A stretch of DNA of 64,000 nucleotides from Rhizophagus irregularis (lineage: Eukaryota; Glomeromycota; Glomeromycetes; Glomerales; Glomeraceae), in assembly GCF_026210795.1 (NCBI RefSeq), contig NC_089429.1, positions 6,047,001 to 6,111,000 of the forward strand, read 5' to 3'. Positions 1 through 64,000 of this stretch are shown one piece after another. A model generated the notes under the pieces. That model searched no databases. It had not been told where the DNA came from and saw only the letters and a program-made list of their open reading frames with translations. The first letter of the stretch is position 1. Each line of letters starts with the position of its first letter. The position numbers and the translations under genes are program-made.

Positions 1-224
1 ATAATCATTCCTGATAATACAGGAAAAAATAATATTGGAAATTGTATTAAATTAACTTCGAAATCTCCTGTTAAGATTAAAGTGCCAATGAACAGTAAAC
101 AATATGTGACCATATCTATAATATATGTATACAAGAAAAACTTTTCTACCCGCTTTAATTCTCTATGAAATTTACGAAGTATTTTATAAAGAACAACTAG
201 TGAATTCATTTTTAGGAGCTGATG

Positions 225-360
225 GAAAAAAAAGAAGATAAAAAGGAGATAAAAATTGTTAAGAAGATAACAAGGAGATGAAAATTATTAAGATAACGAA
301 GTGATGAAAATTATTAAGAAAATAACGAGTTGAATATTATTGAGATGACGAGGAGATTAA
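225..360. repeat. Purine-rich degenerate minisatellite
   Basis: About five imperfect copies of a 26-29 bp unit resembling GATGAAAATTATTAAGAAG follow one another, each with runs of AAGATAAC and GGAGAT. No open frame or gene signal is associated with it. The rest of 1-1122 is AT-rich and shows no gene or other feature I can support. Confidence 0.55.
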
Positions 361-1262
361 ATTTTTTATCATGGGGATATATATATATTTTAAATACAAG
401 GAAAATATTCTTGTTTTAAGCTGTCGTTCATGGTGAAACGCACTTTGTATTTAGTGTATTATATTTACAAAGATTCTAAACCATGATGATCATTCGAATT
501 AAAACACCACAAAACAAAAAGACTTGCTGTAAATTTAATTTCTCTTTATGAAAAAATAGATTCAAATTAAAAATCACAACATCGCAAGTTAGAAATTGTC
601 GATAACATTATAACGCTAAGGTTCTTCCATAAGTTCTCATGAAAATAGAGCTTCTGCAAATATCACGTCTTTATGATAGAGTCAAAACATTTTTTTAAAA
701 AAAATTTCAATAGTTACGCATGATTTAGGGAAATTTTGTAAAATTTCCCCGGTGCTACCATAAATAACAATTTATGAATTATATGCATAGTTTGACCTTT
801 TTCTTTGTTGATTTTTAACTTTGTTGACTAAATATAATAATTTAATGCATGAAAAATATTTAAATAAAGAATTTTTGTTTTGAAATGATAACCAATAATT
901 TATTTATGTTACAAAAATCGACATGATTATTTAGTCCTTCGTTACACTTCGGACTATTATTATGAAAGGTGATGCAAAAGTTACGCTATTGATACATTGA
1001 GATATTACACAATTCTCTCATTTACTGTTTTACATTCATGTGAAAAAGGATTAAAAAAATTAAAAAAGTTAATTGGTTATTCAAATTAATTTTAAACTTT
1101 GATTTCCCTTTATCAAATTACCGGATGGCAAAAAACGTTTTAAAACAATTTTGGCGTTTTAAAACATGTTTTAAACGTGTTTTAAAACATTAAGCACTTT
1201 ACTAGCCTTTATTACGTAATACATATTTGCAATAAAAATTTAAGCACTTTATTATATAATAT

Positions 1263-1376
1263 ATATTTAGAGTATAGCCGGACCGACCTTGTTGGGAATT
1301 TTATTTGTAATAGCTTAGTGATACTAGTGATCCTCTACGTTAAATAAAATGTGCGCTAACTCTTAAAAAAAAAAAA
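1263..1376 (+). mobile_element. Short retroposon with poly-A tail and 12-bp TSD
   Basis: A 114-bp insert ends in a 13-base A run. It is flanked by a perfect 12-bp direct repeat, ATTATATAATAT, at 1251-1262 and 1377-1388. Poly-A plus a target duplication of this length is the signature of target-primed insertion. The body (AGTATAGCCGGACCGACC and onward) has no recognised coding content, so it may be a SINE or a heavily 5'-truncated LINE end. The AT-rich flank makes chance similarity of the TSD somewhat easier. Confidence 0.6.
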
Positions 1377-1609
1377 ATTATATAATATTTATTAATTTTA
1401 AATCTTCTAATCGATCAATTAAATCAAAACTAATGTCATTTCCACAATAATTACACACATTTGACGAGGTGTTTTTCGCAGCTTTTCCAAAGTGCTTACA
1501 GACGTCTTCTGATGATGGTCTTCCACGAGAATAATTTTAAAAAAAGGTTGCTTAAACATACTACAAAAAAGGTCATTAAAAAATAATTACGCAATAATCA
1601 TGCAGATCA

Positions 1610-2026
1610 GCACCCCTTTTTTGGTGCCAGGTTCGTGGCGCAGAAAATTTTTAAAAAACATCATTAAGGATTTTTTTCTTTGACATAAAGTTTTTAAACT
1701 TATATTGTAGATGTAATTTCACCCGCGCTGCAAGTTTAATTAGGATTCGGAAGAAGGTTATGAATGCCGATTTTGACTTTACATATAAATGATTGATTCT
1801 ACCGTCTTTGTCGATCGTTTCCAAAAATGGATTTCGGGAAAGAAAAATTTTTGTTAAATAAGTCAATAATGATATTTAAAATCGCCTTTGTCGTTCTAAG
1901 TAAACTGCAGCCAAAATTACAACTATCTAGTAATTTTTGAAGTTATATGTTATTAAAAAAAATTTTCTTTCGTTGCACCACAATCTGCTGGCTGCGCCAC
2001 GAACCTGGCACACAAAAAAGGGATGC
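1610..2026. mobile_element. Mutator-type MITE with 9-bp TSD
   Basis: Inverted ends share CCCTTTTTTG and TGCCAGGTTCGTGGCGCAG over about 40 bp. The 417-bp element is bracketed by a perfect 9-bp direct repeat, TGCAGATCA, at 1601-1609 and 2027-2035. A 9-bp TSD with long G-initial TIRs fits Mutator-like elements. The open frame inside (1651-1866, minus) does not resemble a transposase and is probably fortuitous, so the element is non-autonomous. Confidence 0.75.
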
Positions 2027-2123
2027 TGCAGATCAATGTTTTAAAACAAAAAAAAAGTTTTAAAACAATAGAAAACTGATTTAAATTGTTTTAAAACATC
2101 TTGTTTTAAATTACGTGCCATCC

Positions 2124-3639
2124 CTACCTGAATCCGTTATTAAGTCCGAAGTGCTATTTAAAGTTTTTCTGTTGCCCAGTGTCACGTGCGAAGCAAAAAT
2201 AGTTACTGTTACTATCGATTGTACACTATCTGACTATTCGTCAGGTAGTAACAGAAATAAAATATAATTTACAAAATTCGGCAATAAATCGTAAGAAATC
2301 GGTATCAATTCTATAGGCAAGTATAGGACAAAATTCAATAAAGATATGTAAAGATATGTAAATAAAATGGCTAACAATCAATAAATGATCATCACAAATT
2401 AATCATTAAATAAAATATTCGTGTTTTATTAATAAATCGGAAATTAATAAACTGTATATAATTAAACAATAATAAACGATAAATGATTAGAAATCGGAAA
2501 GAAATTGTGTATCTTTATTAAACAATTAGCAACAATCAACAAGGAATCGACCATATTACTGCTTCACTCGGCGCTCTGTAATATTCGTTATTCCTTTACA
2601 AGGGGTTTTCTTATACTAATAATCGTTAACAATTTCTTACTCTTCCAAAAATCGGTCATCCCTCTTTCCTTTAAATATCTTCCAAAATTTGGTACATTTT
2701 CATCTATAGTTCAACTTGTCCTTTGGCCAAATAATCCGCAGTACAAATCGTCCTTTGTACAAAGTACTACTAAGATCATCATCCAGCCACTTATTATCTA
2801 ATCTTCCAATTTCCGTTGTTTTTCACAATATATATAATAAAACTATATACTAATAAAAATAAAATATACTAATAAAATATAAAAAATAATTTTCGTAACA
2901 GTACCTATGATTCTTGATATACATACACTACTTGGACAAAAGTAGCGGACACCTAATTTTGCTCAATTGCTCAAAAACATACATATTAATATTACTCAAA
3001 ATTTTAATATGTGATAAAATGAACACTAAAAACACATTTAAAATTTTATATCACTAGCTTTCATATAACTCCATTAATTAAATAATTAAAAAAGTAATTT
3101 TTTTTTTGTAAATGGTTAAATTAAAAAATGAGAAATACAATTGACGTCAGTATTTTTTTGATTTCTAATCTTCTAGAAAAGATAAAGATATAAAAATTTA
3201 TATGCTAATTCTTTAAAGAAATAGCTTTTAAATGATATAAAATTTAACCATTTCTAATATGAGCAATTGTAAGTAAATGCGAAAATAATATAAATTTTTT
3301 GCAATTTTAGTTCAATTTTCTTTTTTTACAATTTTTTTAATAACATGTAAGCTAGCAATGAAAATTCAATACATATGCTTACGAGAATTTGTGATCACAT
3401 AGAGTTTCAGGCATTAATATTATATAAATTTAAAGTTAATGGGGTGTTATTTTATTTTTATATATCAAGAATGACGCTTTTGCCGGATAAATGATGATCA
3501 TCTACCAAACTACTGTAATGCATAAAATTAATTTTAAAGATGTTATAAATATTGTGTACTTTGCCTAATAAGATTTTCATTTGAACTTTTTAAAGTACCA
3601 AATTACTAGTTCCTGAGTCTTGACTTTCATGGCAAGTTA
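2124..3639. other. AT-rich intergenic stretch, one Tc1/mariner-like end
   Basis: No convincing gene. At 2924-2952 a sequence containing CACTACTTGGACAAAAGTAG resembles a Tc1/mariner terminus. Perfect 12-bp inverted words ATTCTTGATATA (2910-2921) and TATATCAAGAAT (3461-3472) bracket 563 bp and could be the ends of a degenerate element. The minus strand at 2640-2790 has a coding-like run with stops, not recognised. Confidence 0.35.
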
Positions 3640-3980
3640 TCTCTCAAAAACGAAAATCTCGTATTAAATGATCAGCAAGAAATTTTTCCTTTTGGAAACC
3701 GGATACTGTACACCCGTGTACAAGTACGAATATTAGTCATATTTATTTTATTGTTAAACTTTTAAGGCAAACATTAATTATAATTTTATTTTTGTAATTC
3801 ATAAAAAAGATACAGGATATAAATAGTGACTCGAATTATTAAGCAATTTGATAACAAGTAAACTAGAAAATTTTATATTACAAATAAATAGGATAAAAAT
3901 GATTTTATAACAATAAATTTGAATGAAGAACCAAATATTTGCACAATATTTTTAATCCCTAACCAAACCCGACGATAAAA

Positions 3981-3999
3981 TTCACATATAGTATGTGAA
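3981..3999 (-). promoter_or_regulatory. 3' hairpin after CaaX copy A
   Basis: Inverted repeat TTCACATA / TATGTGAA with a 3-base loop, 12 bases after the stop codon. The equivalent position of copy B has a slightly longer version, so it is retained in both arms. It may act in 3'-end formation or mRNA stability; that role is inferred. Confidence 0.4.
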
Positions 4000-4011
4000 A
4001 ATTATATTTCA

Positions 4012-4343
4012 TTACATGCCCGTACAAGAAGATTTAGTACCCACACCTTCCGGACTTTCAGTGACTCCAGCAGGACCCCGAAATATATATGTAGAGGTCA
4101 GGTTCAGAAGTGGTCCAAAATACGCATTCTTTCAGGGCCGGAATTACGATAATTTCAGCCATTATCTAAATTAGGAAATATTATTTTGGCTGAGATTATC
4201 CATAGAAGGAATGATCTACATGATTTTTTTGACTCATTATACGCAAACTTTGACCTGACCCTTTTATGTATATTTCGGGGTCCTACTCCAGCAGTTGCGA
4301 TAGATGGAATAGATAGTTTAATGATAACTTCAGTTTGATTCAT
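4012..4343 (-). pseudogene. CaaX-box small peptide gene, copy A, split by a MITE
   Basis: The ATG at 4343 opens with MNQTEVIIKLSIPSIATAGV, identical to copy B (the first 59 coding bases match exactly). The frame is then broken by a 213-bp TIR element (4072-4284) whose 8-bp target duplication lies inside the codons for Ala-Gly-Val. Beyond the element the remaining codons continue in register and end SSCTGM before a TAA at 4014-4012. Discounting the insert and one TSD copy, the gene has the same 36-codon length as copy B. The C-terminus is Cys-x-x-x; Gly at the second 'a' position is a weaker prenylation signal than copy B's Val. The gene as it stands would give an aberrant, longer product from 4343. 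It may be a recent knock-out. Confidence 0.7.
4072..4284. mobile_element. hAT-type MITE, 213 bp, 8-bp TSD ACTCCAGC
   Basis: TIRs begin AGGACCCCGAAATATA at both ends and stay similar for about 30 bp (inner part AGGTCAGGT). The perfect 8-bp duplications ACTCCAGC lie at 4064-4071 and 4285-4292. The pre-insertion site is visible uninterrupted in the other arm of the duplication, which confirms the boundaries. It carries no coding capacity. An 8-bp TSD is characteristic of hAT transposases. Confidence 0.9.
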
Positions 4344-4487
4344 TTTGTTTGGAAATTTAAAGAATTTAATTGATTTTAAGAGTTTGTTAATTGTTATGTA
4401 AAAAGAACTATCAAAGTTTTTTTCTTTTTTTTTGATTGAATTTAAGGCTTATTTTTTCTTTTTGTCTTTATAAGAAAATTTTTTGTT

Positions 4488-4495
4488 TATTTATA
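4488..4495 (-). promoter_or_regulatory. TATA-like box of CaaX copy A
   Basis: TATAAATA on the minus strand, about 145 bp upstream of the ATG, in a stretch conserved with copy B where the same octamer sits at the matching place. Sequence conservation and the consensus are the only support. Confidence 0.4.
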
Positions 4496-4655
4496 TCTTT
4501 TTCATAGATTTAAAACTTTTGAGTTGAAAGATTTTTAATATTGTATAATATTAACAATATACAATAGATTTTTAATTTAGAAAATACTTTTACATTATGA
4601 TTCTGTGATATTTTTTAAAATTCAGTATAAAATACCATTCAACATATAGGAGGCA

Positions 4656-4758
4656 GTCAGTAGAAAAGGGGGAAATTACCACTATGATAAAACTTAGTAA
4701 GACAATGATTGTTCATTATGTGATTAGTAATGGGCAGTTTTCCCCCTTTTCTACTGAC
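4656..4758. mobile_element. Miniature inverted-repeat element, 103 bp
   Basis: The left end GTCAGTAGAAAAGGGGGAAA is matched by its complement at the right end (TTTCCCCCTTTTCTACTGAC with one extra T), nearly perfect over 20 bp. No clear target duplication. It lies in the spacer between the two CaaX genes. Confidence 0.6.
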
Positions 4759-4761
4759 CGC

Positions 4762-5408
4762 AACAGGGCGGACATCCCCATATTATCACGATATTGCCGA
4801 TCATTTTGCCGATCACTTGTCCAATATTATCACATTAAAAAATACCGTTGAATTAGTTTTTTCACAAATTCTACATAATAATGTATAAAATTTCGATTTT
4901 TATTTACTTTATTTTATTTATTGTTAATAAATTAGTTCTTAAAATAATTCATAAAGATTTTGTCAAATATCAGACATATATTAATTTTACAATAATTGTA
5001 AACATTTATTTAATGATAACTTTTGGGTTATCAAAAATTATCCAGGTTTATTTTAGCCATTGATTCTTGAATACCTAAATAATATACTGTAAAAGTTTCA
5101 AGTTTCGCCCGAAGATCTGTGGCTTCGCCCGAAGCTTCAAAGTCACGTTAGCAGATGATCGGCATATATATAGCATATATATTAATTATTGAAAATTTGA
5201 CGTAAAATCTAACTTTGGAAACACACCTTATTTTGCCACAATACTTTTATATTAATTTATTGATAAATGAAACTATTAAATAAAATAATTTAACATAAAT
5301 TGTCAGAACATTTATTGCTTGGAATAAAGCTTCAAATTTAACGTGATATCACTTATATCATGATCGGCAAGTGATCGACATTGTGATATAATGCATGTCC
5401 GCCCTGTT
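4762..5408. mobile_element. TIR element with AACAGGGCGGACAT ends
   Basis: The left end AACAGGGCGGACAT recurs inverted at the right end, and the inner 40 bp (ATCAC, GCCGATCA, GATCACTTG motifs) also match imperfectly. It abuts the preceding MITE. A third related end (GCGGACATCCCTATTTTATC) starts at about 5425, suggesting a second, partial copy. The internal plus-strand frame at 4881-5063 is AT-rich, hydrophobic and unrecognised. Confidence 0.55.
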
Positions 5409-5531
5409 TCCGTCACGCAGCATAGCGGACATCCCTATTTTATCACAATTTTGATGATCATTTGTCGATCATTTGCTGATCATTTATTCAGTTATATCAC
5501 ATAATATAAATGCTGTTGATATACTAATTTG

Positions 5532-5711
5532 TCGAAAAAGTCAATAATTTTGGAAGTACAAGTAACTAAAGATAGCAGTCTCCTACAGTCCTACAGTACA
5601 TACAAAAGGTTCACGTAGGACCGCAGTCTTTTATGATCATGACAGCTATTTGTAAGACGGAGTGACTGCTATCTTTAGCTACTTGTACTTCCAAATTATT
5701 ACCTTTTTCGA
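5532..5711. mobile_element. Fold-back MITE, 180 bp
   Basis: Long inverted ends, about 47 bp, include GGAAGTACAAGTA, CTAAAGATAGCAGTC and an outer TCGAAAAAG. The element could fold into a long stem with a short loop. No TSD is recognisable and nothing is encoded. Confidence 0.65.
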
Positions 5712-5955
5712 GACCATGCTCAATACCAAATATTGTTAACACAGTCGCACAGAATCATGATGAAAAATAATACTAAAAGTATTGTCTAAATGAAAATCTA
5801 TTGTATGTAGTTATCGTTATAAGATTTAGGTGCTTGTTTCAAGTGTGAACCGCAAAATTTGGCGTATTGTAGATCAATTGCTATTATGTTCTAAACACGG
5901 AGATGCACAATATTAAAAATCTTTCAACTCAAAAGTTTGAAATCTATGAAAAAGG

Positions 5956-5963
5956 TATAAATA
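5956..5963 (+). promoter_or_regulatory. TATA-like box of CaaX copy B
   Basis: TATAAATA about 150 bp upstream of the ATG, inside sequence conserved between both copies. A candidate core promoter only. Confidence 0.4.
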
Positions 5964-6108
5964 AACAAAAAATTTTCTTATAAAGTCAAAAAGAATAAAA
6001 CAAGCCTTAAAATTCAATCAATTCAATCAAAAAAAAAAGACTTTTGATAATTTTTTTTTACATATTAAACCCTTAAAATCAATTAAATTCTTTAAATTTC
6101 CCAACAAA

Positions 6109-6219
6109 ATGAATCAAACTGAAGTTATCATTAAACTATCTATTCCATCTATCGCAACTGCTGGAGTCACTGAAGGTCCTAATCCTAATCCTACTAAAAC
6201 TTCTTGTACGGTCATGTAA
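6109..6219 (+). CDS. Small CaaX-box peptide (pheromone-precursor-like), copy B
   Basis: A 36-residue frame with a good start context (ACAAAATGA). It begins MNQTEVIIKLSIPSIATAGV, continues through a Gly/Pro/Asn-rich stretch (TEGPNPNPTK) and ends TSCTVM. The last four residues, Cys-Thr-Val-Met, fit a CaaX prenylation box, and Met in the last position is favoured by farnesyltransferase. Very short precursors ending in CaaX are the known architecture of lipopeptide mating pheromones in Dikarya. Here the N-terminal half would be the leader and the C-terminal dozen or so residues the mature prenylated peptide. The N-terminal half is identical to copy A, while the C-terminal third differs in about half its residues. 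No pheromone receptor or mating gene lies in the window, so function is inference. The alternative is a non-coding conserved segment with a chance frame; identical length in both copies argues against that. Confidence 0.6.
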   Translation: MNQTEVIIKLSIPSIATAGVTEGPNPNPTKTSCTVM

Positions 6220-6231
6220 TAAAATATAATT

Positions 6232-6250
6232 TTCACATACTGTATGTGAA
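6232..6250 (+). promoter_or_regulatory. 3' hairpin after CaaX copy B
   Basis: TTCACATAC and GTATGTGAA separated by one base, 12 bases after the stop, matching the hairpin after copy A. Possible 3'-UTR structure. Confidence 0.45.
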
Positions 6251-6545
6251 TTTTATCATCGGGTTTGGTTGGGGATTAAAAATATTGTGCAAATATTTGG
6301 TTCTTCATTCACATTTTTTATCCTATTTATTTGTAATATAAAATTTTAATACACTGTGTCCAAAATTTATTAGTTTACTTGTATTATTAACTATCAAATT
6401 ATTTAGTATTTTTTATTCCATTTTTATATTTAATGAATTACAAAAATAAAATTATGAAAAAGTTGCCTTAAAAGTTAACAATAAATAAATATGACTAATA
6501 TTGGGTTTCAAAAAGGAAATTTCTATTCTGATTATTTAATACGAA

Positions 6546-7854
6546 TTCGCGTTGATTTACTAGGCATTTTACATATTAATTTTTTTATGCATATTTTGTT
6601 TGTAATTAATCCTAGCCCATATTACAGTAATTCTAATTGCCATAATATATAAAAAATGAGCGAAAAATATGCCCATAATCTCCAGCTAGTAAAATTTAAC
6701 GGCGAAAATGTGTAATTTCGTAATTTAAAATTTGCAATTTTGAAGATAACCTCCTGATTTATTAATGCGAAAGTCAGAAATTAATTTGGTACTACTAATA
6801 AATTTTATATATAAAATTGCTCGTCGACCACTAATGAAAATATTTGCGAACTGAAATCAGGCAAAAAGTACGACCAGTTGACCATCTTTAGAATTTATTA
6901 CAATTAGGAAACGGATCAAGTTCGAAGCAGGGACAATGATTTATCATGGCATTTTACAATATATCACAAAAGACACATAATTTCACAAAATGTTATATAA
7001 TTTTCGCATAATTTCCATTAATTGCAGATTACGTCACTTACCATCAAATTTGATGACATGTTATGGCCCACACAAAAATTTGTCTTACAAAAAATGGTCC
7101 GAAGCGCAGTTATCATTGCACAACATCACGTGCCGGTTTGTGTTGTAATGCCAAGTGAATTTATTAATTGTGGGGCACAGTAGTATATTTATTAGTTTAA
7201 GTGTATAAAATTTTGAAATATATTAATCGTGAAACGTTACAATTTATTTTTAGATTTTGGGTGTCGGATCGCGATATTACTATAATGGGAAATGGGATTG
7301 GAGATCAAATTTTAGGAATTTTTCAAAGATCATATTTAGCGAGACTAGAAATTAAATATCTCACGGGAAAAAGGAAAAGTTTTGCTAAGGACAAAAATTG
7401 TTCGCTTTAAAAGTGGAGGACGTGCAATAGAAATCATGAGGAGTAAAAAGGACTTAGAATTATTTTCGTTGAAAATTATTTGGTTATAAAAGGGCAGGAT
7501 TTGAGGGACGGAAAAAGGGGATTTATTAGAATTTATGGTAAATTGATTTTATAGCTTAGGAATTAAATATTATTAAACCAAGCATTATATCATTTAATAT
7601 TAACGTATTTGTGTTAAGACTGCGATGGCAACGTAGTTTACTACGGGCGTAGGTCTTACAGACCGATCATTTTTTTTAGACCTGTAAAACCTGTCCTTTT
7701 GGTACACAGAAAATTTAATCTTTTAATATGATAACTTTTAAATTTTATTTATAAAATAAACGAAAATACATTTATATAACGTAATAAAAAATTTGATATT
7801 TAATGAATAATATAATAATAATAAAAAAAAGTAAATGAAATTTAAATAATCTGA
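6546..7854. other. Intergenic stretch with a possible solo LTR
   Basis: No gene recognised. Between about 7168 and 7660 the sequence has LTR-like traits: a start near TGTGGGGCACAG, a strong TATA-like TTATAAAAGGGCAGG at 7486, and an end near GTCTTACA. No target duplication is seen, so the LTR reading is weak. The open frame at 7201-7410 matches nothing I know. Confidence 0.3.
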
Positions 7855-9282
7855 CTAGTATTGGTACCTTTCTACCAACCTATCGTGCTCAGCAGTCCAG
7901 TAAAAATTCCTTTCGCTATGATAATGTGGTGTAAACTTTATTGGAAGTCTATTTTTACTTTTCCAATCTTTTAGGAAGTTTTCCACCCCTTCTATCGAGA
8001 AATTCCATTTATCACTAAATGAAATATTTCGTAACTTATTGAGCGGGGAATTATTTATAACTTTTAATAAATCATTTCCAGTAGGTAATACTTTAACTGG
8101 TGTTGTAAAATATATTTCCTCCAATTGTTTACAATTTGAGAACATCATGCTTAATTCATCTAAATTTTTATGGTCAACATCTATGGTTAACCTCGTTAAT
8201 AAAGGGCAGTTTTTAGATATCGTTATAATTAAATTTTTATTTTCGGTCGTATAATCTAAAAACTTGAGTGATTGACGTGAATCAATCTCTAATATTTTCC
8301 CACCGGATTTTTCGATTATCAAACTTTCAATATTAAATGGTAAGCATGAAGTTTGGAGACGTGTAAGGTGAGGGAATTTTTTAATGTTGTTTAAGCACTT
8401 TTCCCATTCTTGCCAATCTATATATTTATTTAATTTATTATTAAGAGTTATTTCTAATATATTTTCTAAGGACTGAATAAATATAGGTGAAACACAATTT
8501 AGTGTTGGTTGTAAAGTAATGTTTTTTAATGTTGAACCTTTTTCTCTGATCACATTACTTAATAATGTGCAGGTATCTTTCACATTATTATTAAAATCCA
8601 GAAACAAGGATTGCAGTTTATTTTGATTTTTAATAAACTTAATTAAGGACTTTTTATCTTTATCTCTACCACAATTACTTATCACTAATTTAGAGATATT
8701 TAAACAAATTTTGGAAAGGTCGGAAAAATTTTGATTGGTTATGAACTTCCAATTAATTTCAAGTGAATGTAAGTTTGAAAAAAAAGATTGCGCGTTTGGA
8801 TATTCACACAAGTTTTTTTCAACTTCCCAAGAAAAATGTTTAACGTTAATACATTTACTAAAAATTAATTTGTAAATTTCTCTTTCCAAAATTTGTTTTT
8901 TGTGGCTATGATTCTTATGATTCTTGATTAAAAGATGTGCCATATCTATGATCCAAAATGGCGTGATACGAATGAAAAATCTCATATAATCAAATGTTGG
9001 CATTCTTGATAATTTATTCAATGGTAATATGATATTATTTTGGGGCAAAGGATCTACCGGATCATTTGGCAGAAAATGTGCTATTACGTTGTAAAGTTTT
9101 GAACGTGATTCTGGATTATAGAGGAAAGGATTATCGTAAGCATATGAAATATGTCTCCATAATATAGGTGTAGCTATGTTAAACCATTCTTTATTAACCA
9201 AAAGGCATGAACGCAAGGAAACGGGATCATCCTTCAATTCGGTAAAAATTAACAAGAGAACGTCTGGAACAAGTTGAGCCAT
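7855..9282 (-). CDS. F-box / LRR-like protein, full length (475 aa)
   Basis: Single-exon member of the large Glomeromycotina F-box family. The start is taken at the Met of MAQLVPDVLLLIFTELKDD, because the F-box sits at the very N-terminus in the three paralogues here; the frame is open for 25 more codons upstream but those look like untranslated sequence. Residues 1-45 form the F-box (LLLIF, SLRSCLLVNKEWFNIATPIL). The rest is a series of leucine-rich, LRR-like repeats with conserved pieces such as IDWQEWEKCL, ESLIIEKSGGK and NCPLLTRLTIDV, which recur in the 53.6-kb paralogue. F-box proteins link substrates to Skp1-Cul1 ubiquitin ligases; the substrate is unknown. It keeps a C-terminal segment (ending LVERYQY) that the 21.8- and 53.6-kb paralogues lack, and is probably the most complete of that subgroup. 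Confidence 0.85.
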   Translation of the reverse strand: MAQLVPDVLLLIFTELKDDPVSLRSCLLVNKEWFNIATPILWRHISYAYDNPFLYNPESRSKLYNVIAHFLPNDPVDPLPQNNIILPLNKLSRMPTFDYMRFFIRITPFWIIDMAHLLIKNHKNHSHKKQILEREIYKLIFSKCINVKHFSWEVEKNLCEYPNAQSFFSNLHSLEINWKFITNQNFSDLSKICLNISKLVISNCGRDKDKKSLIKFIKNQNKLQSLFLDFNNNVKDTCTLLSNVIREKGSTLKNITLQPTLNCVSPIFIQSLENILEITLNNKLNKYIDWQEWEKCLNNIKKFPHLTRLQTSCLPFNIESLIIEKSGGKILEIDSRQSLKFLDYTTENKNLIITISKNCPLLTRLTIDVDHKNLDELSMMFSNCKQLEEIYFTTPVKVLPTGNDLLKVINNSPLNKLRNISFSDKWNFSIEGVENFLKDWKSKNRLPIKFTPHYHSERNFYWTAEHDRLVERYQY

Positions 9283-9410
9283 GGAAAGAAATAGATATAT
9301 ATGATAAATAGTATGTGAATAATGTGAAAAAACAATAGTAGTATAAAGTATAAACAAATAGTATGATATGAAAAAATGTTAAATATCAAAAATTACAAAA
9401 TAACGATCCA

Positions 9411-9420
9411 TATTTATATA
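9411..9420 (-). promoter_or_regulatory. TATA-like element upstream of F-box gene
   Basis: TATATAAATA preceded by an A/T run (AAATTTTTTA) on the minus strand, about 130 bp before the ATG. The F-box genes at 21.8 kb and 49.6 kb have the same arrangement (AATATAAATA, TATATAAGG) 80-120 bp upstream. Confidence 0.4.
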
Positions 9421-10618
9421 AAAAATTTACGATCTAAATAGTAATCGAAATGACCTCAAAAAAAAGATTGTTCTAGTTTACTCCGACATCTAAACAACGA
9501 TTTGATTTTTTCTCCCGTTTTAGATTTATTGAAAGTAGTTAATTTCTTATATAAAATCAATAAACTTAATTTGGGAGTTCAAAGAAAATAGTTTGTGTCA
9601 GACTATAAATTTTAAAATATGTTTCTATTAATTTATAATAGTTTTAAAATTAGGTGATCATAACAATGGCTTTTTTCGAAAGTACTTTAATTTTGTTCTA
9701 CAGTACAATAGTTTGGTAGATCATCAAATATATAACGTTTGACATGTATTTCTTTTTTTTTTAATATAAATTACTATTTTTGTTCAGTTCAAACAAATTA
9801 GAATTTTTTATTTTCTAAGAATTAATTTGAAACGTAGTACACTTAATAATTAATAAATTTTCTTCAGTCCCTTTTAAAGAAAAGGAATCCTTTAAATTTT
9901 CAAAGCATGAAAGCATGAAAGATACAAAATATTGTATGTTTGAAACAGTAAATGAGAGAAAATGTGTTATGTGTATCATGCGTTTAATATCCGACTAGTA
10001 TTAAGTTGACAAAATAAGCAATTTCATAGTTTTCATCATTGTTTCCAGTTTTAGAATAATATTCTGACATCGTTTGTAACATATTATTATTGTTATCATT
10101 GTAGACGCACTCATTGCATGCATGACAAACATTTTAAACTGCGGTTTATTTTTCGATTAGTCAAAATATTTACGGAGAATCCGGATTGTTATGATACATA
10201 TACGGTATACCCGAGTTACATGTAGTGTTTCAACTTGACAAAGAATAAAGGTTAAACTATATATACATATTGTTCATTTCCAGTGACACAGGAGAAAATT
10301 TTACAAAAATTAATTAAATAAACAAACTTCTTATTTCTGTCTAATGCATATATGAATAAAATCATGATCGGGTGGTACAGTAAATATTCCTTAATCATGT
10401 GACACCGTGGTAAATATTTTTACTTTACGTAATAAAAGATGAATGAATTCCTAACGCAAGGATGACTCTCGAATAATAATTGAAGAATCTAGATTTAATG
10501 AATTAGTAAATTCGACCATGTTATCTCACATACGATAGAAATATACTTCTGTAAATATTGTTCTAGGGCTGTACAATTTGTAGTTCATATCAGGCATGTG
10601 ACAATTGTGACATGTCAT
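9421..10618. other. Intergenic, AT-rich
   Basis: I see no gene, repeat family or structured element that can be supported here. There is a short local repeat AAAGCATG at about 9900. Confidence 0.5.
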
Positions 10619-10810
10619 TTAGATCATATGTATTTTCACTATATCTGATATTGGCTGAATTGCGCTAGCTATTGCGCTCATTTGGGGCAGTGACAATACT
10701 GAACTCGCGATAAGTAATAAAAGATCTAGATCTTGTGTGTTTTTACGCCTTTGAAAGTATGCTCTAACTTGGTACTGAATTGGTTGGATCGAATCAATTA
10801 AATTAGACAT
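10619..10810 (-). CDS. Hypothetical small protein, 63 aa
   Basis: Unrecognised. It begins MSNLIDSIQPIQYQVRAYF, has a basic patch (QRRKNTQ) and then a hydrophobic segment at about residues 28-55 (DLLLLIASSVLSLP and SAIASAIQPISDIV) that could be one membrane helix or an amphipathic pair. A TATAAAAAG sequence lies about 50 bp upstream of the ATG on the same strand, a plausible core promoter. Base composition is a little richer in GC than its surroundings. It could be a chance frame. Confidence 0.35.
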   Translation of the reverse strand: MSNLIDSIQPIQYQVRAYFQRRKNTQDLDLLLLIASSVLSLPQMSAIASAIQPISDIVKIHMI

Positions 10811-11278
10811 AAACGGAGATGATAATAATTCACCAATTTTTCATGCAAAGACTCTTTTTATACTAACGGTTTCAAAGATCGTTTAGTTAAAAGTTGGAAA
10901 AAAAAACTTACTTTAATATAAATTTAGTATTCCAAATTTGAAATCACATGATGCTCGTATAGTTAGTTATAGGACAATCAATAACTGATAAAAAACATTA
11001 CGTCACTATACAATAAATATATTATACTGATACGCTTCATGTAATTTTATGCTGCAATCGAACCGGCTTTAGATTTATTGCAAAAAAATCATTGGAAATT
11101 TATTTTGAAGCATAACTTTCTCGAAATTACAGTACCAATCTTATCCGGATATCACATATTATTCTTTATTATGCAAATATCTCATATTTAATCACTATTA
11201 CATATTCAGAATATCATATATACAAAGGAGAAAAGCAGAAAGAAAAAAAAAAGAAATTTATGTACAATAAAACAAAAA

Positions 11279-13133
11279 TTATTGATTTTTCGCCCAATAT
11301 TCTTTTCTTGCCTCGAATAAACTCGGGGAATAATCTCCTGACCTTGCAATGCTAAAGTTTTTAAAGGCATTACCATTAGGACGAGAACTTTTTGCAACAC
11401 GTCCGTCAAAATCTAAAACTTCATTTTCCAGACGAGTTGGATTATTTATACCATCTATGGTTTTGCTTTGTTCCCCTTTAAATAACTCAAGTTTCAAATG
11501 ACCATTTGATTTATTAATGCCAACAACCTAACAAAATTAAGAATTAATATAAAATATAACACTGAATAAGAATTATTAAGTAGTTACTAACCTTCAAATC
11601 CATCAAAACTGTTATCCCAATGTTTTTAAATTGTCGTTTATATTTTAATGTATCGTTCAGTCTAATGATCTGTGCTTTGGCCATTTCGGGAAGAGAAATC
11701 TTTGCGGAATCACTAAAATCACAATTTAATTAATATTGTAAAAAGTATTTATACATTTACGTTATATATAATATTTACCCTGCAACTTGTTTCTTTCCTA
11801 ATTTTCCCCAAAGTCCGAGTCCCCACTCTTGTTCATAATCATCACTCTATTGAATGATAATAATGACGTTAAAATTAATAAATAACAACTGAAATAAATA
11901 AATAAACAATCACCTTCCAATTCTTGGGAACTTTGGTCTTAAAATTTTCAAGATTATCCCATTGTGTATCGACTCCATATGAAGTATTATATCCATATCT
12001 AACGCTCGTTTGGAACCACCATCGAGCATCTTTGAAAGAATCTGAAAGCCAAAAATCAAATCGAGGACAAACTTTATTTGGATCAAGTTCTTTAACCGGT
12101 TCAGATACACCCGGCATATAAAGTTCTTTTCCCGCGGCCGTATATTCTCGTTCAATTCTTGGAGTGTCAATAGGTTCTCCATTATCGCTCGCAATTGGTA
12201 CTAATTCGCAATTCGGTATAAGTTTCAAGAGACGACTTTTTTGTTCATCCGAAAACTTATTGTATACTTGAAAATTAAAAAGTGACTATTCAAATATTAA
12301 CGATTTAATTCTTTTTAACAATCAGAAAAAAAAAGATGGATAATAATAAATATAATTACTTTCAATTGTTTCTTAGCGACCATGGATTTGGGATCTGAGA
12401 ATAATTTTTGAAGATAATCCACATCTTTTTTTTTCATCCAAGGTTGCCTAGTAAACATCCTTTCTTGATAGTCATGATATTCTGGAAACGGCTCTCTGGG
12501 AACTTCAAAGAGTTGTGCTTTGATCTTTTCCCATTTTTCTTGAACAATTGAATCAGTTTCATCAATATTCATCGTATCAGAACCATCATATTTTGGGATA
12601 TTGCTCGAAGAAGTGGCCATACTCAATTTTTCATTAAACAGACTTTTAAGAGACATGAAACTAGCACTTGGTGCGTCTGACATGAAACTAGTGCTTGGCG
12701 CGTCTGACATGAAACTAGTACTTGGCGCGTCTGACATGAAACTAGCGCTTGGCACGACTGACATGAAACTAGTGCTTGGCGCGACTTCTATATTATCTTC
12801 GTAATACGGTTCAATAACTTTGTTTTTCCCTTTGTTACTTCTTTTGATAGTTTCTGATTCCTGACTGTCATTATATGGAATAACATCCATTTTCATTTCT
12901 TCTATTTGTTGTTGTTTTTCATCTTCATTGCGAACCTTTTTACTTTTATGAACGGGAGAAAAAGATTTTGCACGTTTTTTATATAATGAAAATGCAGGTT
13001 GAGTTTCTTTATTATATTCAGGGTAAACTTCTTGAAAAGCTGCTTCTTTTAATAGTTGTTCGTCTTTGCGTTTAATGCGAGTTGACCTTCTAACTGAAGT
13101 AGAACTTTTAGTATTATTTCTTTTTTTCGGCAT
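11279..13133 (-). CDS. Asx-homology (ASXH)-like nuclear protein, 5 exons, 517 aa
   Basis: Exons 12360-13133, 11914-12255, 11779-11846, 11592-11712 and 11279-11527 join in frame at GT-AG borders. The start MPKKRNNTKSS is preferred over an upstream in-frame Met. Residues 1-70 are basic and serine-rich (RRSTRIKRK), likely nuclear targeting. Residues 118-162 are five 9-residue repeats (APSTSFMSD). Residues 238-274 (YLQKLFSDPKS ... SDEQKSRLLKLIPNC) resemble the ASXH/DEUBAD pattern 'LL.DPKS ... L....Q..LL.LLP'. Further on, AKISLPEMAKAQIIRLNDTL followed by KYKRQFKN matches the conserved region after ASXH in fungal proteins. Such proteins act in chromatin, in animals with BAP1-type deubiquitinases. 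The spacing between the two ASXH halves depends on the intron-1 acceptor; the in-frame choice (12256) makes it short, so that exon edge is the least certain. Confidence 0.7.
12648..12782 (-). repeat. Coding minisatellite, 27 bp x 5
   Basis: Five in-frame 27-bp units inside exon 1 of the ASXH-like gene encode near-identical APSTSFMSD nonapeptides. High similarity between units suggests recent slippage and length variation between strains. Confidence 0.85.
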
Positions 13134-14467
13134 TTTTAAAGAATAGTTTTGTCTGTGAGAAAAAAATATAAAGTTCATTATTTATGAATGTGCGTGGTAA
13201 TTAAGAAAAACACGAAAATAAGTTAAATTGTCATAATTGGAAATAAATCATGAGTGCCCGAATCGATCTTTGATGTAAAAGTATAGATTTTTGATTTCGT
13301 ACGACCAGTCTTCTATATTTTTGTAGTTAGTACCATCAAAGATGACCTATTAAGATTTAAGATAGATATCGTGGCATTCTTGAAAAGCAATAAAGGTATA
13401 TATTTAATTTTACTATTAATTGTATGAAGAACTATCCTCAAAGTCGATACTTTTGTCTCATGCTCCCTGGGTAACGGAATAACTAAATTATATCGTTTGT
13501 CAAATAAAATACGGTAAATGTAATTTGACTATCACGATTGTTCTTGAAAAAAGCAAATAATTAGGCAATTTACCAGGTACCCAATAATAATGTCCATGTG
13601 GTTAACAAATTCTTATAATAAATATATCTTAGCCATTTTTAATTAAGTTCCAAAATTAGCAATAATATAATATTAATTTAATTATATTAACTTTTCATTT
13701 AATTAATTTAACTAACTTCCAAATTTAGCAATATATTAACTTTATTTTTTTAATTAACTGATACTTAATTACATCAACTTTTTATTAACACTTTTAATTA
13801 TATTAACTTTTTTTTTTAATGATTAGCAATAACTTTTATTAGACTACAAGAACATATATTGCCACCCGGCATACATTAATGCATGCTAAATAATGAGATC
13901 AATTGGATGTATGCGATCTATTATTTTAAATCTATCTATATCTTTCAAATTTCAATTATGTATTTTCAAGTTATTTTTAGATCTTCCATCATTTTTGCTT
14001 TTATCCCAGCCCTAATTAACAAGCGGTTGTTAAATTGCAAAAAATATTTCCTTATTTTTTGGGACTCTGTTTGCCTTCAGGTCTTTTTCAATATCATTTT
14101 CGATAGTAACATCTTTAAAATTGTCTTTATTTAACTGTCACGTTCACGTGTTTTCACGAAGATCATCCCGTGTAGTACCATTCTAGCAAAGGAGGTAAGT
14201 CGAATTGACTTGGCGAAGGAGGATGTTAAATAAATTGTCGATGAGAATAAATTGAATTGACTTGGCGAAGGAGGTTTTTATTTTCAGTTGGATAATCTTG
14301 GAATGATATCATGATTTCACTTTGAATCTTATTTCCATCAACCTAGCAGAAAGGATTGCTTCTATATCTATACCTCAGCGGCCTAGGTGATGGAGAAGGT
14401 GAGAAGCCAACAATTTAATTTTAAAGTACGAATATTTTATTTTATTTTATTTTTACACATTTTTTTT
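13134..14467. other. Intergenic, AT-rich with weak coding remnants
   Basis: 13600-13860 is a low-complexity ATTAATTTAATTATATTAAC tract. On the minus strand near 14050-14130 a short coding-like run (ENDIEKDLKANRVPKNKEI) ends in stops and matches nothing I recognise. No intact gene. Confidence 0.4.
14202..14274. repeat. Perfect 21-bp direct repeat
   Basis: GAATTGACTTGGCGAAGGAG plus a following G occurs at 14202-14222 and 14254-14274, 52 bp apart. A shorter relative (AAAGGAGGTAAGT) precedes the first copy. Possibly the edge of a decayed tandem array. Confidence 0.6.
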
Positions 14468-15475
14468 TTACTCACTTAAAATCACATCGCTCATGTACAC
14501 ATGAATTCCTTTCTCTTGTAAGAACATAAAATGATGCTTACTCAACCCAGAAGACCCAAAGAAAAGAGAGGAGTCATAAAAAGAAAGAAAGGAATATCCA
14601 TTGAGTAGCAAAATCATAGTTTTGACTGTAATTCGCGTTAGTCCTTTGATCCATGTATTAAACTGAGTATCGTTCCAATTCGAATCTTTTTTCTGTTGGA
14701 TTTCTTTAAATCCATTTGAAGATCCATTTGTTATTCCAGTTGTTTGTCCTAACGGTTGAATAATTGTCCAGTGAATTAGTAACAAATTTGTTGCTACATA
14801 ATTTGTTTACGGAAAAAAAAAAATTGATTTTTTTAATTGAAAAAAATTCAAGAGGAAATTGCTAACAAATTACCAATTCATTTGCGGAAACCCTGATCAC
14901 ACTTTTTCCAACAACATCTGTCACGACGGAAGAAGTGATCCTTTGCAAGATTATCATCATTGATTACGTCAGTGTAATCAGGAACTAATTACTCATTGTT
15001 TAACTGAATAGTATCATTCATACCCTTAGTTTTTTGGCCAGTTAAAGGCTTAATAAGAGCCTTCCCGATCTTCGCTCTACCGGAGGGAATTTTAGTTAAC
15101 ATGTGACCTTGAATTTCTTTTAATTGATGTTGAATCTTGGTTTTTGAGCTTGTTCTATCCAGCCTGGAAATAATGTTAGCCAAAGTACCTCCTTACTACC
15201 TATACTCAAAATTAATTCGTCAAGTTTTGGTCGGCTCGTTCTAATTTGCTCGGTTTTTTTGATCAGATAAATTTGTTGTATCTCATTGACACATTATACA
15301 CACGCCAAAACATACTTAACCGACGTAATTCTGCGAATTTGATATCATTCTCTCCTTTAAGGCGTTCTTTCCTCAATTTCGAGCGAAGTTTTGCAGTTTG
15401 AGCTGGATTGAGATTAGCCTTCTGATGGGCATTTTGATCACGTAAATATGTAGTCGCAATAGCATAAGATTCCAT
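14468..15475 (-). pseudogene. Unrecognised decayed gene pieces
   Basis: Three minus-strand frames (14468-14785, 14989-15183, 15263-15475) carry coding-like, lysine-rich protein (KLRSKLRKERLKGENDIKF; KIPSGRAKIGKALIKPL; GLTRITVKTMILLLNGYSF) separated by stops and possible intron remnants. They lie in the same strand and order after the RFC1 fragment but do not clearly match RFC1, so they may belong to a second broken gene. I do not recognise them. Confidence 0.35.
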
Positions 15476-15589
15476 TCTTATCTACCAACTATACGGTATC
15501 TCAGTACGACATTGCATCAGCAGCTTTTTACAAAAGAAATTTAACCTTTCATGAGCAAGTTCAATATCAAAATTGGCGAGTTCGTCCAA

Positions 15590-15972
15590 ATCCTGTTGGT
15601 TGAATTTGTAAATTCTCTCTTGTTGCAATTGTAATAAATTCTTGATCTGACTCACTTCACCTCATGACAGGTGATATCGTCGCAGATGCAAACTGAGAAT
15701 TGAATTAGTTTCTTATTACCAGCAAGTATACCATCTACTTCATCCATTATGATATGTATTTCCTTTATCGACATATTTTTTTTCTTTTTGCTATTTGACA
15801 ATGACTCAAAAATTTTTTTTGTTAACCTCAATCTTTTGAGTAATTGTATAATCAATCGGGAGAACCAGAAATTTAACGATGCAGCCATTCATTCTTTGCT
15901 CTTAAATTTGAGACCTTTATCTCACTCGCTAAGCCATCTTTCCAAATCTTTCACGAAATTCTGATTACCATT
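15590..15972 (-). pseudogene. RFC1: Replication factor C large subunit (RFC1) pseudogene fragment
   Basis: Minus-strand translation shows, in order, NGNQNFVKDLERWLSE (the RFC1 'GN....L..WL..W' segment before the P-loop), a region where the P-loop should be but is lost, KKIFESLSN (RFC1 'SLSN'), then IHIIMDEVDGI, the Walker B/DEVDG signature of RFC1, then a decayed sensor-1 region (VCICDD). A frameshift follows, then SQIKNLLQLQQERIYKF, like the RFC1 'SQIK' helix. RFC1 loads PCNA clamps during replication and is essential, so a functional copy must be elsewhere. Several stops, frameshifts and the missing Walker A make this copy non-functional. A basic Lys/Ser/Thr-rich run on the same strand at 17225-17465 may be its N-terminal region, but that is uncertain. 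Confidence 0.65.
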
Positions 15973-16298
15973 GTTTTAGATGATGCAAGTAGAACGATCA
16001 CGGTAATTGCATCAGAAAGTTTTACAATAGGAGCTTATTGGAGGCATTATAATAGCACGATTACTAGAAGGTATATACTGCTTTTTTCGTCCACGTTTCG
16101 TTTTCTCGAGAGATCAAGTGATCTTGATTCTTTTTCTAATACAAAGTTGTCATCAACATCAATCCTTGTTTTTAGGCTTTTTTTTTGTTATTGCTTCTGA
16201 TGTTGCTTCTGTGGTTTAGTTGTGAATAAACCGGGTTTCTGATGTAAAAATTCTATATAATAAACTAAAATTCTTGCAAGTTTTTGGGTGAAGAACCA

Positions 16299-16845
16299 TG
16301 CCCATTATTTGTGGGCATTGTTTAAATATCATTTTTGATATCATTTAAATTCTATACATAAATAGTTTAATATTAAATGAAAATAGATTAATTTTGTCTA
16401 ATTATTTTTATATTTCTAACATCGACCTTTCCACTTTTCCAAACTTTCTCAGAGAAAATCTAAAATTATTATTCGAAAAATGTTTCTAAGCCTTCTACTG
16501 AAAATTCAAATGAGAGTTCTCGTAAGGTTATTAGAGATAAATCGCCCACAACTTAAGTGCCCATTATTTATGAGCATTTGTTTAGATATTATTTTTGATA
16601 TTATTTAAAATTCTATACAATAAATAAATAAATATATATATATATATATATATCTTTAGTGATCTAATTTTGTCTAATTGTTTTTTATATTTCCAACATC
16701 GACCTTTCCACTTTTCTAAAAACACCTCCAAACTTCTCAGAGAAAATCTAAATTATTATTCGAAAAATATTTCTAAGCTACTGAGAATTCAAATGTAATT
16801 CTCGTAAAGTTATTAGAGATAAATCGCTCATATCTTAAAGTGTTA
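16299..16845. repeat. Tandem duplication, two copies of about 265 bp
   Basis: The segment starting TGCCCATTATTTGTGGGCAT at about 16299 is repeated from about 16559. Shared words run the whole length: ACATCGACCTTTCCACTTTT, CTCAGAGAAAATCTAAA, TATTAGAGATAAATCGC. The second copy holds an expanded (TA)n at about 16634-16652. No gene seen inside. Confidence 0.8.
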
Positions 16846-17492
16846 ATAATTTTTATCGGCATAAAATTACCGATTTAGCTGGTTTATAATTTATAATTGG
16901 ATATAATTGCTGATTTCATGTTGCTCTTTAGGATCTGGTATAACTGCTAGTGTGAGAATATTGTAGGCTTGAAGAGTAAATAACGGCGTATATTACACCG
17001 ACAGAATCCATTCTTAATTTACATTAATATTATTAATATTGGTTCGTCTCCTACTTTGGTTTTTTTGATTAAGTGACATATTGGTAGGAAGTAAAGAATT
17101 TAAAGCAGAGAAGTAGAAGCTTATCATCGTCTGAGCCCTGGCTAAATTGGAATTAATTAAGAATATTTAATCGTGGTAATTCATAAACCTAAATGCTTCA
17201 GGAAACTTTTGTTTAAAATTTCACCAACAGTACGTCAACGTCACTTCGTCCCTTTCTTAGGCATACGCGACTTCCCGGTAGTCGGCTTTTGACAGTTGTA
17301 GATTTGAGAATCGTCTTGATAGGTGACGATTTGCTAGTCGACTTATTGGTCTTGTCACAATGTCATTCGGCTCATTTCTTGAATCTTTCTACAAGATCGC
17401 TTTTTTTGGGGGGATCTTTGGGATTAAGCCAACTAGCACGATTCGCAAAGTATAAATTTTGGTGCAGTGATGTTCTTGGAATCTTCCAATAA

Positions 17493-18992
17493 AAATTAGA
17501 TTATCAAGCGTGTATACATATGTGTAACTTAAATCTTACATTGCTATAATGAACCAGCAAAATCTACAACTACTACTAACTACTACCTTGACGCTAAAAT
17601 AGAAAAATATTAATATAGTATAAATATTCCTTTTAACAGTAACATATAATTAATCAAATTTTCGCAATAGTTATTAAACATCCTTTTTGTTTTGACATAT
17701 TCAACCATTTTTAGAATGGGGTGAATCCGCGAGAAATCAGGTCACTTTTTCCTTTTACTGCTATTTATGAAAGAATAATGTTGCTAGTCTGAACTCCTCT
17801 AAATCAGAATCCTTGCTAGAATTGACGACTTTTTACTTGATTTATTATTTAATTATATGAAAATAATATTGGATACGACATAAAATGGACCTGTAACGTG
17901 TATTTCATGATTTGAGGCTTCGTTGTGTATTTACAAGTAAGTTAACTTTTCTTTAAATTTTGTTGGTATTTAATCCTAATTATTCATATTATTTATGGAT
18001 TATTATAATACAAGATAACTCTACCAAGATTTGATAATTACTATATTTGCTTTAATTTCTAAATTATACTTTAGATCTTACTTAACATCTTTGAACTACT
18101 ACTTACAGCAACTAATACTTTTAAATGGAACGACTTCAATATGACATTTTTATTTATGAATCTTTGGATAATTGATCCGCGATTAAGATCCAGGAAATTA
18201 CTCATTTGGCACAACAATCAGTTTAAAACTCGTTTTCTTTAACTAATCAATCACCAATGTTTAAAAATGATGAATGATGACGCGAAACACAAAATGATAT
18301 TTAAAGCGTCCTAAGATAAGGAGGTTAGGTATATTTTTTTTGTATATGTACTATATGAAGACAGAAAAAGAGTTATTTATTAACACTTATTTTTTTTTTT
18401 TAATCTTAATAGAAACTATATATTATTAACGATAAACGATCACATGAGCGACTGGCACGTTTGGTGTATTATATGGGAGTGCGTGATTTCGCACGATGTC
18501 AATTCTATTCAGTTTTTAATTATACTATTATGTGAATTTTAAATTTAATTTTTTTATTTTTTATTTATTTTTTTTGTCAATGTTAATTTTATTTTATAAA
18601 TCGTAATAAATAGCATCTGATTAGATATTTTTTATTTAGAAAACGGACTATTGCTATCTGTGATAATTCTGTCTGAATTATCGGACCGATTTGAAATCTC
18701 CAAATTTTAATGTAGAAAAAACAAAGTTACGAATTACGTAGTAATGCAATTCACTATAGCGGAAATTTGAATTTATTTATTATATTATGATGGGCTTTCA
18801 AGTGGATCCGCACTTCAAACATTTTTCCAATAATTGAGTATGAGTATTCCCAGTGAATTTTGGCTTTAATCCAGGAATCATATCATTAATCGATGAATGA
18901 TCATGGGTCTGTTATAATAAGGACGTTCTCCAACTGACATCATCCAAATTATCTATCACACCAAAGATATAAATGCCAGAAGCTTGAGTTTT
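17493..18992. other. Intergenic, no gene recognised
   Basis: AT-rich. A plus-strand coding-like run near 18126-18270 (YDIFIYESLDN, then SAIKIQEITHLAQQSV) is broken by in-frame stops and is probably a relic of an unknown gene. Nothing else can be supported. Confidence 0.4.
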
Positions 18993-19790
18993 TCACTTCC
19001 TTTCTTCCTTTGAAAATTCCAGGAACAAAAAACGGTACGATCCAAAAATTCCTTTTGAATTCGTTTTAAATGGCCTGATATGAGTGATCCTTGCATTCAA
19101 CTTGTTTCTACCATATTCAATTAAGATATTACTTCCATGCAGATGACCGTAAATAATAAGACCAAGATCATGGATTTTAAATAATTCTGACGAGATTGAC
19201 CATAAGAGATCAACAATGTCTTTCCAATAAAGAAATTCTTCATGAGATTCAAGAAAGGAATATATGCCTCCCTTGTAGTAATTTCTAAAAACAAACATTG
19301 GATATGTTGTCCCTAGTGATACCAAAGCTATCCGCAAGTGTACTATGATGTAGGCATTTATTTATTAAAACTATAGTTTAATAAATAATTAAAAACTAAT
19401 AACAAAAAATTTAAATACTTACTTGTTAATAAAATGATCAATGAGTTCCCTAATATTATTTAATCGTTTAAGTATGACTTCTATCGGTCCACTACGAGTC
19501 CATATCCTTGCGGCATCATCTCTTACCCGAAATAGACCTTTCATCCACATAGCGGAATATATTGATATATTATGGAAATAATTCCTTATTTTATAAGGTT
19601 AAATTGAGAGAAATCAATCCACTCGATAATGTCCATGCTTTCTTTGACATTTTGTTGAATGTGTCTGATCAAGATCAATTTTGCTAGACCAATTTTTAAA
19701 ATTTTCTATCAAATATGCAACATCGTAGTTTACGCACTTCTATCACAGTTTGAACATATTCTATTCAAATCAACTGTCCAATATGTCATT
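18993..19790 (-). pseudogene. Protein kinase pseudogene (expanded Glomeromycotina family)
   Basis: Reading down the minus strand: a decayed zinc-ribbon-like CSNC, a linker (IENFKNWSSKID), then LIRHIQQNVKESMDIIEWI with FSQFNLIK before a stop, a frameshift to SAMWMKGLFRVRDDAARIWT with GPIEVILKRL (glycine loop and VAIK-like lysine), an intron with a GTAAGT donor, and a second exon (18993-19337) with YWKDIVDLLWSISSELFKIH and IIYGHLHGSNILIEY. In active relatives the latter reads HGDLHGGN; here the catalytic-loop Asp is replaced by His. There is no DFG/DVGL equivalent and the frame ends early. A dead copy. Confidence 0.8.
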
Positions 19791-20289
19791 ATAACCTGAA
19801 TGGCGAGTAAAGAAGGAAATGTGTAAAAAAGAAATAGTTCACTTTTTTATTTATTGAAAATATCAAAATTAATTATATGGTAGATCAGTGTGATGACGTA
19901 AATTTTTTTTTATTGATGATCGGACTTCGATAAATAAAAAAATCAATAAGAAATAATCACAGGGCCACTATGTGGTGATAACAAGTCCCAACGTAGTGCT
20001 GTGACCTTAGTAAAATGGTATCACATATGCAGTGATTTATATTTAGCGATCCGAATAATAAACAGTAAGAAGTTTTAAGTATTTATTAATCTATTAGTTC
20101 TTATAACTATCAAACTATTTAGCACTGTGAGATATTTTTAATTACTTTTGGACGTTAACTGAAACTTTAGATGTAAATTCTCACGTAATCATCAAAAACT
20201 ATATCTGATATATGCATAACTTTAAAAACTTGCCATGATCAGTTGGTGCATTTAAACCCATAATATCGCTTTTTGATTTTTTTACTAAT

Positions 20290-20574
20290 GTCTTCAATTT
20301 TCATTTTATATTTCTTCAATAATTTCTGATGCAGATGTGGATCTTCATCTCAACTCCTTTTCATCAAATTGACGTAACATTGTATTTCTGGACGTTCACC
20401 TTTACAAATGTTCAAATTAAGCTGAAGATAATGTTTTAAATAGTGGAACTCCAGACGTAATTTCAACTTTTTCTGTTTTGAAGATTTTGGTGTATCAACT
20501 AATGAGCAAGAGTATGCGCGATATTTGTTCAAGGAGCATTTAATAAATAATTTAATATAAAATAGTTCAACCAA
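20290..20574 (-). pseudogene. Protein kinase C-lobe fragment
   Basis: NLNICKGERPEIQCYVNLMK followed by RS, a stop in place of the usual Cys-Trp, then DEDP and, in another frame, SASEIIEEI. This is the terminal 'ICKGERPEI...Y..LMK.CWD.DP..RP.A.EI' segment of the fungal kinase family. It is separate from the kinase pseudogene at 19 kb because it lies upstream of that gene's N-terminus. A shorter homologue survives at 52.9 kb in the duplicate arm. Confidence 0.7.
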
Positions 20575-21761
20575 CGAATTATCAATTCGTAATTATCATA
20601 AAATATTGAGTAGTGGGAATTAAGGAATGAAATTTAAGAATTCGACAAAATTTGTTCGTCTTCGCTCAATCAAGGCTATTGTAGGCAATTTGGACAGAAT
20701 GAATTTTTTTAATGATTGTGCGTATTGGACCTTTTTGTAAAAAAAATATGTGGAAAAGAAATTTTGCAGTTTAGGGACGAAGTGCGTGAATATGCGTATT
20801 TGATTTTTTTGATTTTTTTTTAAAAAAGAGCGAGAAAAATTTTCTTATTGCAATTTTGTTAGGAATTTTTAGAGCCTTTTTATATTATTTAACAACAATA
20901 CGATCGATTCATTTGGATGTAAAATAAAATAATAAATTTTTCCATTAAAGTATTGAAACAATAACTTATTATTAAAAAGATTTGTTCATCAAGGTATTGA
21001 AACAACAATAACTATTTTACTTATTCTACAATAAATTCACGCTTGACCTAAAATAATACTGCAGATTCGATAAATTTAATGCCAACCTTTTGATTGGCGT
21101 AATTACCGCTTTACCCATTTATCAATTTTTTACTTTTTTTTTTCTTTTATCAAATTCTATCGAAATTCTAAGAACAATCAGTTTCTATGCAAGATATTTA
21201 AATTCATTAATATATTTATACTATTTTTTTAAATGTTATTTTTAACCGTTCAGTTTTTAACATGTAACACTAATTCTTATTCGTCGAAAATTTATGATTC
21301 CATTAAGTAACAAAAATTAGTTTGTAAAAAAAAAAAGATACGGTCATACACTCATACGGAATTCGTGATAATAAATTTATTTATTGTTTACCGCTAAAAA
21401 AAATTCTTTGTTTAAAATATCATGTAGCATTTAGGTTAGTTATTATAAAAAAAATCTTTAAAGAAATACTATTTTGTGGCATGGATTTTTATTGATAGTA
21501 GATAAATAGAAATTTTTGATAAATGAAAAAAAAAATACTTCTCGATAATAATAATAATATGTATAATGAATTTATAAATAATTTAATATAATTAAGTTCT
21601 AATAATTAATTTATAACTGAAATTAATCTCTATAACGTTCTTTATGAAGTCGCAACCGCAACTATTACATGAAATAATTATAAGTCCACCCTCGAAGCGC
21701 TACAAATAATGAGATGTTTAAAATTGAGGTAAATCATATATATAATAATATAATATTATTT

Positions 21762-22775
21762 TTATAAATCATTTTCAAAGATTAATTTATATTGGTCATT
21801 TAAAAGAGTCATTGATTTAAACTTGTTGGTATATTTTAATATCAAAAAAGATTCTAACACATTGGTTAAGCATGACATTTCAAAGTATCTTAGTTTTGGA
21901 AAATCAGCCTTGCTTAAATAGTAACTCCATACCTTAGTATATCGAGATAATTGATTAACATAATTGTTAAGGACTAAATATTCTAAATTTCTTAATGAGA
22001 GAAGAAATTTAGGAGAAATAGATGTAACAGATGATTTTATTGTTAATCTTTTTAATGTAACAGCTTTCCCTTCAATTGCTTCGCTTAAGTACACGAGTTG
22101 TTCTCTTACATCACACAAATGCAAGCATAAAGATTGTAGTTTAGTCTGCACGTTAATAAAATGAAGTAAACCCAGGCAATCTCTGTTACATTCATTAATC
22201 TCTAAAGTTACTATATTTTGGCAAATCCGAGCTAATTCATATAATATTGTTGGATTCGCGATTGTTAGACTTATCCCTAAAGAACTTAAATTGGCGAAAA
22301 ATGGTTCGGCATTTGGAAACAAGTGTAAGGAGTGATATGTACTCCAATAGAAACATTTTACATTCTTACAATTATTGAAAATCACCTTATATATTTCTTC
22401 CTCCAACATATTTTTTTTATAATCATAAATTTTAGCTTCCTTCTCCGTCGTTACTGATTGCACTATATCATTAACAAAAGTAGGGGAAATGTGAGTGAAA
22501 AAAGTCATATAATTAAATATTAATTGTCGGTTTGAAGGTAATTTAAATCCATTTTTGAATAAAGGACTTTCTGATGGTAAAAAATATGATATAACATCGA
22601 AGACTTTATTGAATGAAATAGAATCTTCATGGGTATAATAAAGAGATCTCCATAATATAGGCATTGCTAACGAAAACCAGGATTTATTTACTAAAACACA
22701 TGAATGCAAAGAAGAAGGATCATCTCGCAATTCGTTTAAAATTAATAATAAAACATCTGCGACAAGTTGTACCAT
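21762..22775 (-). CDS. F-box / LRR-like protein A, C-terminally truncated (337 aa)
   Basis: The start is the Met of MVQLVADVLLLILNELRDD, aligned with paralogues; 35 upstream in-frame codons are ignored. An N-terminal F-box (LLLILNEL, SLHSCVLVNKSWFSLAMPIL) is followed by LRR-like repeats (LYELARICQNIVTLEINEC, LRNLEYLVLNN). The frame stops about 130 residues before the end of the 475-aa family member at 7.9 kb. A piece of the lost tail (LIIISCNSCG, like LIITISKNCP) is still readable on the same strand near 21635-21695, so the gene lost its 3' part through a deletion or frameshift. It may be expressed as a short protein that keeps its Skp1-binding end, or be an early pseudogene. Confidence 0.6.
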   Translation of the reverse strand: MVQLVADVLLLILNELRDDPSSLHSCVLVNKSWFSLAMPILWRSLYYTHEDSISFNKVFDVISYFLPSESPLFKNGFKLPSNRQLIFNYMTFFTHISPTFVNDIVQSVTTEKEAKIYDYKKNMLEEEIYKVIFNNCKNVKCFYWSTYHSLHLFPNAEPFFANLSSLGISLTIANPTILYELARICQNIVTLEINECNRDCLGLLHFINVQTKLQSLCLHLCDVREQLVYLSEAIEGKAVTLKRLTIKSSVTSISPKFLLSLRNLEYLVLNNYVNQLSRYTKVWSYYLSKADFPKLRYFEMSCLTNVLESFLILKYTNKFKSMTLLNDQYKLIFENDL

Positions 22776-22884
22776 TGTTAATGATAAGATAAAGATAAAA
22801 TGAAATTTTGAAAATTTGGGATGATTATAAAAATGATAAAATTGTATGAAAAATAATGATAAATGCATGAAAGTTAACAACTGT

Positions 22885-22894
22885 ATTTATATTA
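22885..22894 (-). promoter_or_regulatory. TATA-like element upstream of F-box A
   Basis: AATATAAATA on the minus strand behind AAATTTTT, about 115 bp before the ATG, matching the arrangement at the other F-box genes. Confidence 0.35.
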
Positions 22895-24959
22895 AAAATT
22901 TAGCAATATTAAAGGCATAAAAAAAGTCATATTAATTATAAAAAAAATCATATATTAATTTAATTAATATTTGTTGAAGCCATAAATGATTTTATTAGAA
23001 CAGGGGCTTTGCATAATCGATTTGAGTCACTTTTCCGTTCGACAAGTTTTTAATGTGTACCGCACAAATTTTATCGGTTGTAATTAGACAAAGTTTCATC
23101 TATTAAATTTTTATTGGTTAAAAGATCAAATAATGAGTAAAAATAAGGAATGAATGACAGTTCTATCCAGATTTTATTGTCTCCTATTTTAGACATGAAA
23201 GTTTCAAAAATATGAAACATACTTATATAATCAATATTTTTCGGAGTAAATATTACTCTATTGAAAGTTTCGAAATTTTTAAGTAATGTTTTTACGTCTT
23301 TAAATAAAAACTCTCGCAGTTTGTACAATAAATGCACTAATTTGATCAAGTGATGTACAATAAATGCATTAATAAATAAGTTTGTCAATGTTTTGATTGG
23401 TTATGTGTTTATCCTATACAGGGTTCAGCACTTGAATGGCAACAAGAATTTCCGGGAATCAAAAGTGAATAACTAAATCTACTGTTAAAAAGTATTTTCC
23501 ATAGATTATTTTCAAAGAAAAAAAAAATAACAAAGTTCTCGGACATTCCGGACATAATGTATCAATCTTATAGTGTTTAATTTTTTGTACCGTGTCATGG
23601 AACAGTACATAAAACTTGTGTTACTAAAACAAAGTAATGTCGAATAATATTGTTAAAGCTGAAACCTCATATACTTTATCGTCCAAAATAAGAGACAATG
23701 AAAATAATGAAAATCGTTGATGTCTGATATCGGATATTATACCCCTTCTTTTTTGCATTTATGATATGTAATCGAAAAAGTTTATTTTTAGTTTGTGTTT
23801 TTCATTAATCCAATTTAATACATGAAAAGATAGAAATTATATAAACTTAAGAACTATGACAATTAACATCACGTTAAACATATTGTATTTTATTTTCAAC
23901 CAATAAAATTTGATGATACTGACACGATCATATATGAACACGGCCGATAAACTTTATATACGCAACAATTCTTGTATACAAGAAAAACGGGTCCCAAGAA
24001 AAATATGGCAAAATTCCTAGTATAATATTAATTATTAGGAGTAATATTGTCCAGAGCGTATTTGTTATGTGATCTGCAACCCACTCCTGATTATTTCCTT
24101 TATATTACAAACACAAGACGGTCTTTCAACGGTTATTCCTATTTATCTCAAGATACTTTATGATAAGGAATGTACAAAATTGAAGTATTTAAATATGATA
24201 TCAATTGATCACCAAAATGTTTTTATTTTAATTATTTTGCGAAACTGAATAAAGAATATCGTTATTTTATGTGAATTTAACATGTGATTCATGAGTGATG
24301 CGATTCGTTGATTCGTCAATCCGCAATCCGCGGATAAACCATCCGGATTGGATCCGGATGAAGATACGAATGATTCTGCTATTTCTGTAATTTATAGTAA
24401 CAGACATCCGTTATTTACTGTATGTTTTACGGTGTCAATTTAACACAGTCATGTGAATTTGGGTCCTGTCATCGGACCATGCGATTGCTATTCGCTTTAT
24501 AATAAGAGTTATTAAAAAAAAAAATTTTTTTTTACTAATTTAAATATTTTAATGAGATAATAGTTGATTTTGTAATAATCTAATGCAATTGTATTTATAG
24601 ATATAGTATGAATTGCTAGGACCCTAATTTTTGTTATGAGTTTTTAAATATTTTATTATATAAAAAATATTTATAACTAATAAGTAATAATTATTAAATA
24701 CAAGAAATGTAGATCGGTCATGTAAATTTAGTTCGATCCGGAACAGATAGTTAACTCTAGCGAAGTCCGATCAAAGTTTAAATTCGGTCTGCATTACTGA
24801 TCGGTCATCTGGATCATCAAAATCTTACGTTACATTTAATAAAAGGTCATGTGATCTAATAGCCAGAAAAAAAAAATTTTTTTAAAAAAATATTTTTTGT
24901 TTTTCTTCTTAGAAAAATGATTTTATAACTTATATATATGTATATATATTAAAGATTAT

Positions 24960-25110
24960 TAGCGAATTGGCAAAAGGTAAGTTTTTTTTTTTATTTATTT
25001 TATTTTATTATTTTTATTTGGAACGTTACTACATTCTTTTTTTTTAGGTACGGCTCCTGGACTTGAATATCGACCTGCAAACTCCGGAATTACAAAGTTG
25101 AAAGGTACTG
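24960..25110 (+). other. Possible orphan exon pair
   Basis: ISELAKG is followed by a GTAAGT donor, a T-rich stretch and TTTTTTTTTAG, then a short open run (TAPGLEYRPANSGITKLKG). This looks like an intron with parts of two exons from an unidentified gene, inserted within the F-box B pseudogene. No family recognised. Confidence 0.25.
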
Positions 25111-25814
25111 AGGAAGGAGAATATTTGTTTTTTTTCAATTTGAGAACGTCACAACTTTCCTTTCTGTTTTTTTCTTTAGAGTACTTCCAGGTTTGATAAC
25201 ACGGTGAAACTACACCGAAACTCTATTAAAATATCAATGTTTGCCGTGCTGAATATGCTGGACCATATTGACCTTTTGGCAGTTTCGGAGTTTCGACAGT
25301 TTTAGCATTATATGAATGTTTCGGCATTTCACGTCAGGCCACAGCAAGCAACCTTACATCTAATGATCCTTCATATTTTATTGATTAGCACATAGCTGTC
25401 AAAATATACAGAGATTGATCATTATTAATAAAACCGATAACGTTAATGAAGGAATAATTGAATTAATTAAAGTTCAAAAAAATTTAAGTTATTTCGAATG
25501 GAAAGATGACTTTGAAGATGAATATGATATTATAAATGTTCCTTATAATGAAATATTACTTGATATTATCAATCATTTAATATTATATTTTCAATTACTT
25601 TATTATCAAGAATATCAAGAGCATAAATTATTTGAGATATTTCCAATATTTCATGAATTAAAAACGTTAAAAGTCTATTTCGGTATTTTTTTTTATTTTT
25701 TTTATTTGTTATTTTTTATTTTAAAGAGATATTTTATTAATGCTTCTTTTTCGCTTTTTTTTTAAGGACTTGCGGATTTCTTGAATATTTAGAAAGGGTG
25801 ACGCTTAACAGAAA

Positions 25815-25980
25815 AACGCAAAAATACTACCGAGACATATCATGATCTTGAGATTCTATTGTTCAAAGATGATAGTAACGTTTGTGTTTACTGCAAAAAG
25901 CTAGGTCATTGGATAAACGAATGCCCAGAGATCCTCCCGAATATCGAAACAAATGTTTTAAGTTATTAGAGTCATTAAGT
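25815..25980 (+). pseudogene. CCHC zinc-knuckle fragment
   Basis: LFKDDSNVCVYCKKLGHWIN followed by ECPE contains a C-x2-C-x4-H-x4-C zinc knuckle. Such knuckles occur in retroelement Gag proteins and in nucleic-acid-binding cellular proteins. It sits between two pieces of the F-box B pseudogene and ahead of the RNA polymerase pseudogene, so its parent gene is unclear. Confidence 0.5.
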
Positions 25981-26164
25981 CCAACTGAATGAAAATAAAT
26001 AATTTATTAAGGATATATGGACATATTGGGTATATTGCAATGAATGCGGCAGTTAATATAATCACTAATAACGGTGTTATATCAAGGAGATATTGTCAAA
26101 TTATAATAGTTATTATGATGACGAATATTATTATTTTGAAAACTACATCAAAAGATACTCTTTT

Positions 26165-27950
26165 ATTAATCATGCTTTAAATAACCAATTAATTCGAGTT
26201 TTGTATAATGGCGGTGTCCCTCTTAAGATTTTCACCAAGATGATCGAGATGATGAATGAATACGCCGAAAAATCAAATCCGAAGTGATTGGATGTGACAA
26301 TCCACAATCTTTAATAGCATGGGTAACTAAATCACTCTAATATCATGAAAAATAGGTTAGAGATATTTTATAATCATTATTTGAAAATGAATCTTCGGAT
26401 GATGATTGTGATTTATATGTAGATTCAGAATCCGAAAGCTATACTATGTCAGGATTTTCCGATAATCCATCTGAACAATGTATACAGATGCTACAAGCAG
26501 GATTTACTCCTTCGACAACAAGAAATTTAAAAAGCGTACTTTCATCAACATTAAAGTCGCTTTTTACTAAATTTAGAATAAATCTCTTTATTCCGCGTTT
26601 TAACATGTATTGCTGACCCGACAAATACTTTGAAACCGGGAGAAGTCTTTATCTAATTGGATAGGGAAGCAGGACGCGATGAACGCACTGGATTACCTTT
26701 TGGAATTATTGATGATGATGTAATTTTAGCTAGTAATCCGTGTGGTTTACCTTCTGATATTATCAAGGTTAAAGCAGCCAGAAATATGGATTTAAGCATT
26801 TATTATAATGTAGTCATATTTCCTGTAAATGCTGCTAAGGAGGATGACATATCATAAGCAACTTATTTAAGTGGAGGAGATTATGATGGTGACAAAGGTA
26901 TACATATTTTTTATGATATCATAGAAAATTTTTTCCCTTTTAACGATTTCATTTATAGATTTTTTGTTGCTGGTATCCACGAATCGTCAAAAAACTACAA
27001 AAATTCTCCTCTTTTAGCACTTGATTCGAGAATCAAAAGTGCTTTTAATGTAAACAATCAAACTATTGACTATTTATTATCCTCCGTAAAATCCAGTCAA
27101 ATTGGATCCAAGATACAGGAGAAAATTTTAGACATTCACTTTAAAAATATGGAAACGCCGCGTGGTTTATATGATCGTTGGCACAAACTGACAAACGCCA
27201 GTCATCCGAATTTGGAATATTTGACAAACAATCCATTTATCTTACTCAAATGAGCGCACAGCTTACTGATGCTACTAAGCGGAGACTTACTATAAAACCA
27301 AATGTTCAGCAATACGATAATTAAGTATTTAAAAAACTTCCTGTTCCTTATTGGATGGAAAAAGAAGATAATTATAAAATTCGATCCAAATCTAAGCAAG
27401 AATAAATGGAGTTCACTTTGGAATTAAAGGTATAATGGATTCATTATGTATTGAAATTGAAAATGAGATAAACGAAATAATAAATAACAAGGGATTATTG
27501 GTAGCAGAAAAGAACGTAGATCCAGATCCACACACATATAGCTTCTGGAATGACGAAGTGACTCGTGCTCAAAAAAATGGGGGGAAGACTCTTTATATCT
27601 AGATGATTTAAATCTTATATATACATATTAGTTCAAAATTATTACCCAAATATTAGGAGATCAGGGTGAAAATGATAAACAATTACTATCATCTCTAAGG
27701 AGAATGAAGAATGTAAAAGTGTAGATTATGAATTTTTGAGGAATTTTTTAAATACTCCACCGGTTGAAAAATATAAAAGTAAGACATTTAAAGTTATAGC
27801 ATTTCGTACATTATGCAAAATTGAATCACAGATGTTAGAGAGTGAACGACATCTTGTTGTCGGAGGGCAATTCTTTAATCCGATTTCGAAACGTCGGTCG
27901 GTCCATGTTTTTTACAAATTTATCTACAAGTCCTTCCTAAACCAATAAAT
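26165..27950 (+). pseudogene. RNAi-type RNA-dependent RNA polymerase pseudogene
   Basis: A cellular (QDE-1/RDR-type) RdRP, which makes double-stranded RNA for silencing. In order: NNQLIRVLYNGGVPLKIF; EQCIQMLQAGFTPSTTRNLK; IADPTNTLKPGEVFI, stop, LDREAGRDERTGLPFG; VILASNPCGLPSDIIKVKA; YYNVVIFPVNAAKEDDIS, stop; then LSGGDYDGDKG. The DYDGD catalytic loop (26879-26893) is intact, so the active-site Asp residues survive while several frameshifts and stops disable the gene. A long open stretch follows (HESSKNYKNSPLLALDSRIK to PNLEYLTNN), then further decayed C-terminal sequence (VAEKNVDPDPHTYSFWNDEV; 27736-27948). The 5' part, including the N-terminal domains, is missing or displaced. It directly abuts the F-box B pseudogene. 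Confidence 0.8.
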
Positions 27951-28295
27951 TCTTTTGTTTTTGTACCTACTTACAGAACTTGTAAACCTTTCTTTCAGCA
28001 CGAATAAAATTTCAATATAAAAAAAGTATTTCAAATTGGATCGTTTACGACTCCAGCACCGATAGCACCAATTAAAATAATAACGGTAACGACATGTAAG
28101 CGTTTCATGAAGACATGTGGAGAGACATTAACAAACTTTTTGACTTATTCAAAATAAAATTTACTACTCAATTAAATTAAATTGATTTTAATATTATTTT
28201 GTATATCAGTTACACTTAATAAATATAAAAAATATAATAAAAATATAGACAATATTTTACAAAAGAGTTTATAATACAGTATTATACAGTATAAA

Positions 28296-29631
28296 TTAAT
28301 GGATGATTATTTCCATATTTGAAGTTTCTGTTGATGTGTCATTAATTTTTCGATCATTATTTTTATCTTTTGCATTCTCATCATTTTCATCATTATCATT
28401 TTTCTCATCGTTCTTATAATTCTCATCATCCTCATCTACTATTGTAGTGCTTGCCCATTCAAGGAATGACAATCTTTTCATTGACACAACTACTATTCTA
28501 TCATCATCAATAATCTGGCTATAGGTTTGGTCATTAGAGGATAAATTAGAGAGTTTATGATCACTTTGAGTGAATTTCGATGATAATCCAAACTGTCGAC
28601 CTGTACCCTCAATAGCGTGAACAATTTCAGCATCAATGGTGATTAAATAAGATAACAAAATGGTTACTATGCCTCTTGTAATTAGTGATGTTCCTTCTTC
28701 TAAAATAAAAAATATATCCAAAATAGCCAAAATATGAAAGATGAAAGATACTATTAATCGTAAAAAATTCCAATACATAACGGCTGAGAATAATGATATC
28801 TTGTTTTTTTTTAAAGATAATTGAGAAACATTTTTATTGGCTCTTTTTAATATAAAGATTAAACGTGCAGTCACATATATATCAATTACAAAGTCTACAA
28901 TTATTCCTCCAATACCGTAAAGGGAATTAGCGGAAGTATCGTAATCACAAATAACCGTTCCACTTTCGGGAATATCTACAAAAGTTGATTTTTGAAGAAT
29001 TAGGTATGGAATCTATAAAAGTAAAATTATTGGTTTAGTTGTTATTGTTTTAAAAAAGAGGAAGAAAGAAAAATATTCAAAATATTCTATTTTAACAGAA
29101 AATTTACCGTAAATGCGGTTCTAATTAAAAATAATAAAATGCATATCCATTTATCCCAGTCTTTTCCGCTCATTTCTATTTGCCTTATCCGCCATAATAA
29201 GAAAGCTGCTAATGATAATCTCGTTATGGTAGTCCCGGTAATTGAAAAGTGTACAAAGGCAGTGCATTGAATGAGTGTGGGTAATTTTGGAGTCATATAA
29301 AGGCCAAGAGTTCCGAAACTACGCATGATTTGACCAAAATTGAAAATAATTTTAAGAATACTTGAAGCATATACTTTGCGTATTTTATATAAAGCTATCG
29401 AAATGATCATGTTGTGAAAGCATATCTATAAAAGAGATAAAAGCAGTAAAATCATTAGTTAAAATTTAACACCAGCAGAGGGTTCGCCCACTTTGGACTC
29501 AAGGTAAATTTTCCACTTAGCTTTAAGAAATATTAATCAAAATTTTATCCTTAAAATTAATATCTTACCATCAAAATTGCTGCCGTCCAAAAGCCAGCAA
29601 ATGCTTGGATCTGAATAAAATTCATATTCAT
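28296..29631 (-). CDS. Multi-pass membrane protein, 3 exons, 365 aa
   Basis: Exons 29569-29631, 29108-29425 and 28296-29012 join in phase at GT-AG introns of 143 and 95 bp. The start MNMNFIQIQAFAGFWTAAIL is preceded by an AT-rich leader. Hydrophobic segments suggest about six or seven TM helices: FAGFWTAAILM (residues 11-21), FVHFSITGTTITRLSLAAF, WICILLFLIRTAFT, GIGGIIVDFVIDIYVTARLI, NFLRLIVSFIFHILAILDIF and GIVTILLSYLITIDAEIV. The C-terminal 70 residues are soluble and strongly acidic (DEDDENYKNDEKNDNDENDE), ending MEIIIH. No domain or family with a known function is recognised. The acidic tail is low-complexity and may vary between strains. An additional 5' exon cannot be excluded because exon 1 is short. 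Confidence 0.75.
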
Positions 29632-32600
29632 TTCGATTTTTAGATTTAATGAAAAAAAAAAGAAAAAATTATGGAGCGTGTCTTTTTAAGTTCTAAAAAT
29701 TTCATCCGTTCATAAATAAATAAAAATTCGGATTAAAATAAATCCGGCAAAATGGGCACTGTAAAAATAAATTGTGTTATTTATATTTACATTACATTGT
29801 ATACATAACTGCTGTATTTTTTGTTTCTAATTAAGTTGAACAAAACATAAAAAGTTGTCAGCCATTGTAGATATTAACCTAATTTGTACTTCATTCAAAA
29901 AAAAAAATTTTATTTGATTTAAGGTCATAGCATTTAAAGATCTCATCACATAACTTCTTTCCGCATATGGTCACTATAGAAAACGGATCTAGGAATTAGC
30001 AGCAATTAAAGTTTTAATTTTTATGTTTTGTCATTGAGAACGTAAATGGTGTGAATTTATGTTTTCATTTTGCGTTAATGATATCGCAACTTATTTTTCT
30101 GACCGGTTGGTCAACGAATTTAGAAAGAAAAGAAAAGAATAGAAAATTAAATCATAGAATATATCTAAATAAATGTCAAAATTCTTAAAATGAATTGTTT
30201 TCAAGAAAACGTATTTTAAGCTTTTTGATTTTTTTGGACAATCGTGATGGCGGACTAAAAATATCACAAATATACTGTATATCACACTTTTCATTCCTTT
30301 TCTTATTCTCTACTAATAAAAATTATTACAGTATATTCTATTTTATGTCTTTGTATAATTCTTATATCGAGAGTTTATAGTATATGAAGTAAAATTATCA
30401 TGAGAACTCCCCGCAACACTTTTACTATAAATATTTACTCAGCCGTACGATAATATAGAAACAGTGTGGTATGACTCAAAATTACGTACTACTTATTATT
30501 AATGTTGTGTAAGGTTGGTTATAAGTAACGATTATTATAGAATTACAACCTTTTAGCGGTTGTAATATTATGGCTGTAAATACTACACTATTGTGGTTAG
30601 CTAAAAGATGGTAATTTTGATTTACAACCATTATATTTACTTGACTTTTGGACTTACAATTATTTACGGAGACCAACACTTAATGTTGTGTGACTATGGC
30701 ACTAATGGCAGGAACATTGTTCACTTTCCCATTACATTTAGAAAAATTGTTACCGCCAAAAAAAATTTAAATTTAGAAATCTTGTTAATTCATTCGAAGT
30801 CTATATTTTTTTTCAATAAATATATTTTTTTTTTTCAGCAAAATAAAATTCCAAAACAAAAAAATAAATAACGCTAACATTGTGATACTCTTCTTTTATT
30901 CTTATGGCATGTTTTGTCTCCTAAAATAAACATGAACACAAGTAACGAAAATATAAGGATTTACAACTAACTATCTAAATTTTTTACATAACGGATAACC
31001 TTTTTTAGGAATAATATATTTTTCAAGGAATTTGAATAATTTTAAGAAAACAACAATAATTTTAAAGTTAGCAGATCTTAGATATACTGGCAAAATAGAA
31101 CAATCTCTTTTCTGTAAAAAGAATAATATACATGTATATTTCAAAAATAATATTCCTTTTTAATCAAACTATGTAAACTATGTGTAAAATAAATTTTTTA
31201 TTTTTGTAACACAATTTTACCGGTTATTAACAAAATAAAAAATCTGGTATGTTACATTTGGATTAGAAATTCCAATGCATATTAGGCAGAAAAGTTACAA
31301 TAAATGAATAAACACTTTCTTATTATTTTTTCTCTCAATACAAATCATAGTACAATGCCAACTAAAAGCAAAAAAAAGCGCCGTGACAACAACTAAAAGA
31401 CTTCCTGAAACTATAATATCAATTCCAAGAAACTTTTAAGCTTCTATAACACGTGAACGCAAAAGCCATATCAGACATTTGGGAACGAATGTCTGAAAGT
31501 GAAAAAATCAAAGATTTATACGCGGAAAATATTGATGGCAAAAAATTGGGCAGTCAGTTTTTCGCTTCGAGCAAACACACGTGAATGCAAAAGTCGCATC
31601 AGCTGTCAACTAGGAATTTTAATCGCATCATATCAAACACTTTACACTTTATTTAAGTTCGTAAGTAATTTGTATTACTGTATATAGGCTTATCCACCAA
31701 AAAATGGGCATTAATTAGGATATATCACGAGAGTGCCAGAGTGGGTACTGCAATCAATACCGAAATAATCATACCAAAATAAAAAAATTTATGTTACTTA
31801 AGAGACTAATTTACCCTTTAATAAGGAACATGAATAATTCAGAAATTCAAAAAACGCGAAAAAATATTTTTTTTTTAAAAAGCATTTATTTTTTTATAAT
31901 TTTATTATTCCTGAAAGTTATATATAAAACATATCGGTTCTATATAATTAACATATATACACTTACTAACGATTACGAAAATTATCAATGGCGTTCTCGT
32001 GAAAATGAAAATGAGTAAATAATGTGTACATCGCTTGTTTACCAATTCCCAATATTTCTCCTTTCATAACGAAAGGTTTATTTACTGCGGAAATGATTTC
32101 GATGAACTTTAATATCCAAACTTTAATTCCTTTTTGAACGTGAATTTCTAAGAACAGTTAAGGAAAAGGATTTAGAAATTTAGAGAGTATATCATGTAAG
32201 AAAATAAGAAGTTTAATTAAAAATTTTCCAATTAGGTTACGAAACAATTCATATGTTAATCACTGCAGTCTACGAGTAAGTCACTTGAATTCGACGATCG
32301 GAAATTATGAATATTTTAGGGGCGTAGCTTTATATTTATTTTTAGTTAGTTATGGACTTATGGTCCTCCACGACCATAAACTGATTATGACAGGAATCAG
32401 GATACATAGTTGTCTAATAAATATATTTTTAGCTCATTAATTATACCTCTACCAAGACCTCTTGCAGGTAAAGCTGCGGGACCTAATGGTGCATGCTTCC
32501 GAGAATCCGGTATTTTGTCCGCATACAAAATACGAAAGAAAAAAGTCAAATGAGCCTACCCAAAAGGAGAACGAAGCGATAAAAGAACAAGGAAGGTTGA

Positions 32601-33096
32601 AAATTTTAATGGTAACTTCAATAGGTGAGGAGAAAAATCGGAAAAGTTAATGGTAACCTTAGTGGTTATGAAAGATGACGTTAAGAAATTTTGAGGATAT
32701 GAGGGATGAACAGAGGTACCTAAGTGGTCAAGGTTGAGAGGTATAAGAGGTTAATTTAATAAACCTTAGCTGTTAGTGGTTAATTGTTTTAATAATCATA
32801 CCAACCCTAAGAGGGTTTTGGCCTAGCGCCGGATTATTTATCATCCAATGATAATAATGTTTTTATGCATTATAAGCATCAACCAATAATCCTACCTGAG
32901 ACTATTGCTTGATGACTATTTCGGGAGCTAAATATTATATATATATTAGCAGTTATGCAACTATACATGGGCTTTATGCATTTTTTGGTCAAGTTATGTA
33001 TGATTAACAAACAAATATTTTATTCAATTATTAATTTCTAAAAGTTAACATTTTACAGCTAAAATTCTGTTACTTTCGCTATAAAACCTATATAAA
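29632..33096. other. Long intergenic stretch, no convincing gene
   Basis: AT-rich. Several short frames look fortuitous. Around 31450 and 31580 the related words CACGTGAACGCAAAAGCC and CACGTGAATGCAAAAGTCGC recur 130 bp apart, with a short coding-like run (ISDIWERMSESEKIKDLYAE) that faintly recalls an HMG-box end but is too short to call. 32500-32750 is purine-rich on the plus strand. Nothing else is supportable. Confidence 0.4.
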
Positions 33097-35198
33097 TTAT
33101 TGTTGTTGTTGAGATAAAGGATTTTGTTGACTTAGATTATTATTATACAAAGTATTATTTGTATCAGAAATACTAGTTGTACTTGATTGTGGTGGAACTG
33201 TAATCATTAAACCTTCTTGTTGTTGCTGCGTAGCTGTAGCAGAAATCGGTGTATACATTGAATTTGTATTTAAATTATCAAATCCTACTCTCATATCTCG
33301 TATCGTTTGATTATTAAGATTATTCATGACGTCAGTTGTAGAAGTCAAAGTCGCTCTTTCTTTAGATAATTTATCCCGAATACCATTTAAATAATGTACA
33401 TCAACAACATATTCTTGTAAAAATAATTCCAAACTATCAATTCTTGTTAAAATCAATTTATTTTGTTCAGCTGAAGAAAGAGCATGTTTTGAAGGATGAT
33501 TTTTAATATCAGGATTTATTGTATCAAAGAATGGAATAGTTGGTAAAGTCTTTTCAAGCTTTTTTTGTGTTAATCGAGAAAATCCGCAGCAATATGATTG
33601 TACAACTCCCCATGGTCGTAACGTGTCCGCGCCTATCAAGAAATAAAGTTTTATATATATATAGCATACATATTTATAATTTTTTTATGAAATAAGAAAA
33701 TTAAACTTACCAAAAAGTAATGCGTATACTGCTGCTGCTAATCCCCACGCACCACCTATTAAACCTACACCACCTAAGTACTATATGTGATTGAATTTCA
33801 ATTTAATTAATGGAACACTTAAATATTGATAAATAAAGCAATAAATTACTCACCGTACGATTTCTTTTCGAAAAGAAGAAATTATTAATATATAATTAGT
33901 GACTAGTAAATAATGATTTACAAACAAATCATACAAAATACAAACAATGATACTCACCTAACTTCTTTGTTTATCTGAACGGTATTACCCTTAGGATGTA
34001 CACTAAACAATACCGAATTGTTACCCAAATTTATTGGTAATAAAGTTGCCACTAAAAAAAAAAAAAAAAATAAATTAAAATTAAAATTAAAGTTAAAAAT
34101 TTAGAAAAAAATTTTAGCAATAAAAAACTTACATAAAGTAGATTCAATATGTGATTTATTTTCATAACTAGGAGGAAAACCAAAATCATTCATCCAATTT
34201 GGTCTTATAACCTCCTCAATTTTACGATTATATACAAATTGGTAGAGCTACAAAAAAGAGTTCGTTAAAATCTCTGATTTTATAATAGCTAAAATGGTAA
34301 TAAATTATACCTGGTTTAGAACCAAAGTATACGTGTTCATCGTGATAATTGAATTATCAAAACTTGAAATTGATTTAATAGCTTCTGGAGTAGTTAATTC
34401 ATAATATCTCTTTTCCTTAATATAGTTAGTAAGAGGATCATAATCTAAATTTATTTATAAATATTATCAAATATTTTAATTAACGGTCCAGGACATCGGA
34501 CTTCACTTCGGAGGTTTTACTTTAACTTTACCTGAATCGAAAGCTATTATGTCAATCATCGCTTGAATCGGTTGATCAGGAGTGTAATTAACATCATTAA
34601 TTACAAGTACAATATTTAAATACATCATCCCACTTGCTTTACTATCATATTTATAAAAGAAGACATCTGGTGATGGTTGGTAAAATCCAAAATAAAGTTG
34701 GGCTGGCCCATATTTTTCATCAGGGTGAGTTATATCTGACTTACAATCTACCGAAGTAGGTTGTGTAGCATTAATTTCTAAGAATAAAAAAATTAAGAGT
34801 GTTTTTAAAAAAATTGTAAATATAATTAAATTTAATTAAAAGTATAATGAACTTACGATAATATTCTTCATGACAGGTTGTTATCGTGAAATTAAAGTTA
34901 GATTTAAAAATAAAGCCTAAAAAATTTTACCATTCAATCATTATAATGACTCAATTGACTCATGTAACGAAAAAAAAAAATTGTCAAAATAAATTCGTTA
35001 ATTACTTGGAGGGGGAATAGCATTAGAATCAACAAAAGAAGTTTTGACGATTGGAGCATCTTGGACTACATCAATTATTACCATAGAGAGATAACCTGTT
35101 AAACAAGCTACAAGTATGATCATCATCATAAGTTTTAATAATAAGAGAGTCGTAGGCTCACTACGACGATGTCCACGAAATAATTCTGCTAAATTCAT
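33097..35198 (-). CDS. Two-TM membrane protein with large ectodomain, 9 exons, 485 aa
   Basis: Exons 35006-35198, 34857-34916, 34532-34777, 34311-34444, 34133-34247, 33958-34051, 33854-33863, 33711-33780 and 33097-33632 join without a frame break at GT-AG sites; exon 7 is only 10 nt. Residues 1-20 are cytosolic; TM1 is about 20-45 (LLLLKLMMMIILVACLTGYL). A probably extracytoplasmic domain (residues 46-284) has Cys, several N-x-S/T sites (NFT, NAT, NYT, NNS) and motifs such as YGPAQLYFGFYQPSPDVFFY. TM2 is about 286-308 (YLGGVGLIGGAWGLAAAVYA). A cytosolic tail starts with GADTLRPWGVVQSYCCG and contains a probable coiled coil (LILTRIDSLELFLQEYVVDV) and a Gln-rich end. I know the architecture as a conserved hypothetical family in these fungi, without assigned function. 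It is transcribed divergently from the Kelch gene. Confidence 0.8.
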
Positions 35199-36359
35199 GA
35201 TTTATAAGTTAAAGAGCAAAATTATCGTGAAAACGTAGTTAATTTATCTCATATGCATTAAGTTCCACAAATTACATTTATTTTTCTATAAAAAGTAATA
35301 TTACAATAAGATGCATAGTGTCATCATTATAAAACCAAAAAAAAGCTATCCAATTATATTAATTAATATACGGGTTAATCAAATGAATTTTTTAAATAAT
35401 ATTAATTATATAGGAGATAATCTTAATAAGTTATATTATTCAGAAAAAATCCTGAAGAGTTTCATCGACGTTTCATCTCACCGGCGTTCATCTCAATGAC
35501 ACATATGGCAAATTTTCTTGTCGTTGCTGTACTACTGTAATAGGAACCAGTGAGTATATTGAATTCGATTATCAATTATCAAAATCCTCCTCCAATATTT
35601 TGTATTCGGATATAAGCGAACTCTAATTTGTACATTTTATCATCATAAATATCCTCCTAATTAGAATCTATTCTATGTAAGCGAATTTTTTTTAACATTA
35701 TTAAATATTAATATAATTCAATTTCAATTTTGATATATACATTTTTTTTTTACTAGAGATGCGTAAATCATTACTTTCTAATAGATGATACGCGGGGTTA
35801 GTAGCAACAATACTGAATACGCATTTCTTTTTGATTTTTTATAACAACAATATATATCATGTAAAACATTTATTCCTTTATGGGCGCGGATACATTACGT
35901 TGTACAATTTTATTACTGCAGATTTTCTCGCTTAAAAAAGCTTCCCAATAATTCTCATATATACCCTTCAAAGCACGATTCACCAACTGAATGAATTGAT
36001 AATTTAGTATTATTTTTTCGGAAGTACATTATTTATATTGTTTAGATGATGGTATTTATAAATTTTGAAACTATGAATATCAAACATTGAGGAGTCTAGA
36101 TATTCCCATTTTGTAGTTCCAAATTAACTATTTAATATTTATCTATAGAGAATACTAAAATAAGATGTGATTGTTTATTGTGAAACCATGATCATCACTG
36201 TGTAAAACGAAAAAAAGAGCGCGACACAAAATTTACATGTGCATGTGTATGATGTGAAAAGAAATTTAAACTAATAAATTCTTGAAAGTACAATAATTTC
36301 CACACCCTTTACACCTTCAATTTTTTTTTTCGTTTTTGCTCATCAACACAAAATCAATA
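35199..36359. promoter_or_regulatory. Shared intergenic region between divergent genes
   Basis: This 1.16-kb gap separates the head-to-head two-TM gene and Kelch gene and should hold both promoters. A pyrimidine-rich stretch (ACACCTTCAATTTTTTTTTT) lies just before the Kelch ATG. A short plus-strand frame at 35311-35499 is not recognised. No clear TATA box distinguishes itself in the AT-rich background. Confidence 0.45.
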
Positions 36360-38156
36360 ATGTATAAAAATTTAAATTATTATATGATACTTATTATATT
36401 AAGTCAATTATTTAATATAATAATAGCATATGGACAGAAATTTATACCAGAACCTAGATTGGGAGTTGTATCAGTGCTTATTGAAGATAGAATATATTAT
36501 ATAGGAGGAGATGATCCTAGTAAAACACATTCAGAAGCAAATCCCGAAAATGATATTTTTTATCTTGATCTTAATATTAAAGAAAATTTTTTAACATGGG
36601 TAGATTTGAAAGTAAAATTTCCAATTATTTCCGGACATGCTGCCGATGTCGGAGGCATTAATCAAGATTCAATATTTATTATAGGAGGTAACCATTATGA
36701 TGAAAAAAATACGAATTATTTTTATAGGTTTGATACTAAGACAAATGAATTAAGTGTACCAGTAATTCAAGGAAAGGCACCACCAACACGCGTAGCAAGG
36801 AATTCTGTTAGTTATGAAGGAAAAATGTATTTGTTTGGCGGGCGAGCGTATACTCCGGTCGGTTCAGCTTTAATATATGTCAATCAATTGGATATATTTG
36901 ACACGGTCAACTTAATTTGGCAAGTTGGTAGCATAGTTAATTCTCCCGGTACATTATCCGGATATACGGCAACATTAGTTAATGGAATTATTTATTATAT
37001 TGGAGGTAGATCACAACAGTATGCTTTTTCTCCAATGACCGAGGTATGTAAATAAAGTTTAATAATAAAGTATTTGGAAATATATTTAATAATTTAGAAT
37101 AATTATTATAATAGATTTATCAATATGACATTGTCGCTGATAAATGGTCTTTAAAAGTAAGTTGTAACATTGTATCAAAATATTAACGCCACAAAGTTTT
37201 AATATAAGGAATTTTGCTAATCTTTTTTTTTTAGAAAGCTACAACTGCAGATACTAATGCTATTCCAGGACCTAGAGCTGCTCATTCAGCTGTCCTATGT
37301 AAATTATCTATTCATCTTTTCTTTCTCTTGCTTTTTTTTTTCAAATTATAAAATATTAATTAAATTCTCTCATTTTGTAGTTGATGGTAAAATTTATGTA
37401 TACGGAGGATTGTACTTTAATGCTGATACACCATATGATGTACCAGCTAAAGAAACATTCGTTATGTTGGATACTGTTACTTTAGTATGGTCGGTACCAC
37501 CATACAATAGTACTAACGCACCAAAACTTGCTTATCATTCTGCTTCATTAAAAGGAGCACTTCTGATATTCGCTTTTGGTAAGTTGTTTTTTTTTTAAGA
37601 TATAATTCATGTCGGTGTAATCTTATTTAATTTATTATTATTATTTTTCTTAGGAATACAGACGGATTTGCCGCAAGCTGAAAATAAAAATAATAATTCG
37701 ACTTATTATTTTTACCTAAATAAACCAATTATTGACTGGAGTTCAGAACCCTTATCAGGAACAAAACAACTAAGCCCATCATCAACGATAAGCATAGTAA
37801 CAAAAACACCAGATACCCCTACAGAAACAGCTTTACCTTCTTCACAATATACGATGGGTAAAATGGTAATCGTTGGGACATCAGTTGCATCAGTACTAGT
37901 TGTTCTAACAATAATTGTAGCATGTTCATTAATTTATAAGCGCATAAAGAGTAATCAGAAAATTAAAAGAGAATCCAATAATCCAGATGGTCAAGGTGCT
38001 TTTAACGGAGTCGAAATTCCACCTGATGGTAATAAACATTCATATCTTCAACAATATCCTCCTGTATATCCTCCCGTATATCAACAATTTGCACCCCAAC
38101 AATTACAACCACATTCTATAACGGGAATGCCGTCACCTCCAATTCAACAGCACTAG
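36360..38156 (+). CDS. Kelch-repeat transmembrane protein, 5 exons, 496 aa
   Basis: Exons 36360-37043, 37115-37156, 37235-37298, 37381-37578 and 37654-38156 join in frame at GT-AG borders. The start MYKNLNYYMILIILSQLFN with IIIAYG gives a signal peptide, so an in-frame Met eight codons upstream is not used. Six Kelch-type blades follow, each with hydrophobic-Gly-Gly ends: DRIYYIGG, DSIFIIGG, GKMYLFGG, GIIYYIGG, DGKIYVYGG and a degenerate last one (LLIFAFG). A Ser/Thr-rich stalk (residues 365-398) leads to a single TM helix (about 400-425, VIVGTSVASVLVVLTIIVAC), a basic stop-transfer (YKRIKSNQKIKR) and a Pro/Gln/Tyr-rich cytosolic tail with a repeated PPVYPPVYQQ motif. It is a type I surface beta-propeller protein; the ligand is unknown. 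Families like this are expanded in arbuscular mycorrhizal fungi. Confidence 0.88.
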
Positions 38157-40097
38157 GGTATTCATATTTGTTTATCTCACTTTCACAAGCTTACGTTAAT
38201 TATTATGTAAATTAATCTAATAATTATGTTTAAATTATACTTTAATTAGTTGCTTGTATGGTTTAAAATTTTAAATTCTATTTAATAGTACGATAATTTT
38301 TTTTACCATATACATTTATTTAATTTTCTTTCGCGTAACAAACATAAAAAATGTAGAGTGTTCTTTGAAATTTGAATTTACTATAAAGTTCGTATCAATG
38401 TCTATTTTTGGTTACATGTTTTGTTTAGTCTTTGCAAGAAAATATTTTATGGATATTTTACGATGTTGTATTTATATTGATTAACGTCATCGTACATTGT
38501 ACGGCCGCAAATAAACCATCGATATTCAATATTGTACGCAAATAAACTATTGATATCAATATTGTATGATAATGAAAATATCGGTCAAATATATATATTA
38601 TTGGATATATCACAGGACCGAATGATTGGCTAAAATGGGTCACGTAGTGGCTAATTTCACCAATGAAAGGCAATATAACCCACATCCAAAAATGTTATCG
38701 TTCTGACGGTTTTTGATCGTGCATTTAATATTTAATATTTATATCATAAATAAGTTTTCTATAAATTTCATTTTTATGCTATTTTTAATCCACTTTATAA
38801 GCTTTATTTAAACTTTTCCTATAAAAAATTTCATTTACACTAAATTTTTCTCCACTTTATTAACTTTATTATATCAATCATGTATTATTGCTATGTCTAA
38901 TAAAAATAGCGGTCTATGAAAATCTGATCCTATTGGGCTGGACGATAATAAATAATTAAATAAATAAAAATTTTCCACTTCAAAGATCATATTTTATTAC
39001 ATCTTTAGTCGAACACAATGAATTTATTCCAGCTACAATTGATAGTTTATTAATTATTTTTTACAATATATTTTGTTGACGTGCAATTTTTAGATTAATT
39101 CGATATAACAAGATTAAAGTGAATTCTACTGATGGTATGAGTATTATGAATCAACTATACCTGGTTAAATAATATCACGTGATATATTTTATCAAATTAT
39201 GAGATCATATGATGTACATATATGCTTACCATAGTAAATTATGACGTGATACACTCTACCTTTAAAATTATAAGAAAAAAAAGACGTTCTGTAAATTACT
39301 CATATAATTTCATGATCCAAAAAATCAAAAATAAATATATATATTCTTATTTTAATATTGTAATACATGTTAAAAATAAATTTCATGACGCGGCCTAGAA
39401 TTACACGATGACGTTCTATACTATGAACAGTATGAACAAACCAACATACGTCCATTTAACCCTCTTGCTCTTACAATGCCAGACAATCCTCGGACTTTCA
39501 TGTAAACTCTGCCTGCTAAATTCGATGACAAACGTGCTTAAAATCTCACAGTATAAGGCAGGGAATAGATACCAGTCATGCCGCCGGTCAAAGTCCCATC
39601 TTGATTTTGTTTTTTCTTATTGTCATTTGATATTCTGAGCAAAGCACATAGGGACTTTACGATATTTGTCTTCGGTGAAGCAAATAAGATTTCCATTTCT
39701 CTGGAAAAATCTATAAGAGGAAGTATTAAAGGATAATAAAAAAAATTTTTGATAATAATAAATATTTACTGATTATAGTAGCTATTCTCTGTTTAATTAA
39801 GGACAGAATATTAGATGTTGTTAGGGAAAAATTAGCTAGTGATGATATACAGTACGATTTTTTTACAGTTTACTTACTGATCACGAATTAAAACTCTATG
39901 TACGTATTAATTTTAAATTTTCATATTATATAATTTTATATTATCGTAGTATAACTAGGTAACGATGACCGTTAGACGTCCGAAGCGGGCGTCACGCTGC
40001 TTTTCCAAAGTAAAATCTTATTAGTGTTATATTTTGCAACGATTTATAAACATTATCCTTATTGTCAAACTCAATTGTTAAAGTTTTTTATTGATAA
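38157..40097. other. Intergenic, no gene recognised
   Basis: A 28-bp near-duplicate (CAAATAAAC.ATCGATAT with CAATATTGTA) occurs twice at 38508-38570. The frames at 38458-38685 (minus) and 39408-39638 (plus) match nothing known; the latter region has somewhat higher GC content and could be a relic. No other feature seen. Confidence 0.4.
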
Positions 40098-42849
40098 GGC
40101 CGGGCAAAAAAAAAAATTTAGATTCTCGTGACCCGGCCGGGTCATTTTTTATTTTAATTTTATTTCTATTATATAGACAGTGATCAGGAACTACAAACAG
40201 AACGAATTACAAGTAAGACGAAACTATAACAAAGCTAATGCAAGTATGTCCAATCCCCCAGAGCAAAAGGAATCGCCACGCCTCTTATTCAAAATGAATC
40301 CTAGGCAAGGCCAGATCTACGAACATTAGACGCCGAAAAAAAAAAGAAAAGAATTAAAAGAAAGTACATACGAATGAAAATTAAAAAATTTAGAAAAAAA
40401 ATTAAAATAACCTAGATATGGACTAATAGAATAAAAAAAGACTGTCTGTTATCACAGTCCTGAATAAATGAAGTCCAACCACCCGCATGTAAATAATTAG
40501 ATGTAGTGAGGATATCCATCGAGGAACAAAATGATCATTTGGCCTCTGGGGTTGTAGATAAGTGATACGGTAGCGATCATCGTATCGGTCCTGTTGATTT
40601 CGAACGCCAAAACAGAAAGGTGGCGTATTAGTCCGATGGAGAGAAGGTAAAGTAGTTTGCGCACGAACGGTTCTTTTCGTTCGTTTGTTGTTCGCCCGAC
40701 GTTTAGCACGTCGTAGTTTAATTTTCTTTGCGTAAATACCGGTACGCTTTTCCCATGTAACCATGGATTCTGTGTGTCGTCTCCAAACGTGAGTAGAAAA
40801 ATTCAAATGTATCAACTTCATAACATCCATAACAATAGAGGAAGTATGTGAAGATTTGTGAGTATGAGAGTGAATTAAATCGATAAGAGATTGAGGAACC
40901 ACACTGTGGATGATCAAGTAAACAGGATGAGTATCGTCAGCCACTAGTGAAAATAATAAAGAATTTTCTAGATCTCGGGTAAAGTCGAATTAGTAAAAAA
41001 GGTGGTTTAATTCAGTCGTAAGACGTTTGTAGATAAGTTCTTTCGCGTCCTTAAGGACATTAGTTAATGGTTGAACTAGTTCCGGACAGAAGCCGAGATG
41101 TTGATTGTCACCATCCGTTTGCCCGCACAAGGGACACTTGATAGGTAACAAATTGCGAGAATAAAGTGATGGATAGTGGGCCGATAAAACATCGCCACAC
41201 GGTAAAAAATGATTAAGACTTTTGATTTTAAAAGATTGTTTTTTGGATTTGTCCGAACTACAGACATCTGGTGTATAGTTGTAATGTTGCCAAGTCTTTG
41301 TATAGGTCCAAGTGTCCAACTAATATCTTGGACAGGATGATGTTCAAAAATAGATTATAGTTTGTTATTTGAAGTAAACAAATCAAAAGTGATAGCGTCC
41401 GTTATATTTTGACAAAATTTTCGTATGTCGCGGTCGATAGGACCGATACAATCCCACATGGGTATCATAGCCCCATCAGGAATGAATTGAGGGTTAATGG
41501 TGATCGGGGACGCGTCCAGCGGTCCAGGCCCTTGCCAGCTTCCAAATCAGCTAAATCGTTGTATAAATCGCCCGAGTGCGCCTTAACTTTAAAAAGAAGA
41601 CAAGTAAGATTCTTTTTTCCAGTTAAATTTTTGATTAAACGCCAAACGTCGTGATTAGGGATTTTGAGAATTTTCCGCATCGATACAAGAGGATCATCAA
41701 CGCGTTGAAAAGTGTGGACACAGTTCATTGAGTCCGTATAAATCTTAACAACAGAATCGGGTGGAACCACCATTAAAATTGCATAAGCTTCAGCTTTCGA
41801 AGATGATGATGGTGATAAAGAAGTTCCTCCGAAGAAAGAAATTTTCAAATCGGAGTTTGTATCATTTTTATGGACCCAACCAAAGCCCATGTTAGTGGTG
41901 GTAGTATTACCATAAGACGGGTTGGGATTCCCTGAACCAGGCGGGCGAAAAGCACCATCTGTATAAAAGTTAATTCCTGAAAACCGGAAAAATCTCTGAT
42001 AAAGTAACGAGTTTAGTAATGGTGATGGGATCCCCTATCAAAAATCGATTGATATCTTGAGATTGAACACTTTGAGAACTTAAAGCTGGAGTTTCATCCG
42101 CTAATGATATAATAGGATCAGTAGTATGCGCTACTGCTGGTCGATTGGAATTAGAATTAATTGTAAAAATGTTGAAGGCATTAGCCCTCAAACTAAATAG
42201 TGAACGTTATGAAAAGACACAATGTTTAGGCAGAGTTGAAGTGTTGATTTTGGGTTTGAATGACTTTCCATGTATATCGATCTTGTAAAGTTGATGAGTT
42301 GCCGTAACTGTGACGCACAAAGGTCTTTGATCGCGGTAGTAGGGTATATGCAACGGACAACCTTTACAGGGTTTTAGAATAGGAGTACAACTCCAGGGAA
42401 TATTTTGATGTAATTGATCTTCGGTACTGATATGAGGTATAAAATGTTCACGGTAAGTTACCGAAATACAGTTAACTTCGTTAACCCTTTCCATAGATAA
42501 CATCGTTGTCTAGAGTGGACCATGAAGATGACCATTTTTTTTTTAGGTCGGTGGTATAGTTTATCTACAATTTTAGGGTGTCTGTAAGGGATACTAGTGA
42601 TTGCAGGTGAAGTTAATGGGTTAACGAGACGGCGAGTTGAGTTAGAAAGCGTCGCCTCGACGGGTCAGTTTTTCGAAAAATGGAAATTTTTTTTTTATAA
42701 AAAATTTTATCACGTGATTTTAAGTTTTGGCCAACGTGCGTAAAAAAAATTTTACATATGAAAAAATTTTACATAAATAAAAAAAAATGCCGACCGGGTC
42801 ATTTTTAAATTTTATGTCACGAGAATCTAAAAATTTTTTTTGCCCGGCC
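40098..42849. mobile_element. TIR-bounded element (2.75 kb) carrying an RNase H gene
   Basis: The ends read GGCCGGGCAAAAAA... and, after the A run, TTTAGATTCTCGTGAC on both termini as an inverted repeat of about 37 bp. A subterminal ACCCGG(C/T)CGG.T motif also recurs at both ends. The element is flanked by TAA on each side (40095-40097 and 42850-42852), a 3-bp TSD of the TWA type seen for PIF/Harbinger elements. No transposase is recognisable; the cargo is a minus-strand RNase H/zinc-finger reading frame of LINE type. Either a non-autonomous DNA transposon captured the 3' part of a LINE, or a LINE fragment later landed inside it. Confidence 0.7.
40423..42503 (-). pseudogene. RNase H-like LINE ORF2 C-terminal region, frameshifted
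   Basis: In order on the minus strand: an N-terminal segment with ILKPCKGCPLHIPYYR (Cys-rich); the RNase H fold with FYTDGAF, SSKAEAYAIL, IYTDSMNCVHTF and KVKAHSGDLYNDLAD, which keeps the catalytic D-E-D-D set; frameshifts just after that (the family's NDLADKLA is split over two frames); ITINPQFIPDGAMIPMWDCI; and the zinc-binding CPLCGQTDGDNQHLGFCPEL (40990-41319). A basic C-terminal part ends at 40423. The order matches the end of Glomeromycotina LINE polyproteins; the reverse transcriptase and endonuclease are absent. At least three frame breaks make it inactive as one protein. Confidence 0.75.
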
Positions 42850-42852
42850 TAA

Positions 42853-43977
42853 ATAGTTTAATAAAATAATTTAACATAATTATAAATTAAATACCGAAAT
42901 TAAATAATATGTAATTTTAGACTATTTGTAATAATAAATAAAATTTCGTTAATATTTAATCATTGAAATCAATCGCTTTTTTTCAGACAATCTCTTTTTG
43001 CAACCTCTTACATTTTTTAATGCGTTGAAGTCTTTCAAACGAAAATGGCTTAAAAAGTAGCACGGACCCTACAATTTTGCGTTTTCTAATGATAAATACA
43101 GGCTGGCTATCCATTTTATATTTTTATTTATTATTTTAAGATTTCACAAGATATAAGTTATATTTTTTCATTTATTATATTTTTTCGTTTATTATTAATG
43201 AATCTTATATTACATGAAGAAATAATTTAAAAACAACTAAATTTATTATATACATCTTAAGAAGGTTAAACTAAAATTTAATAAAGTCTAAGTAAAGCTT
43301 AAATAAAGTATATGCATTGTTATATATGGTCACGCGTATATACGTGTGGGCAGACGAACATTGCATGCTTTTGCGTAGAATGTAAAAGTCCTCCGCTCCG
43401 CTTCGGACAATAATTTAATGGTGATGACTTTCTTAAATATGAATTTGAAATGTATAAACATTTTAAATTATACAATAATTACTGAGAGTTTCACGACTTT
43501 GATTTTCACAGATTAATAAAATCGTTGAATTATTTAATTTTCGGATGAGTGAATAATTATATATGGATTTTTTTACTTAATAGTTTATCCACATTAATTT
43601 ATTCATATATATATCTGATATATCAATAACAATGTAGTTACAGTATATTTGAGTTTTTTTTAAAAAAAATGTAAGTATATATAAATAACAGAATATAATT
43701 CAGAGATATTAAATGAACATATATAAATATTATACAAGGACGGAGAAGTTTTTTAAAAAATAAAACCTCGCTCTGATAAATTAATGTATTTTGGTACGGT
43801 TTAATTTACTTTACGATGGCTATATTTTAAATCGTACATTTATTTTCATCATCTCACAAATCATTGATTTTTTATCTTAGAATCGTTTTTATTTTTCAAA
43901 ATTTTAAGAATTAACTATTATTAATTCTCAAATATTTTTTCGACTATAGGGACTCTTTTACGTATAGCAAAACCTAG
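42853..43977. other. Intergenic, AT-rich
   Basis: No gene. A small CpG-containing patch at 43330-43420 (CACGCGTATATACGTGTG, then CCTCCGCTCCGCTTCGGAC) stands out from the background, cause unknown. Confidence 0.45.
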
Positions 43978-43985
43978 ATTACGTC

Positions 43986-44266
43986 TAGGGATGGAATCGG
44001 TTCAAAATGAGTCGACTCGAGTCGATTCTAGAACCGATCTTAAATTTAAAAGATTCTGGATCTCTTGGGCTTAAAACTACTTTTAATCATAAAAACCGTT
44101 CTGAACTTCAACCGGACTACTTCAAGAACTGACTCAAATTGAGTCATCTGACGATTACACACCAACTATCATTTGAAGGCCAATCAAAATTTTTCTGATT
44201 GATCATAATCACATGCTCTACTTGTGTCTTAAATATAGCTCACCGACGAACCGATTTCCATCCCTA
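43986..44266. mobile_element. hAT-type MITE, 281 bp, 8-bp TSD ATTACGTC
   Basis: The TIR TAGGGATGGAATCGGTTC is matched inverted at the right end (GAACCGATTTCCATCCCTA, one extra base). The perfect 8-bp duplication ATTACGTC lies at 43978-43985 and 44267-44274. The interior has GAGTCGACTCGAGTCG-type words and no coding frame. TSD length and a TIR starting TAGGG are typical of hAT elements. Confidence 0.92.
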
Positions 44267-44274
44267 ATTACGTC

Positions 44275-44511
44275 ATAATTTAAATCTAAGTTTTGAATAA
44301 AAACAATCTGGCGAATGAGGAAATGTGAAATATCTCGTGACCCATATTTTTTTTTTCTTACGAATTCATACAAGAATTAAACAAATTTCAGTTTAATTTT
44401 ATTATATTTATTATATTTATTATCGATTTAAAATAAAAAGTCTAAGATAAATATAATTATATGTAGCCTCTATGTATTCTATTTAAGAAACAATTACAGT
44501 ATCATTACCTT
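44275..44511. other. Intergenic, AT-rich
   Basis: No gene or element seen between the hAT MITE and the AATTGGACA cluster. Confidence 0.4.
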
Positions 44512-44702
44512 GGATTTGGACAATGTCCAATTGATTTAATTGGATATTGGGCATCCAATTGGACAATTGGACATATATCCAAATCCAATTGGACAATGTC
44601 CATATTGTTCAAATCATATAATATAAAAAATAATTGGACAATTGGACATACTGTATGTCCAATTGAATATCCAATTGGATGTCCAAATGTCCAATTGAAC
44701 AA
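44512..44702. repeat. Dense cluster of AATTGGACA / TGTCCAATT words
   Basis: Over 190 bp the octamer-like word ATTGGACA or its complement TGTCCAAT recurs more than ten times in both orientations, including CCAATTGGACAATTGGACAT and ACATACTGTATGTCCAATTG. Many pairs form overlapping palindromes, so either strand could fold into several hairpins. Both strands are open in one frame only because the repeat lacks stops. Confidence 0.75.
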
Positions 44703-45532
44703 ATTTCCAACACTGAATTCATTACAGACAAAAAAAAGCTTAAATTACGATGTTAAATTTTATTGTAATAAATTCGAAGGTATTTTTTCGAAAATACTGT
44801 ATATGTTTTATATCTTATAATTTATAAATCATTAAGAATTGAACGTGTAAAATTATAATAGATCCAAAATAAAAACTTTATACATGTACGTATATATATA
44901 TATATATATTAATTGAACCTGATAAAGCAAAAAAAAACAAAAAATTTTAATTTTAAGACGAAAAAAGTTGACTGCTAATAAAATCAGATGATATACTCCA
45001 TAAGAGTCATGTATTTTTTCCCGACCACACATTACGACTATAATTTCGTATTATCCTTACGGAAATTCTGAATTCCGCATCAGTGTCTTATGTTTATTGC
45101 AAACCTCTTGTAGCAATGCTTTAATACATATGATCAAAGATATTTTAATCGCGCGTTATATATTTTAAACTTCGAAAATTTATTCGACGTTTATTAAAAC
45201 AGGACGCCCAATATTACTAGTATTTATATCAAAAAAATTTTATTTAAGGATATTTATTATTTATATATGACTACAATCATATTTAATTTATTACAGTAAG
45301 CGAAAAAGAACATTGTAAAGTGCGGAAAGTGTTGTAATTCGTTAGACGCAATAACTAATCGTGAAATTAATTCAATATTTTTTTAAAACGAAAAAAAATA
45401 AACATTCAAAGAAAACTAATTAGAACTACGTTAGATTAACGTTAATATAGTATCCTGTAAGTATAAGTAAGTCATAAAAAAAAAATAATCCGTTTTTAAT
45501 CCTTCCTAATTTATACAACTCCGTTACAAATA

Positions 45533-45566
45533 ATAGTAATAATAGTAATAATAGTAATAATAAAAT
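45533..45566. repeat. Trinucleotide microsatellite (TAA/TAG)n
   Basis: About eleven TAA/TAG triplets in the pattern TAGTAATAATAGTAATAATAG. Confidence 0.8.
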
Positions 45567-45638
45567 TCCACCAAATAGAATATATATATATAGTAGATAT
45601 AATAGGTTTTTAATTATTAATAGCACCAATATTAATCT

Positions 45639-45851
45639 TCATATGTGAATATTAAGATTTAGATAAAGCGAATTCAATTCGTAGAATACGTTGGGTAATA
45701 ATAAGTTTGACTTATTTTTAAGTAGAGAAGCATCTGATGCAACTTCTACTACCTCAACTATATATACTGCCAATACTACAATATCGATTACTACTACTGC
45801 ATTAAAAGCAATAATAACAACAGGTCTAACAGTGGAAGTTGATAGGTTCAT
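45639..45851 (-). CDS. Hypothetical small membrane peptide, 70 aa
   Basis: Starts in a good context (AAAATGAACC) with MNLSTSTVRPVVIIAFNAVV and IDIVVLAVYIVEVVEVA, one predicted TM helix at about residues 10-36, then a hydrophilic tail. No family recognised and no partner nearby. A second hydrophobic frame follows on the same strand (45426-45629) but lacks an ATG. This may be a chance frame in low-complexity DNA. Confidence 0.3.
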   Translation of the reverse strand: MNLSTSTVRPVVIIAFNAVVVIDIVVLAVYIVEVVEVASDASLLKNKSNLLLPNVFYELNSLYLNLNIHI

Positions 45852-46029
45852 TTTGATTAGATTTGTTTTTAAGCTTTTCGAGAATTGATTTGTTTGATTT
45901 TTTTTTGATTTATTTGATATAAGTGTGATTTGTTTTTGTTCTTGAACCTTTTTTTATTACAAGGGCGAAATCAAAGCGTATTTATAAAACAAATTTTAGA
46001 CGTTCAAGTCATATGATTAAAGCATAGAT

Positions 46030-46460
46030 TAATTTATTTTTCGCCATTATCTCCTTTCCTACATATTGCATAACTCATTTTTAATGTCTAACTATCTTAA
46101 GTAATTTATTTTTCACCGTTATCTCTTTCCTACGCATTGCATTGTTCATTTTTAATATTATTCTCCCGTTAATATTATTATTACTTATCTTTTTTATCTT
46201 TTGTAGTTTATTTTTAACCTTTGCCATTATCTTCCTTTTCTAAGCATTAATATTCTCCCGGTGATGTTTTTATTTTTTTTTTATCTTTTATGTAGTTAAT
46301 TTTTAACCTTCGCCATTATTTTCTTTTCTGAGCATTGCATTGTTCATTCTTAATAATGGGTTTCATTTTTTTACCTTTACGTAATTTAATTTTAACCTTT
46401 ACCATTATCTTCTTTTCTAAGCATTGCATTGTTCGTTTTTAATATTCTCCCGTTGACGTT
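46030..46460. repeat. Minisatellite, about 5 units of 85-110 bp
   Basis: Recurring blocks of TTTTTAACCTT.GCCATTAT, CTTCTTTTCTAAGCATTGCA, TTGTTC.TTTTTAATATTC and TCCCGTTGA.GTTT run in the same orientation. Unit length varies by internal T-run changes and deletions. No coding frame. Confidence 0.75.
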
Positions 46461-46839
46461 TCAAATATAACAATTTTAAAATAGTACTATGCAGTCTTTA
46501 CTATTTTTTTGCTCGACCAATCAATGGTGATGGATTTGCGGATGATCACATGCCTATTTATAATCACAATTGCAAGTATGAATAATACTTACCGTACAAC
46601 TAATAAACGCACTATAAGAGCCCTGTTATTAGCTTTGTTTAATGAATTAAATAGATATAAATTAAATAGACAATACGATAAAAATCAATTTATTTATATT
46701 CAAATATACGAAAATATCTTCAAAGAAAATATTTACTAAATAATATGCCTTTCATTAAGATTTTAATTTATATTGAATATTAATAGGAAAAAATTCCCAA
46801 TAAATATTAAGTAATTTTGGAAAATGCAGTACTTATTTT

Positions 46840-48400
46840 ACCCGTTAATTACAGGATTGACCCGCCGCTTCTTATAGTAGGTATCTGCTATAGTAAACAA
46901 CAGGTATCTGCCAAAGTAAACGGCAGGTACCCGATACTTTTTCAGCGGTCTCCTGATCTTTTTTTTGGGGTATATTATAATTAATTTTGGCCGAATCTTT
47001 AAATTTCTTTCCATATTTGAAAATTCGGATTAATTTTATATTATGGCGGATTTATGAAATACCCCAAAATTTGTGCGTCATGTCAAATTAAATAAATATT
47101 TGACAGTGTTTTAGTTATTTAAGTCTCAAATTTATTAATGAACAGCCAAAATGAGCTCTAAAAAATTTTTTTGTACCCCCGAATCTTGCGTCTAACCAAT
47201 TTTTCCAGTGTTAAAGGCGCGTCATTATTTGACATTTTTTAGGAAAAGAGCTTAATGTTTCTGTAATTCAATTTTAATTCCCAAGTGCGTAGCAGGGTTT
47301 TTGCCAAATTTCATAAATCCGCCGCAATGAATTATTAGTGGACTTGTTTTTCCATAACAGAGGTATTAGCGAATACCTGCTGTAATTAACAGCGGGTACC
47401 TTCCGTTTCTTATGACGAGTACCCTTCATAACATATAACGTATACAACGCTATGAAATATAGCGTATTTAACGTTATTTTTTGCGACATGTTACCCTGAA
47501 ATTGCATGTTAACCTGACAGAACAGGGACCTGCCGTAAAAAATAACGTATACGCGTAACGGTATACGCTGTATGCTATGGCTTTCCATAAACAATATAAT
47601 GAGTGGCGTTTTATGGCAAGCCGTACTGGTCAAAAGACCGTCACTAATATAGCATGTACTCATTATAATTTAAGGCGTGTACCCGCTATAACTTACAGCA
47701 GGTTACCCTTGCATTATATTAATTTTTAGGGAGTGACTCACTGTATAAATTAACGAGTACCCGCTGTAACTTATGACAGGTACCTGCTATTTTTTGTTGC
47801 AGGTACCAGTTAATTTATAGAGCAGTTTCTTTAATTTTTTTATTCATAAAATCCAAATATTAGAAAGCTGTGACGTTTATAACCAGATTTATAGCCCTAG
47901 AAAAAAGGTTTGTACTAAATTTGTGCCAAACGGGCTAATCATACAACATTTATTCGAAATTTGTACTAAAAAATAATATAAAATTCGAACAAATTCTAAA
48001 CAAATATCGTATGATTAACCCAATTGGCACAAATTTAGCACAAACTTTTTTATAGGGTAGGCTAATAAAATTTCATTAGAAAATTTCTAAAATTTCTAAA
48101 GTTTGTCATAATGTTAGCAAAAAAAAAATATTTTTATTATAAAAATCACACTTCTTAATACATTGATTTTGTGGGCCATTTTGTAGCAAGCGCCTGCCGT
48201 TTGTTATAGCAGATACCTGTCGCTAGTTATAGCAGGTACCCGTTAGTTTATACAGCAGGTTGCCCTATATCCTGTTAATTTCAGGGGTATCCCGCCGTAA
48301 AAAAACAACATATACACGCTACAAACTTTAACATGTATTCGCTGTATATTACTGCGCACTTTTGACCATAGCGGCTTTCCATAGCGTTTGAGCATCTATG
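46840..48400. repeat. Interspersed GGTACC / AGCGGGTAC repeat complex
   Basis: Short related words (CAGGTACCCGCT, AGCGGGTACC, AGCAGGTTACCC, CAGGTATCTGCTATAG) recur at least a dozen times in both orientations at about 46880-46950, 47370-47420, 47680-47710, 47750-47810 and 48185-48270. Each is next to TTATAGC or TTA.AGC sequence. A longer direct repeat pairs 47530-47600 with 48292-48385 (CGCCGTAAAAAA, CGTATACGC, GGCTTTCCATA). A fold-back MITE sits inside. The repeats have no clear coding content. They look like a decayed element family built from GGTACC-centred palindromes. Confidence 0.55.
47892..48060. mobile_element. Fold-back MITE, about 170 bp, 50-bp TIRs
   Basis: The left arm (CCCTAGAAAAAAGG.TTTGT, CTAAATTTGTGCCAA, GGGCTAATCATAC) is mirrored by the right arm ending TTTTTTATAGGGTA. 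Arms of about 50 bp flank about 70 bp that is itself partly palindromic (AATTTGTACTAAAA). Flanking TA would fit a Tc1/mariner-type target. Nothing is encoded. Confidence 0.7.
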
Positions 48401-48681
48401 CAATCAAAATTAGATTTATTAAATATAACCTTTATGAGACTAACTTATCAAATTGATTGAACAATATCAGATAATTTTTTAACAAGCATTTTATCTTTAT
48501 AAATTGCTATATTTAGTCTAGTACTATTTTTTTTTTCCCTGCATACATAAAAAGTTGTAACGGTTTATTTAGGCTAAGTATAACTCTATTACAAATGTGT
48601 GTATTTTTATACTCCACTCCAACCAACCCAACCCCAACCCGTTCGTTTTAACTTTTTCCTACGTATTAACAATTTCTACTA

Positions 48682-48822
48682 TTGATTCAACTACTGAATC
48701 AGACAATGCATATGAAAGAAAGTTTATATGGAAGAAGAGATTTAAGGATAAATTTAAAAAATTGGACTAGCGGAAATAAAGATGAATTTATAGAACAATC
48801 ACAGCTTAATGTTGGTTACGGT
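48682..48822 (+). pseudogene. Protein kinase N-terminal linker fragment
   Basis: LKNWTSGNKDEFIEQSQLNV is the conserved 'F.NWTSGN..ID.FI..SQL' linker that precedes the kinase domain in the Glomeromycotina kinase family. The frame ends a few codons later inside a MITE, and no kinase domain follows. Confidence 0.65.
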
Positions 48823-48932
48823 ACATTTCGCCGAAAGGACGTTTCGCCGAAAAATAGGGCCAATATTATGCAGAGTTATAAATAACTCAGGCCAGAGATT
48901 ATTTTTCGGCGAAATGGCTTTCGGCGAAATGT
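48823..48932. mobile_element. MITE, 110 bp, in kinase fragment
   Basis: Ends ACATTTCGCCGAAAGG and its complement; each end contains two TTTCGCCGAAA palindromic words, giving about 33-bp TIRs. GGT flanks both sides (3 bp). It lies just after the kinase linker motif and disrupts that frame. Confidence 0.75.
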
Positions 48933-49627
48933 GGTTTGAAATATCGATCAGTAGCCACTACATTATTGCCTTAGAGGAGTAAGATAGAAAATAGAAAAGA
49001 ACTTATCATATTTTTAATTTTCTTTTATGATAAAATGAATTATATGACGTTCATCAAATTTATATAAGCGTGAGTTTTCGGTTCTTCATGTCTCATCTCG
49101 TAATGATTTGAAGAATAAAAAACAATCACATTCAAATTCCATTTAAATTATTTTATCATGTTTTGCTTTTGCATTAAAAATAAAGCAGATATTTAATTTT
49201 TATTTTTTTCTTAATGTCCTAATTTTCTTTATTTAATTTATCTTATATATAATAAAAAATAACTTATTCTCTTAAAAAAAATTTGTTTTTAAACATAGAT
49301 TGTTCTTATATTCTTAATTTGTAAAATTCGAAGAGACGAAAAGTTTAACGAATAATGTATTTGTGTCTAGTAAATAATCCTTATCGAAGTCATGTGTTTG
49401 TGATTATTAAGAACATTGCATTACATATTAGTACCATATTGTATAATATAGTTATTGGATAGGTAAAAATATTGGTCACCGTAGCCATCCAATAACTGTA
49501 TTATTACGCATGCCACCCACCCAACTAATTTTAACAGTTTTTATATAAAAAGTCTAATTAAATTAACGTGCTAATTTTATATAACCCACCCTAGATACTA
49601 CAAACAATACCTATTATATAATAACAT
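48933..49627. other. Intergenic, AT-rich
   Basis: A near-palindromic pair, CCAATAACTGTATTATTACG (49486) and GTATAATATAGTTATTGGAT (49440), may be the ends of a 70-bp fold-back sequence. No gene seen. Confidence 0.4.
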
Positions 49628-50974
49628 TTAACAATAAAAATCTGTAAGTTCACCAAGATATATATTACTTGATTTTTCCAAAATTTCTGAGCTTTTTAAA
49701 TAAGGTATAGAATCATTAAAAATCTTAATGTTTTTTAGACCAGTTGGTGCTGATCTATTTAATATTCTTAATAATTCTTTGATATTTTCTGCCCCTTGCT
49801 CATAATTCCCACAATTATCATCAATAATTAAATTTAACTTCTTCAAGTTTTGACAATTTCTTAGTAATATTTCAAATTCAACAAAATGTTCCAGTGATGA
49901 TGGGAACACCAACATTAATACTTCAATTATAGGGCAATTTTCATAGATACTGCTGATTAATAAAAGAGTATCTTTGGTGTAGTTTTCATAATGATAATCA
50001 TCATCATAATAACTATTATAATTTGGCAATATTTCCTTAATATATCCACCACTATTAGTGATTATATTAATTACCGCATTCATATTTATATAATCTATAT
50101 GAAGTATTTCTAGATTATAATATATCGGCAGTAATGTTTCATTCTTTGAGCAATACTTATTGAGTATTAACGTTTTCAACTTGTGAAATTTTGGTAGTAT
50201 TCTGAATAACATATGTTCTTCATGATAAAGTAATTGGAAGTATAATATTAAATGATTTATCATATCTGACTTTTTCTCTAAAGCGAGTATTATCTTGGTA
50301 TAAGGGTCATTCGTAATATTATGTTCGGTTTTAAAATCATCTGTCCATTTAAAATATCTTAAAATTTTCTGAACTTTAATTAATTCAACTACTCCATCAT
50401 TTACGTTATGAGTTTTATTAATAATGATCAACCTCTGTATATTTTGACAGTTATATGCTAATCCACAAAAGTATGAAGGATTAGTAGATGTATCGCACGT
50501 TAATTCACAAAGTGATTCAAGAAGAGCCTTAGTTTCTGGAAGATAAAATGAAAGCATTTGATGATCAATTGATATCATATTTAAATACTTCAAATTTGTA
50601 CATTGTCTTATTAAGAAACTGCAAATTTTTCGTTGCAAAGAAGGTTTAATCATAGAAATTATTTTTTTTATAATTTCTATATTAATGCAATTGCAGAAAG
50701 ATAGATAATTAAATGAAAGTTGTTGGTATGAAAAAAGTAAGTGACTTGGTAATAATATTTTAATATCTTGAGGTAAATAGAAACAAATAATGTTGAATAA
50801 AGAATTTTTATTACTATAAGTAATATTGTACTGCCAAGGGTTTTTCCATAAAATATGAACTGCGATTTCACACCAAAGTTTATTGATCATTAAACACGAA
50901 AATAAAGTTTTTGGATCATCTTGAAGTTCTTCAAGTATTAAAAAAAGAATATCACTATTGTATTTAATAGCCAT
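49628..50974 (-). CDS. F-box / LRR-like protein B, intact (448 aa)
   Basis: The start is the Met of MAIKYNSDILFLILEELQDD, giving the F-box at residues 5-45 (LFLILEEL, LFSCLMINKLWCEIAVHILW). LRR-like repeats follow (CTNLKYLNMISIDHQ, NCQNIQRLIIINKTHNVNDG, LPKFHKLKTLILNKYC, NCPIIEVLMLVFP, NCQNLKKLNLIIDDN). It diverges from the 7.9/21.8/53.6-kb subgroup. It is the functional-looking partner of the shattered plus-strand copy at 24-26 kb in the other arm of the inverted duplication. Probable role: substrate receptor of a Skp1-Cul1-F-box ubiquitin ligase. The N-terminal extension of 14 codons is regarded as untranslated. Confidence 0.85.
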   Translation of the reverse strand: MAIKYNSDILFLILEELQDDPKTLFSCLMINKLWCEIAVHILWKNPWQYNITYSNKNSLFNIICFYLPQDIKILLPSHLLFSYQQLSFNYLSFCNCINIEIIKKIISMIKPSLQRKICSFLIRQCTNLKYLNMISIDHQMLSFYLPETKALLESLCELTCDTSTNPSYFCGLAYNCQNIQRLIIINKTHNVNDGVVELIKVQKILRYFKWTDDFKTEHNITNDPYTKIILALEKKSDMINHLILYFQLLYHEEHMLFRILPKFHKLKTLILNKYCSKNETLLPIYYNLEILHIDYINMNAVINIITNSGGYIKEILPNYNSYYDDDYHYENYTKDTLLLISSIYENCPIIEVLMLVFPSSLEHFVEFEILLRNCQNLKKLNLIIDDNCGNYEQGAENIKELLRILNRSAPTGLKNIKIFNDSIPYLKSSEILEKSSNIYLGELTDFYC

Positions 50975-51053
50975 TTTATTTTGTTTTAGGGGGGAAAAAA
51001 AAAAGATTGATAACAAAATTTAATAATGATAAAAATGAAGGGTAAAAATCCAT

Positions 51054-51062
51054 CCTTATATA
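51054..51062 (-). promoter_or_regulatory. TATA-like element upstream of F-box B
   Basis: TATATAAGG behind a T/A run on the minus strand, about 80 bp before the ATG; same arrangement as at the 7.9- and 21.8-kb F-box genes. Confidence 0.4.
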
Positions 51063-52556
51063 AAAAAAAATCAGCAATTTTTTGCCAAGGCTTTTACGTA
51101 TAATGATTTATTTAAAGAGTAGGGGCTCGCGTATTCAATTCGTAATTTGTTTCAAAAAAAACGAGTGATTTTTCTTCTACATTAAATTTTATTATATAAC
51201 ATAAAATGATATCTTTATGAAATCAATATATGATAATGCGTTATCGTACAATTTTACTGGTCAAAATCAAATTTTTACTTTGTTAACTATATATATATAT
51301 ATAATAAATATTCTTATCCTTGGTGATTAAATAAGAATAGAAGGTTTAATAACATTCACTTTCAGAAATTTCATATTTTTTTCAATTATAAAATGTACAT
51401 TCGGAATTATAAAAATAATAATAATAATGTGGCGATTGTGGCGTGCGCACAATTCGATCGTGTATCATCTAATTTTAATTTGTTGAAAATCAAAATCAAT
51501 AAGCTTAAATTTGTGCATAAAAATGATCTCTGTTTAATATATGGCGTTAATATATAAATAAATTTTATTACTACATATAAATTGGATTAATGAAAATTTT
51601 ATTTAAACACCATCAATATTTTCGATTACATATCATTAATGTGTAATATCCGATATCACCGATATCAGATAACGATCATTGTTTCTTATTTTGATGTATA
51701 AAGTATATGAGGTTTCAGTTAAAAATAACACTACTTTAAAATATTTATTTTTTGTATCGCAGCTTACGGTTATTTTGTATAATTTCTACTATTAAAGATG
51801 GTATATCGAAATAAAAGATTCAAGCTAAAAAAAATATGAGAACTTGTCTATTTTTATTTTTGAATGATAATAATGATAATAAAATAAACAATCTATGGAA
51901 AGTGCTTTTGACAGCAGTAGACTTAGTAGTTGTTTACAACTACTTTGATTCACGGAATTCTTGTTCCGAATCAAGTGCTGGCCCCGTAAGATTAGCCAAA
52001 TATACAACAAAACAAATCTTTGTTTATTCATTTGTTTTACAACAACAAGATGATATAGTACAGCTGCGATAACATTAAAATGAAACATATAAAAAAAGGG
52101 AATTGAACCGAAAAAACAATAGAAATATGTTTTTGTTTAATATTATTCAAAAGATTTCGAAACCTTCAAACAAATAATATTATTGATTACGTAATCATGT
52201 TTCATTTTTTGAAACTTTCATGTCTAAAATTGGATACAATGATGGTAATCGGATAGAACGTAGATTAATTCCGCCCCCATTTTCACTCTTTATTCTCTTT
52301 ATTACGGCCGATAAATTATGGTGATACTACGTTTTATTACTTGTGTACGTAGATTAATTTTCTTTCAAACTGATAAGAGATTCAAATCGATTATGCAAAC
52401 CCCTGTTTCAATAAATCATTTATCTTAATAACTGTTGGTACTAAATATAGTAATTAATTGATTGTTATGTCTGCAACAAATCGTTCCTATACAAATACAG
52501 TATGTTATAGTGTTTCATTTTATCCATACACAATTATTTATCATCTCATCATTAAC

Positions 52557-52740
52557 AATGACAAACTGTTGCAGATGTTCTATCAAATTGCATAAAGACC
52601 CTGCTTCTTTATGTTCATATATCTTAGTATACTGTACCCTACATTATGGAAATGTCTTGCCTTCATAAATTTTATTAATTTATAATACAATACCAAATGT
52701 TCATGATATTTTTAAAGAATTTTTTTTTAGCGGTAAATAA
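52557..52740 (+). pseudogene. F-box A remnant in arm 2
   Basis: LTMTNCCRCSIKLHKDPASL with CSYILV corresponds to the first 30 or so residues of F-box A (LTMVQLVADVLLLIL...DPSSLHSCVLV) with heavy damage. The sequence then jumps, at about 52690, to what is the 3' flank of F-box A in arm 1 (the GCGGTAAA block). The body of the gene, about 1.2 kb, has been deleted. Confidence 0.75.
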
Positions 52741-52859
52741 TGTTATTGTTTATCTTGACGTGGCGTAGTTAAATATCCAACCTTTTTTACTAGTTTTATT
52801 TTTAATAAAAGATGTCGAAAATTTTTTTTGTCATCCTTGTCTTAAAACGCACAAATCAA

Positions 52860-52975
52860 ATTATTGGTCGAGTTATCTAAATTTTGGCCATCTGCATCAG
52901 AAGTGGATTTATCTCCTTTGTAAAATGAAAATTGAAGACATTAATTAGTAAAGCATTAAAAAGCAGCATTACGGA
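52860..52975 (+). pseudogene. Kinase C-lobe remnant in arm 2
   Basis: GGCCATCTGCATCAGAAG and AAAATGAAAATTGAAGACAT match the minus strand of 20290-20345, the tail of the kinase fragment in arm 1. Only the last few dozen codons are left, with stops. Confidence 0.55.
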
Positions 52976-53568
52976 ATTTATAAATGTATCAACTGCGCCA
53001 GCGCGAACATCATTTAACGAGATTTTACTATTGTGATTTTTTTTTTTGTTAGTCAAAAATGGAATAATGAAACATTAAAAGCCTTATTCTCCTAAATAAT
53101 TTATTTCTTTCCATAACCTGCAAATAATCAATAACTTAATATAGTAATGATTGTCAAATAATGTATTATGATGTATTCTGGTGATCAGCAGGTGACGGTT
53201 AAATCATTTGAACATATATCAGAAAACGTGATTTATGATCATGTGATTTTGTTGCATATGGCGCGGTTGTGTCAACCAATATTATTTAGCGCAGTATTTA
53301 TAATTCCAGAGCACATTTTCTTCATTTTGTAATCGATCAATCATTTATTATGATTTAATTAACATACAAGTGACTGAGGAATCAGTTGTTTTTAGAAATT
53401 TAGATATAATTTATTAATATGAAAAATTAAATCTTATTTGAATAAAATACTAGTTTAATAAAAAATATATATATATATAAATTTTAATGATTTAAAACCA
53501 CTTTTTAATTCTTATAGGTGAATTTGATCGGAAGTTTCTAATGACTCCAAATTTTTTACCAAAAATTT

Positions 53569-54771
53569 TCAATTTACATATTGTTCATAATCCTTACTAT
53601 TAAGTACATCTTTAGTATCGGACATATTATTATTTTCTTTTGTATAATAAATTTTTTTCAAATGTACACAATTTGAAAAAATATTACCAACTAAATTCAA
53701 ATTATTAGGATTAATGACCATAGTTAATCTTATTATTTTTGAACAATACATAGATATAATGTTAATTAATGTTTCATTTTCGATTAAATAATCTCGAGAC
53801 TCAAGTGTATGACGTATATTAATTTCTGAAATTTTGCCACCAGATCTTTCGATTATTAAGTATTCAATATTACATGGCAAGTATGAAGTTTCTAAATATT
53901 GTAAATTTGGAAAAAAGGACGTTCTTAAATAGAGCTCCCATTCTTGCCATATTATACTATTATAAAATTCACCATCATCATCATTATATAAGATTAAATA
54001 TTGTAAGTTCGTTAATGATGGAAAAAAACTGGGTGAAATTAATGTGATGGTTAATCTCAAAATGATTTTTTTTAGCGTGATAGCATTACTACCAATCATA
54101 TCACTTAATTGTTCACACAAAAGTGGTAGATTATTTTTCATTCTAATAAATGAAATTAAATCATCATTATCCTTACTATTTATTACTTCAAGGTCTGCTA
54201 TATTTTGACAATCTATAATGGCTAAAAGTTCTGGAATCATATATTCTACATTTATTTTCAATTGACGTATGCCGGAAAAAAATTCTTTTACATTTGGACA
54301 AAATAAAAACAAACTTTTATTTTTAATCCAATCGAAATACTTTATATTTTTACATTTGCTAAAAATAAATTGATATATTTCAAATTCAAATACATTTTCT
54401 TCGTGAACAGAAAGAGAATCCGTCTTAATCGAAAGTTGTACCATATCTTCAATCCAAATCGGTGAAAGATAGGTAAAAAAATCCATATAATTAAATAATA
54501 ATTTATTTGAAATTGGATTTGAAGGTAAATTAATATTTAATTCAGACAACTTATCTTTTGGAAGAAAATGGAAAATTATATTATATAGTTTTTTACGTGA
54601 TTCTATTTTATGAACATAAGGATTATAAGAATAAAAAAAATATTTCCATAAAATTGGTATTGCCAAACAACACCAAGTTCTGTTCACTAAAATGCATGAA
54701 TATAACGAAGCGGAGTCAAACCGCAATTCAGTTAAGATCAATAGAAGAATATCATCGATAAGTTTTGTCAT
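53569..54771 (-). CDS. F-box / LRR-like protein, slightly truncated (400 aa)
   Basis: MTKLIDDILLLILTELRFDS starts the F-box (residues 1-45; SLYSCILVNRTWCCLAIPIL). It is close to the 475-aa protein at 7.9 kb: shared blocks include ESRKKLYNIIFHFLPKD, WQEWELYL, NIEYLIIERSGGKISEI and NIFSNCVHLKKIYY. Two differences stand out: an in-frame gap of about 13 residues in the middle (NNLPLLCEQLSD against NKLQSLFLDFNNNVKDTCTL), and loss of roughly 60 C-terminal residues, the frame ending SKDYEQYVN. It may be functional because the F-box and most repeats remain, or it may be decaying. Confidence 0.75.
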   Translation of the reverse strand: MTKLIDDILLLILTELRFDSASLYSCILVNRTWCCLAIPILWKYFFYSYNPYVHKIESRKKLYNIIFHFLPKDKLSELNINLPSNPISNKLLFNYMDFFTYLSPIWIEDMVQLSIKTDSLSVHEENVFEFEIYQFIFSKCKNIKYFDWIKNKSLFLFCPNVKEFFSGIRQLKINVEYMIPELLAIIDCQNIADLEVINSKDNDDLISFIRMKNNLPLLCEQLSDMIGSNAITLKKIILRLTITLISPSFFPSLTNLQYLILYNDDDGEFYNSIIWQEWELYLRTSFFPNLQYLETSYLPCNIEYLIIERSGGKISEINIRHTLESRDYLIENETLINIISMYCSKIIRLTMVINPNNLNLVGNIFSNCVHLKKIYYTKENNNMSDTKDVLNSKDYEQYVN

Positions 54772-57404
54772 TATTAATGAAGAAGGATAACGATAGAAAT
54801 TATTAAATTGTAAATAAATTATGAGTATTAAATTGTATGAAAATAAAAAGTATGAAACAGTATGAAACGATAAAATATAACAAACGAACTCATGCTTAAT
54901 TTATAATGTTTGTTAAATTTATGGGTTGTACACGTGAGAGACGAAAAACATGAATTTTGATCTACTAACAATAAAAAACCCAAAAAACCCCTTTGTAAGA
55001 TGATTATTTTAATTTCTTTGTATAAAGAATCTGATATTTTGTTAATCATAAGCTGATTATTAAACTGATTGTTTAAAATCATCATACATAATTATCAATC
55101 TAAAGTGATCCGAATGAATCCATTTAGGGTTATATTGAAATGTACAAGTACTAAGCCACTTATTTTTTTATGAGAACAAATCAGAGTTTTTGTTTATCGA
55201 AGTGATTTGATCCGATTTTAATGAAAATTTATAGTAAAAAAAAAATATCATATTAGAAATCCATTTATGATTTTATTGAAAGTACATAATTTTCCTATAT
55301 CCGGTAAATCCGAAAAAGCTCGGATTTTCTAAGAAAATTTTTATATTAATTTGTACTATTGTTGTAAAATTTTTTTTTTGAAATTTCTTAACTTTCTTCA
55401 ATCCTTTATAAAGAAATCCAGTTTCAAACATAGATTTAATAACCGAATCCAATAACAAAAATAACAAAATAAGTAATTTCGTTGATTACAATTTTAGACG
55501 TTAATTAAATAATAAGACAATATCAGATATGGATTTTTGAAACTTAAATATTATATGTCAGTGAAGTAAGTCCATTGTTCTGTATGTAGATCATTATTTA
55601 TGGACGTACGTAATGCATGTCTGAGATTTTAAATATGGTTACATTTTTCAATTACCAAAAGGTGGAGGTCAAAAATTAAATTTGAAATATGATTTTTTTT
55701 TTTTTTTAAACTGTACTACACAAGTGAAGTCTTGAACATCTTTTTTTTCTTTAAAAAATGATAAAATGAATAAATTCCGGTAATGGTTAAGAAGTGCCAT
55801 TTTTGTATTTATTATAAAAGTTCCGTCAGAGAAGTTTGAATCTTTTAAATGAAGAAAATTCATGTAAATCCAAAGAAAAAAAAATAATTGTGAAAAAGGA
55901 AAACTGCTTTGAGGAGCAAAGAATGGTAGGCGGATAAATTGTTTAGGTCGCACATACATGAATGGTCCATGCACGTGACCCGGATGATGATCTTCGATAA
56001 ATTTTTTTTAAACGTATTTCTTTATTAGTAAAATGTGAAAGAACAAATTACATATTAAATACAAAAAATATATTGAAATTTAGTGAAACATAAGTTTGCC
56101 CTAAATCTCACCATATCAAAATCTTCGTATAATAAAACGAAATAGCAATTAATTAAATATTTGGAACTAAATTATATATATTCTATGTAGTATTGACTAA
56201 ATTACTAATTACTTTGTTACCCATTAATCTAAATACGTCATCTTTACAGTAGGAATTTAATATGGTAATAATTAGTTAACAAAAAATTTATAAAATAATA
56301 TGTATTAAATTATATTTACAAAATAATGTAGCTATTTATATTAATGATTTGACGTTTGAGTGTAGAATGAAATTCGGATTAATTAAGGAATTGTGAAAAA
56401 ATAATTATCAATAAAAATTGATTAATTTTTTAGAAGTATTTTCTAAAAAACTTTAAATATTATGAAAATACTACAAATATTTTTATTAATTAATTATAAA
56501 TTTTATAATTATTTCTTATTATTTTATATTACGTCAATCTTAAACTTATAACCAACTTAGGAAAAATATTTGAACAATTAAATTTATTAGAATCCGTTCA
56601 TTTCATTTATTATTATTCTTCTTTTGATACTCATTTTACTCGATAAATTATTAATTTAACAGAGAATTTCGGATATGGATTTGGTTATAATAATCTATTA
56701 TTATTAAATTAACAATTTCTTCAATTAATTGATTATAAAATATTGTAAAAATATCTTTTTTTTTTTTGATTTTTATGAATTTGAAAATCAAACTATTTAT
56801 CCAGCGTTCAATTTAATTGAAAAAATCTTAATCATCTTTCTATCAACGTCGGTCAATTTTCCTACATGTCATATTGATTTTTTTAAAAAATAATAATTTT
56901 GTAAATATATTTAATATAATATTTTATTTCTTTATTTAATAATAATAAAAATTGAAAGAAAAAGAAAAAAAATTAAAAAAATATTGGGGAAAGAAAAAGG
57001 ATAAAGAAAGAAATCGGTTTAAAAAAAAAGGGAAACTTCCGAAAAAAAAGGAATCCGAAAAAAAAATAAGTACCGAAAAAATTCCGAAAAAAAAGGACAA
57101 TAATTCGATCCAAAAATTAAAGGACAAACTTTATTTTATTAATTAAACCCCTCTTATCATTCGATCCTTACTGAATGCTCCTCATTACATGTCTATATAT
57201 ATCTGATATATAAAAGTTCTAATAAAAATATCTAACATATAGCTATATTAAATATATTAACTAAATTAAACATAAACATATTTAATATATCGCATATGCA
57301 GCATTTGGAACATTGATCGTTAACGCCGAATTTGGTCACGTGATCGATCGTTTGCTACAATAGCGTTAATCATTAAAAAAATAAAAAGAAAATTTTCCTA
57401 AACT
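54772..57404. other. Intergenic, low-complexity, no gene
   Basis: Very AT-rich. Short frames here are low-complexity; the long A/G-rich run at 56950-57120 opens frames on both strands but is not a gene. Contains one copy of a dispersed repeat (56025-56150). Confidence 0.5.
56025..56150. repeat. Dispersed repeat, copy 1
   Basis: Direct-oriented relative of 58690-58815: shared words ATATTGAAATTTAG, CACCATATCAAAATCT and TAAATACAAAAAATA. Copy 2 lies next to an RRM-like retroelement fragment, so this may be its non-coding end. Confidence 0.65.
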
Positions 57405-58560
57405 AAAAGCTGAAATATATCATTTATACAATACGTTGAAATTATTATACAAAAACATCGTTTCTAAATGGACCAAAGATCAAATAGGCTATTACATCAA
57501 TGAAACAAGCGACAACTTAACGAAGAAACAAACTAAAATGATTAACTACTATCATATAACGGAATCCTAGGCGTATTATATTAGATAGACTACTTTATAC
57601 CGATCTAAACAATGATCATATTTTTACTAAAAATCCAGATATTATCAAAAAGGAATGTATTAAACCTTATCAAAATATAGCTAAAAGAGACGATGAATCA
57701 ATATACACGGATATATCCGACCTACCTATCGAATGGCAAAACACATATGATCCTACTCAACAACAAATAAAAGACTCATGGTACCATGGAAATCACGATT
57801 GATGATATCATTAACATATTCCCTAAATTAAGTAGACGAAAAGCACCAGGACCCTCCAAGATCACCAACGAAGATTTAATTCATCTTGACACATACGCGC
57901 TTAATATCCTAATAATATTAATTAACAAATGTTTACAACTAGAAATCATACCAACTAAATGGAAAGAGGCACTCTTATTCCCTATTCCGAAACCACACGA
58001 CTGGAATAGCAAGCTATCCAATACACGCCCTATTACATTACTAGAGACACCCAGAAAATTAATGGTGTCCATTATATCTAATAAGTTAAATAACATTCTC
58101 TCATCACACATAATATTACAACCTAATAACCGCGCAGGTATCGATTATTTGTCAAGTAACCTTTATGAATCATAATTCAAGATTTATATAAAGCGTATGA
58201 TCGCGTAGATATTTCGCTATTAAAATTAGCCTCCGTATACCTAAAAAATCATTATTTTTTTTTATTAATTTATTCACTAATCGTCGAAATTCCATTATTC
58301 TCCCTAATGGAGAATTAAGTAATTATCAACAAGGTAAAGTAGAATCGCCCTTATGATGGAATATATATTACGACCCTACTTTACAGAAACTTCAATTTTT
58401 ATCCAATGTCATTTGGATGTTTAAATAGAATCGGGACGGTGCTGTGCCAATTGAATTCACGAGTAAGTTAACATTAAGTAATGGAAAAAATTACGATATA
58501 CTGCCATATCCGTTACTATGCATGGTAAATCATTTTAAATGTATTGCAGATATATCGCCA
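57405..58560 (+). pseudogene. LINE (non-LTR) reverse transcriptase, 5' half, broken
   Basis: Degenerate upstream linker (LYKNIVSKWTKDQIGYYI; DISDLPIEWQNTYDPTQQQI), then an open part at 57786-58175 with LSRRKAPGPSKITNEDLIHL (RT motif 0/1 'KAPGPS'), IPTKWKEALLFPIPKP, NTRPITLLETPRKLMVSII and ILQPNNRAGI. In another frame follow IQDLYKAYDRVDISLLKLA (motif A with the catalytic Asp) and GKVESPLMMEYI-like motif B. The YLDD motif is missing here and appears 4 kb downstream. Frameshifts and stops show it is dead. Confidence 0.8.
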
Positions 58561-58934
58561 TAATTATTGTAAAAATATCGTAACAATGTATTTAAATTAT
58601 CTAAACTATGTTGTTAAGTGAAATAACATTTAAGTAGTATATATATATATATATTTTTTAATTGATAAACGTATTCTTTTGTTTAGTAAATGAAGTAGAA
58701 CATATTACTCGATAAATACAAAAAATACATTGAAATTTAGGCAAACATAGTTTACACTAAATCTCTCCATATCAAAATCTCCGTATGTAAAATGAAGTAA
58801 AGACTAACGTAACCAGATCGCTATTCTAATGACTAAACTAAATCTAAAACTTATCTAATTCTAAAAAAAATTACTATATACGTTATCCTAAAATTATAAT
58901 ATATTTTTTTTTCTACTTTTCTATTATTATCTAA
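58561..58934. other. AT-rich stretch inside the split LINE
   Basis: Carries the second copy of a dispersed repeat at 58690-58815 (see 56025-56150). No gene. Confidence 0.5.
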
Positions 58935-59345
58935 TTTCATACTTGCTTGCCATCGAAATTTGTCTTTAATTTGGTGATATGTTAATCTTGAATCAACCAT
59001 CCTAAAAAAATAATTTCATTCACCCTTTGTTATCGACACCTTAATTCCACCACTTTTATATATTTTTCCATAAGCATTGCTAAAATGCAGCATGGCTTTA
59101 ACTGTCTTATACTTATAACATTGTTTGACTCTCATATATTCTATAAACCCTACATTTTTATTCAATTGATTATAAATTTCCATATCATCCCAATAACATG
59201 GAATATTATAAAATGTAACTTCTCAGCAAAATTCTTATCCAGAAAATCTTTATCGTGATCACTGATCGCTCCAAGCTTTACCTTACTGATCATCCATTTT
59301 TTTGATCTGTGCACGCGCACGCTTCCATTTTTTGCTTACATTAAA
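58935..59345 (-). pseudogene. RRM-like retroelement ORF1 fragment
   Basis: Minus-strand coding runs EVTFYNIPCYWDDMEIYNQL, NKNVGFIEYMRVKQCYKYKT and VKAMLHFSNAYGKIYKSGGI, then FRMVDSRLTYHQIKDKFRWQ. The 'NIPCYW...IY..L...G.I.Y..VK..YKYKT' pattern resembles the RNA-binding, RRM-like ORF1-type proteins of retroelements common in these genomes. Stops upstream and a frame break (possible small intron) between the two runs; no complete gene. It lies opposite in strand to the surrounding LINE halves. Confidence 0.55.
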
Positions 59346-59479
59346 GTAGTATATATTTCTTATACAATTATTATTTGATATATTGTGAGATGTTATGTAG
59401 GAATCGTCACAATCATGAATAAAATGTGCTCTAATAACTAAATTTATTACAGATAATGGAAAAATACATCACCACCAAT

Positions 59480-60345
59480 TAGTATTTGCTCGTAACCTAT
59501 TATATATTGGACAGCCCAGTTAAATTACAAAAAAGAAAGGAGAAATTTAATAGCCACCTTTTGGGAATTTTTCTTCACAAATTTTTTTGGTCGGCGCAGC
59601 AAAAATTTAGATGAGAAGTGAGGTGATTTACTGTGGAGGCAAACTGAACGCTGAGATCAGCCATATCCGCAGCAAATCACGTGGTCTGTGTAAAAGTGAT
59701 GATGGGAACCTTATTCTCAAGTCTCATGTTCGCACGAAAAAAATTTTTTGAGAAATTAGTAAAAGGTTTCTTGATGGATCTCCTATGGATTTTTGAGGAA
59801 TTGGGCTGGACAAGGGTACCGCCAAACCAACTGAGCTGCTATATCGAATGACTTGCTTTATGCTTCACGTTCAACTGGGGGTTATGGCTAGTTTAGTTTC
59901 TTGGGAATACATACTAATATTTTGTTTTGTAGGTTGTGAGTACTTGGTGTCAGAAAAGAGGTGTTCCTATTCTTTTTTTTCCAAACAAGTGATAGACTTA
60001 GCTTCTTTGTTTAGGTTAGGGCACATTTCTGTATAACGGCATACACATGTTGTTGCTTGGGGTTAGATAGGTTAGGATATGTCAATAAGGGCAAATTACT
60101 TTGTTTCTAGGATTTGTAGGAGAGCACAATAGGTATGGGCGTACCATTGCACGCATAGTGAGCTGTGGAAATTCCCTAGACAGTTGATGAGGAGTAGGAA
60201 GAAAGTGTTTAGGATTAGATTTAGTGATGTTTTATTAGGATAGATTAGTTTGTTATAGAGTCATATCATGTTAGCATGAGTTCCTCTATGTATTTCTGCA
60301 AATTAAATAGGTTCTATCAGCGACCTCAATGTTCAGAAAGAATTG
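59480..60345. other. Compositionally distinct stretch, unknown
   Basis: G/T-richer and less AT-rich than its surroundings on the plus strand (GGTTAGGTTAGGATATG-type sequence, GGGTTATGGCTAGTTTAG). No frame matches a known protein (59848-60036 is unrecognised). It could be the untranslated part of a mobile element or the 3' portion of the transcript suggested by the splice-unit array next to it on the minus strand. Confidence 0.4.
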
Positions 60346-60429
60346 GCAAAACCTAAAAAAAAAAACCAAAAAATAAACTATTAATAAGTTTATTAAAATA
60401 AATTATTAAAAAAAAAAAATTAAAATTAC

Positions 60430-60900
60430 TTACCAAAATTTCATATCCAAAGATCTGAGAGAATGTCCTAAAAAAACATAAACGAATTGTTAGTAGAAAC
60501 TATTTGTTAAAAGGGAAAAAAAAATTGAAAACATACACTTACTGAAATCAAATATCCAGAGAAATCTGAAAGAACCATCTAAAAAAAGAAAAAGAAACGA
60601 ACAGTTAGTAACCATTCATTAAGTTAAAAATAAAAAATAAAAATTTACTTGCTAAATTCCCACGTTCAAAGAGACTCAAAAAATCACCTAAAAAAAAAGA
60701 AAAAGAACTGAACTGTTAATATTAGTTTGTTAAAACATTAAAAAAAAAATGAAAAATATATTTTACCGAAATCTGATTTCCATATCCAGAAGAAAATGGA
60801 ACATACAAAGAAATAAGAAAAGTTTTCTCAAAAGAAGAAAAAAAATTGCTTCGCAAAACTTACCATATCAAATCAAACCCAAAAAGGAAAAGCTTATTTT
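60430..60900 (-). repeat. Tandem array of exon-like units with splice signals
   Basis: About four units of 105-120 bp repeat in tandem. On the minus strand several have an AG acceptor after a T-run, a 34-36-nt exon-like core ending near a GATATGGAAATC- or GATATTTGATTTC-type word, and a donor (GTAAGT, GTAAGT, GCAAGT, GTAAAA). Clear cores are 60434-60467, 60543-60578 and 60653-60687. A further donor is at 60863-60862, and an acceptor just downstream (60350 region, T-run then AG) leads into the 59.5-60.3 kb stretch. Joined cores give no long frame, so a spliced non-coding RNA or a decayed micro-exon gene is possible. Confidence 0.5.
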
Positions 60901-62309
60901 TAGTTTAAATAGTTTAAATAAATAACTGTCTGCAGCTGCGGCTGCGGTTATATTAATATTGTATCACGTGATTTATGTGATATATAATTTATATAAATAG
61001 GAGGCTTTCTCCGAAATTCAAAATTTTTTTTTAATCTTTAATTGATATGTATATATGTGCTTATATACAGTATACACACATATATATATCTAATATAAAT
61101 AATGATATGTATAATGTATTTGTCAGAAAGTCATTTACAATACATTATACTAAATATAATGAAGGAGTTTGATATCATTAGATCTGGTAAAAACATTTCC
61201 TTGAAACTTTTCATTAGATAGAACGAATAAACTATATACTTTAATTAATTAATTAACTCATTTATTCTTTATGAGCTCTGCATAATATTCTTTTAAATCA
61301 TTTCATCTCTTTTTAAAAAAAGTGTTTAAAGCTAAACTTTAACAAGATCAGACACCACTAAAGTAAGAAGCTTAAAATTTTTGGATGATTTCTGATGAAT
61401 ATTTGCTCTTTAGATAGAGCTAGACGTGTAAAATTTTGTTGGTATATCGATCATATCCCTTATATTATTTGGCTGTGATTTTTCCGGGATCATCTTTATG
61501 AATCAATTTCACCTGATGTCATGTGATTATAAACAAAAATGAAAGTATTTATTTTTTTATTTTAATTTGATGAATGTTTAAATTGCTCATTTATTTTTAT
61601 TTTTTCTTTTTAGGGATTCTTTGAAGTACCTTAATTATACCTTTCATTAGCAATGCAAACATTCTGGATTTATTATTAGTATAATCAGACTTGAAGTTAG
61701 TGGTCATAAGCTATCTCACCAGCTGGCAAAGTGTATGAAATTTCTTTTAATTCACAAAGAAAGCCTTGCTAAAGTTATCTTTAGTGTAGGTCTAGTAATA
61801 CATTGCCTTAATTGAGCGTGGCTACGAAGTTTATGATTCCACTAGCAATTGACCTATAGTCACATGATAGTCACATGCTAGAAGTGTTTTAGTCGCTAAA
61901 TCTGAGGCTATGAATCTCTGATTTATTTTTCTTTAAAAAGCTTCATTGTATTGATATTTATTAATAAATAATTACAAAAAAAAATTATTTGTTTTTGATT
62001 GTATCACAATAAGCAACGCAAAAATATTTATCTTTTAAAAAATTATTGTATATAAAAAATGCATTTAGAATACCATGAATATGCTACAAAGATATCTTCT
62101 TAACAATTTCACAATATTGTAAAAAATATCTATCCAGTATAGTTAAAATGTCATGAAAATTAACGTTACATGACCACATCAATATCATCCAAATGTCATT
62201 TCATTATTGGGATGATATACCAAAAAAATTTGATCGTCACATTACTTTTAAGATTCATAGACAGTATAGTTAAGGTAGCTTAATGATACCTTAAAAAATT
62301 TTAAGTTTC
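60901..62309. other. Intergenic within the split LINE, no gene recognised
   Basis: AT-rich with (TA)n patches at 61020-61110. Similar words (CAGTATAGTTAA) occur at about 62135 and 62263. Nothing coding can be supported. Confidence 0.4.
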
Positions 62310-63480
62310 TGCAAAGTATGTTTAAAAAGTTGAACGGACTCATGGATCTTACATACAGCTGCTCAACTACACGATTGACCAACATACTTCATAGAGACAA
62401 TGATATAAAACATAGTTTTGACACGTCATTAGTAGGATATCTAGACGATACTACTTGGTTTGGATCCTCTATAGAACAAACTCAACAACAAATTATCAAT
62501 TGCTAACTCTTTTTATCAGTTAGCAAAAATTCAAATTAACCTAGACAAATATAAAGTTCTAAGTAATCAAAAGACCTCAGCGAAAACAAGCCACAAATAG
62601 AGGCTAATATATCATTAAATAGGAAGGGTGAAAGTCTTTATATTAATGCCCTAAACCGACACCACCAAACACTTAACAAAGTAGTTTATACATATTACAT
62701 CACAATGAAAAATAAAAAATTGACTCATGACCATATGTCATATATAATCAATAAGATTATTATTCGCAGACAACGTGATATATAACCACTTATTTCCGCA
62801 CATAGACAATTTTTTCGATACGCAAGTCAAAACTCAATTGAATATTTTATCAGCGTTATTTAACACAGATATTACGTCCTATTGTATTACAAAAACTTGA
62901 TATTCTCACGCGTGAAATTTGGTATCCTACTATTCCTCACAAATATATTGATTCTATAACAAAACCATCATACCTAGCTAAAAGTTTAGCTCTAATATCT
63001 CTTTATGACTTTAAAATTGACCTAACAATAGATTGGAAAACCATTGGAGGAACACACACATTAGAGATTACATCCCGAATTTGGATTCCTCAGCGTTAAG
63101 ATCTTTGAGGAAGAAATATATTTCAATTGGTATCTGCTGCGGATGGTAATTACTTACTTACGTGGAATGAAGTTAAAAATTAACAATTCTAACAATTTCA
63201 AAGGCAAAATACCGAAATGGTTTAAAGAAATAGAAACAAACTACACTTTAATCAACTATCGCACACTTACATACCCACTCTAAGATACTATTGCTATTCC
63301 ACATCGTCTACAAAGTTGACACATGGTTGTTCACCTCGACATAAAGAATGGACGTTACATTGGAACGACTCTCTCAAAACTATAATTTTTGGAAAGACTT
63401 TAAAATACAGGAAACTGATCATAATTCATCAATCACATATGCAGAACATTATATTCCAGCACCAATGGACCGCATTTATA
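62310..63480 (+). pseudogene. LINE reverse transcriptase, 3' half, broken
   Basis: VGYLDDTTWFGSSIEQTQQQ is the RT catalytic motif C (Y-x-D-D) of Glomeromycotina LINEs; IANSFYQLAKIQINLDKYKV follows in another frame (thumb region 'F....I.IN..K'). Further along are YINALNRHHQTLNKVVYTYY, IWYPTIPHKYIDSITKPSYL, GTHTLEITSRIWIPQR and FQLVSAADGNYLLTWNEVK, all in the order of the same polyprotein family. Many stops and frameshifts. It continues the element begun at 57.4 kb on the same strand. Confidence 0.75.
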
Positions 63481-63488
63481 AATTTAGA

Positions 63489-63709
63489 GCTTGGACTCGA
63501 GTCAGGACTCGAGTTAACTCGAGTTAATTTGAGTCAAAGTTAAAGTGCGAGCCAAAAAACTTATCCATAATTTTACCCAGACCGTTATAGTCATAGTGCC
63601 GGCAGGAATTACAAATAGGTTCGGCCAGCACTATCAACCACGTGATCCCGGTTGACTCGAGTGCGAGTTCAACCCGAGTCAACTCGAGTTACATGAGTGC
63701 GAGTCCAGC
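63489..63709. mobile_element. Small TIR element rich in ACTCGAGT words
   Basis: The left end GCTTGGACTCGAGTC is loosely mirrored by GAGTGCGAGTCCAGC at the right end. The interior near both ends repeats ACTCGAGTTAACTCGAGTTA-type palindromes. No convincing TSD. About 220 bp and non-coding. After it, a plus-strand frame to 63975 (YLYHLKML end) may be more LINE sequence but I cannot place it. Confidence 0.45.
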
Positions 63710-64000
63710 ATGAACGACCTAGTGGCGTCTCCTTGACAAGCCCCGTTAATTCTAATCCCTTGTACAGGATGTACCTTACATTCTTATTATCGCATGACAT
63801 CAGACCTCGAGAACACAAATATTTTTCTAATCTTTTTACTTCTAAATATTATTTAGCTACTAAACCTCTACCCAATTTACGTTATATAGCATATATTATT
63901 TTTTACATAATCAAGACAATTCCACGACTCGAGTATCACAGCACAACATATCTTTATCACTTAAAAATGTTATAACAGAAATCGAAAAGGCTATTAGTTG

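Follow-up and report, generated by a model that had tools for sequence, protein, structure and literature searches.

Does a head-to-head pair of very short reading frames, both ending in a CaaX box, represent genes for prenylated mating pheromones in an arbuscular mycorrhizal (AM) fungus? The question arises from a 64-kb stretch of the genome of Rhizophagus irregularis DAOM197198 (C1:6047001-6111000; "the window" in the following), for which a preliminary description had proposed such a pair in a Glomeromycotina-like genome. The assignment to this group is correct. Having searched the 146.75 Mb of the genome (32 contigs), we find that the window contains one intact member of an R. irregularis family with at least 30 intact micro-genes, and a second member that a MITE has inactivated. 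Judged from the architecture of the predicted products and by analogy to known systems, this family probably encodes precursors of prenylated Ste3-type lipopeptide pheromones, i.e. pheromone-like ligands most likely for the single Ste3 of the fungus.

The intact gene, a member of what we term subfamily A, comprises 36 codons on the plus strand (6109-6219), encodes MNQTEVIIKLSIPSIATAGVTEGPNPNPTKTSCTVM and has two stop codons (TAA TAA) directly after its last codon. Its mature part is predicted near PNPNPTKTSC, with prenylation expected on C33. The second copy is located on the minus strand (frame 4343-4016) within an inverted duplication, the left arm of which (3867-4544, minus strand) includes this copy, its promoter and its 3' flank, while the right arm spans positions 5907-6347 of the plus strand; complementarity of the arms is 94-100%, in blocks. 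The 5' part of the minus copy (4285-4343, minus strand), which starts with MNQTEVIIKLSIPSIATAGV and covers codons 1-19 of the leader together with most of codon 20, is identical in DNA sequence to the plus copy. Its 3' part (4013-4071, minus strand), ending in ...TESPEGVGTKSSCTGM and a stop codon, follows after an insert and includes the second target duplication. This insert is a palindromic, hAT-like MITE of 213 bp (4072-4284) with the TIR AGGACCCCGAAATAT and the 8-bp target duplication GCTGGAGT. As the MITE splits the frame, the minus copy is dead: it is interrupted after codon 20, the frame as it stands extends 62 aa into the insert, and only with the insert removed would the empty site read MNQTEVIIKLSIPSIATAGVTESPEGVGTKSSCTGM and comprise 36 codons. 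Of the two diverging 36-codon frames described originally, the plus frame is thus intact and the minus frame is arranged head-to-head as proposed, but the latter is broken by the MITE; the CaaX ends reported for both copies are present (MNQTEVIIKLSIPSIATAGVTEGPNPNPTKTSCTVM-stop and ...TESPEGVGTKSSCTGM-stop).

The MITE appears to be a recent arrival, since at least 40 other copies with 97-99% identity were identified in the genome (from 482 first-look candidates). Two more palindromic MITE-like inserts, with arms CAGTAGAAAAGGGGGAAA and TTTGGAAGTACAAGTA, are present in the spacer between the two gene copies (4647-4760 and 5549-5695). The window also contains four minus-strand frames (7855-9378, 21762-22886, 49628-51019 and 53569-54900) that by eye look like related F-box/leucine-rich-type proteins. 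An Rfam scan of the window gave no match.

A lone CaaX end is weak evidence, because 7 of the 217 ORFs of 25-45 aa in the 64-kb window (3.2%) have a Cys at position -4. For the family as a whole, a chance CaaX end is ruled out by the Cys being kept in 30 intact paralogues, among them two groups whose leaders are different. Searching the genome at the protein and the DNA level, we found no fewer than 30 intact ORFs with a length of 28-38 aa, a count to be taken as a lower bound, which fall into three subfamilies with distinct leaders and are dispersed over at least 13 contigs (C1, C2, C5, C7, C9, C10, C15-C18, C20, C21 and C26). All 30 terminate in C-(T/P/S)-(I/V/L)-M-stop, with Cys at -4 throughout. 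Subfamily A (22 intact copies, 33-38 aa) is characterized by the leader MNQTEV(I/T/V)IKLSIPSI(A/T)TAE(V/A)TEKP with minor variants. Subfamily B consists of six intact genes on contig C17 (3.3276-3.3408 Mb; MNPITVVTKPPTTEVTEGPTEKTGNCTIM and variants, 28-29 aa), laid out as three head-to-head pairs with a spacing of about 1 kb, and subfamily C of two intact genes, MNPTTITSKPIVIVTSEVTEKPGNPTNSCSIM on C18 and MNPTTIITSKPVIIVTSEVTEKPGNPTNSCSIM on C26. B and C, likewise CaaX-terminated, were reached stepwise from A by weak homology. An upstream element common to the subfamily A promoters and conserved among them (AAACACGGAGA..TGCACAATATTAAA; 5893-5922, plus strand, in the window) led by a relaxed match to a decayed, Cys-less copy (L071, C10:1147k) and a search with this copy led to B; a search with B then gave two sub-threshold matches (E = 1.7 and 3.1), both of which were complete ORFs of the same plan when read.

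Several members have decayed, in subfamily A the window minus copy, L023 (frameshift) and the relics L050-L053, in subfamily B L071, L074 and L081-L083. L071 (C10:1146803-1147107) still has its ATG and TATA intact but lacks the Cys (MNPITYVAKPPTAKVTEKPVTIM), and may be a decayed or possibly a repurposed precursor. Length changes between paralogues are in-frame and are mostly found inside the variable segment. A recent A group (GESGG) was amplified as dispersed repeat units of about 1.7 kb, in which we found no sharp ends that would mark an element; several older A copies share a stretch of only about 0.6-0.8 kb. Since one A group has spread in such units, some of the copies may owe their existence to repeat amplification. 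Head-to-head inverted pairs recur in the family, with three on C17 (3327608-3340789), one on C10 (2498029-2500429) and one in the window (4013-6219), an arrangement that could promote gene conversion or the sharing of promoters.

A Pfam scan with four family members gave no match at E<=10. Neither prokaryotic genomes nor viral contigs yielded relatives; as these sets contain no fungi, this result is uninformative on other AM fungi. In the literature searched, we found neither an account of the micro-gene family in R. irregularis nor any report of AM-fungal CaaX pheromone precursors, and the family is previously undescribed.

Substitution patterns indicate that selection targets the peptide. 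In the subfamily C pair, 9 of 23.3 synonymous sites (pS 0.39) and 2 of 72.7 nonsynonymous sites (pN 0.028) differ, corresponding to an omega of 0.07 (Fisher p = 2.5e-5), whereas the flanks of the two genes are 33-48% diverged. Comparison of the plus-strand window gene with eight older paralogues gave omega values of 0.07-0.21 for the alignable leader and CaaX codons; among close A subgroups, changes were too scarce for other pairwise tests to be meaningful. Across 14 recent A copies, coding sequences differ by 0.75% with 0 indels; the corresponding values for windows in the flanks are 1.2-17% and, per pair, 0.8-5.6 indels, these indel counts being inflated by low-complexity A/T tracts. The sole replacement codon in the coding sequence of these copies is codon 26, located in what is predicted to be the mature part. 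The window pair shows 0/60 differences in leader codons 1-20 and 10/24 in codons 25-32, the predicted mature part (9.7 replacement and 0.3 silent by NG86), compared with 12/235 in ungapped flank blocks (p = 2e-6 versus the mature part); some of the minus-copy changes could post-date the insertion because this copy is dead, which is a small caveat given that the MITE looks young. The Cys is present in all intact copies. In leader codons 8-17 of every subfamily A copy, the DNA is nearly invariant including silent sites (AAACTATC(C/T)ATTCCATCTATC). Such invariance exceeds what protein constraint alone would need; it may reflect gene conversion or an additional function.

Upstream of the plus copy, a TATA-box region (5950-5985, plus strand) has TATAAA at about -153 and -130 from the ATG, and nearly all A copies as well as both C genes carry TATAAA at -118 to -160. 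This near-fixed spacing describes what appears to be a transcription unit. Short exact fragments of the family promoter motif were absent from the 10 kb surrounding the STE3 gene (see below).

The predicted precursors share one plan: a conserved leader, a mostly conserved charged dipeptide, a variable segment of 5-11 residues before the Cys, and the C-terminal CaaX box. The dipeptide is E-K (in VTEKP) in most A members and both C members, but subfamily B and the window pair have E-G or E-S at this place. The precursors of 28-38 aa appear to have no clear signal peptide; in a hydropathy check, the 12-mers with the highest hydrophobicity in subfamilies A, B and C contain Lys and have Kyte-Doolittle values of 0.3-1.7. 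Should the leader be cleaved behind the charged dipeptide or at an equivalent position, the intact genes would yield about 13 different short peptides: PNPNPTKTSC, PEQKKDANFEC, PVDSGIKAGGSC, PKAITDC, PGDSGGC, PQDDGGC, PGESGGC, PGQSGGC, PSDAAGIQC, PGDGNNQAGGC, PTEKTGNC, PEKTSNC and PGNPTNSC. The pheromone-precursor architecture put forward in the preliminary description from two copies is much strengthened by some 30 paralogues in which the leaders are conserved, one segment is variable, the CaaX Cys is invariant and constraint acts at the protein level. Among the paralogues, the conserved frame is the one proposed and the C-terminal Cys is retained.

Is the machinery for making and perceiving such peptides encoded in the same genome? 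We found one intact STE3 gene (C13:4767083-4768006, minus strand; locus L065, C13:4767083-4768036), whose product of 586 aa after splicing of one short intron matches PF02076 with E = 1e-62; a comparison by sequence with solved structures gave no match. At a distance of about 16 kb lies a gene for a Ste24-type CaaX protease (L072; C13:4751006-4751624) with PF16491 and PF01435, the latter including HELGH. With one pair placed at random in 147 Mb, the probability of such proximity is near 2e-4, and the neighbourhood could be a remnant of a pheromone-related locus. No family member was found on C13, the STE3 contig, and KN homeobox genes were found on C12. An ICMT gene and three prenyltransferase beta-type loci were detected as well, so that, of the genes that had been suggested for a search, the receptor (STE3) and most of those for processing (Ste24, ICMT and prenyltransferases) are present. 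For AM fungi, an expressed Ste3 (represented by ESTs) and an orthologue of Ste6 have been reported, while no gene for an a-factor or alpha-factor was found (Halary 2013; PMC3834313).

We infer a pathway that would start with transcription of a gene for a 28-38-aa precursor. Met at position X of a CaaX box favours the farnesyl group, and the CaaX Cys would most likely be farnesylated. Removal of aaX by Ste24/Rce1 and methylation of the exposed Cys by ICMT would follow, the leader would be cleaved near E-K, and the resulting short lipopeptide would leave the cell via a Ste6-type ABC transporter, to be perceived as a pheromone-like ligand, most likely by the single Ste3. These steps are modelled on a-factor and on the pheromones of basidiomycetes (PMC8305134, PMC8545103, PMC7288658).

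What such a signal would convey is a separate matter. Mate recognition, self/non-self sensing before hyphal fusion and host-directed signalling are possible roles, mating being one of several. The presence of about 30 ligand genes and one receptor in a haploid genome does not immediately suggest a mating switch between two types. A single receptor facing 13 or more different mature peptides, as predicted here, is unusual, which counts against the pheromone reading. There is a substantial, though somewhat less than even, chance that the genes encode prenylated secreted lipopeptides with a non-mating role, be it self/non-self recognition before fusion, chemotropism or signalling to the plant host, with Ste3 being optional. 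This overlaps with the pheromone reading, which leaves the biological role undecided between mating, hyphal fusion and others. Many dispersed ligand genes combined with one receptor per genome are unlike a two-allele mating system, and some authors regard R. irregularis as probably asexual (PMC11414155). Ste3 receptors of Colletotrichum sense non-pheromone cues (PMC12445352, PMC11491335). Mushrooms, too, have Ste3-like receptors with suggested non-mating functions. On the other hand, the architecture of the precursors is that of Ste3 mating ligands, and diversification of the mature part, as seen in the window pair, suits mate recognition as well as self recognition.

The peptides might also stay inside the cell as small prenylated, membrane-anchored regulators rather than act as secreted signals. 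We consider this unlikely: the size of 28-38 aa, the variable segment before the Cys, the charged dipeptide and the multiplicity of genes are pheromone-like, and we know of no intracellular precedent for a CaaX micro-precursor of such form, even if CaaX motifs as such also occur outside pheromones (PMC10569646). A dispersed repeat or transposable element with an incidental 36-codon frame, for which the ~1.7-kb units of one A group with their flank divergence of 2-17%, the dead minus copy and the decay of several other copies could be quoted, is highly improbable in view of coding sequences with zero indels and protein-level constraint as well as two low-copy subfamilies with different leaders and CaaX ends, and is largely refuted by the omega of 0.07 in the C pair while its flanks diverge by 33-48%.

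We return to pheromone-like precursors as the preferred reading, and with it to AM-fungal mating, a long-standing question in a group where R. irregularis was long thought asexual. Whether an early-diverging, supposedly asexual lineage has an expanded, fast-diversifying family of prenylated pheromones together with a single Ste3, outside any P/R locus, is to our judgement evenly balanced. The Ste3 receptor and its pathway were known from AM-fungal genomes and the ligand had not been found earlier (PMC3834313); the CaaX family provides candidate ligands. About 13 defined candidate peptides could be synthesized as farnesyl methyl esters and assayed on Ste3, on spores or in hyphal fusion between isolates, making the pheromone question testable without transforming R. 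irregularis. If the reading is true, the AM-fungal pheromone pathway would thereby gain its first family of ligands, and Ste3-lipopeptide signalling, which may be older than the Dikarya, would extend beyond them. The micro-genes also point to a gene class likely to be missed by gene prediction.

Among known systems, the precursors of basidiomycetes (Ustilago mfa1/mfa2, MFA of Cystofilobasidium and Phaffia, mushroom phb/phl) resemble the R. irregularis family in being short and CaaX-terminated, with no clear signal peptide (as seems to hold for R. irregularis), a charged dipeptide (E-K in most R. irregularis members), a short predicted mature part, several genes per genome and a Ste3-type receptor. 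They are 41 aa long in Cystofilobasidium and 53-72 aa in Coprinopsis/Schizophyllum, compared with 28-38 aa in R. irregularis, and the processing dipeptides listed for mushrooms are ER/DR/EH/NH/EE/DE, a list that does not include E-K (PMC8305134, PMC8545103, PMC7288658). The R. irregularis family differs by the lack of detectable sequence similarity, by X being always Met, and by E-K, E-G or E-S followed by Pro as its motif. In contrast to the P/R loci of basidiomycetes, its genes are dispersed over at least 13 contigs, with none found on the receptor contig, and about 30 of them face one receptor.

The a-factor of ascomycetes (S. cerevisiae MFA1/2 and a putative a-factor of Leotiomycetes) likewise combines a CaaX or CPaX end with a cytoplasmic precursor, as is probable for R. 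irregularis, and a Ste3 receptor, but the copy number in R. irregularis is far higher and its leader is unrelated. Neither the Gly-Tyr motif nor the N-terminus rich in Ser/Thr that have been noted for Sordariomycetes is evident. Precursors of the a-factor type have only the CaaX end in common and are hard to detect by BLAST (PMC10569646), so the absence of similarity to known precursors is usual for such genes. In R. irregularis itself, KEX2-processed repeat peptides of an alpha-type-like kind (PMC6339444) are likewise putative signalling peptides, but these have their own signal peptide, repeats and KEX2/STE13 sites, none of which is apparent in the CaaX family with its CaaX box instead. Finally, the AM-fungal pathway described by Halary 2013 (Ste3, Ste6 and a MAPK cascade; PMC3834313) includes, in the same genus, the receptor and exporter that such ligands need; it came without a pheromone gene, a gap that the CaaX micro-gene family could fill.
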